DNA of 30,045 nt, from the IMG/VR virus record IMGVR_UViG_3300036759_000018, positions 1 to 30,045 of that record; one strand, 5' to 3'. The number at the start of each line of letters is the position of its first letter. Within the stretch, counting starts at the first letter, position 1. This DNA is from a virus. The notes below the pieces were generated by a model, which did no database searches, was not told the DNA's origin, and was given only the letters and a program-made list of their open reading frames with translations. Below, in pieces: positions 1-30,045 of this stretch. Position numbers and translations under genes: made by a program.

Positions 1-51
1 GGGTCTTTCGTTCATTTCGACGGGGGTCCCCCCGCCCATTTTTACTTTCAT
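1..51 (-). CDS. 5' end of a gene downstream of HNH; position suggests a terminase subunit (partial)
   Basis: Only the first 17 codons are in the window; the reading frame is open to the left edge. The ATG at 49-51 overlaps the TGA of the HNH gene in an ATGA junction, the coupling used at most other junctions here, and that is the main reason for calling it. The visible N-terminus begins MKVKMGGGTPVEMNERP and is too short to assign by sequence. Known context: in many siphophages the HNH gene lies directly before the small and large terminase genes, and the portal follows them; the portal is at the other end of this window. The terminase label is therefore inference from position only. Confidence 0.5.
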   Translation of the reverse strand, partial: MKVKMGGGTPVEMNERP

Positions 52-404
52 CGTTTACTCTTTCGCATACGCGCGAGATCGTCGCGTGTCTTTCGTTCGT
101 CGCACGTCTCACAGAGTAGGGCGAGATTCGATTCGATCGTCGGCCCGCCCTCGGCGCGCGGCACGATGTGATCGACCGAACCCTCGCCGGGCGCGACCTC
201 AGCGCCGCACGATCGACAGCGGTTCCGATCCCGTCGACGCACACGCGCAGCGAGCAGACGGTACGACCCACGCGGCGGGACGCCCAGCGTTCGCCGTCGC
301 CCTTCGCTGTCCGCCCACGGGCTCGGCGCATGCGCGACGCAGCGGCCTCGACGTACGGCGAGATGGGGACAACCGGCGACCGAGCAGACGTCACGCGCGC
401 GCAT
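48..404 (-). CDS. HNH endonuclease
   Basis: 118-residue HNH nuclease. A C-terminal HNH core has zinc-type pairs C63/C66 and C98/C101, the central DH at 78-79 followed by IVPR, N93 in the ESNLALLC stretch, and K105. An extra N-terminal Cys/His cluster (C7, C12, C22, H25) looks like a second zinc knuckle. HNH proteins beside terminase are known in phages of the HK97 type to assist large-terminase cutting during DNA packaging, and this gene lies at the expected place, just before the gene entering the left edge. It overlaps the upstream gene by 14 bases. The last metal-ligand position of the motif is D102/K105 and not the common H-x-x-H, which is within family variation. A stand-alone homing role is possible but less likely. 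Confidence 0.92.
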   Translation of the reverse strand: MRARDVCSVAGCPHLAVRRGRCVAHAPSPWADSEGRRRTLGVPPRGSYRLLAARVRRRDRNRCRSCGAEVAPGEGSVDHIVPRAEGGPTIESNLALLCETCDERKTRDDLARMRKSKR

Positions 405-603
405 GCTCTTCGAGCCTCGCCTCGATCAGCGACCGGGCGTAGTCGCGGAACATCGGGGCGCCCATCTTCGGGACGTACTCACGGCTGGCATCGAACAGGG
501 CGACGAGCGCCACGATCCGATCCTCGTCCGTCTCGTAGCCCAGCTCGACCGCGAGCGCCATCGCCCAGCGCCGGTACTTCGAGTAGCGCCCAACGACGGT
601 CAT
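391..603 (-). CDS. Small phage protein of unknown function
   Basis: 70 residues if started at the ATG at 601-603, which overlaps the TGA of the upstream gene (ATGA). A longer in-frame start at 657 would add a low-complexity Gly/Arg stretch lying wholly within the upstream gene, so the short start is preferred. The protein is predicted mostly helical (segments around WAMALAVELGYETDED and RDYARSLIEARLEEH). No motif identifies it. It belongs to the chain of small genes between the lysis-like group and HNH, so a role in late functions or packaging is possible but not shown. Confidence 0.75.
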   Translation of the reverse strand: MTVVGRYSKYRRWAMALAVELGYETDEDRIVALVALFDASREYVPKMGAPMFRDYARSLIEARLEEHARA

Positions 604-869
604 CGCTCGTCCTCGTCCTCGTCCTCGTCCGGGGTCAGCCCGAAGCGTCGCGCCCACTCGACGAGCCCGAGCGCCTGCCAGGTCGTATACGGACGCGGGC
701 CGTAGAGATGTCCGGCGCTCGCGCGCTTGTCCCCCGTGAGCTGGATCGTCTCGTAGATCACGAGCCAGCCCGTCAGCATCGAGCCCTCGACGAGTACCTC
801 GTCCTCGACGAGCGCGGCCTCGATCGCGCCGTGGATCGTCTGCAGCTTGCCGTCCTCCTGTTCGCTCAC
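600..869 (-). CDS. Conserved small phage protein, resembles the actinophage DUF7213 type
   Basis: 89 residues, GTG start at 867-869 coupled to the tiny upstream gene through a GTGA overlap. The central part has an E-x-x-MLTGWLVIYET-like segment, followed by a Trp/Leu-rich part ending in an acidic DEDEDED tail. From memory, the LTGW-V-YE pattern is shared by small proteins annotated DUF7213 in Streptomyces and Gordonia phages; I could not check this. No catalytic motif is visible. The Asp/Glu repeat at the C-terminus is encoded by a simple trinucleotide run, so its length may vary between relatives. Confidence 0.8.
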   Translation of the reverse strand: MSEQEDGKLQTIHGAIEAALVEDEVLVEGSMLTGWLVIYETIQLTGDKRASAGHLYGPRPYTTWQALGLVEWARRFGLTPDEDEDEDER

Positions 870-982
870 GTGCGCCTCTTCCGTCGTCGTCTGCGAACCC
901 GGTCGTAGTGGTGACGCTTGACCCAGCGATGCCCGAAGCGCGCTTCGAGGTAACGCCGCTGTCGGTTGCTACGAGCTGGCAT
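866..982 (-). CDS. 38-residue arginine-rich micro-protein
   Basis: Short reading frame, ATG at 980-982, TGA at 866-868. The start follows the TAG of the upstream membrane protein with no gap (TAGATG), and its stop overlaps the next GTG start (GTGA), so both ends fit the translational-coupling chain. The product begins MPARSNRQRRYLEARFG and ends in an Arg/Lys run (VRRRRRKRRT region, roughly residues 29-38). It is extremely basic, with several aromatic residues, and could bind nucleic acid or simply fill the gap. No family is recognised. The call rests on junction geometry; without it I would not accept a frame this short. Confidence 0.6.
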   Translation of the reverse strand: MPARSNRQRRYLEARFGHRWVKRHHYDRVRRRRRKRRT

Positions 983-1243
983 CTATCGCCCCCGTCGCTG
1001 GCGGACGATCACGACGAGCCCGAGCGCGACGATCGCATAGGCGACGAGCGTCGCCACGCGCCAGGCGTCGGCCTCTTCGTGCGCGAACACGAGCGCGGTA
1101 TTCACGACGACCGACAGCGCGATCCCGACGCCGACGATCCCATAGCCGACCCGGACCTCGGGCTCGTAGCGCGTCGTATGCCAGCCCGTGCGCAGAAACG
1201 AGCCGAGCAGGAAACCGGCGCTCGCGAGATACAGCCAGCTCAC
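983..1243 (-). CDS. Small membrane protein, holin candidate (three transmembrane segments)
   Basis: 86 residues; GTG start at 1241-1243 in a GTGA overlap with the stop of the preceding small membrane gene. Three hydrophobic stretches are visible at about residues 3-19, 33-53 and 65-80, with a basic C-terminal tail (RQRRGR), as in class I holins. It follows a 54-residue membrane protein and a TIM-barrel hydrolase-like protein. Known pattern: holins are encoded next to endolysins, often as two small membrane proteins. The holin label is inference from size, topology and neighbours. Confidence 0.7.
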   Translation of the reverse strand: MSWLYLASAGFLLGSFLRTGWHTTRYEPEVRVGYGIVGVGIALSVVVNTALVFAHEEADAWRVATLVAYAIVALGLVVIVRQRRGR

Positions 1244-1404
1244 GCGCCCGTCGCCTTCGCGGTGAACAGCCAGCCGAGGACGGTCGTCAGTAGCGGCGTC
1301 GTCAGCCGTAGCAGCGTGACCCCGTCGACGAGCGCCACGAGCACGCCGACGAGCCAGACGCAGACGACGAGCGCGGCGACGATCCCCTGCCCGTACTCAC
1401 GCAT
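1240..1404 (-). CDS. Small membrane protein, second holin-like candidate
   Basis: 54 residues from the ATG at 1402-1404; this start overlaps the end of the TIM-barrel gene by 8 bases. An upstream in-frame start at 1557 would add about 50 Arg/Ser-rich residues that are only the antisense/out-of-frame reading of the hydrolase gene, so it was not used. Two hydrophobic segments (about residues 8-27 and 33-48) are separated by a short turn; little soluble sequence remains. It lies between the hydrolase-like gene and a three-segment membrane protein, so a holin or antiholin pair is plausible. Confidence 0.7.
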   Translation of the reverse strand: MREYGQGIVAALVVCVWLVGVLVALVDGVTLLRLTTPLLTTVLGWLFTAKATGA

Positions 1405-2401
1405 GGGCGTCGTGATCTTCGACGAGGATCGAGAGCGCCCGTTGCAGCTTGTCGTACGCCTTCCACGTGTCGAGCGGCGTCCCGGCCAGCGCGTCGAGCG
1501 GCGGCCATTTCCCCTTCGCGTCTTTGCGCATGATCGTCCCGCCGGGATCGAGATCACGTAGCCGGTTGCAGCTCGCGTCGACGCCGTCCTGAGAACCGAT
1601 CTTCGTCACGTCGAAACCTCCGTCGTCGGGCGACGAGGCGAACGGGCGCCAGGTCGCCGGGATCAGCTCGCGCAACTTCGTCGGGCCGTCGCCGCCCATC
1701 GCCTGCTCGACGATGTAGGGGACGACGCCGACGCCCTTCGCCTCGCTATCGGCCAGGTATCCGTCGGTCGGCGGGCGTACGCCGCCCGTCTCGTAGACCT
1801 GTACGAGCGGACGCTGCTGCGCGACCGGCCAGCCCCACCCCTCGAAATGCTCGACGCACGCGGCGACCGTCGCGCCCGGGTAGTCGCCGACGAACGCCTG
1901 CGGCATCGTCGCCCAGCCGCGCTGCTGCAGCTCGACCGTCGACGATCCGAAAAACGGCGTCGTCGTGATCGCCAACGCCTCGAAGACGAGCCCCATCGAG
2001 TCGGCCGCGTGCAGCAGCCCGTCGGCGTAGGCGTCCGGCTGTTTGTAGTGGACGCTCGACGAGTCGCCCGCCGAGTCGTAGGGCGCTTCCATATTCGCGA
2101 TGAACGCCTCGGCGAACCCCAGCTCGGCGCAGCGCTCGGCGTGATAGCCGCCCTCGTAACGGGCGCTCGTCGGATCGGACGCGTTGCACCACGCCCAGGG
2201 GATCACGTCGAGCCCGCATTCGAGACAGCGGTCGACCCAGGCGTCCAGCTCGTCGGGCGGGTCGGTTCGCTCGGACGGCGCCATTCCCCAGGCGACCTGC
2301 ACGGCGAGCGCGCGGACGACCCCGAGCGGGGCGATCGCATGCGGGTCGGCGTTCCAGTACGAGGCGACAAAGCCGAGTCCCTCGAATCGTTCGAGACTCA
2401 C
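1397..2401 (-). CDS. Putative TIM-barrel glycoside-hydrolase-like protein, lysis-region
   Basis: 334 residues from the GTG at 2399-2401, chosen because a GGGAAGGGG ribosome-binding sequence lies 5 bases upstream; the in-frame GTG at 2405-2407 would place it almost on top of that site. The sequence shows alternating strand/helix units of a (beta/alpha)8 barrel: GFVASYW, ALAVQVAWG, LDVIPWAWCN, AFIANMEAPYD, FEALAITTTPFF, PLVQVYETG, GVVPYIVEQ. Acidic residues at strand ends (ANME, VYE) are candidate catalytic groups. It is followed by two small membrane genes, so a cell-wall glycosidase used in lysis is a reasonable inference. I cannot place it in a named GH family, and a tail-associated or structural barrel is possible. 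The C-terminal ~90 residues may be a binding domain. Confidence 0.65.
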   Translation of the reverse strand: MSLERFEGLGFVASYWNADPHAIAPLGVVRALAVQVAWGMAPSERTDPPDELDAWVDRCLECGLDVIPWAWCNASDPTSARYEGGYHAERCAELGFAEAFIANMEAPYDSAGDSSSVHYKQPDAYADGLLHAADSMGLVFEALAITTTPFFGSSTVELQQRGWATMPQAFVGDYPGATVAACVEHFEGWGWPVAQQRPLVQVYETGGVRPPTDGYLADSEAKGVGVVPYIVEQAMGGDGPTKLRELIPATWRPFASSPDDGGFDVTKIGSQDGVDASCNRLRDLDPGGTIMRKDAKGKWPPLDALAGTPLDTWKAYDKLQRALSILVEDHDAHA

Positions 2402-2420
2402 GTGCACCCCTTCCCGGCCG

Positions 2421-2882
2421 TCACCATCCGACGGCCTCTAGCCAGCGATTCGAGAGCAGCTCGACGAGCGCTTTTCGTCGCTCGGTCCAGCCGCGCCACT
2501 CGTCGAGCGCGGGTTCGCTCAGGTACTCGGCGACGGCCTCGACCTCGTCGGGGGTGACGATCCCGGCGCCGACGATCCCGAACCCCTGCGGCGCCCCGAG
2601 CGCGGCGAGCCAGTCGGCCTGCCCCTCGCGTAGTCGATCGCCCTTCGCTTTCAGCTCGAAGAGGTAGACCTCGCCGGACCGGGCGAGGACGACGTCGGGA
2701 AACCCACGGTCGCCCGAGAACGGCGTGCGCCACTCACCCGCCGCGTTTCGCGCCGGGCGAAAGTGGACATGACGCCAGCCGCCCGCGCGGGCGCCGTCTC
2801 GAAGGGTGCGCGCGAGGTCGGTCCCAGAGACGCGTCTGCGTCGTCTCTTTTCGGATTCGCCCTTGCGCGCAGACTCACTCAC
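2421..2882 (-). CDS. VRR-NUC / PD-(D/E)xK nuclease
   Basis: 153 residues, GTG start at 2880-2882, GAGGG about 9 bases upstream. It has the VRR-NUC signature: RGFPDVV (D63), then YLFELKAKGDRL with E76 and K78, then EGQADWL, giving the D-(x)n-E-x-K metal site. The short stand-alone VRR-NUC fold is known from phage Holliday-junction-type and structure-specific nucleases. It directly follows the RepA-like ATPase gene (10-base gap), suggesting a job in replication or recombination-intermediate processing. A very basic N-terminus (residues 12-17) may contact DNA. One copy of the CGCAGACTC motif repeated in the upstream gene lies in its first codons. Confidence 0.85.
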   Translation of the reverse strand: MSESARKGESEKRRRRRVSGTDLARTLRDGARAGGWRHVHFRPARNAAGEWRTPFSGDRGFPDVVLARSGEVYLFELKAKGDRLREGQADWLAALGAPQGFGIVGAGIVTPDEVEAVAEYLSEPALDEWRGWTERRKALVELLSNRWLEAVGW

Positions 2883-3084
2883 CCGACGGCCCTCACCACT
2901 CGATGTCGTCCTCGGGCGAGTCCGTCTGCGTCTGCGAAATAGAGTCTGCGCCCTTACGGGCGCGCAGACTCGCAGACTCTATTTCGTGGCCCCCCGCAGA
3001 CGGGGAAGAATGCGAGTCTGCGTCGAGTCTGCGCGGGTCCGCAGACTGAGAGTCTGCGTCGAGTCTGCGCGGCGCCGCAGACTC
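2868..3084. repeat. Ten-copy 9-bp motif array in the repA 3' end; candidate iterons / replication origin
   Basis: CGCAGACTC (or its complement GAGTCTGCG, one copy with a last-base change) occurs at 2868-2876, 2942-2950, 2963-2971, 2971-2979, 3014-3022, 3025-3033, 3040-3047, 3050-3058, 3061-3069 and 3076-3084, in both orientations. Part of the array is a 36-bp tandem duplication (3014-3049 and 3050-3085, 32 of 36 identical) that also gives the protein repeat PRRLDADSQSAD / PRRLDADSHSS. Several partial copies (GTCTGCG) lie around 2834 and 2923. Clustered short repeats inside or next to an initiator/helicase gene are a known layout for theta-replicating phage origins. That these are iterons is inference. 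Confidence 0.7.
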
Positions 3085-4128
3085 TTCGAGCCCTTCGAGC
3101 GGCTTCGGGCGGGCTGGATCGTCGGCGAGCCAGAGGGCGAAACGATGACCTCGATCGCCCGCCGAGCCCGGCCCGAGATCGACGATCACGCCCTCGCCGA
3201 GCATCTTGTCGCGACGCTTCGCGAGGTAGGCATCGGCGCCCTTCACGACCGCCGCGACGGCCGACCAGCCGGTGCCGGGGTTCTCTCGGATCGCCCGCAG
3301 GATGTCGTCGTACGTCCGCTCGGCGATCGTCGCCTCGTCCTCGTCGGCCAGCTCGAACCCGCCCTCGCCGAGCCATTCGAGGCGAAGCGTCGTCGCGTGA
3401 TAGGCCGAGCCCCAGCGCGCCTTCTGGACGAACAGCCGCGTCCGCCCGTGGCCCGAGCCCTGCACGTGCAGCATCGTGTCGCCGACGCCCTCCCAGGCGC
3501 CCGAGACGCGCCCCGACTTCGACTCGTGATGGACGAGTAGTGAAGCGACCGGGCGCAGCGAGCGCTCGCGGACCGAGGCGACGAGCGCGGCGAAGGCGCG
3601 AACCTCGGCCATCGTCCCGGCCTCGTCCATCCCGAGGTTTGCGACCGGCCCGGCGATGACCAGGTCGACCGACTGCTCGAAGATCGCCCGCGCGAGCTGG
3701 GCGCGCATCTCGTCGTCGTCAAAGCGAAAGCCGTTCCAGGGCGCTTCCCAGACGCGTAGACGCTCACCCGGCGCCTCGTGCGGCCAGGCGTCCAGCTTGC
3801 GCGCCAGCTTGCGACGGAAGAGCGGACGCGGCCCCTCGGCCTCGATCAAGAGACAGCAGACGGGGCGGGCCACGGGGACGCCGAGCCAGGCGTGACCGAT
3901 CGCGAGATGACAGGCGAGGTCGATCGCAAGCGTCGTCTTCCCGACGCCGCCGTCGCCGTAGATCATCGCGTCGCCGCCCGCCGGGATCAGGTTCGCCTCT
4001 TCGGTTCCGAGCAGCGCCTCGGCGCCCGGCTCGTCGACCGCGGCGAAGTCGACCGCCGAGACGATCGCGACCTCGCCCTCGGCCTCGTCGGGCTCGCGTA
4101 GCGCGGGGGCGAGGTAGCCCTCGCTCAT
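2893..4128 (-). CDS. RepA-like AAA/RecA-fold ATPase (replicative helicase loader or helicase)
   Basis: 411 residues from the ATG at 4126-4128, in an ATGA overlap with the upstream stop. RecA-like core: Walker A GDGGVGKTT at residues 58-66, then LLIEAEGP, a strand VDLVIAGPVANLG at the Walker B position, LLVHHESKSG with the HH motif, and a GHGRTRLFVQKARWG segment typical of RSF1010 RepA-like helicase relatives in phages. The strand that usually ends in Asp reads IAGP, so the classic Walker B acid is not obvious. After a small C-terminal winged-helix-like part (TYDDILRAIRENPGTGW onward), the last ~70 residues are low complexity and repeated because they are encoded by the motif array at 2935-3084. 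A role in replication initiation is inferred from fold, array and position. Confidence 0.85.
   Translation of the reverse strand: MSEGYLAPALREPDEAEGEVAIVSAVDFAAVDEPGAEALLGTEEANLIPAGGDAMIYGDGGVGKTTLAIDLACHLAIGHAWLGVPVARPVCCLLIEAEGPRPLFRRKLARKLDAWPHEAPGERLRVWEAPWNGFRFDDDEMRAQLARAIFEQSVDLVIAGPVANLGMDEAGTMAEVRAFAALVASVRERSLRPVASLLVHHESKSGRVSGAWEGVGDTMLHVQGSGHGRTRLFVQKARWGSAYHATTLRLEWLGEGGFELADEDEATIAERTYDDILRAIRENPGTGWSAVAAVVKGADAYLAKRRDKMLGEGVIVDLGPGSAGDRGHRFALWLADDPARPKPLEGLEESAAPRRLDADSQSADPRRLDADSHSSPSAGGHEIESASLRARKGADSISQTQTDSPEDDIEW
2935..2986. repeat. 16-bp perfect inverted repeat with internal 6-bp hairpin
   Basis: CGAAATAGAGTCTGCG at 2935-2950 is the exact reverse complement of CGCAGACTCTATTTCG at 2971-2986. 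Inside lies a second perfect stem, GCGCCC-TTAC-GGGCGC (2948-2963), which competes for the end of the outer arm. The outer arms contain the only A/T-rich steps in this neighbourhood (AAATA/TATTT). The structure sits within coding sequence for the last ~30 residues of the RepA-like protein. It could be the unwinding or initiation part of an origin, or a transcription/translation hairpin before the next gene. Confidence 0.75.
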
Positions 4129-4391
4129 TTGAACGGGCCGCCCTCGGAGATCGCGTCGAGCATCGACGCCTCGACGTAGAGCCAGGTGTCGCCCGAGGGG
4201 ATCGGCTCGCCCCGCATCGCCCGCACGAGCGCCGCCCGGTCGAGCCTGCGCACGAGCACGGGACGCCCTTCGAGGATCGACTCGGCGAGACGCAGGTCGC
4301 GGGCGAGCATGATCGCCGCCCAGCGGCGGCACGACTCGACCGAATGCTGGCGGGCCAGCCCTTCGATCAGCTCGACGAGGGCGTCGCTCAC
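4125..4391 (-). CDS. Small helical protein of unknown function
   Basis: 88 residues, GTG start at 4389-4391 overlapping the upstream stop (GTGA); its own TGA overlaps the start of the RepA-like gene (ATGA). Mostly helical: MSDALVELIEGLARQ, then CRRWAAIMLARDLRLAESIL, then a short strand VLVRRLD and further helices. No metal site or catalytic motif. Its place between two coupled replication-region genes suggests an accessory part in replication, but nothing in the sequence shows this. Confidence 0.7.
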   Translation of the reverse strand: MSDALVELIEGLARQHSVESCRRWAAIMLARDLRLAESILEGRPVLVRRLDRAALVRAMRGEPIPSGDTWLYVEASMLDAISEGGPFK

Positions 4392-4834
4392 TTCGGCAGT
4401 AGGTCGAGTCGGCCGACGAGCCCGAGCAGCGTCCGCTCGACGATGTACGGGTCGGGGCGTGGCCCTTCGAGGTCGCGGAGGATCGTCGCCGGGGACGAGA
4501 TCGCCATAACGCGCGCCGAGCCCCGCGGGATGCGATCGACGATCGTCTGCAGCGCCTCGACGACCTCGCCGCGCTCATGAAACGTCGCGACGCCGCCGTC
4601 GAAGTAGCGGACGCTCACGATGCAGCCCGCATAGCGAACCCGCGAGCGGGGGTGACGGCGAAGCCGTGAGAGGCGCCCGCGACGCTTCGCGCGCCAGACG
4701 GCGGTCGAGCATTCGGCGCAGCGAAACGAGCCGTCTTCGCCGACGAGCGCGCGAACCTCGGCGGGCGACAGCTCGACCGAGACGGCGCAGCCCTCGCAGG
4801 TCGCCTCGAACGTGTCCTCGGCCACGCTCACCAT
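4388..4834 (-). CDS. Zinc-ribbon protein of the replication region
   Basis: 148 residues from the ATG at 4832-4834, which overlaps the upstream gene by 7 bases; a GTG one codon later (4829-4831) would give a GTGA junction and is equally possible. A four-cysteine zinc ribbon is clear near the N-terminus: C13-x2-C16 and C39-x2-C42. It is followed by a basic stretch (KRRGRLSRLRRHPRSR). The C-terminal half (YFDGGVATFHERGEVVEALQTIVDRI onward) looks like a small alpha/beta domain. Zinc ribbon plus basic linker suits nucleic-acid or protein binding in the replication operon. No family name assigned. Confidence 0.75.
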   Translation of the reverse strand: MVSVAEDTFEATCEGCAVSVELSPAEVRALVGEDGSFRCAECSTAVWRAKRRGRLSRLRRHPRSRVRYAGCIVSVRYFDGGVATFHERGEVVEALQTIVDRIPRGSARVMAISSPATILRDLEGPRPDPYIVERTLLGLVGRLDLLPK

Positions 4835-5238
4835 TCGGGCTCTTCCGGCTCGACGTAGGGCGCCCGCGTCTCGGCCTTCGGCGGGACGGGGAGGGCGTCC
4901 ATGTTCTGCTCGATCGCGACGCCGAATCGGTAGATACGCCGCCCGCCCGACAGCTCGTCGTCGATCCGCTCGATCGCGATCGAGTCGCCTTCGCGCGGCT
5001 GCATGCTGTCGAACTTGCGCGCAAGGCGCGCCTTCCCGTACATAAAACAGAGGGCGCCGTCGCGGTCCCAGAACAGGAAGACGCGCTGCTCGCCGTACTC
5101 CGACGAGGTCGTCGTCTCGCCCCGGTAGCGGCCCTCGAACCCGGCGCCGATGTCCAGCTCGACGCGGTAGCCCCACTCGCCCGCGTCGGCCTCGTCGGCG
5201 TTCTCGCGGGCTCGTGCGCGCAGGCTTCGCTCACTCAT
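4828..5238 (-). CDS. Hypothetical beta-rich protein, possible OB-fold ssDNA-binding role
   Basis: 136 residues, ATG at 5236-5238 with a GGAGAGG-type site about 8 bases upstream in the 13-base gap after RecT. The middle is dominated by strands: YRVELDIGAGFEGRYRGE, EQRVFLFWDRDGALCFMYG, EGDSIAIERIDDE, RRIYRFGVAIE. It ends in an acidic, Pro/Glu-rich tail (VEPEEPEW). Beta-barrel pattern, acidic C-terminal tail and placement right after recT resemble single-strand-binding proteins, but I see no diagnostic SSB motif, so this is only a hypothesis. Confidence 0.75.
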   Translation of the reverse strand: MSERSLRARARENADEADAGEWGYRVELDIGAGFEGRYRGETTTSSEYGEQRVFLFWDRDGALCFMYGKARLARKFDSMQPREGDSIAIERIDDELSGGRRIYRFGVAIEQNMDALPVPPKAETRAPYVEPEEPEW

Positions 5239-5251
5239 TGTCTTGCCTCTC

Positions 5252-6466
5252 CTAGTAGGGGATGTCGTGCGGGTCGACGGGAAACGGCCTCGACTCGGGG
5301 TCGCTCGGGTCCCACTGTTCGAGCGCGTCGATCACGCGCCCGGCCTCTTCGATGGTGAGATCGCTCGATGTCTCGACCGTTCGTTTCGCCGCGGTCGAGC
5401 AGTAGGCGAGCCGGGCCTCGCGGGTCGAGACGCCGCGCTCGCGAAAGAGCGCGTTCATCTTCCGCCGCTGCGGATCGGTGATCAGCTCGGGCTCGGCCGC
5501 GTTCGCCTTCGCCCGTTCGCGCGCGATCGTCTGCTCGGCGGCCTCGACGGCGGCGTCGCCCGTCTCGGGCTGTACCGGCTGTCCCGGTACAGGTGGGACA
5601 GCTTCGGTCGAGGCTTCGAGATCGCGCCGCAGCTTCGCCTCGTTCGCGGCGGTGTCAGCCTCACGCTCGGCCGCGAGTAGCGCCTCGGCCTCGTGCGCGT
5701 CCTCGGGGTCGGCCTCGACCTCGGTCGGGGCGGGCTCGCCTTCGGTCGGGCTCGGGCTCGCCCCTGCGCCAGTGTCCGGCGCGGGCGTATCTGATTCAGT
5801 CGGGGTCGGCGACGAGGACGCCGTCGGTTCGGGGGGATCTTGCGGCGACCGACGGCGCCTCGTCGTCCGTAGGGCCGGGGCGGCACCCGGCCCCGCGACG
5901 GCGGTCCGAGGGGGTGGTCCGTCGTCACTCTCAGGGTACGCCTCTTCGGTCACAGGGAAACCGCCGAGGACGTCGGCGAAGGCGATCCGCGCGAGGTCGG
6001 CGGTCGCACGGGCGACGAGCATCTGCCGCGGGTACGAGCGCCAATTCGACTTCGAGGCGAGCCCGGCGCGCTTCGCGTCGTCCATCGTCCAGGTCGCCTC
6101 ATGCGTCCGGTCGTCGTCGGCTCGCTGGCCCGCGACGACGGCGCGAGTGTTGGTCGACTCGACGACCCAGACGCGATGTCCGCGCGCGAGGATCGCCCCG
6201 CGGACGCCCTCGGCCGAGACACTCGGGCGGCCGTCGATTACGGCGATCTTCGCGAGCGACTGCATCGGGTCGAGCCCGATCGAGTCGCCGTAGAGGATCG
6301 CCGCGACGATCGCGTCGGGCTTCCCACGTAGCCCGCGCGGGACAAATTCGGTGTCCGAGACGATCCGCGCCAGCTCGACAGCGGGCGCCATGAGGGCGAT
6401 CCATTCGCGCGCGACGCCGTTCGCGCGCTCTTCGAGTGTCACGCTGTAGGGCTGTAGCTCGGTCAT
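5252..6466 (-). CDS. recT: RecT-family single-strand annealing protein
   Basis: 404 residues, ATG at 6464-6466 in an ATGA overlap with the upstream gene. The N-terminal ~185 residues carry the RecT pattern: ELARIVSDTEFVPRGLRG, AIVAAILYGDSIGLDPMQSL, AKIAVIDGRPSVSAEG, MDDAKRAGL, NWRSYPRQMLVARA and the ADLARIAFADVLGG end. RecT anneals complementary strands and works with a 5'-3' exonuclease; such an exonuclease is two genes upstream. Residues ~190-330 form a long Pro/Ser/Thr/Glu linker. The C-terminal ~70 residues (TDPQRRKMNALFRERGV onward) form a separate helical domain seen in some phage RecT proteins. The linker DNA contains overlapping inverted repeats (5570-5602). Confidence 0.9.
   Translation of the reverse strand: MTELQPYSVTLEERANGVAREWIALMAPAVELARIVSDTEFVPRGLRGKPDAIVAAILYGDSIGLDPMQSLAKIAVIDGRPSVSAEGVRGAILARGHRVWVVESTNTRAVVAGQRADDDRTHEATWTMDDAKRAGLASKSNWRSYPRQMLVARATADLARIAFADVLGGFPVTEEAYPESDDGPPPRTAVAGPGAAPALRTTRRRRSPQDPPEPTASSSPTPTESDTPAPDTGAGASPSPTEGEPAPTEVEADPEDAHEAEALLAAEREADTAANEAKLRRDLEASTEAVPPVPGQPVQPETGDAAVEAAEQTIARERAKANAAEPELITDPQRRKMNALFRERGVSTREARLAYCSTAAKRTVETSSDLTIEEAGRVIDALEQWDPSDPESRPFPVDPHDIPY
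5570..5602. repeat. Two overlapping, mutually exclusive inverted repeats inside recT
   Basis: CTGTACCGG (5570-5578) pairs perfectly with CCGGTACAG (5584-5592), and GCTGTCCC (5578-5585) pairs with GGGACAGC (5595-5602). The two stems share bases, so only one can form at a time. They lie in the low-complexity linker of RecT, where coding constraint is weak. The function is unknown; candidates are a DNA-binding site or an RNA switch/terminator. Confidence 0.6.
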
Positions 6467-7155
6467 CGCCGCCGCCCTTGCAAGACGAGCCGTTCGAGGT
6501 CGGTCAGGTCCCAGGTCGCCAGTACGGCGAAGATGTCGCCGCCGATCCGCCGTAAGAGCGCCGGGTCATAGGGCGGCCTCGGCGGGCTCGACCATTCCCA
6601 CGCCTCGACTTCCCAGAGGACGAGGTACGCGTCGAGCGACGAGGCGCGGCGCGGCCGATGCTTCGGCGGGACGATCGGCACCATCGCCGACCACCCGCTC
6701 GCCGACGAGCCGACGAGATCGCGACCGGCCTCGTAGCCCTCGGGTAGCTCGAACGTGCCGGGGTCGAGCCGGACCTGCCCCGAGCGGTAGTCGAAGCGCC
6801 GCCCCAGCGAGTCGACGTACTCGATCGAGCCGTCATCCTGCACGCCGCGCGAGTAGACGAACGCGGCCGAGGCGCGACAGACGGCCAGCCGTGGCAAGAG
6901 GTACTGCTCGCGCCGTTCCCATTCGCGCCCCTTGCCGACGACGAGCGTCCGCGGGATCGTCCCGCCCTCGCGGATCGTCGGCGTGAGCGCGATCAGGGGG
7001 ACGTCCTCGCGCGCGGCCAGTCGGTAGGCGCGAGCGATGTCCTCGAATTCGGCCCGCTGGCGCGAGCCCTCGGGGAACGAGCGGGCGGCCCGACGGTAGT
7101 CGGCGGCCTGCTGTCGAGCGCCGCTACGCGGGATCGTGATCGCTTCGAGATTCAT
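6463..7155 (-). CDS. Conserved-looking phage protein of unknown function
   Basis: 230 residues from the ATG at 7153-7155, in an ATGA overlap with the exonuclease gene; its own stop overlaps the recT start. Recognisable parts: an N-terminal helical arm (ARQQAADYRRAARSFP), a central beta part with TIPRTLVVGKGREWERREQ and RRFDYRSGQVRLDPGTF, and a C-terminal segment rich in Trp/Pro ending DLTDLERLVLQGRRR. Located between exonuclease and annealing protein, so probably tied to recombination, but no family or catalytic residues are evident. Confidence 0.75.
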   Translation of the reverse strand: MNLEAITIPRSGARQQAADYRRAARSFPEGSRQRAEFEDIARAYRLAAREDVPLIALTPTIREGGTIPRTLVVGKGREWERREQYLLPRLAVCRASAAFVYSRGVQDDGSIEYVDSLGRRFDYRSGQVRLDPGTFELPEGYEAGRDLVGSSASGWSAMVPIVPPKHRPRRASSLDAYLVLWEVEAWEWSSPPRPPYDPALLRRIGGDIFAVLATWDLTDLERLVLQGRRR

Positions 7156-7943
7156 GCGGCGACCTCTTTCGGGTCGGGCGGGCGCAAGGGCTCGCCGATG
7201 ACGTGTCGATAGCCGCCGTACCGCTCGCCGAGCCGCTCGTCGGCGAAGCGCGCAATACGGCCGACCATCTGAAAGAGCAGGAATTCGTCGCGGCCAGCGT
7301 CGACGGGGACGAGGTCGTAGCCGTCCGCCCTGAGCCAGACGACGCCCGTCCGGTCGACCTCGGGGACGGGCTGCTCGGCCCCGTCGGCGTCGAGGTAGAA
7401 GTCGGCGAAGCGATACGCCGCGAGCTGCAGCGCGTTCTCGGGGAAGACGCCCGAGCGCGTCGTCTTGAGATCGACGAGCCAGCGGTTCCCGTCGGCGAGG
7501 TCGGCGATCAGGTCGAGCGTCCCGCAGTAGCGGGGCTCGCGCTTGGCGACGACCGTCTCGACGAGGACCTCGCGCACGTCCCACTCGCGCGCGAATTTCA
7601 GATAGGCGTCGACGTGGCCGACCAGCTCGTCGGGAATCGGGATGTCGCGATCGGGTTCGAGCGCGAGCCGCTTCGCGAGGTCGTGCACTTCGGTCCCGCG
7701 TCGAGCCGCCGGGTCGCGGTCGCGCTCGTTCGCCGTGCGGACGTACTCGAAGCGATCCGAGGGCGACAGCGTCGCGAGGTAATCCCACTCGTCGAGGACG
7801 GCGTTCGCCGAGCATTTCGCCGTCCAGGAGGTAAGGGGCCGCTGTTTCGGGTAGCCCTCGCCGAGCGTCGTCACGCCCGGCGCCGGACGCCCGTCGAGTG
7901 TGTACGAGTGGCCCCGCCCGTGATTGCGGCGGACGAGGCTCAT
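7152..7943 (-). CDS. RecB/Cas4-like PD-(D/E)xK exonuclease
   Basis: 263 residues, ATG at 7941-7943 in an ATGA overlap with the upstream zinc protein. Nuclease motifs in order: RRGTEVHDLAKRL with H87; YCGTLDLIADL with D144; WLVDLKTTRSG with D158 and K160; ENALQLAAYRFAD with Q173 and Y177. This H-D-DxK-QxxxY order is that of RecB/AddB-type nuclease domains used by phages as the exonuclease partner of RecT. Length and isolation fit a stand-alone phage exonuclease. Together with RecT it would form a double-strand-end resection and annealing module. Confidence 0.9.
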   Translation of the reverse strand: MSLVRRNHGRGHSYTLDGRPAPGVTTLGEGYPKQRPLTSWTAKCSANAVLDEWDYLATLSPSDRFEYVRTANERDRDPAARRGTEVHDLAKRLALEPDRDIPIPDELVGHVDAYLKFAREWDVREVLVETVVAKREPRYCGTLDLIADLADGNRWLVDLKTTRSGVFPENALQLAAYRFADFYLDADGAEQPVPEVDRTGVVWLRADGYDLVPVDAGRDEFLLFQMVGRIARFADERLGERYGGYRHVIGEPLRPPDPKEVAA

Positions 7944-8176
7944 ACGAGCGTCCCCTGCTCGATCGGAATCCCTCGCGCTCGACGCCGCGAGCAGTGGACG
8001 CAGAGCCAGCGCCCCGTCTCGCTGCGATGTAGGACGTGATTCTGTCCGCCCTGCTCACGCCGCCGAGCGAAGCCGACGACCTCGCGCAGCGAGAGGGGAT
8101 GCTCAGGGTCGACCGGCTGGCCGCAGTCGAGGCAGGGCGGGTACGCCGAGCGGGGGAGGGTCGCGACGTCGGTCAT
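7940..8176 (-). CDS. Small zinc-ribbon protein
   Basis: 78 residues, ATG at 8174-8176 in an ATGA overlap; its stop overlaps the exonuclease start. Cysteine pairs C15-x2-C18 and C59-x2-C62 frame a region with several histidines and a basic segment (GFARRREQGG), giving a zinc-binding fold. The spacing of about 40 residues between pairs is long for a simple ribbon and leaves room for an HNH-like or treble-clef fold, but no DH/N catalytic set is seen. Probable nucleic-acid-binding accessory of the recombination genes. Confidence 0.75.
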   Translation of the reverse strand: MTDVATLPRSAYPPCLDCGQPVDPEHPLSLREVVGFARRREQGGQNHVLHRSETGRWLCVHCSRRRARGIPIEQGTLV

Positions 8177-8751
8177 TCGCCCAGCTCGCGATTTATCCGC
8201 AGCAGACGCATTCCGTACGTCCGCTTTTTCCGTTTCCAGACACGCGGGGGCGGCGCCCCGACGCCCTTCCTCTGCGTCGCTGGCTCGCCCTTCGTCACTT
8301 CGCGCGCCTCGCGATACGCCTCGGTTGCTGCGGTCCGAGGATCGTCCTCGGATCGGGCTGTAGCACGTTTGGCCGGATGTGCTACAGCCGTCTGCTCGGC
8401 TGCTCGTCTCGCCTTGTTACTCGCGCGAAGAGCAGCCTTCCCGGCCTCTGTTCGAATCCGACGACCGACTCGGCGAGGATTGCGAAGCTGAAACGAAAAT
8501 GGCTCGATCGCGTCGCCCGCGTCGAAGGCGATGACGTAGCCCTGTACGGCGTACGGCGTCATATAGACGCGACGCTCGTCGTCGACCGTAAATCGGATCG
8601 TCTGCGTATCGACCTCGATCCGGGTCGCCTCTTTGACGGTTCGCGCGACGGCTTGCGCGACGACGCAGGTATATGAATCGTTCCGATGGGCGCGCTCGAT
8701 GTCGCGCTCGGTTACTTCGACCGTGATTCGGGTCGGCGTCCTAGCAGCCAT
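8173..8751 (-). CDS. Conserved phage/bacterial hypothetical protein with variable basic tail
   Basis: 192 residues, ATG at 8749-8751, overlapping the upstream gene by 11 bases. The N-terminal ~95 residues have a pattern I recognise from many small phage and bacterial proteins of unknown function: RITVEVTERDIERAHRND, SYTCVVAQAVAR, then VYMTPYAVQGYVIAFDAG and AIEPFSFQL, where the end reads like D-x-G-x-x-V/I-x-P-F-x-F-x-L. The remaining half is basic, Ala/Arg-rich and probably disordered; it contains an 11-bp inverted repeat at the DNA level. No function is known for the family. Confidence 0.8.
   Translation of the reverse strand: MAARTPTRITVEVTERDIERAHRNDSYTCVVAQAVARTVKEATRIEVDTQTIRFTVDDERRVYMTPYAVQGYVIAFDAGDAIEPFSFQLRNPRRVGRRIRTEAGKAALRASNKARRAAEQTAVAHPAKRATARSEDDPRTAATEAYREAREVTKGEPATQRKGVGAPPPRVWKRKKRTYGMRLLRINRELGE
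8356..8389. repeat. 11-bp perfect inverted repeat in a coding region
   Basis: GGCTGTAGCAC (8356-8366) and GTGCTACAGCC (8379-8389) are exact complements separated by 12 bases. The repeat lies in the part of the gene coding for a disordered, Ala/Arg-rich tail. There is no T-tract on either side, so a simple Rho-independent terminator is unlikely; a protein-binding site or RNA stem is possible. Confidence 0.65.
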
Positions 8752-9214
8752 GTCGGCCCCCGTTCCAGGGTTTGCGGTTATGGCCGCGATCCGAGAGTCG
8801 GACCATCACGGCCACGGCGTAGGGCGGATCGACGACGAGACGCCCGTAGTCGACCCAGCGATGCGACGGTCGGTTGAGCTGCGCGAGCCCGTGATCGTCG
8901 GTCGACGAGACGGCGCCGGGGTTCCAGCCCGACTCGCGCTCGACGACGCAGCGCGCCCAGCGCCGGGCGTCGCCGCGAAAGGCTCGGTCGATCAGCTCGC
9001 GGACGAGACGCTTCGTCCAGGGGGTCGCGTCGGCGTAACGCGACGAGCGAACGCCGCCCGTCGCGACCGCGCGGATCGAGGCGCGTTCGAGCTGGACGGT
9101 CGAGAGTCGGTCGACGCGGTCGGCGCCCTTCGCGTCGGCGATGGTCGCGATCAGGACGACGAGCAGAATCACGGCGAGGGCGATCGCGAGCCCGCGGCTA
9201 CTGACGGTAAGCAT
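8741..9214 (-). CDS. Membrane-anchored SLT/lysozyme-like transglycosylase
   Basis: 157 residues. Residues 8-26 form a hydrophobic signal-anchor after a single Arg, so the rest is likely outside the membrane. The C-terminal domain has the SLT core: RCVVERESGWNPGAVS with E94 as candidate catalytic acid, then DDHGLAQLNRPSH at the substrate-binding GL-Q position, and AVAVMVRLSDRG as the following helix. Such domains cleave the glycan strands of peptidoglycan. It stands at the promoter-proximal end of the recombination operon, well away from the lysis-like group and tail genes, which is unusual. The upstream gene overlaps its start by 46 bases. Confidence 0.8.
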   Translation of the reverse strand: MLTVSSRGLAIALAVILLVVLIATIADAKGADRVDRLSTVQLERASIRAVATGGVRSSRYADATPWTKRLVRELIDRAFRGDARRWARCVVERESGWNPGAVSSTDDHGLAQLNRPSHRWVDYGRLVVDPPYAVAVMVRLSDRGHNRKPWNGGRHGC

Positions 9215-9471
9215 GCGGCGATACCTCCGAGGGTCGAGCCGTCGGCCCGCTCGACGAGGACGAACGCGAGCAGGACGACGACGAACAGGACGGCGAGCAC
9301 GAGCGCGGGACGGCGACGACGCTCGGGGGGCGACACGCGCGGCCGGGTCGCTCGACGCAGCCGCCGCAGGTAGTCGCGGCCGTGGACGAGATTCGCCGCC
9401 CGCAGCGCGGCCAGCCGCCGCCGGACCCCCCGACGATGCTCGTCGAGACGCGTCTCGTAGTCATCGCGCAT
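9169..9471 (-). CDS. Small single-pass membrane protein
   Basis: 100 residues, ATG at 9469-9471, GAGG a few bases upstream. The N-terminal ~50 residues are highly basic with a coiled, charged pattern (DDYETRLDEHRRGVRRRLAALR), followed by one strong hydrophobic segment at about residues 56-73 (PALVLAVLFVVVLLAFVLV). Basic side inside predicts the C-terminus outside. It appears to be the first gene of the long minus operon, directly before the membrane-anchored transglycosylase, so the two may act together at the envelope. Another minus frame (9198-9518) overlaps it but lacks any protein-like pattern. Confidence 0.6.
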   Translation of the reverse strand: MRDDYETRLDEHRRGVRRRLAALRAANLVHGRDYLRRLRRATRPRVSPPERRRRPALVLAVLFVVVLLAFVLVERADGSTLGGIAACLPSVAAGSRSPSP

Positions 9472-9712
9472 CGCGCCTCGACGTCGAGCTGGCCGCCGGG
9501 CGCAGGGTTCGGCCGCACGGCTCGCCGACCTGCATTAGCGAGCCGGGGTGAGCGCCCTTATGCCGGTCGAGCAGCGACGCCCGGCGGGTTCTGTAGGGTC
9601 TGGCTAGGTCGAGCGCGGGGCGAGGTTCATAAATCGATCGCCCTAGATAGCACGATCGGGTAATAAACTGTATACTCCGGGTAGTCGTAATCACTACTTC
9701 GGAGGTCGAGAC
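9472..9712. promoter_or_regulatory. Divergent control region of minus operon and integrase; candidate attP
   Basis: 241 bases without a gene. The right part is clearly more A/T-rich than the rest of the window. A -10-like TATACT lies at 9671-9676 for the integrase, with no convincing -35. An imperfect inverted repeat, TCCGGGTAGT (9676-9685) against ACTACTTCGGA (9693-9703), lies just before the integrase and includes its ribosome-binding site GGAGG (9701-9705, 7 bases from the ATG). CGATCG occurs at 9635-9640 and 9653-9658. Serine integrase attP sites commonly lie beside the integrase gene and contain inverted arms, so this is the best attP candidate, but the crossover dinucleotide cannot be named. 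Confidence 0.45.
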
Positions 9713-11113
9713 ATGAGTGCAGCAGCGAAGCGTCGGGGGATCGGATACGTCCGCGTGTCCCGCGTCAATGGCCGGGCGGGCGAGTCGTTCATCGCGCCCG
9801 AGGTCCAGAGGTCGATCATCGAGGCGACCGCGAAGGCGAACGGGATTCGTATCGTCGAGTGGGTCGAGGACCTCGATCAGTCCGGCCGGAAGTACGAGCG
9901 GCCCGGCTTTCAGGGGATGCTCGAAGCGATCGAGGCAGGTCGCGCCGAGTGCGCGGTCGTCGCCAAGTTGACTCGGTTCGCGCGGTCCGTCCTCGACACG
10001 CATCGCGCCCTGAATCGCCTCGACGCAGTCGGCGCCCAGCTCGTCGCGGGCGATGTGAACGTCGACACGTCGACGCCGCACGGGAAGATGATGCGCGGCT
10101 TTCTGACCGTCCTCGCCGAGTTTGAGGTCGACCTGATTACCGAGCAGTGGACGATCGCTCGCTCGGCCGCCGTCGAGCGCGGCGTCTACATCGCAAACCG
10201 CCCGCCGCTCGGCTACGACTTCGACCCTTCGAAGCGCCTCGTTCCGAACGCCGTCGAGGCGCCCGCGATCGCCGAGCTGTTTCGCGCTCGCGCCGAGGGT
10301 CAGACGTGGGCGGCGCTCGCCGAGATGTTCGAGGCGATGACCGGCCGCGAGATCGCCGAGGGGTCCCTGCCGAACGTGATTCGGAATCGCGCCTATCTCG
10401 GCCAGGTTCATAACGGCGACCTCTCGAACCTCGACGCCCATCCGGCGATCGTCTCGATCGACGAGTGGCGCGCGGCGCAGGGTCAGCGGACGCAGCGCGG
10501 CCCGCGCTCGGGCGAGTCGGTCGCCCTGCTCGGGGCGGCGACGCTTCGCTGCGGCTCGTGCGGCCGGACGATGTCCTACCGCGGCGGGGCCGAGGGTCAG
10601 TACGTCTGCAACCGGCAGTCGAAGGGCGAGCCCTGCGCGGCGCCGGTCGTGATTCACGCGTCGAAGCTCGACCCGTACGTCGAGGCTGCGCTGCTCGCGC
10701 GGGTCGCCGAGGTCGAGGTCGAGGGCTCGGTCGAGGGCGACGAGCTGGCCGCAGCCGAGGGGCGCCTCGCGACGGCGATCGCCGAGCGCGACGCGTATCT
10801 CGCAGCTGTCTCGGCGGCGGTCGTCGGCGTCGACGCCTTCCGCGCGGGGGCCGAGGCTCGGACGGCCGAGGTCGAGTCGGCGCAGGACGCGGTCGACGAG
10901 CTGCGCGCCTCGGCCGACCTCGACGACCGGCTCGCGACGATCGGCGACGAGTGGCCGAACCTCGACCGCGACGAGCAGCGCCGCATCGCGGCGGCGGCCC
11001 TCGACACGGTCACGATTCATCGAGCCTCGCGGGGGCGCTGGACGCCGCTCGACGAGCGCGTCGAGATCGCGTTCGCAGGCGCCACGTCCGACGAGGATCG
11101 CGTCGCCGCATGA
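9713..11113 (+). CDS. int: Large serine recombinase (phage integrase)
   Basis: 466 residues, ATG at 9713-9715 with GGAGG 7 bases upstream. Resolvase domain: GYVRVSR with R14 and catalytic S16, DLDQSGRKYERPGF, VVAKLTRFARS with R88 and R91, then the long helix with FEVDLITEQW. Recombinase domain from about residue 160 (NRPPLGYDF). Zinc ribbon C280, C283, C299, C308. A charged coiled-coil region follows (about residues 340-400), the part known in this family to control direction of recombination. Such enzymes join attP to attB without host factors except an RDF for excision. The gene is alone on its strand between divergent and convergent neighbours; no RDF could be identified. Confidence 0.96.
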   Translation: MSAAAKRRGIGYVRVSRVNGRAGESFIAPEVQRSIIEATAKANGIRIVEWVEDLDQSGRKYERPGFQGMLEAIEAGRAECAVVAKLTRFARSVLDTHRALNRLDAVGAQLVAGDVNVDTSTPHGKMMRGFLTVLAEFEVDLITEQWTIARSAAVERGVYIANRPPLGYDFDPSKRLVPNAVEAPAIAELFRARAEGQTWAALAEMFEAMTGREIAEGSLPNVIRNRAYLGQVHNGDLSNLDAHPAIVSIDEWRAAQGQRTQRGPRSGESVALLGAATLRCGSCGRTMSYRGGAEGQYVCNRQSKGEPCAAPVVIHASKLDPYVEAALLARVAEVEVEGSVEGDELAAAEGRLATAIAERDAYLAAVSAAVVGVDAFRAGAEARTAEVESAQDAVDELRASADLDDRLATIGDEWPNLDRDEQRRIAAAALDTVTIHRASRGRWTPLDERVEIAFAGATSDEDRVAA

Positions 11114-11126
11114 TCGCGACGAATAC

Positions 11127-11159
11127 AGCCCCGACGCGGTCGCGTGCCGGGTCGGGGCT
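11127..11159. terminator. Hairpin between convergent integrase and repressor-operon genes
   Basis: AGCCCCGAC (11127-11135) and GTCGGGGCT (11151-11159) form a perfect 9-bp stem with a 15-base loop, starting 13 bases after the integrase stop and ending on the stop codon of the minus gene. There is no T-run, so it is not a textbook Rho-independent site, but GC-rich stems without U-tracts are common in high-GC bacteria, and the place between convergent genes suits a two-way terminator. Confidence 0.65.
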
Positions 11160-11404
11160 CATGCGGCATCGGCGAGGGCGGCGCGAAGAGCGTCGCCCTT
11201 TTCGCGTAGATCGTTCCGCGCCTCGCGCAGTACCGCCGACGCGGCCCGCAGCTCGGAGAGGCGCGAGGGCGCGATCCCGAACGCGACGAGCAGCGCCTCG
11301 GCCTCGTCGATCGAGCCGAGCGTCGTCCCGAGCGCGAGCGTCGCGGCCTCGTAGGCGTCGGCCTGCTGGGCGCGCCAGTCGGGGGGCCAGGGCGTCGCGT
11401 TCAC
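11159..11404 (-). CDS. Small helical protein following the repressor gene
   Basis: 81 residues, GTG at 11402-11404 in a GTGA overlap with the XRE gene stop, so translation should be coupled to the repressor. Almost wholly helical: WRAQQADAYEAATLALGTTLG, IDEAEALLVAFGIAPSRLSELRAA, then LREARNDLREKGDALRAALADAA, the last being coiled-coil-like. No motif gives a function. Co-expression with the repressor suggests a lysogeny role or a repressor partner; this is inference from position. Confidence 0.7.
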   Translation of the reverse strand: MNATPWPPDWRAQQADAYEAATLALGTTLGSIDEAEALLVAFGIAPSRLSELRAASAVLREARNDLREKGDALRAALADAA

Positions 11405-11661
11405 GAGCCGTACAGCTCGTTCGGATCGACCGCCGCGCCGGGGAACGCGTGCGCGATCTTCGCGATCGTCGAGGGGTGGGGACGCAGCGTCTCGCCGTTC
11501 TCGATCGAGGCGATTGTCGTCTCGGCCACGCCCGAGCGCCGGGCGAGCGTCGCACGGTCGCAGCCCCGGTCGAGCATGAGCTGGACGAGGCGCCGCCCGC
11601 GGGCGTTTGCGGCCTCTTTGAGCTGGCGGCGGCGGATCGTTCTCGGTGGATCGGCGGCCAT
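11401..11661 (-). CDS. XRE-family helix-turn-helix repressor
   Basis: 86 residues from the ATG at 11659-11661, with AGGGG about 8 bases upstream; an in-frame GTG two codons earlier is possible. The HTH_XRE core is clear: QLMLDRGCDRATLARRSGVAETTIASIENGE with the recognition helix TTIASIE, then the stabilising STIAKIAHAF helix. A basic arm (RTIRRRQLKEA) precedes it. There is no C-terminal protease/dimerisation domain of the CI/LexA type, so induction by RecA-driven self-cleavage is not expected. It faces a divergent plus operon across a palindrome-rich region, the usual setting of a phage immunity repressor. It could equally be the Cro-like partner. Confidence 0.88.
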   Translation of the reverse strand: MAADPPRTIRRRQLKEAANARGRRLVQLMLDRGCDRATLARRSGVAETTIASIENGETLRPHPSTIAKIAHAFPGAAVDPNELYGS

Positions 11662-11864
11662 ACTCACGGCCCCTGTCCTACGACTCGGGGTCGCCCGCCG
11701 CAATCGCCCGGCCCGAGTCGCTTCCGCTATTTGCGGCCTCGACGTTTGCCGAAAACAGTGTTTCCGAGTGGAAACTAGCGAAACCTAGTGCGTTTTGGAA
11801 CACTCTCGCTACAAATCTTCGCCGTCGGACGTCCGGTACCCGAGACGAGAGAGGTCGAGCCGAC
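11662..11864. promoter_or_regulatory. Divergent control region with tandem palindromic operator candidates
   Basis: Noncoding stretch between the repressor and the plus operon, with an A/T-rich island at about 11745-11820. Two perfect palindromes abut: GTTTCC-GAGT-GGAAAC (11760-11775) and ACTAG-CGAAAC-CTAGT (11774-11789). They share the half-site pattern CTAG/GTTTC. An outer pair, AGTGTTTCC (from 11757) and GGAACACT (11798-11805), is an imperfect inverted match around them. Spaced palindromes between divergent regulator genes are the standard form of phage operators; which protein binds is not shown. No clear -35/-10 pair was found on either strand. GAGAGGT (about 11848-11854) may serve the next gene. 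Confidence 0.65.
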
Positions 11865-12236
11865 ATGAGTACGACCGTTCAGGACCCCATCGCGGGCGCG
11901 CTGGACGAGGTCGAGCGATGGGCGCAGGCGAAGACGCAGGCGCTCGACCGGCTGGCGCTGCAGGTCGTCGAGGCGCGCGACGCGGGCGCCAGCGTCCGAG
12001 CCCTCGCGAAGAGGTACGACATCCCGCCGTCGCAGGTGCACGCGCTCACGACCCGCGGACGCGAGCTGCGCTGCGCAGGGCGACGGGCCGCCCCGAGCTG
12101 GCCCTCGACGGCGCTCGACGCCGAGCGCGCGGCGGGGCGCGCGACATGGGCGGCGATCCTCGCGGCGCTGGCGGCGATCGTTTGCCTACTCGCGAGCGTG
12201 GCCCCCGCAGCCGAGCGGCTCGCGATGTTCCTATGA
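11865..12236 (+). CDS. HTH protein with C-terminal transmembrane segment
   Basis: 123 residues, ATG at 11865-11867. N-terminal helices (DEVERWAQAKTQALDRLALQVVEAR) lead into a helix-turn-helix-like unit, ASVRALAKRYDIPPSQVHAL (about residues 39-58), of the type used for sequence-specific DNA binding. After a basic/Pro stretch there is a strong hydrophobic segment at about residues 95-114 (WAAILAALAAIVCLLASV), so the protein is probably held in the membrane with the HTH inside. It is the first gene of the plus operon, just past the palindrome region. A membrane-tethered regulator or a membrane-bound DNA organiser would fit; the function is unknown. Confidence 0.75.
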   Translation: MSTTVQDPIAGALDEVERWAQAKTQALDRLALQVVEARDAGASVRALAKRYDIPPSQVHALTTRGRELRCAGRRAAPSWPSTALDAERAAGRATWAAILAALAAIVCLLASVAPAAERLAMFL

Positions 12237-12451
12237 CAAACAGCGAGCTACGATCCTCGTCGTCGCTGGACGGCGACACTTCGCCGACGTACGGGCGCTC
12301 GAATGGGCGCCCGTCGTCGTACTGTCTCGACGCGTTGCTACCCTCGCGGCGCGAAGTGTCGGGCGGGATCGCCCAGCGACGACGATGCGGCCGTCGCTCG
12401 GACTGGACGAAACTTCCCGGCGAAATCCGATACGGGAGGTTCCCAAAGTGA
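12233..12451 (+). CDS. Possible 72-residue protein bridging two operon genes (uncertain)
   Basis: The frame starts at ATG 12233-12235 in an ATGA overlap with the previous stop, and ends with a TGA that overlaps the next GTG start (GTGA at 12448-12451). Both ends match the coupling of its neighbours, which argues for a real gene. Against it: the product (MTNSELRSSSSLDGD onward) is Ser/Arg-rich with no visible fold, the third codon positions look less GC-biased than in neighbours, and the DNA carries three nested inverted repeats that better suit a noncoding structured RNA. The downstream gene also has its own strong ribosome-binding site. Either reading, or both, may hold. Confidence 0.4.
   Translation: MTNSELRSSSSLDGDTSPTYGRSNGRPSSYCLDALLPSRREVSGGIAQRRRCGRRSDWTKLPGEIRYGRFPK
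12257..12385 (+). other. Nested inverted repeats; candidate structured RNA or attenuator
   Basis: Three complementary pairs are nested in order: TCGTCGTCGCTGG (12257-12269) with 12373-12385, 13 of 13; CGACACTTCGC (12274-12284) with 12351-12361, 11 of 11; and CGACG-t-ACGGGCGC (12285-12298) with 12307-12319, 13 pairs with one bulged base and an 8-base loop. Local hairpins compete with these: GGCGA-CACT-TCGCC (12272-12285) and GGGCG-GGAT-CGCCC (12361-12374) use the same bases. Such mutually exclusive folds are typical of attenuators and riboswitch-like leaders. It ends about 50 bases before the ribosome-binding site of the next gene. It does not match any RNA family I know. Confidence 0.55.
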
Positions 12452-12945
12452 CCGCCGACCTACTGTCGCCCGAGCAGATTCGCGGGCATCTTTCGAAGAT
12501 GGTCGAGCCCTTGCGCGAGCAGCTCGCGCTCGTGCACGCGGAGATCGGCCAGTACGAGACGCGGCTCGCCGAGCTGCGCGCGATCCGCGGCGAGCTGTCG
12601 CGGACGATTCGCACGATTACGGGCGAGCCCGCGACGAATCTAAACGGGAAGGCTCGAAAGAATGGGTCGAAGGCGAAGGCGTCGAAGGGTCATGACGTTT
12701 CCGCCGAGCGCCTCGACGCGATCGTCGACTGGCTTCGCGAGCATGAGGACGACTACCCCTACGGCTTTATCGGGACGGCCCTCGCCCAGACAGAGGGCTT
12801 TCCCGGTACATCGCAGACGCACGTCGCAAAGGCGCTGCGGACGCTGCACGAGCAGGGTCGGATCGTCTTCGATCATCTCGGCGGGCCGGGCTCGAAGGGC
12901 GGCGCCGGGAAGTTCTACAAGCTCGTCCCGCAGCCGAAGTCATGA
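12448..12945 (+). CDS. Coiled-coil plus winged-helix protein
   Basis: 165 residues from the GTG at 12448-12450, chosen for the strong GGGAGGT 7 bases upstream; an earlier in-frame ATG at 12385 has no such site. The N-terminal ~60 residues form a coiled coil (VEPLREQLALVHAEIGQYETRLAELRAIR in part). A basic linker (ARKNGSKAKASKG) follows, then a winged-helix-like domain, about residues 80-160: LDAIVDWLREHEDDY, THVAKALRTLHEQGRIV and a beta wing with GAGKFYKLV. The arrangement suits a dimeric DNA-binding protein. It is in the middle of the plus operon opposite the repressor, so a regulatory or replication-control function is plausible but unproven. Confidence 0.85.
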   Translation: MTADLLSPEQIRGHLSKMVEPLREQLALVHAEIGQYETRLAELRAIRGELSRTIRTITGEPATNLNGKARKNGSKAKASKGHDVSAERLDAIVDWLREHEDDYPYGFIGTALAQTEGFPGTSQTHVAKALRTLHEQGRIVFDHLGGPGSKGGAGKFYKLVPQPKS

Positions 12946-13337
12946 GCCGCGCGAGCCTCTACGACTTTCGCGATCTCGACGTGATGGTGAAGCTCGCCGA
13001 TACGGCGAACGCCGAGGGGCTCGCGACTTCCGTCGAGCTGGCCGAAGCGATGGGGCTCGGGGACGACGGAACGCTAATCGCCTCTCGCTGCAATTGGATG
13101 CGTCGCTTCGGCATGCTCGACTTCGACCCGCAGACGCGAGGCTGGCGCTTAACTCGCGGCGGCGAGCGTGTCGTCGAGGCGCGTCTGCGGGCGGCGGCGG
13201 CGCGGACGATCGACGCGGTACCCGACGAGCAGATGGTCGACGTGATGTCTCACGTGACAGCGCGCTATCGGCTCGGCGACCCAATGATGGCGGCGATGCT
13301 TCGCCGTGAATTCGTCTTCGGAACGAGGTCGAGATGA
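12942..13337 (+). CDS. Winged-helix-like small protein
   Basis: 131 residues, ATG in an ATGA overlap with the previous stop. The first ~80 residues look like a winged helix: LDVMVKLADTANAEGLATS, VELAEAMGLG, SRCNWMRRFGMLDFD and the wing GWRLTRGGERVV. The C-terminal ~50 residues are helical (MVDVMSHVTARYRLGDPMMAAMLRREF). MarR/LysR-like folds share this pattern but no subfamily is recognised. Second of two consecutive winged-helix-like proteins in the operon, perhaps working on the same DNA. Confidence 0.8.
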   Translation: MSRASLYDFRDLDVMVKLADTANAEGLATSVELAEAMGLGDDGTLIASRCNWMRRFGMLDFDPQTRGWRLTRGGERVVEARLRAAAARTIDAVPDEQMVDVMSHVTARYRLGDPMMAAMLRREFVFGTRSR

Positions 13338-13540
13338 AAGTCGAAGTCGTAACGTGCGATCGCTGCGGCGAGCGGCTCGAAGCCGACAGCGACCTGTCGA
13401 CAATGAGTGTGAAGCTACCGCCGGGGCGGAACGGGAGGACGCGCGACCGACTCGATTCCGTCGAGCTATGTCCCGTCTGCGTCGTCGACCTCGCGAGCTG
13501 GATCGGGACGCCGCCGGTCGAGCCGTCGACGGCGACGTGA
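13334..13540 (+). CDS. Small zinc-ribbon protein
   Basis: 68 residues, ATG in an ATGA overlap. Two cysteine pairs, C8-x2-C11 (TCDRCGE) and C46-x2-C49 (LCPVCV), flank a beta-rich stretch (STMSVKLPPGR), the layout of a rubredoxin-like zinc ribbon. Families of this size in phages are usually nucleic-acid or protein-binding accessories. It is followed by another Cys-containing small protein. The function is not known. Confidence 0.8.
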   Translation: MKVEVVTCDRCGERLEADSDLSTMSVKLPPGRNGRTRDRLDSVELCPVCVVDLASWIGTPPVEPSTAT

Positions 13541-13767
13541 CGATCGAAGTCTCGGGGATCGTCGTCGAATGGGCGCTCGCGACCGCGCCGAACGGGCGCG
13601 CGCATGCGTACGTCGTCAACAGCTCGACGATGGGGCGCTGGGCGCGTCCTCGGGCGGCGTGCGGGATCGCGATCCGGGGCTGGGCGCTCGACGAGAACGC
13701 CGGGCGCTTCGCCTCGTTCGAGCAGCTCGACTGCCCGTCGTGTCGCGCCCAGCTCGACCGGCCGTGA
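13537..13767 (+). CDS. Small protein with CxxC pair, unknown function
   Basis: 76 residues from the GTG at 13537-13539, in a GTGA overlap with the previous stop; longer upstream starts would read through the neighbouring gene out of frame. The N-terminal half is beta-rich (TIEVSGIVVEWALATA, AHAYVVNSST). Cysteines at 42, 66 and 69 (CPSC) may form part of a metal site, with a fourth ligand unclear. It probably belongs with the preceding zinc-ribbon protein. No function assigned. Confidence 0.75.
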   Translation: MTIEVSGIVVEWALATAPNGRAHAYVVNSSTMGRWARPRAACGIAIRGWALDENAGRFASFEQLDCPSCRAQLDRP

Positions 13768-14024
13768 CGACCGAGCGGCGAGCGCTCGATGCGCTGCTCG
13801 CGCGTCATCCCGACTTCGACCTGCTCTCGGTCGACTGGAAAATCGGCCCCGACGGCGACGACCTAAATCGAGTCTGGCTACTCGTCGAGCTGGGCCAGCG
13901 CTCGATCGACGGCTCGGACGTCTGGGCTCGACATCGCTTCGCGATTTGGCGCCGGACCGGGGCGGTGCACGGGCTCGGGCTCGACGGCGCCGTGACGGAC
14001 GATCCGCTCTTTACGCTGGCATGA
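13764..14024 (+). CDS. Last gene of the plus operon, unknown function
   Basis: 86 residues, GTG at 13764-13766 in a GTGA overlap. Helix RRALDALLARHPDFDLLS is followed by a strand-rich half (DLNRVWLLVELG, HRFAIWRRTGAVHGLG). No motif is recognised. Its final 14 bases overlap the 3' end of the converging minus-strand cell-wall peptidase gene, leaving no room for a terminator between the two transcripts. Confidence 0.72.
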   Translation: MTTERRALDALLARHPDFDLLSVDWKIGPDGDDLNRVWLLVELGQRSIDGSDVWARHRFAIWRRTGAVHGLGLDGAVTDDPLFTLA

Positions 14025-15105
14025 GGGCGGGGCGGACGACGCAGAGTAGGTCGCCGCGATAGTGCAGCTCGACCGCGTAGGGCGCCGACTCTGAGCCGTT
14101 ACTGCACCACTCGGCGCTCGACGCGTCGCCGGGCTCGTAGCACGTGACGACATGCTCGGTATCGCCCGTCGACGTCCCGTAGATCGCCATATCGCCGACC
14201 TTGTACGGGGCGCTGCAGCGAGGGTTATTGACCAGCGTCCCGGTGTAGCCGTAGCCGTTCCAGCCCGAGGCGTTCGGGTCGGGGACAGCGACGCCGGTCG
14301 TCTTTTTCGCCCAATACAGCGAGCAGGTCGCATGCTCGGAACAGTCGTCGTCGGGGTGCGTCACGCCGGGGTCGACGCCGTAATCCATCGGTCGGACCTG
14401 CTCGTAATGCCAACGGCTCGCGGCCTGTATCGACGTGACGCAGTAGTCGGTTATCGCCGCGCGGACGTCGTCGATCGTCGCGCTCGGGACGTCGTCGGGC
14501 TTCCCGGCGAACATCTTCCACGCGTCCTCGATCAGCCCGACGGCGACCGAGTCCATCGCCATCTCGCCCTCGTGCGGCCCCGAGGGGACGCGGGCGCTTC
14601 GTAGCGTGTTGAACATCTTCGAGCCGAGCCAGCCGGACGCCGGGTCGATCGACTGCTGGCGCTGGACGCCCTCGACGCCCGTGTCGCCGACGTTCCCGGT
14701 TCCGCGCCCGTGCGCGAACGCGTTCGAGTAGGCGTCGTCCCATTTCGAGGGGTCCCACGGCGCCCAGCGTCCGAGTCGACAAATCGTCCGCTTGTAGGCG
14801 ATCACGTCCGGCCCCTTGCCGCTCGGTTTGTGTCCCGAGCTGGCGGGGACGTCGGGCGGGTAGAGGGGCCGGGGAAAGCCGGGGACCTCGACCATCGGGC
14901 CGCCCTTGTAGGGCTTCGTCCACCACTCGTCTGCGTCGGTCGGCTGGGGCTCGGGCGGCGCCGACGGCGGCTCGGCCTGTCGGGACTTGCGATCGCCCAG
15001 CTCGACGGCGCCGCGCGCCGTCAGACGCACGAGGACGGGGAACGTCCCGCGTCTCGACATCCGAGTCGGTCCGGGGAGGGGATGCTCTTCGCTTGGTCCG
15101 TTCAT
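14011..15105 (-). CDS. Cys/His cell-wall peptidase with peptidoglycan-binding-like N-domain (endolysin or tail lysin)
   Basis: 364 residues from the ATG at 15103-15105, with GGAGGT 7 bases upstream; a longer frame to 15180 would run into the upstream gene. After a Pro-rich N-terminus, residues ~85-150 (GKGPDVIAYKRTICRLGRW, WDDAYSNAFAHG) look like the helical peptidoglycan-binding repeat found in actinophage lysins. The C-terminal domain has a NlpC/P60- or CHAP-like pair: DDDCSEHATCSLYWA with C255, and GDTEHVVTCYEPGD with H318. Such enzymes cut peptide bonds in peptidoglycan. It is the last gene of the tail operon, so it may act during entry or be the lysis endolysin; the holin-like genes are elsewhere. 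Confidence 0.75.
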   Translation of the reverse strand: MNGPSEEHPLPGPTRMSRRGTFPVLVRLTARGAVELGDRKSRQAEPPSAPPEPQPTDADEWWTKPYKGGPMVEVPGFPRPLYPPDVPASSGHKPSGKGPDVIAYKRTICRLGRWAPWDPSKWDDAYSNAFAHGRGTGNVGDTGVEGVQRQQSIDPASGWLGSKMFNTLRSARVPSGPHEGEMAMDSVAVGLIEDAWKMFAGKPDDVPSATIDDVRAAITDYCVTSIQAASRWHYEQVRPMDYGVDPGVTHPDDDCSEHATCSLYWAKKTTGVAVPDPNASGWNGYGYTGTLVNNPRCSAPYKVGDMAIYGTSTGDTEHVVTCYEPGDASSAEWCSNGSESAPYAVELHYRGDLLCVVRPALMPA

Positions 15106-15106
15106 C

Positions 15107-16030
15107 TCACGACCTCCGACGTTCGAGTCGATCGGCGAGCCATGCCAGGGGCGGCGGCTCGGCTCGGCCACTGCGAGCAAGAGGGGCGGCGGGGTAGGGC
15201 GACCCGGTCGAGGCGCGGTAGACGCGCGCGATCGCCTCGCCGTAGACGACTTCGCTGTCGAGCGCGGCGAGCGCGGGCGTCACGATCCCTGTCGGGATGA
15301 ACCCGGCGAATGGGTCGGCCGAAAAGACGCGCGTCTCGGACAGCTCGAATGTCAAGTGGTAATTGTCGAGCGGCCCGGCGGCGGGCGGGCGCAGGAGTGG
15401 GGGCGTCAGCCGGTAGCTAAGGATCGACTGCCCGTGATCGGCCTCTACCGCATGAATTCCGTACAGAAATTCAGCCGTGTCGATCGGGGCTCGATCGAAA
15501 TTCGCGGCCTCGAAGATGAACCCGAATTCGACATCGATGTTGTACGTCCCGCCGAGCGTCGCGGTCAAAAAATCGAAGCTGTCGAGCGAGAAAACCGACG
15601 ACGCGTTGGTATGAAACGCGCCCTCCGGGGCGACAGGGATCATCGTCGAGAACCCGTCGGGATCATCTTCGAGCGTGATGTCCCAGGTCGCGGTCGCGAC
15701 CGGGACGGCGGTCGTCGGGCCGCCGCCCGAGTAGATCGGCGGTAGCTCGTACTCGGGCAGATTCGGCCGTCCGACGGCGAGGATCGAGTCGTGCGTCACG
15801 AGTAGATACGCCGTCTCGCCGCCGACCTGCTCGCCCGTGTCGGGGTCGCGATTGAACGCGCCGAGCACGCTGGGGACTTGGTAGGTCACGCCGCCGATCT
15901 CGACGAGCGCATAGCCGTCGTCGGGCGTCCCGGCCCCTGTCGCCGCGGGCCAGACGCGTACGGCGTCGTCGGTCGCCCCGAGCGCGGCGCGGAGGACGGT
16001 CGCGAGCTGGCGGCTGGCGGGAACGCTCAC
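15107..16030 (-). CDS. Minor tail protein
   Basis: 307 residues, GTG at 16028-16030 in a GTGA overlap with the hub gene. N-terminus helical (SRQLATVLRAALGATDD), then a beta-rich region (YALVEIGGVTYQVP, TAYLLVTHDSILAVG, TWDITLEDDP) and Pro/Arg-rich C-terminus. It follows the hub-like protein and precedes the cell-wall peptidase. Position and beta-rich makeup suggest a baseplate or tail-tip component; no known domain is evident. Confidence 0.7.
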   Translation of the reverse strand: MSVPASRQLATVLRAALGATDDAVRVWPAATGAGTPDDGYALVEIGGVTYQVPSVLGAFNRDPDTGEQVGGETAYLLVTHDSILAVGRPNLPEYELPPIYSGGGPTTAVPVATATWDITLEDDPDGFSTMIPVAPEGAFHTNASSVFSLDSFDFLTATLGGTYNIDVEFGFIFEAANFDRAPIDTAEFLYGIHAVEADHGQSILSYRLTPPLLRPPAAGPLDNYHLTFELSETRVFSADPFAGFIPTGIVTPALAALDSEVVYGEAIARVYRASTGSPYPAAPLARSGRAEPPPLAWLADRLERRRS

Positions 16031-17661
16031 GCGGGGCTCGCGTCCTGCAGCTCGGCGTACGCGGCGGCGTCGGCGAGCGGCTGTCGGCGGTGCGTCGGAA
16101 GGGCGGCGAGCGCGTCGAGGCTGGCGGGCCGGAAGACGGAACGCGTGACGATGTCGAGCGGCTGCGTCGGGCCGAGGTCGATCCGTACGGCGTCTACGAC
16201 ATGCTTTTCGATGCGGCCGTCGTCGAAGATGATCAGCAGCGTGTCGCCCGCTTCGAGCGCCGGGTTCGGGGCGGCGCGGATCGCGAGCGAGCGGGCGAGC
16301 CCGAGCGCGTCATTCAGCAGCGTCTCGGCGGCGTAGGTTCCCTGTTCGGGCGACTGAATCGAAGTCGAGCGCTCGATCCGTACGACCTTCCCGAACGGCC
16401 CGCCCCAGAGGGTCGGCGAGTCGGGGTCATCGTCGATCACGAGCAGCGCGAACCCGGCGGTTACGGGCGTTTCCTGCCCCGTGATAAAGACGCCGTTGTA
16501 GACGCCCGAGCGGTCGAGCGATTCGTTCGCGGTGATGAACGTCCCAGCCTCGCCTGCGGCGATCGTATAGACGGGGTACGCGGCGAAGCCGCCCGCGAAG
16601 AGCAGATTTGCGGGCGTTCCCTCGGGGCCGAAGCCGGGCGCCCAGGCGTGATATTCGAGCAGCGGGTACCCGTCGGCGGTCGCGGGCTGCGAAATGATGA
16701 CCTTCGAGATTTCGGTCACGCCGACGATCACGGTCCCGCCGGGTATCCCGTCGCCGACGACGAGCATTCCCGGCATGAGGTCGTCGGTATCGGTGATCTC
16801 TTGCAGGACGTTCGAGCCCGTCGTCGTCCGGCTGTTTTTGACGCCGAACGTATTCGCCCGCGCATTCAGGGTCACGGTGTGCTCGTCGTCGACCGAGACG
16901 ACACGGCGACCGGCGGGGATTCCGAGCCCGGTTACGGTCATCCCGACGACGATCGAGGACGTGTCGGGGATGTCGGTAATCGTCGTCGACTCGTCGACGA
17001 GCCAGCCCTCGGTATCGACTTGGCCGCCGCCCGCGGCGACGTCGAGGACGAAAGCGCCGTCGGCGTCGAAGTACGCTTCGCCCCCGATCGCGCGGGCCAG
17101 GTCGGCGAGCGCCTGCGCACGCGAGCCGGAAAAGATCACGCCGACGAGCATCGTCAGCGGCGCGTACAGCATCCGGTACTCGATCCCGTCGGCGAAGACG
17201 TCATAGACGATCGCCTGCGCGGCCTCGGCGGCGGTCAGCCCGGCGGTATCGAACGGGAGGGTAAAGGGCTCGTCGGCGACCTGCGCCATCCGGTCGGCGA
17301 CCTCGATCGTCGCCGTCTGCTGCGTCGTTTCCCAGGTCACGGCCTCGACGCGTAGCCAGCTCGACAGGGTCGCCAGCTCGCGGGTTCCGTCGGCGAAGAC
17401 GACGCCCGCTCGTAGCGCGACGTGGCCGCCATAGGGGAGGGTGCGAATGTCGAGCCCGAGCGCGTCGGCGGTCGCGAGCGCCCAGGGGATCACGATCGAG
17501 CCCGAGCGCCTCGACGCGGCCGTCCGGTCGATCGTCAGCCCGCCCGACTCGACCGTGACGGCGACGGGGTCGACGACGCCGGGAAAGTAGAGGTCGACCT
17601 CGGCGGCGACGGGATGGGACGTGCGTAGCGCGTCGAGAAACGCCTGCGAGACGGGCCGCAC
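16027..17661 (-). CDS. Tail hub / baseplate protein with two inserted beta repeats
   Basis: 544 residues, GTG at 17659-17661, one base after the previous stop. The N-terminal region (VAAEVDLYFPGV, IDRTAASRRSGSIVIPW, RVEAVTWETTQQTATIEVADR) and the C-terminal region (NPALEAGDTLLIIFDDG, KHVVDAVRIDLGPTQPLDIVTRS in parts) resemble the DUF5047/hub proteins that close the tail tube. Between them are two related modules of about 40 residues, around 230-275 (GMTVTGLGIPAGRRVVSV) and around 290-340 (GMLVVGDGIPGGTVIVGV), which look like an added decoration. It fits the gene order after tape measure and distal tail protein. Assignment is by context and pattern. Confidence 0.78.
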   Translation of the reverse strand: MRPVSQAFLDALRTSHPVAAEVDLYFPGVVDPVAVTVESGGLTIDRTAASRRSGSIVIPWALATADALGLDIRTLPYGGHVALRAGVVFADGTRELATLSSWLRVEAVTWETTQQTATIEVADRMAQVADEPFTLPFDTAGLTAAEAAQAIVYDVFADGIEYRMLYAPLTMLVGVIFSGSRAQALADLARAIGGEAYFDADGAFVLDVAAGGGQVDTEGWLVDESTTITDIPDTSSIVVGMTVTGLGIPAGRRVVSVDDEHTVTLNARANTFGVKNSRTTTGSNVLQEITDTDDLMPGMLVVGDGIPGGTVIVGVTEISKVIISQPATADGYPLLEYHAWAPGFGPEGTPANLLFAGGFAAYPVYTIAAGEAGTFITANESLDRSGVYNGVFITGQETPVTAGFALLVIDDDPDSPTLWGGPFGKVVRIERSTSIQSPEQGTYAAETLLNDALGLARSLAIRAAPNPALEAGDTLLIIFDDGRIEKHVVDAVRIDLGPTQPLDIVTRSVFRPASLDALAALPTHRRQPLADAAAYAELQDASPA

Positions 17662-17662
17662 G

Positions 17663-18355
17663 TTAGGCGACCTCGGGCGCGTCGACCTGCTGGCCCTGGA
17701 CGATGAACCGTCGGGGCTCGTGCAGCGCGAGCCGCGAGGGGCGCTGCTCGACGTACGAGATCACGGCGAGGTACAGCGAGCCGACGCCCTGCTCGGAGGG
17801 CGTGCGCAGCAGAACCGGGTAGCCCGTCCCGAGCGCCCCGCGCGCACGGTCACGAGCGGCGAGGTCGAGCGTGACGAATATCAGCTCGAACGCGGGCGCC
17901 TTCGCGATGTCGGTCGTGACGATCGGGGCGCGCCGCCCGATGATGTAGTGGACGCCCGCCGGGACGGCGACATTCAGCTCGGCGAGCTGCTCGACGACCA
18001 CGCGCTGCGTATTCGCGGGCTCGACGAGGTCGACGAGCCAGGGGTCGGCGTCGGGGGCGGCCGTGATCTCGACGGGGCCGTCGCTCGCCGTCGTCGATCG
18101 CTCGCCGCCCGCGTTCTCGACGCTGGCGCGATACGTCACGGGCTCGTCGAGCGGCGCCTCGTAATCGACGACCTCGACGGTTCCGGGCGTCGTCGGGACG
18201 CCGTAAGCGCCGCGGACGGGCGTTGCGACGTCGTCCGCGTCGAGCCGCTCGACGTACAGCGTCGCGGCGCCGCTCGGGACGCCGATCGTCAGCTCGACGA
18301 CCTCGTTCGTCGTGTCGAGCGCGGCGTCGATCGTCGGGGCTGCGGGGGGCGCCAC
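17663..18355 (-). CDS. Distal-tail-like minor tail protein
   Basis: 230 residues, GTG at 18353-18355; its first base overlaps the tape-measure TAG. The N-terminal ~100 residues look like an Ig/FN3-type beta domain (EVVELTIGVPSGAATLYVERL, PVTYRASVENAGGE). The rest is also beta-rich (FELIFVTLDLAARDRARGAL, GSLYLAVISYVEQR) and ends PRRFIVQGQQV, like the distal-tail proteins encoded right after the tape measure. It probably joins the tail tube to the hub. No diagnostic motif, so the role rests on place and fold pattern. Confidence 0.72.
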   Translation of the reverse strand: MAPPAAPTIDAALDTTNEVVELTIGVPSGAATLYVERLDADDVATPVRGAYGVPTTPGTVEVVDYEAPLDEPVTYRASVENAGGERSTTASDGPVEITAAPDADPWLVDLVEPANTQRVVVEQLAELNVAVPAGVHYIIGRRAPIVTTDIAKAPAFELIFVTLDLAARDRARGALGTGYPVLLRTPSEQGVGSLYLAVISYVEQRPSRLALHEPRRFIVQGQQVDAPEVA

Positions 18356-20199
18356 TAGACCGGCCCTCCCGCGAGCAGCGTCCGGGCCGTGCCGGTGTCG
18401 ACGCGGACGACCTCGGTTCGCACGATCCCGCGCAGCTCTTCGTCGCCGATGTAGACGCGGACCTCGATCGGCGCGGGCTCGATCGTCGGGGCGCCGACGG
18501 CCGGGAGTGAGAGGGGTCGTACGCCGAGCCCCGAGCCAAGCATCCCGCCGCCCGAGGGGGCGCCGAGCGCCATCGTCGAGACGCCGCCCGGCCCGCCCGA
18601 GCCCGCGACGGCTGCGGGGGCGGCGGTCGGGATCGCGCTAAACGGGTTCGGGATCGATATCCCGGTGCCGGGAAACTTGCGCGGGATCAGCCCGGAGAAA
18701 AAGTCGCGAATGCGATCGGCGAGATCGCCGACGCCGTCTTTGAACGCCTGCCACAGCTTGTCGCCGAGCCCGGCGAAGGGATTCACGATGTGATCGATGA
18801 CCCACTGCGCCGCATCCTTTATCCCGTTCAAGATCACGCGACCGAGCCGGGCGCCGAAGTCGAGCAGGTTGCTCAATCGGTCGACGATCAGCTCGACGAC
18901 CTTCGCGAACGGCGTCCCGAAGTTCGTCACGACGAACGTCGCGGCGGCACGCAGCCCGGCGAGGATCGCATTCCCCAGCCGTACGGCCAGGTCGACGGGC
19001 GCCATGATGCCGTCGACGATCGCGTTCCCGATCTTCGACGCCTCGGCCTTCACGCCCGCGACGGCCTGTCCGAGCATCCGTTTCACTTGGTCGAGCGCGG
19101 CGCCGAGCAGCTTTACGAACGGGTTCGCTTTCAAGATGTCGAGCGGGGCGGTCAGCGCCTCGACGACGATGTCTTTGATCGCCTGCCACGCGGCGCGCCA
19201 GTCGCCCCTCGCGATCGCGGCGATCAGCCGGGCGACGTTCGCCGTCTGCTCGGCGATGTTGCGAATGATCGTCGCGAAGTAGTCAAGGATCGGTTGCGCG
19301 ATCCGTACGGCCGTGCGAATCGTCTCGGAGATTTGCGGCCAGTATTTCTGAAACGCGACGAGCCCCTCGGCGGCGTAATTGAAAAACTTCGTCAGCAGCG
19401 GTAGCAGCGCCGTACCGATCGTCTCTTTGACGTTTTCGAGGGCGATATTGAATCGCTCTTGTGCGGCGGCGCTCGTCTTCCCGAAGTCTTCGGCCGCGCC
19501 GCCGAATCGCTTTTGCGCCTCGGTCAGCTCTTGCGCGGCGGTGCGCTGTTTGTCAATCGCGCGGGCGGCCTCGTAGCCCTGTTTCACTTGCTCGATGCGA
19601 TCTTTCAGCGCCTCTTTTTCGGCCTTCGAGGCGCCGCGCGTTTGGTCCTGCAGCGCAGATACCTGCGCGCGGAGGGCGTCGTAGGCGTCCGTCACTTTCG
19701 GCAGGTTGACGCCAACGCGCTTGAACGCGTTCGCCTGCCCCGTCATCGATTTCTCGACGGCCTTCGTCGCGGCTTCGAGCGAGATACCCCTCGCCGCGGC
19801 GATGTCGGCCGCAAGCTGCATCCCTTCGAGCGCCTTGTTTACGTCTTTGGTCGAGCCCTGCAGTTTCGTAAACGATTCGGCTAGGTCCTCGTCGTCGACG
19901 GCCGCAAGCTGCGACGTCTTGTCGATCGTGTCCGAGATTTGGTCGGCGTATTTCGCGTACGACTGGCCGGTCGTCTTTACCGTGCGTTCGAGGTTTTTCT
20001 GGACGCGCTCGGATTCTTTGGCGGCCTCGACCGACTCTTTCAGGAAGTCGACGGCGATCCCGAGCCCGGCCCCCGCGGCGCCCGCGATCGCGAGCCCCTT
20101 TCCCCATTTCGTGATGCTCGACTTTGTCTTGTCGAGCCCCTGCTGGACCTCTTTCGTGTCCAGCAGGACTTTCAGGTACGCGGTACCGATTTGCGTCAC
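18355..20199 (-). CDS. Tape measure protein
   Basis: 614 residues, GTG at 20197-20199 in a GTGA overlap with the second chaperone frame. Typical makeup: long helical and coiled-coil N-terminal half (KVLLDTKEVQQGLDKTKSSI, ERVQKNLERTVKTTGQSYAK, SKAEKEALKDRIEQVKQGYE), hydrophobic segments in the middle (LLPLLTKFFNYAAEGLVAF, repeated NAI/VRLGNAILAGL units), and a Gly/Pro-rich C-terminus. It is the longest virion gene here and is short for the family; the known proportion of about 1.5 angstrom per residue predicts a tail near 90 nm. A few Gly-x-x segments at 420-500 repeat the motif V-x-x-I/L-V-x-x-L-x-N/D. Confidence 0.93.
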   Translation of the reverse strand: MTQIGTAYLKVLLDTKEVQQGLDKTKSSITKWGKGLAIAGAAGAGLGIAVDFLKESVEAAKESERVQKNLERTVKTTGQSYAKYADQISDTIDKTSQLAAVDDEDLAESFTKLQGSTKDVNKALEGMQLAADIAAARGISLEAATKAVEKSMTGQANAFKRVGVNLPKVTDAYDALRAQVSALQDQTRGASKAEKEALKDRIEQVKQGYEAARAIDKQRTAAQELTEAQKRFGGAAEDFGKTSAAAQERFNIALENVKETIGTALLPLLTKFFNYAAEGLVAFQKYWPQISETIRTAVRIAQPILDYFATIIRNIAEQTANVARLIAAIARGDWRAAWQAIKDIVVEALTAPLDILKANPFVKLLGAALDQVKRMLGQAVAGVKAEASKIGNAIVDGIMAPVDLAVRLGNAILAGLRAAATFVVTNFGTPFAKVVELIVDRLSNLLDFGARLGRVILNGIKDAAQWVIDHIVNPFAGLGDKLWQAFKDGVGDLADRIRDFFSGLIPRKFPGTGISIPNPFSAIPTAAPAAVAGSGGPGGVSTMALGAPSGGGMLGSGLGVRPLSLPAVGAPTIEPAPIEVRVYIGDEELRGIVRTEVVRVDTGTARTLLAGGPV

Positions 20200-20495
20200 G
20201 GCTCGACCTCGCGGACCGTGCGCCCGGTGATTCCGGCCAGCTCGGCGACCGAGACGCGGCGACGCTCACGGGTCAGCGTCCGCGAGCGCGGAACGGCGAG
20301 CGGTGGGATCGGTCGCCCGCCCGGACCGGACGCGAGCGCCCGTACGAGCGTCCAGCTAATTTCGAGCTGCGACGCCTGCAGCTCAAGCTCGGCCGTCCAG
20401 CGGTCGGCGGCCTCGCGCAGCTCGTCGAAGAGCAGGGGATCGTCGGCCGCGCAGTCGCGCAGCGCGCGCGGATCGATCCCGGTCGCGGCGCTCAC
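20196..20495 (-). CDS. Second tail assembly chaperone frame
   Basis: 99 residues if started at the GTG at 20493-20495, which overlaps the stop of the first chaperone (GTGA). The frame is in -1 relation to the first chaperone, as in the classic G/GT arrangement where a ribosomal slip makes a fusion; the frame is open far upstream, so a fusion is possible. I did not find a convincing X-XXY-YYZ slippery heptamer near the end of the first frame, so coupled re-initiation is at least as likely. The protein has helices ALRDCAADDPLLFDELREAADRW in part, and a basic C-terminus (LTRERRRVSVAELAG). Confidence 0.75.
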   Translation of the reverse strand: MSAATGIDPRALRDCAADDPLLFDELREAADRWTAELELQASQLEISWTLVRALASGPGGRPIPPLAVPRSRTLTRERRRVSVAELAGITGRTVREVEP

Positions 20496-20815
20496 GCGGG
20501 CGATCGCGCCTCGCCAGCCGCCGCCGTCTGCGGCCCGGTAGGGTCCAGCCGTTCGCGCGCCTCGGCGACCGTCTTCGGGTCGCTGGCGAAGCTCGCGACC
20601 TTGTCCGCCCACGCCTGCAGCTCGCCCTCGGGCTCGCCGAGGGCGCGCCAGACGGTCCAGAGGACGTCGGTCATCCGGCCCGTGTCGATCGGGCGGCCAT
20701 GCTGCGTCTCGAAGGCGACGAGGTCGCCGACGCGCGCGAGCGCGAGCTGCTCGGTCCCGTCGAAGTAGCGGACGAGTGTGTAGTCGCCCCGCTCGGGGGC
20801 GCCGTTCGCCGACAT
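20492..20815 (-). CDS. Tail assembly chaperone
   Basis: 107 residues, ATG at 20813-20815. It lies between the major tail protein and tape measure, the fixed place of lambda G-like chaperones that coat the tape measure during tail assembly. Short strands at the N-terminus (DYTLVRYFDGTEQLALARVG) and helices after (MTDVLWTVWRALG, ELQAWADKVASFASD) match the mixed fold of these proteins. Sequence alone would not identify it; gene order and the overlapping second frame do. Confidence 0.82.
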   Translation of the reverse strand: MSANGAPERGDYTLVRYFDGTEQLALARVGDLVAFETQHGRPIDTGRMTDVLWTVWRALGEPEGELQAWADKVASFASDPKTVAEARERLDPTGPQTAAAGEARSPA

Positions 20816-20824
20816 GACCGAGCC

Positions 20825-21406
20825 CTACGCTTCGACGGGCTCGCCGGTCATCGCGAGCGCCGGGACCGAGAGCCCCGGATGGTCGCTCATGATGTACCAG
20901 GAGGTCGTCGAGGCGAGTACCTGGAATTCGAGCGGGAAACGAACGGCGTCCGAGCGATTCAGATTCCACTCGACGTCGCCCTGCAGCGACACGCGGGGGA
21001 AGACGAATCGGAACGTATAGGCGCCGTCGATTCCGTCGACGACCATCGCTCGAACGTCCGAGGCGCCCGCGTCGGGCGGTGTGTATTTCGCGGGCGGCCC
21101 GGCGACGACGGTTCCGCCGCGGAACGCGAGCACGAGCGTATCCTCGTCGAATTCCATTAGCTCGAAGCCGATCACTTTCGGCTCGGACGTGATCAGGACG
21201 CGGACGGGTTCGAGCGACTGCCACGCGGCGATATCCGTTTGGTCGCGCGAGATGGTGAACGTGACGCCGTCCTCGGAGATGTAGCCGATATCGGTCCACG
21301 GATCGTCGAGCGGATCGAGGTCGGCGGGTAGCGTCGTACCGTCGGGGGCGACCCAGACGTGGCCGGTTCCGGCTACGACGACGTTTGCAGCTTCGAGCCC
21401 AGGCAT
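20825..21406 (-). CDS. Major tail (tube) protein
   Basis: 193 residues, ATG at 21404-21406 with GGGAGGG upstream, a stronger site than most genes here, as expected for an abundant protein. Beta-rich throughout: ANVVVAGTGHVWVAPDG, WTDIGYISEDGVTFTISRD, PVRVLITSEPKVIGFELMEF, AYTFRFVFPRVSLQGDVEW. The sequence E-x-x-DIGYISEDG-V near the N-terminus is a common tail tube feature in actinophages. It sits between the tail terminator and chaperone genes, as in other siphophages. Confidence 0.88.
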   Translation of the reverse strand: MPGLEAANVVVAGTGHVWVAPDGTTLPADLDPLDDPWTDIGYISEDGVTFTISRDQTDIAAWQSLEPVRVLITSEPKVIGFELMEFDEDTLVLAFRGGTVVAGPPAKYTPPDAGASDVRAMVVDGIDGAYTFRFVFPRVSLQGDVEWNLNRSDAVRFPLEFQVLASTTSWYIMSDHPGLSVPALAMTGEPVEA

Positions 21407-21410
21407 GGGG

Positions 21411-21845
21411 CTATCCCTCCCTGTTCGGGGTGGTCGTGATCGACACGTCGAAGACGTATCGGGGGCGAGCCGGGGCGTACGACTCGTCCGGGACGTAGCG
21501 CAGCGAGCCGAACGTGACGGCGTGCACGACGCCGTCGGGCTCGACGCGGTCGGTTAGGAATGCCAGCGAGGCGCGCACGGTCGCGGCGAGTCGATGGGCG
21601 GCATGCTTCCCGCCGCCGTACGCGTCGATTTGCAGGTCGCACTCGTCGACGACGAGCGGTAGCGAGAACGGCGGAATCCCGCCGACGCGCTGGACGAGGA
21701 CGATCGGCTGCGCGACGTCGTCGGGCTTCGTCTTCGGCCAGCTCGTATAGACGCGCTCGCCGACGAGCGCCTCGACCGGCGGCGACGAGCGCAGGTACGT
21801 CGAGACGAGCCGCTCGACGTCGGGCAGGATTTCGATCGTCGTCAC
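21411..21845 (-). CDS. Tail terminator protein
   Basis: 144 residues, GTG at 21843-21845 in a GTGA overlap. Pattern of a small alpha/beta protein: N-terminal helix (DVERLVSTYLRSSPPVEALVG), strands PIVLVQRVGG and CDLQIDAYGGGK, helix AAHRLAATVRASLAFL and C-terminal strand RYVFDVSITTTP. This order matches gpU/DUF3168-type terminators that cap the tail tube. It lies directly before the major tail protein. Confidence 0.8.
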   Translation of the reverse strand: MTTIEILPDVERLVSTYLRSSPPVEALVGERVYTSWPKTKPDDVAQPIVLVQRVGGIPPFSLPLVVDECDLQIDAYGGGKHAAHRLAATVRASLAFLTDRVEPDGVVHAVTFGSLRYVPDESYAPARPRYVFDVSITTTPNREG

Positions 21846-22183
21846 GAGGGCTCGTACCTCGTGCCGGTCGTCTCGACGCCGCGCTGCACGGGCCGGTACG
21901 GCGGGTTATTCGCCGTCCCGTATTCGAGCCAATGCCAGAACGGCGAGCCGACGAATAGATGCGCCTCGCCTCGCTCGGCGATTTGGGCGCGCGGGTCGTA
22001 ACTTCGGGCCATTACGCCGTCGTCTCGGGGGACGGCGGCGACGATCGCCTCGCCGATGATCTTCGAGCTGTCGAGCAGGTAGGGCTCGGCCTCGCGCCCG
22101 AGGTCGTCGACGGCGTCACGGTTGATCGTCACGGCGACGCGCTCGATCGAGACGGCGCCGTCTTGACTTCGGCGGCGTCTCAT
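21842..22183 (-). CDS. HK97 gp10-like head-tail/neck protein
   Basis: 113 residues from the ATG at 22181-22183, in an ATGA overlap; longer starts would lie inside the previous gene. The C-terminal part, HLFVGSPFWHWLEYGTANNPP, shows the W-x-E-x-GT turn typical of HK97 gp10-like proteins, followed by YRPVQRGV. The N-terminal part has strands and a helix (ERVAVTINRDAVDDLGREAE). It would sit at the head-tail junction or as a tail completion protein. Confidence 0.82.
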   Translation of the reverse strand: MRRRRSQDGAVSIERVAVTINRDAVDDLGREAEPYLLDSSKIIGEAIVAAVPRDDGVMARSYDPRAQIAERGEAHLFVGSPFWHWLEYGTANNPPYRPVQRGVETTGTRYEPS

Positions 22184-22515
22184 CGCGCGAGGGTCAGCTC
22201 GGCCTCGACGTGATGGACCGAGCGGGTCGAGGGATTCCAAACCGGATTCGGGTCGCCGTCCAGCTCGTAGAGGACGCCGTCGATCGAGATCGCGTCCCAG
22301 CCTTCGAGCGGCGCGTCGGCCGGTAGCCAGCAGCGAAACCGGGACGTCAAGAGCCCGCCCTCGTGATCTTCGCCCGAGGCGAGCTGCTGTAGCTCGACGA
22401 CGGTCGCTGTCTCGGTCGTCCCGTAGGTCGGGTCGCCGAGCGCGTCCTCGCCGGTCGCGTCGCGCTGTAGCAGCGTTGCCGGACGCGTCAGCAGGTGGTC
22501 GAGCGTGACGGTCAC
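22180..22515 (-). CDS. Head closure / stopper protein
   Basis: 111 residues from the GTG at 22513-22515, in a GTGA overlap. Beta-barrel-like pattern: LLTRPATLLQRDA, TETATVVELQQLASG, SRFRCWLPADAPLEGWDAI, GVLYELDGDP and final VHHVEAELTLAR. The segment W-x-x-I-x-I-DG-V-x-Y-E/L near the C-terminus is common in SPP1 gp16/HK97 gp7-type stoppers. Gene order between connector and gp10-like gene agrees. Confidence 0.78.
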   Translation of the reverse strand: MTVTLDHLLTRPATLLQRDATGEDALGDPTYGTTETATVVELQQLASGEDHEGGLLTSRFRCWLPADAPLEGWDAISIDGVLYELDGDPNPVWNPSTRSVHHVEAELTLAR

Positions 22516-23036
22516 GGCTTTATTCCCGAGAGGGCGTCCGGGTCCGAGCCGCCGGGGAACGATGCGGCGTCCCAGAACGCGACGAGATTGTCGTAGTCGG
22601 CCTGCCACCAGCCGACGGGCCACGGGTACGCGGCGCCGCCGACGTGCAGCTCGTAGACGCCCTGCGAGCCCGCCCAGGGCGCGAGCAACTTCCGCTCGGC
22701 GTCACTCAGCGCGAGGGCCGAGTCGATCGAGGGCGGCCCCGCGAGCCGGTACGAGTAGGCGCCGATCGACTCACTGACGACCTGCGTCGACGAGAGCCCC
22801 GACGAGCCCGCGAGCCGGGCGGCGATGGTCAGCAGCGCGGCCTGTACGGGCGGCGGGGCGGGGTCGGGGATCGGGTTCGGCCAGAGGGCGGCCGAGACGG
22901 CGAGCGTCGCGAGCAGCGCCGCGCGGGCGGCGTCCTCGGGGGCGAGGTTCGGGAAGAGCTGCTGCAGCTCGCAGGGGTCGAGCGCAGGCGCCGAGACGGC
23001 GTTCGCCGTGTCCGGTCGCGGCGCCTGCGTCGACAC
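22512..23036 (-). CDS. Head-tail connector (gp6-like)
   Basis: 174 residues, GTG at 23034-23036, three bases after the capsid stop. Mainly helical: CELQQLFPNLAPEDAARAAL, ALLTIAARLAGSSGL, then SESIGAYSYRLA and LSDAERKLLAPWAG. The SESIG-x-YSYR stretch is a known sign of HK97 gp6-like adaptors in actinophages. It is the first gene after the capsid, where the adaptor normally lies. The C-terminal ~40 residues are aromatic and Gly/Pro-rich. Confidence 0.85.
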   Translation of the reverse strand: MSTQAPRPDTANAVSAPALDPCELQQLFPNLAPEDAARAALLATLAVSAALWPNPIPDPAPPPVQAALLTIAARLAGSSGLSSTQVVSESIGAYSYRLAGPPSIDSALALSDAERKLLAPWAGSQGVYELHVGGAAYPWPVGWWQADYDNLVAFWDAASFPGGSDPDALSGIKP

Positions 23037-23039
23037 TCG

Positions 23040-23915
23040 TTACGCCGTCCAGTCGGCGAATTCGAACGGCGCGATTGCGACGCCGGTCGTCGGGTCGAGC
23101 GGACGACCGATCGCGACGCCGACCCGGATATACATCCGAAACGCCGTCAGGTCATCCTGGAACGCGTTCGCGATGATCGCGCCGGTTCCGTCCTGCAAGA
23201 CGGCCGCGTCCGAGCGATCGAACGTGATGTCTTGCCGTAGCCCGACGAGCAGGTACGTCCAGTCGCCGACGAGCGCGTCGCCCTTCGTCGCGTCCCAGAC
23301 GGGGGACACGACGACGGGCCAGCCGTAGATGTTGTTTCCGGGCGCCTCGCCCGCCGGGGCGAGGGTCGTGCGCAGGTAGCCGCGAAGCGCCGAGCCGATC
23401 GCCGAGCTGGCGGCGATCCCGTCGGGGACGGCCCCGCTCGCCTCGACCTGCGCGGCGGCGGCGTCGATCGCTTCGAGCGCGTCTGCGCCCGTCTGCGCGG
23501 CGCCTGCGAGCCCGGCGATCCCGCCGGTCGGGAACGATGCCGGGGCGCCCGTGCCGAAGAGCACGGCGGCGTCGAGCGTCTTCGCGATCGCGGTCGCGAA
23601 CGCGTCGCGGACCTCGTCCCAAATCGGAAAACCGGCGTCGTCGACGAACGCGTTCGGGATCGCTGCGACGGCCGCGATCTCTTCGGCCGTGACCTGCGAG
23701 ACGCCCCATTCGATCTTCGTCGCGGGCTTCCGACCGCCGTAGGTCGGGTTTACGAATCCGGCGACGGGCAGGAATGAGACGATCGGAATCGAGGCGAGCC
23801 CCGACGACATGCGTCGCACGTTCCCGAGCGAGAGGACGACCGACTGCCGTCGGGCCTGCCCGAGCAGCGCGTCGACCATCTCGCGGGGAATGAGATTTGC
23901 ATAGTCGGTTGCCAA
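23040..23915 (-). CDS. Major capsid protein (HK97 fold)
   Basis: 291 residues, with a TTG start at 23913-23915 supported by a strong GGAGG 8 bases upstream; no ATG or GTG is as well placed. Sequence: N-terminal MATDYANLIPREMVDALLG, VLSLGNVRRMSSGLASIPIVSF, KIEWGVSQVTAEEIAAVAAIP, then an FGTGAP loop and the C-terminal NAFQDDLTAFRMYIRVGVAIG that is typical of HK97-type capsids of actinophages. The place before the gp6-like connector supports it. It is separated from the scaffold gene by four fibre-type genes. No processed delta domain or protease gene was recognised. Confidence 0.9.
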   Translation of the reverse strand: MATDYANLIPREMVDALLGQARRQSVVLSLGNVRRMSSGLASIPIVSFLPVAGFVNPTYGGRKPATKIEWGVSQVTAEEIAAVAAIPNAFVDDAGFPIWDEVRDAFATAIAKTLDAAVLFGTGAPASFPTGGIAGLAGAAQTGADALEAIDAAAAQVEASGAVPDGIAASSAIGSALRGYLRTTLAPAGEAPGNNIYGWPVVVSPVWDATKGDALVGDWTYLLVGLRQDITFDRSDAAVLQDGTGAIIANAFQDDLTAFRMYIRVGVAIGRPLDPTTGVAIAPFEFADWTA

Positions 23916-23989
23916 GTCGAGAACCTCCGGGGTGAGTCGGATCGGTTCTCGGCTCGGTCCCGCCGTGGCCGAGGTCTGCGGGCTTCGGT

Positions 23990-24027
23990 GACACGTAGCG
24001 GCGTCCTGCGCCCAGCGCCTACGTGTC
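23990..24027. terminator. Perfect 9-bp hairpin between fibre cassette and capsid gene
   Basis: GACACGTAG (23990-23998) and CTACGTGTC (24019-24027) are exact complements; inside, GGCG-TCCTG-CGCC can form a second stem. It lies in the only sizeable intergenic gap (23916-24080) of the virion operon. It could end or slow transcription of the fibre cassette or be an RNA-processing site that sets capsid mRNA free. No T-run is present, and no promoter for the capsid gene is obvious in this gap. Confidence 0.6.
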
Positions 24028-24080
24028 GATCAGCTCAGAGGGTACGTCGCGGCCCATGATCGAGCAAGTCGCCGCACGCT

Positions 24081-25175
24081 CTATGCGAGCCGGACGGGCG
24101 AGACGAATATCGACCGTTGGAACGTCGAGGCGCCCGCGTCCGCCGACTTTATATAGCGCATTCGGATTGTCTGGCCCGCCGTCGCGTCTATTTCGGCGGC
24201 GGTATAAACGCTCTTGTAGACGTTAGGGCTCGACGTCTCGATCGACGTGATTCCCGCGACGACCGGGGCGGCCCATGCGCCGATACCGACCCCTGCCTGA
24301 ATGAACGTCAATACCGCGCCCGGCGTTGTAAATCCCGCTTGACACTCGACGAGGTATCGGCCCGCACGCGGCACGACAAACGAGGGGCCGACCGTCGGCG
24401 TATCGACCCATACGCCCCCACCTGCCCAGGGAATCGCTTCGTTCGCCCCGTTCGCAGCGACCGCGCGCGTCGCGCCGACACACTCCCACTTATTCGCGCC
24501 GGTCGCGCCCGCGTTGTAGCGCAGGCGCCATTGGAACGTCGGCGCGGTGAGACTGTCGACGAGGATCGTCTCTTGCCCGTCGACGGGATTCGCCGGGAAG
24601 GTCGTCGCGTAGCCGGGCGCGCCGAGCGGGCGCCAGGCGCCCCACGCCCCTGCGACGCGGTAGCGTTCCCAGCGCCCCGCGCCGCTCGTCGCCCAGACCT
24701 CTTGCCGGACGTTGTTTCCGTCGTAGACGACGGCGAAGCCGAGCAGGTTGCCGACGCTCGACGAGGGAACGTTGCTCGCGCTCGACGCCGAGCGGTACCA
24801 GCCGTTGCTCGTGCCGATGTTCCAATCGGCGAGGTTCTGCGCCGTCGTCCGAAGCCGTTGCGGCAGGACGGTATCGATGCTGTCCCACTGAGCGACGGGC
24901 GTCGAGACGTCGACATGCAGCAGCTTCCCGAGATCGTTATCCGGGTCGATCTCGGGTAGCGCGGGCTCGCCGGGCGGCCCCTGCGGGCCGCGCCAGGGGC
25001 CGAGGTTTTCCCAGACGTCGTCCTCGTAGACCCACGCCTCGCCCGTGTCCTCGACGATGTAGATATAGCCGGGCTCGCCCGCGGGCGGCAGCGCGGCCTC
25101 GTTCGGGACGTTCCCGTACTCGCTCGGGGGGCCGGGCGGTCCGGCGGGGCCGCTGGCGACGGCGTAGGCGCTCAT
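24081..25175 (-). CDS. Tail fibre / receptor-binding protein with short collagen-like parts
   Basis: 364 residues from the ATG at 25173-25175, in an ATGA overlap; longer in-frame starts lie within the previous gene. N-terminus has a short Gly-x-y run (residues ~9-17), then a bead ending GEAWVYEDDVWENLG, a second short run (GPQGPPGEP), and a phage-fibre region (LPQRLRTTAQNLADWN, NGWYRSASSASN, VYDGNNVRQEVWATSGAGRWE). The C-terminal ~140 residues are beta-rich and look like a jelly-roll binding domain (VPRAGRYLVECQAGF). It is the last of the cassette before the capsid gene. Target unknown. Confidence 0.78.
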   Translation of the reverse strand: MSAYAVASGPAGPPGPPSEYGNVPNEAALPPAGEPGYIYIVEDTGEAWVYEDDVWENLGPWRGPQGPPGEPALPEIDPDNDLGKLLHVDVSTPVAQWDSIDTVLPQRLRTTAQNLADWNIGTSNGWYRSASSASNVPSSSVGNLLGFAVVYDGNNVRQEVWATSGAGRWERYRVAGAWGAWRPLGAPGYATTFPANPVDGQETILVDSLTAPTFQWRLRYNAGATGANKWECVGATRAVAANGANEAIPWAGGGVWVDTPTVGPSFVVPRAGRYLVECQAGFTTPGAVLTFIQAGVGIGAWAAPVVAGITSIETSSPNVYKSVYTAAEIDATAGQTIRMRYIKSADAGASTFQRSIFVSPVRLA

Positions 25176-25852
25176 GTCGCGATCACGCTCGGGGCGGCGA
25201 CGGCGGGGGCGGCGCTCGCGGGACGTAACGCGACGATGCAGGCTGCAGCTTGGTCGGTATCCGAGACGGTTCCCTGGACGCGTGTCGCGGCCGGAGTCGC
25301 GAGGTCGCGGTCGCCAATCACGATGTAGCCCGTCCCGGCGAAGAGCCCCGAGGGGGTCGTGTCCGAGTCGACGAAATCGGTCGTCGGCGCGTCCCAGGTG
25401 AACGTATACGCAGCGTTCGGATCGTTCCCAAATATGCCGACTAATTTCGCGTTCGCCGTTAGCGGGGTGATCAGCGCCGTCGGCCAAACATCATCGAACG
25501 AGATCGTCGAAAAGACGGGCGCGACATCGAGCGGGGTCGCGGGCTCGCAGCCGCGGTATGCGGCGAGGACTGAAATCCCGGCCGCATTCGCCGCGAAGAT
25601 GTTCGTCCAAGTCGCCGACTCGGCGCCGATGCGGCGTTTCCAGAAAACCGACAGCGTCGTATCGTTCGAGCCCGCGTTCACTTGCCCGATCTTGGTCCAG
25701 CCGGTTGGCGGCGTTCCGCTCGTCGAGTGTGCGGCGTCGGTCGCGGTCGCGAGTAGCAGCGTGTCGTCGTCGGCGCAGCCTGCGGGCTCGGCGATGGTGA
25801 AGCCGCGGACGGTGTCGAAGGTGACGCGACTCGCGCCGACGCGGGCGATCAC
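25172..25852 (-). CDS. Fibre-cassette beta-rich protein
   Basis: 226 residues, GTG at 25850-25852 in a GTGA overlap. Beta-rich from end to end: [74 protein letters not shown]. The pattern ("...GWT.I..." then "..VFWK..." then "..V.AYRG") is common in surface- and fibre-associated proteins of phages and bacteria. It lies between two fibre genes, so a fibre tip or accessory is likely. The DNA seems slightly less GC-rich than neighbours. Confidence 0.7.
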
Positions 25853-27651
25853 GGCGCCCCCAGGGTCAGCGTGACAATCAGCCCTTTTGCCCCTGTCCCG
25901 GCGGCGTCGACGTCGGCGCGCAGCTCGTCGCCGTTCGCGAGGGTTCGATGCGCGGCGTCGATGACGGGCGGGACGGCGGCGTCTTTCGAGTCGCGTTCGC
26001 CCGCGTCAATCGTGATACGCGTCGAGAGAATGTCGGCGCTCTGGACGGGGTTCGCAACTTGGACGGTGATCGCGCCCGACGACGAGGGGGTGATGACGTG
26101 CGCCTGCGCGGCGAGGACGACGAGCCCGTCGAGCAGCGCCGGGATCGCGGCGTACGCCTTCCCGTCGCCGGTCGTGAGCGTCGCCGTCGGATCGGTGACA
26201 AGCTCAAACAGCCGCGAGACGACGACCGGCGCCGCAATGACCATCCCGCGAAAATTGAAAAACCAGCCCGACGTCGTCGAGTCGGCGACGAGCAGCGGTT
26301 TCGAGACATGCCCGACGGTCGTCGGCTGCGTCGTCGTCAACGCGCCCGCGGTCGTCGGCGAGAGGTAGTAGACCGAGCCCGCTGTCAGCCCCGACAGTCC
26401 GGCGACGCGGCCGACCGGAACGAGATTGAAGTGATTCGCGTCCTGCACGAGCCCGACGATCCCGACGACCTCGGCGTTCACGACCGAGTCGGCCTGCGCT
26501 TTCGCGTAGTTGGTCCCGTTCATCCGTAGGACGTCGCCGACGGCGAATCCGTGCGCCGTCTTTGTGATCGGCCGCGCGACCTGGCCCGAATTGACTTGCG
26601 CGGTGATCGCCCCGGAGATCGTGCCGATCTCCTGTAGCGCGGCCTCGACCTGGCTCGCGGCGTAGAAGCCGCCCGCGTCGACGAGCGAGATCGCGCTCGC
26701 GTCGTGCGCGTCGGTCGGGTCGGCGAGATGGTCGGCGAGCGCGGTCGCGGTCGTCGTGTCGACGGGACCGGCTGGCCCTTCGGGACCCTCTGGCCCTTCC
26801 GGGCCGAGCAGCGTTATCCCGGTGTAGACCCACGCGGCGCCCTGCTTGTCCCAAACGCGGCCGTTGTCTTCGAGGTAGAGATCGCCGTCCTCGCCGCCCG
26901 AGTCGCTCGGTACGCCGGACCCGTAGAGCCATTCCGTCGACTCGCCTTCCGGCCCTTCCGGTCCGGGGTCGCCCTCTGGCCCGGCGATCCCTTGCGGCCC
27001 TTCGGGGCCGGGGTCGCCCTGCGGCCCTTCCGGACCGGTTGCGCCGGGCGTGCCGGGCGGCCCTTGCGCGCCTGTCGCGCCGGGCGGGCCTGTCCCGCCG
27101 GGGTCGCCTTGCGGCCCCTCGGGTCCCGTCGGGCCGGGGTCGCCCTGCGGGCCGGGCGGCCCTGCGGGTCCGACGATGGCGCCCGCGTCGACCCAGGTCG
27201 AGCCGTCCCAGACGTACATATGACCGTCGGCCTCGACGATCCAGACGTCGCCCGGCGAGGCATCGGTCGGCAGGTCGCCGACGGTCGGTACCGAGCCCTG
27301 CACTTCGAGCCCGGCGCCCGGCTCGCCCTGCGGGCCTTGCGGTCCGGCTGGCCCTGCGGGGCCGGTCGAGCCCGGCGGCCCCTGCGCACCCGTCGAGCCC
27401 GGCGGGCCGGGCGGTCCCGTGGCGCCCGGCGCACCCGTCGCACCCGCGGCGCCCTCGACGCCCTGCGGCCCCTGCGGGCCGGGGACGCCCTGTAGCCCCT
27501 GCGGTCCGGGCGGGCCGGTCGCGCCGTCGTCGCCGGGCGGGCCGGGATCACCCGGCGGCCCCTGCGGTCCGGGCGGGCCGACTTGTCCGCCCTCGACGAC
27601 CTCGACGGTCGCCGTGTCGCGGATGACCTCGATGACGTCAGTCGTCGACAT
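25849..27651 (-). CDS. Collagen-like tail fibre protein
   Basis: 600 residues, ATG at 27649-27651. Three Gly-x-y collagen-like blocks lie at residues ~25-113, 161-236 and 283-296, separated by two beads: [20 protein letters not shown] and [19 protein letters not shown]. Then comes [20 protein letters not shown] and VEAALQEIG, a widespread tail-fibre motif, a region with [20 protein letters not shown], and a beta-rich C-terminal domain. Collagen blocks form trimers that hold a long thin stalk. Such proteins are known on actinophage tails and sometimes on capsid surfaces, and this cassette lies among head genes. It overlaps the preceding gene by 14 bases. Confidence 0.88.
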
Positions 27652-27970
27652 CGGCGTTCGTCACGTCGCCCGTCACGGCCAGCGTCCCGCGGACCCAGGT
27701 CGTCACATCGCCGTTGTCTCGAACCTCGACGTCGTAGCGATACGAGCCGCAGTCGAGCCCGTCCTCGGGCTGCGCGATCGTGACCTCGCCGGGCTCGCCC
27801 TTCGTGACGCGCATCGTCAGCGGCTCGCGCCCGAGCGCCTTCGCCCAGCAGGCGACGACGACCGGGTCGGCGAGGTCGACGGGTTCGCCGCCCTCTAGGA
27901 ATCGGAACGTCTGCGCCCACGAGTCGCCGCGGTACGCGGAGAGGTCGACCGTGACGGGTAGCGCCGACAT
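27638..27970 (-). CDS. Small beta-rich fibre/baseplate accessory (BppU-N-like)
   Basis: 110 residues, ATG at 27968-27970, directly after the scaffold stop (TAGATG). Sequence: [29 protein letters not shown], with Y-R-G-D-S/T-F near the start and later [21 protein letters not shown]. This resembles the N-terminal domain of BppU/DUF2479-type baseplate proteins, which fixes fibres to the virion. It begins the fibre cassette and would be a good candidate for the anchor. Confidence 0.75.
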
Positions 27971-28561
27971 CTAGCGCCGTCCGACCTCGCGTAGCCAGTC
28001 GTCGGGCGTCTTCGGCGACGAGCCCGGCGGCGCCGAACGTCCGCCCTGCGTCACGAGCGGTCGTGTCCCGCCGTTCGTTTCGAGCGACATCTCGGGTCGC
28101 GCTTCGAGTAGCTCGGCGACGGCGGCCTCGGCTGCTCGGGCTCGTTCGTCCGAGTCCTCGATCGCGAGCAGCTCGGCGCGACGCGCTTCGGAGAGCAGCC
28201 GTCCGGCGTCCTGCGGGTAGCGCATCCGTCCGGCCGCGGCGATCGTGACCTCGGCGTCGAGCAGCCGTCCGGCGACGCTCGCGGCGCCCCGCTGCTCGGC
28301 CTCGCGGATCAGCTTCTCGGTTTCGGTTTCCTGCGCCTGCCGGTACGTCGCCAGCTCGCGCTCGGCCGTCTGCGCTCGCGTCTGCGCCTCGCGCAGCTCG
28401 CGGCGTCGCTGGGCGGCCTCGGCGTTGGCGCGCTCGACGAGCCGTCGGGCTCGTTCGTCGAGCCCTTCGAGGTCGCCGGGGTCGGGCGCCGTCGGGTCGG
28501 GCGCCGGGTCGGGCGGCGGCTGCGGGTCGGGGCTCGGGGTCGGGTTCGGATCGTCAGCCAT
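27971..28561 (-). CDS. Scaffolding protein
   Basis: 196 residues from the ATG at 28559-28561, overlapping the previous gene by 8 bases; an in-frame GTG three codons upstream is possible. Pro/Asp-rich N-terminus, then a long coiled coil (about residues 35-95: ERARRLVERANAEAAQRRRE, LREAQTRAQTAERELATYRQ), further helices with Ala/Arg, and a Gly/Ser-rich C-terminal part ending PDDWLREVGRR, like the C-terminal capsid-binding part of actinophage scaffolds. Scaffolds of this type shape the prohead and normally lie directly before the capsid gene; here four fibre-type genes are between them. Confidence 0.88.
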   Translation of the reverse strand: MADDPNPTPSPDPQPPPDPAPDPTAPDPGDLEGLDERARRLVERANAEAAQRRRELREAQTRAQTAERELATYRQAQETETEKLIREAEQRGAASVAGRLLDAEVTIAAAGRMRYPQDAGRLLSEARRAELLAIEDSDERARAAEAAVAELLEARPEMSLETNGGTRPLVTQGGRSAPPGSSPKTPDDWLREVGRR

Positions 28562-28793
28562 CGAGCCCACCCGCGTACGGGCTGTCGCCGAGATGGGCGG
28601 CCGTGCCCGGCTTCTCTTCGTCGGCCCGATCGTCGTCGACCTCTTCCGAGCGCTCGCCCGCGTAGGCGTGTTCGCCAGTCGCGGCGGCCTCGCCGATGTC
28701 GACCATGTCGCCCGGCTCGGGCTCGCGCTTCGTCCGGGTCGTCGTCGTCTCTTCGGTCGCCTCGCTTGGCGCCGTGCGTCGTCCTGCCATCAT
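28554..28793 (-). CDS. Small acidic protein between MuF-like and scaffold genes
   Basis: 79 residues from the ATG at 28791-28793, in an ATGA overlap (a second ATG is at 28788-28790). Thr/Glu/Asp-rich and probably disordered: ATEETTTTRTKREPEPG, then AATGEHAYAGERSEEVDDDRA. No motif. It may be a small head accessory or an assembly partner. Its existence is supported by overlaps at both ends. Confidence 0.7.
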   Translation of the reverse strand: MMAGRRTAPSEATEETTTTRTKREPEPGDMVDIGEAAATGEHAYAGERSEEVDDDRADEEKPGTAAHLGDSPYAGGLDG

Positions 28794-29386
28794 TCGCCCT
28801 CGCTTTCGAAAACAGGCGCGACCGAACATTGGTCGCGCTCGTGGAATGGGACCGAGTCGGCCGAGCTGTAGATCCGTTCGTCGGCGACGAGCTGGCACCA
28901 ATCGCAGCAGCTCGGGTCGACCTCTTTGCGCCAGCCGATGACACGCTCGCCCGCGACGGCGCCGCCCTCTTCGAGTCCGCCGCGCTCGGCGACGGCGAGA
29001 TCGTTCGAGGCGAGTCCCCAGGCGTACGACGCGGCGGCGAGCTGCGCCTCGCTCACGGTCGCGCCCTGCTCGACGAGCCCCCAGAGGCGCAGGATCGGCG
29101 AGGTCGCGACGGGCGAAGCCGCGTCGATCGCGACGCCCCGTAGCGCCCGGCCGATCGAGGGCGCGCGTCTCGGTTTCGCGCGCCTGCCGACGTAGGCGAT
29201 CGCGAGCGACGCCGACTGCATCTGCGCGCCCGCGACGAGCGGGGTCGCCGTCCGGTTGTAGAGGGTCATCGCCGACTGCGCCTCGGGCTCGGGTAGCCCG
29301 GCGATCAGCCCGCGCAGACGACGCTCGACGACGACGCCGAGCTGGCGCTGCGCCCGGCGATGCGCCCTGTCGACGGCGGTACTCAT
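28790..29386 (-). CDS. MuF-like minor head protein
   Basis: 198 residues from the ATG at 29384-29386, in an ATGA overlap with the portal. Helical N-terminal two thirds (DRAHRRAQRQLGVVVERRLR, SIGRALRGVAIDAAS), then the C-terminal PSCCDWCQLVADERIYSSAD and VPFHERDQCSVAPVFE. The C-x2-C ... F-H-x2-C-x-C/S set is the standard sign of the MuF/SPP1 gp7 C-terminal zinc-like fold in actinophages. These proteins are in the capsid interior and attach to the portal. No toxin domain is fused. Confidence 0.87.
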   Translation of the reverse strand: MSTAVDRAHRRAQRQLGVVVERRLRGLIAGLPEPEAQSAMTLYNRTATPLVAGAQMQSASLAIAYVGRRAKPRRAPSIGRALRGVAIDAASPVATSPILRLWGLVEQGATVSEAQLAAASYAWGLASNDLAVAERGGLEEGGAVAGERVIGWRKEVDPSCCDWCQLVADERIYSSADSVPFHERDQCSVAPVFESEGE

Positions 29387-30045
29387 GCGGCGGGCGGCGG
29401 GGTCGGGATGGTCAGCGCGGCGGCGGCGGCCTCGATCGTCCAAGCGTCGATCTGCTGCGGCGTCGCGCCGATGTATTCCCAGAGGGCGCGGTCGGGAATG
29501 CCGATCGTCTGCAGCTTCACGGCGGCGTCGGCGACCTGCGCCGGGTTCCGCATCTCGGCGTCTTTCCAGACGACTTCGAGCGTCTCGACGGTCGTCTCGG
29601 CGAGCGCGAGCCCGAGCCGTATCGCGCGTTCCCACGCCTCGCCGAAGCGCCGTTGCCGCTCGCCCACTTTGGCGACGAGCCCCGACTCGCCCGCGATCAG
29701 CGACTCGGCCGAGGGCGGGTTCGCGAGCGACTGCTGGATCAGGTAATGCGAGGGGACGCGCGAGATCGCCGCGAGCGCCGCGATCTCGGCGTCGATCGCG
29801 GTCAGATACGGCGCCAGCTCGGACGCCTCGAACGTCCCGAACTTCGAGTCTTTGTCCTCGGAAATCCAGAGTCGATCGACCGCGGCTTTGAATGGCTCGA
29901 TCGGCTTTCCCGTCTCGGGGTCGGTCGGGACCTCGAACCCGGTCGCCCATTTCTGCCGGAATCCGGCGACCGCCGACGTCATCATCTTGTCGAGCGTCAG
30001 CCGATCGATCCGCCGCAGAATCGGGACGCAGTCGGCCAGCTCGGA
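29383..30045 (-). CDS. Portal protein, C-terminal part (partial)
   Basis: The frame is open to the right edge, so the N-terminal portion lies outside the window; at least 220 residues are visible. Recognisable portal features: SELADCVPILRRIDRLTLDK, MMTSAVAGFRQKWATG, then a DRLWISEDKDSKFGTFEASE, YLTAIDAEIAALAAISRVPS, HYLIQQSLANPPSAESLIAG and ERQRRFGEAWERAIRLGLAL series, all typical of SPP1 gp6-type portals in actinophages. The ASELAPYL-x5-AEI stretch and S-x-PSAE are the usual wing/stem parts. The portal forms the 12-fold ring through which DNA passes and is next to the MuF-like gene as expected. Confidence 0.93.
   Translation of the reverse strand, partial: SELADCVPILRRIDRLTLDKMMTSAVAGFRQKWATGFEVPTDPETGKPIEPFKAAVDRLWISEDKDSKFGTFEASELAPYLTAIDAEIAALAAISRVPSHYLIQQSLANPPSAESLIAGESGLVAKVGERQRRFGEAWERAIRLGLALAETTVETLEVVWKDAEMRNPAQVADAAVKLQTIGIPDRALWEYIGATPQQIDAWTIEAAAAALTIPTPPPAA

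Follow-up and report, generated by a model that had tools for sequence, protein, structure and literature searches.

The replication origins of most sequenced phages are unknown. In phage lambda, the initiator O has the origin repeats (iterons) within its own coding sequence. The principle that a replicative helicase itself reads the repeats of its origin is already known from P4 and SaPI. SaPI Rep and SCC Cch2 recognise, through a C-terminal domain, the iterons that immediately follow their own genes (PMC7581432), and in P4 a single protein, alpha, both contacts the origin repeats with a winged helix and unwinds the DNA (PMC4234260). At the RSF1010 oriV, which contains iterons and ssi stem-loops, the work is split over RepA, RepB' and RepC, and RepC is a separate iteron-binding protein (PMC4234260). 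Stem-loops beyond the replication gene are present in pRN1 and in phage BIP-1 (PMC4234260).

We analyzed a virus contig of 30,045 bases (the window), in which the gene for a predicted replicative helicase ends in an array of short repeats. The features are listed in Table 1. Very probably, the array is an oriV-like replication origin of the phage, the iterons of which would be read by the phage's own RepA-type helicase. The initial annotation had proposed as a candidate that this is the origin and that the array is bound by the encoded protein or another initiator, and the comparisons described below, all of them made with sequences and predicted structures, support this proposal.

Table 1. 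Features at the iteron array of the window
Feature	Position	Strand	Remarks
Iteron array	2868..3084		Nine exact copies of CGCAGACTC/GAGTCTGCG, with starts and orientations 2868+, 2942-, 2963+, 2971+, 3014-, 3025-, 3050-, 3061- and 3076+, and one CGCAGACTG (3040-3048)
Long inverted repeat	2935..2986		16-bp perfect arms 2935-2950 and 2971-2986, one iteron per arm
Inner hairpin GCGCCC-GTAA-GGGCGC	2948..2963	-	Perfect hairpin within the inverted repeat; GTAA loop on the helicase coding strand
36-bp tandem duplication within the array	3007..3078		Units 3007-3042 and 3043-3078, 89% identical
RepA-type helicase gene	2893..4128	-	411 aa; RecA-fold core, wHTH, disordered tail, acidic tip DDIEW
Predicted C-terminal winged helix-turn-helix (wHTH)	3127..3336	-	Residues 265-334; from AF2 secondary structure and pLDDT; proposed iteron reader
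Disordered C-terminal tail of the helicase	2896..3096	-	Residues 345-411; pLDDT about 30; its coding DNA carries most of the array
VRR-NUC-like nuclease gene, downstream	2421..2882	-	Pfam VRR_NUC E 8e-5, slightly under the curated cut-off; holds the outermost exact copy (2868-2876)

The product of the helicase gene is predicted to be a hexameric helicase of the RepA type (AAA_25). It matches Pfam AAA_25 (PF13481; E 9e-21, 74.8 bits versus a cut-off of 27) as well as PHROG helicase/primase families, and it contains the Walker motif YGDGGVGKTT. The best PDB match is RSF1010 RepA (1g8y), with a VIA Z of 23.4, compared with 19.4 for the next family, and the RepA-like fold was also found with Foldseek (TMt 0.77). 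In the AlphaFold2 model the RecA-fold core is confident, and the same model places a C-terminal winged-helix domain behind it. A small gene (4125-4391, minus strand, 88 aa) overlaps the helicase start and has a clear counterpart directly upstream of the helicase of one relative, L082.

The window resembles SaPI Rep and Cch2 in having iterons at the downstream end of the helicase gene and a C-terminal DNA-binding domain as the proposed reader. However, their helicases belong to D5/SF3, whereas the motor of the window is a RepA-type RecA fold, and the iterons of the window are situated inside the coding tail. The likeness to P4 alpha is the winged helix on a helicase as reader of origin repeats, which is a prediction for the window; P4 alpha, in contrast, combines a primase with a helicase of another superfamily, and the window helicase has no recognised primase domain. 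Because its motor is not of the SF3/D5 type, the window would work like the SaPI and P4 systems and is not a member of that group. Among solved structures, RSF1010 RepA comes closest to the motor domain, and RSF1010 also has iterons and stem-loops; its iteron binder RepC is a separate protein, whereas the wHTH of the window is part of the helicase. pRN1 differs in having no iterons and an SF3 helicase. With lambda, the window would share origin repeats within the coding sequence of the initiator, but O is not a helicase, and the proposed reader in the window is the helicase itself.

The initial annotation had reported ten copies of a 9-mer in 217 bp, in both orientations, together with a 36-bp tandem duplication and a perfect 16-bp inverted repeat. 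The array was recovered with nine exact copies, while the tenth has one mismatch; the two orientations, the duplication and the inverted repeat are all present as described. All nine exact copies are confined to the array, and a search of the remaining record did not reveal any other. For comparison, shuffled sequences of the whole window are expected to contain 0.65 exact copies, with a maximum of 3 across 100 shuffles, and the densest cluster of any 9-mer within 217 bp had at most 4 copies in 200 shuffles, versus the 9 observed. Several pairs of iterons have an 11-bp spacing. Weaker copies, GCGTCTGCG, are found at 2832 and 2928, and the core CGCAGAC occurs 14 times from 2834 to 3082.

No AT-rich unwinding stretch stands out near the iterons, as the richest 25-mer between 2301 and about 4225 contains 13 A/T of 25. 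To our knowledge, such a stretch is not universal for phage origins, and we therefore word the claim as “works like an iteron origin”. The cumulative GC skew has its minimum at 5252, about 2.2 kb from the array, in a shallow plateau, and nearly all genes are on one strand. Neither AT content nor skew helps to locate an origin.

The array had been placed within the repA-like gene. This is true for most copies, which lie in the 3′ coding tail, but the outermost copy is located past the helicase stop codon, in the first codons of the downstream gene, the protein of which had no relatives detectable by protein search. The iteron copies fall in all three codon phases and in both orientations, and the repetition in the protein tail is therefore a side effect of the repeated DNA, which bears out the earlier view that the C-terminus is repetitive only because the DNA is. 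Among relatives, sequence conservation in the helicase tail is limited to the tip, which reads PDIDW, DDIQF, DDIPF or SEPAF. This suggests why an array inside the coding tail may be tolerated. The acidic tip resembles that of single-strand binding proteins.

Relatives have arrays at the same place, composed of other letters. The nearest one (L003; helicase identity about 54-60%) has six copies of CACCGACTC at the same position, L082 has nine copies of GGGAACCA, and seven copies of CCGTTCC are present in L084, which is a prophage within an Actinomycetota genome. Within the clade of the window, further arrays were found in L201, L204 and L206, and visual inspection showed shorter repeats in L202 and, where the contig ends, in L203, while L205 has neither an array nor a long helicase tail. 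Hence, no case was seen in which the tail is kept without the array; nearly all clade members have an array there, with differing letters. A direct search of the array against phage records returned no match, because the letters are private to each phage. Tandem GAGTCTGCG was found at 78 loci in viral contigs, the denser of which resemble regular repeats (12-bp multiples). Little was gained from searching 399 genomes of the class to which L084 belongs.

A blind scan was based on the alignment of helicase proteins alone, with no repeat information, and yielded 40 phage loci. A cluster was counted when the densest 8-mer cluster of a locus exceeded all ten shuffles of that locus. This was the case for 27 of the 40 loci, and 25 of the 27 clusters are within 450 bp of the helicase stop codon, i.e. 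adjacent to the initiator/helicase gene; the independent cases are somewhat fewer than these counts, because the 40 loci include two contigs found earlier and some near-duplicates (e.g. L236 and L238). Each helicase family has its own repeat motif, and in many phages the whole array is outside the helicase gene.

These locations bear on the possibility that the array is a coding or RNA feature, i.e. a disordered linker with repeats, or a hairpin or terminator in the mRNA where the gene ends. The strand indeed folds better than shuffled versions (z of -5.45 as RNA and -5.90 as DNA), but any array that has its repeats in both orientations should form such structure. Neither the position beyond the gene in many phages nor the use of three codon phases and both orientations in the window agrees with this explanation, which we regard as very unlikely. 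An Rfam scan of six sampled relatives retrieved one tRNA only and had no match at the element.

Arrays at the stop codon of the primase-helicase gene are also present in named isolates, in which the preceding gene is annotated as replicative helicase repA, DNA primase or primase/helicase. These comprise the Streptococcus phages Javan311 and Javan17 (AGGGACA, 11 and 10 copies, respectively), Javan74 (GAAAAATA, seven copies), Javan629 and Javan173, Bacillus phage BCJA1c (AAATGAA, six copies), Enterococcus phage EFC-1 (AATAGCT, six copies), and Rhizobium phage RHph_Y3_1 (CGTTCCCA, eight copies; primase-helicase gene at 10867-12933 of its record). No such array was found at the AAA_25 helicase stop of several lytic actinophages (SPI1, ReqiPine5, Gibbous and Jasmine), Caulobacter phage RW, and Wolbachia phage WO. 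These six AAA_25-like phages show that the design is not universal. In another group (L090, L095, L106, L141 and L239), the common repeat GCGTTCCC occurs beside the primase-helicase, several members have a GTA hairpin, and in some of them a further similar stretch near TTTCAATGACTTA follows.

Some centromeres are likewise marked by arrays of short repeats in both orientations, and the array could thus be a partition centromere (parS-like) or another maintenance site of an extrachromosomal prophage. We consider this extremely improbable: the arrays go with helicases, ParA/ParB were not recognised among the proteins scanned (part of the window genes), and a serine integrase is present, so that the prophage is expected to integrate. 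Alternatively, the repeats might be an operator array, at which binding of the helicase or of a different phage protein would repress the early operon or set the timing of its transcription, and would not start replication. The array straddles the junction between two genes of the same direction (2893 / 2882), and initiators that bind iterons often double as repressors, both of which would be compatible with an operator. However, in family after family the arrays are found at gene 3′ ends, not at promoters, and the letters of the repeats track the wHTH of the replicative helicase, as described in the following; an operator in place of an origin is therefore quite unlikely.

To relate the repeats to their potential reader, 27 primase-helicases of one Gram-positive phage family were aligned, one duplicate was left out (n = 26), and the similarity of the repeats was compared with the similarity of the C-terminal wHTH and with that of the remaining protein. 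The partial correlation of repeats and wHTH, given the rest, was 0.68 (0 of 5000 permutations), while that of repeats and rest, given the wHTH, was -0.09. The control regions had values of 0.15 (the stretch 350-750 bp downstream) and -0.08 (an upstream coding stretch). Specific helices pair with specific repeats, i.e. [SN]EKT[VI]RR with AGGGACA in seven phages, KERT[VI]ENY with [AG]CGAAAA in three phages, and NKSVENY/SKKTVENY with GAAAAAT in four phages. The first set includes the unrelated metagenome contig L154, which has the same helix and repeat although its wHTH shares only 24-35% identity with those of the streptococcal phages. The model of the L154 protein has a low mean pLDDT of 52; its C-terminal part shows the helix-helix-helix-strand-strand order of a winged helix with a pLDDT of about 65-77. 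This co-variation is the pattern expected if the helicase reads the repeats.

The repeats and the wHTH are neighbours on the DNA, and part of the correlation is due to their being transferred together as one cassette. The array could accordingly be an origin at which the co-variation reflects nothing but linkage, the gene 3′ end and the repeats being exchanged together while another phage protein reads the repeats. The slight correlation of the downstream control region would be in line with this, as would the wHTH adjoining the repeats, but the control value is far below 0.68, L154 combines AGGGACA with the EKT-[VI]-RR helix in spite of its low wHTH identity, and none of the other genes seen is constant beside the array. 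Joint transfer of neighbouring DNA thus seems to explain some, but not all, of the co-variation, and we hold a different reader to be unlikely. That the wHTH of the window reads the window array would follow by analogy, carried over from the Gram-positive primase-helicase family to the window clade.

The inner hairpin of the window has a counterpart in relatives, CCCTAC-GTA-GTAGGG, which is common to L003 and L082. A scan of viral contigs for the hairpin 15-mer gave 114 stretches, a number that by our own estimate may be of chance order for a collection of that size, and the case for the hairpin therefore rests on the surrounding arrays and on the enrichment in array zones. At least four copies of some 8-mer within 220 bp were present at 48 of the 99 distinct hairpin loci, versus almost never in control windows of the same loci. 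The element is often situated 100-170 bp beyond the stop codon, and 27 of the 51 large genes near hairpins match AAA_25, while many match primase or helicase families. GTA/GTAA hairpins with at least five pairs occur seven times in array zones versus once in the rest, i.e. about 134x denser; the arrays were mostly chosen regardless of the hairpin, and two of the seven are the contigs that supplied the motif. As 28 of the 35 arrays have no GTA/GTAA hairpin, the hairpin is an accessory. GNA and GNNA loops closed by C-G form unusually stable DNA hairpins. A search of open-licence papers for the hairpin core CTACGTAGTAG did not retrieve anything on phages.

Taken as an origin read by its own helicase, the locus might operate as follows. 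The wHTH after the motor domain would bind the short repeats at the end of the helicase's own gene, and the bound domain would gather the hexameric helicase on the spot. The strands could then open around the central inverted repeat, exposing the GTA/GTAA-loop hairpin on the coding strand as a possible landmark for loading or priming. Whether this extends to a broad class of phage origins is more tentative, and we rate the chance at somewhat under even. In such a class, the last domain of a RepA-type (AAA_25) helicase would specify the repeats located where its own gene ends, origin and reader would diverge and move as one short cassette, and some members of the class would share the GTA/GTAA hairpin as a signal for loading or priming. 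Judging by the papers searched, the new elements are the breadth of occurrence among RepA-type phage helicases, the GTA-loop hairpin as a recurring feature, and the co-variation, and reports of this origin class were not found among open-licence papers. If true, the origin could be located from sequence in every phage that has an AAA_25 helicase with a C-terminal winged helix, and the matched recognition helices and repeats could serve directly as test cases for a recognition code. The window would represent the extreme form, an origin written in the coding tail of its own proposed reader.

The remaining record contains several further recognisable genes. A RecT-like annealing protein (5252-6466) and an exonuclease (7152-7943) form a RecET-like pair beside the helicase (region 5252-7943, minus strand). 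The RecT-like protein ends with DIPY and a 136-aa protein (4828-5238) with EEPEW, acidic tips akin to that of the helicase. The gene for the large serine integrase (9713-11113, plus strand) is on the strand opposite to most other genes, and on account of this integrase the phage is probably temperate. An HNH endonuclease gene (48-404, minus strand) lies at the left end of the record, and a long protein with collagen-like Gly-X-Y repeats is encoded in the tail-gene region (25849-27651, minus strand).
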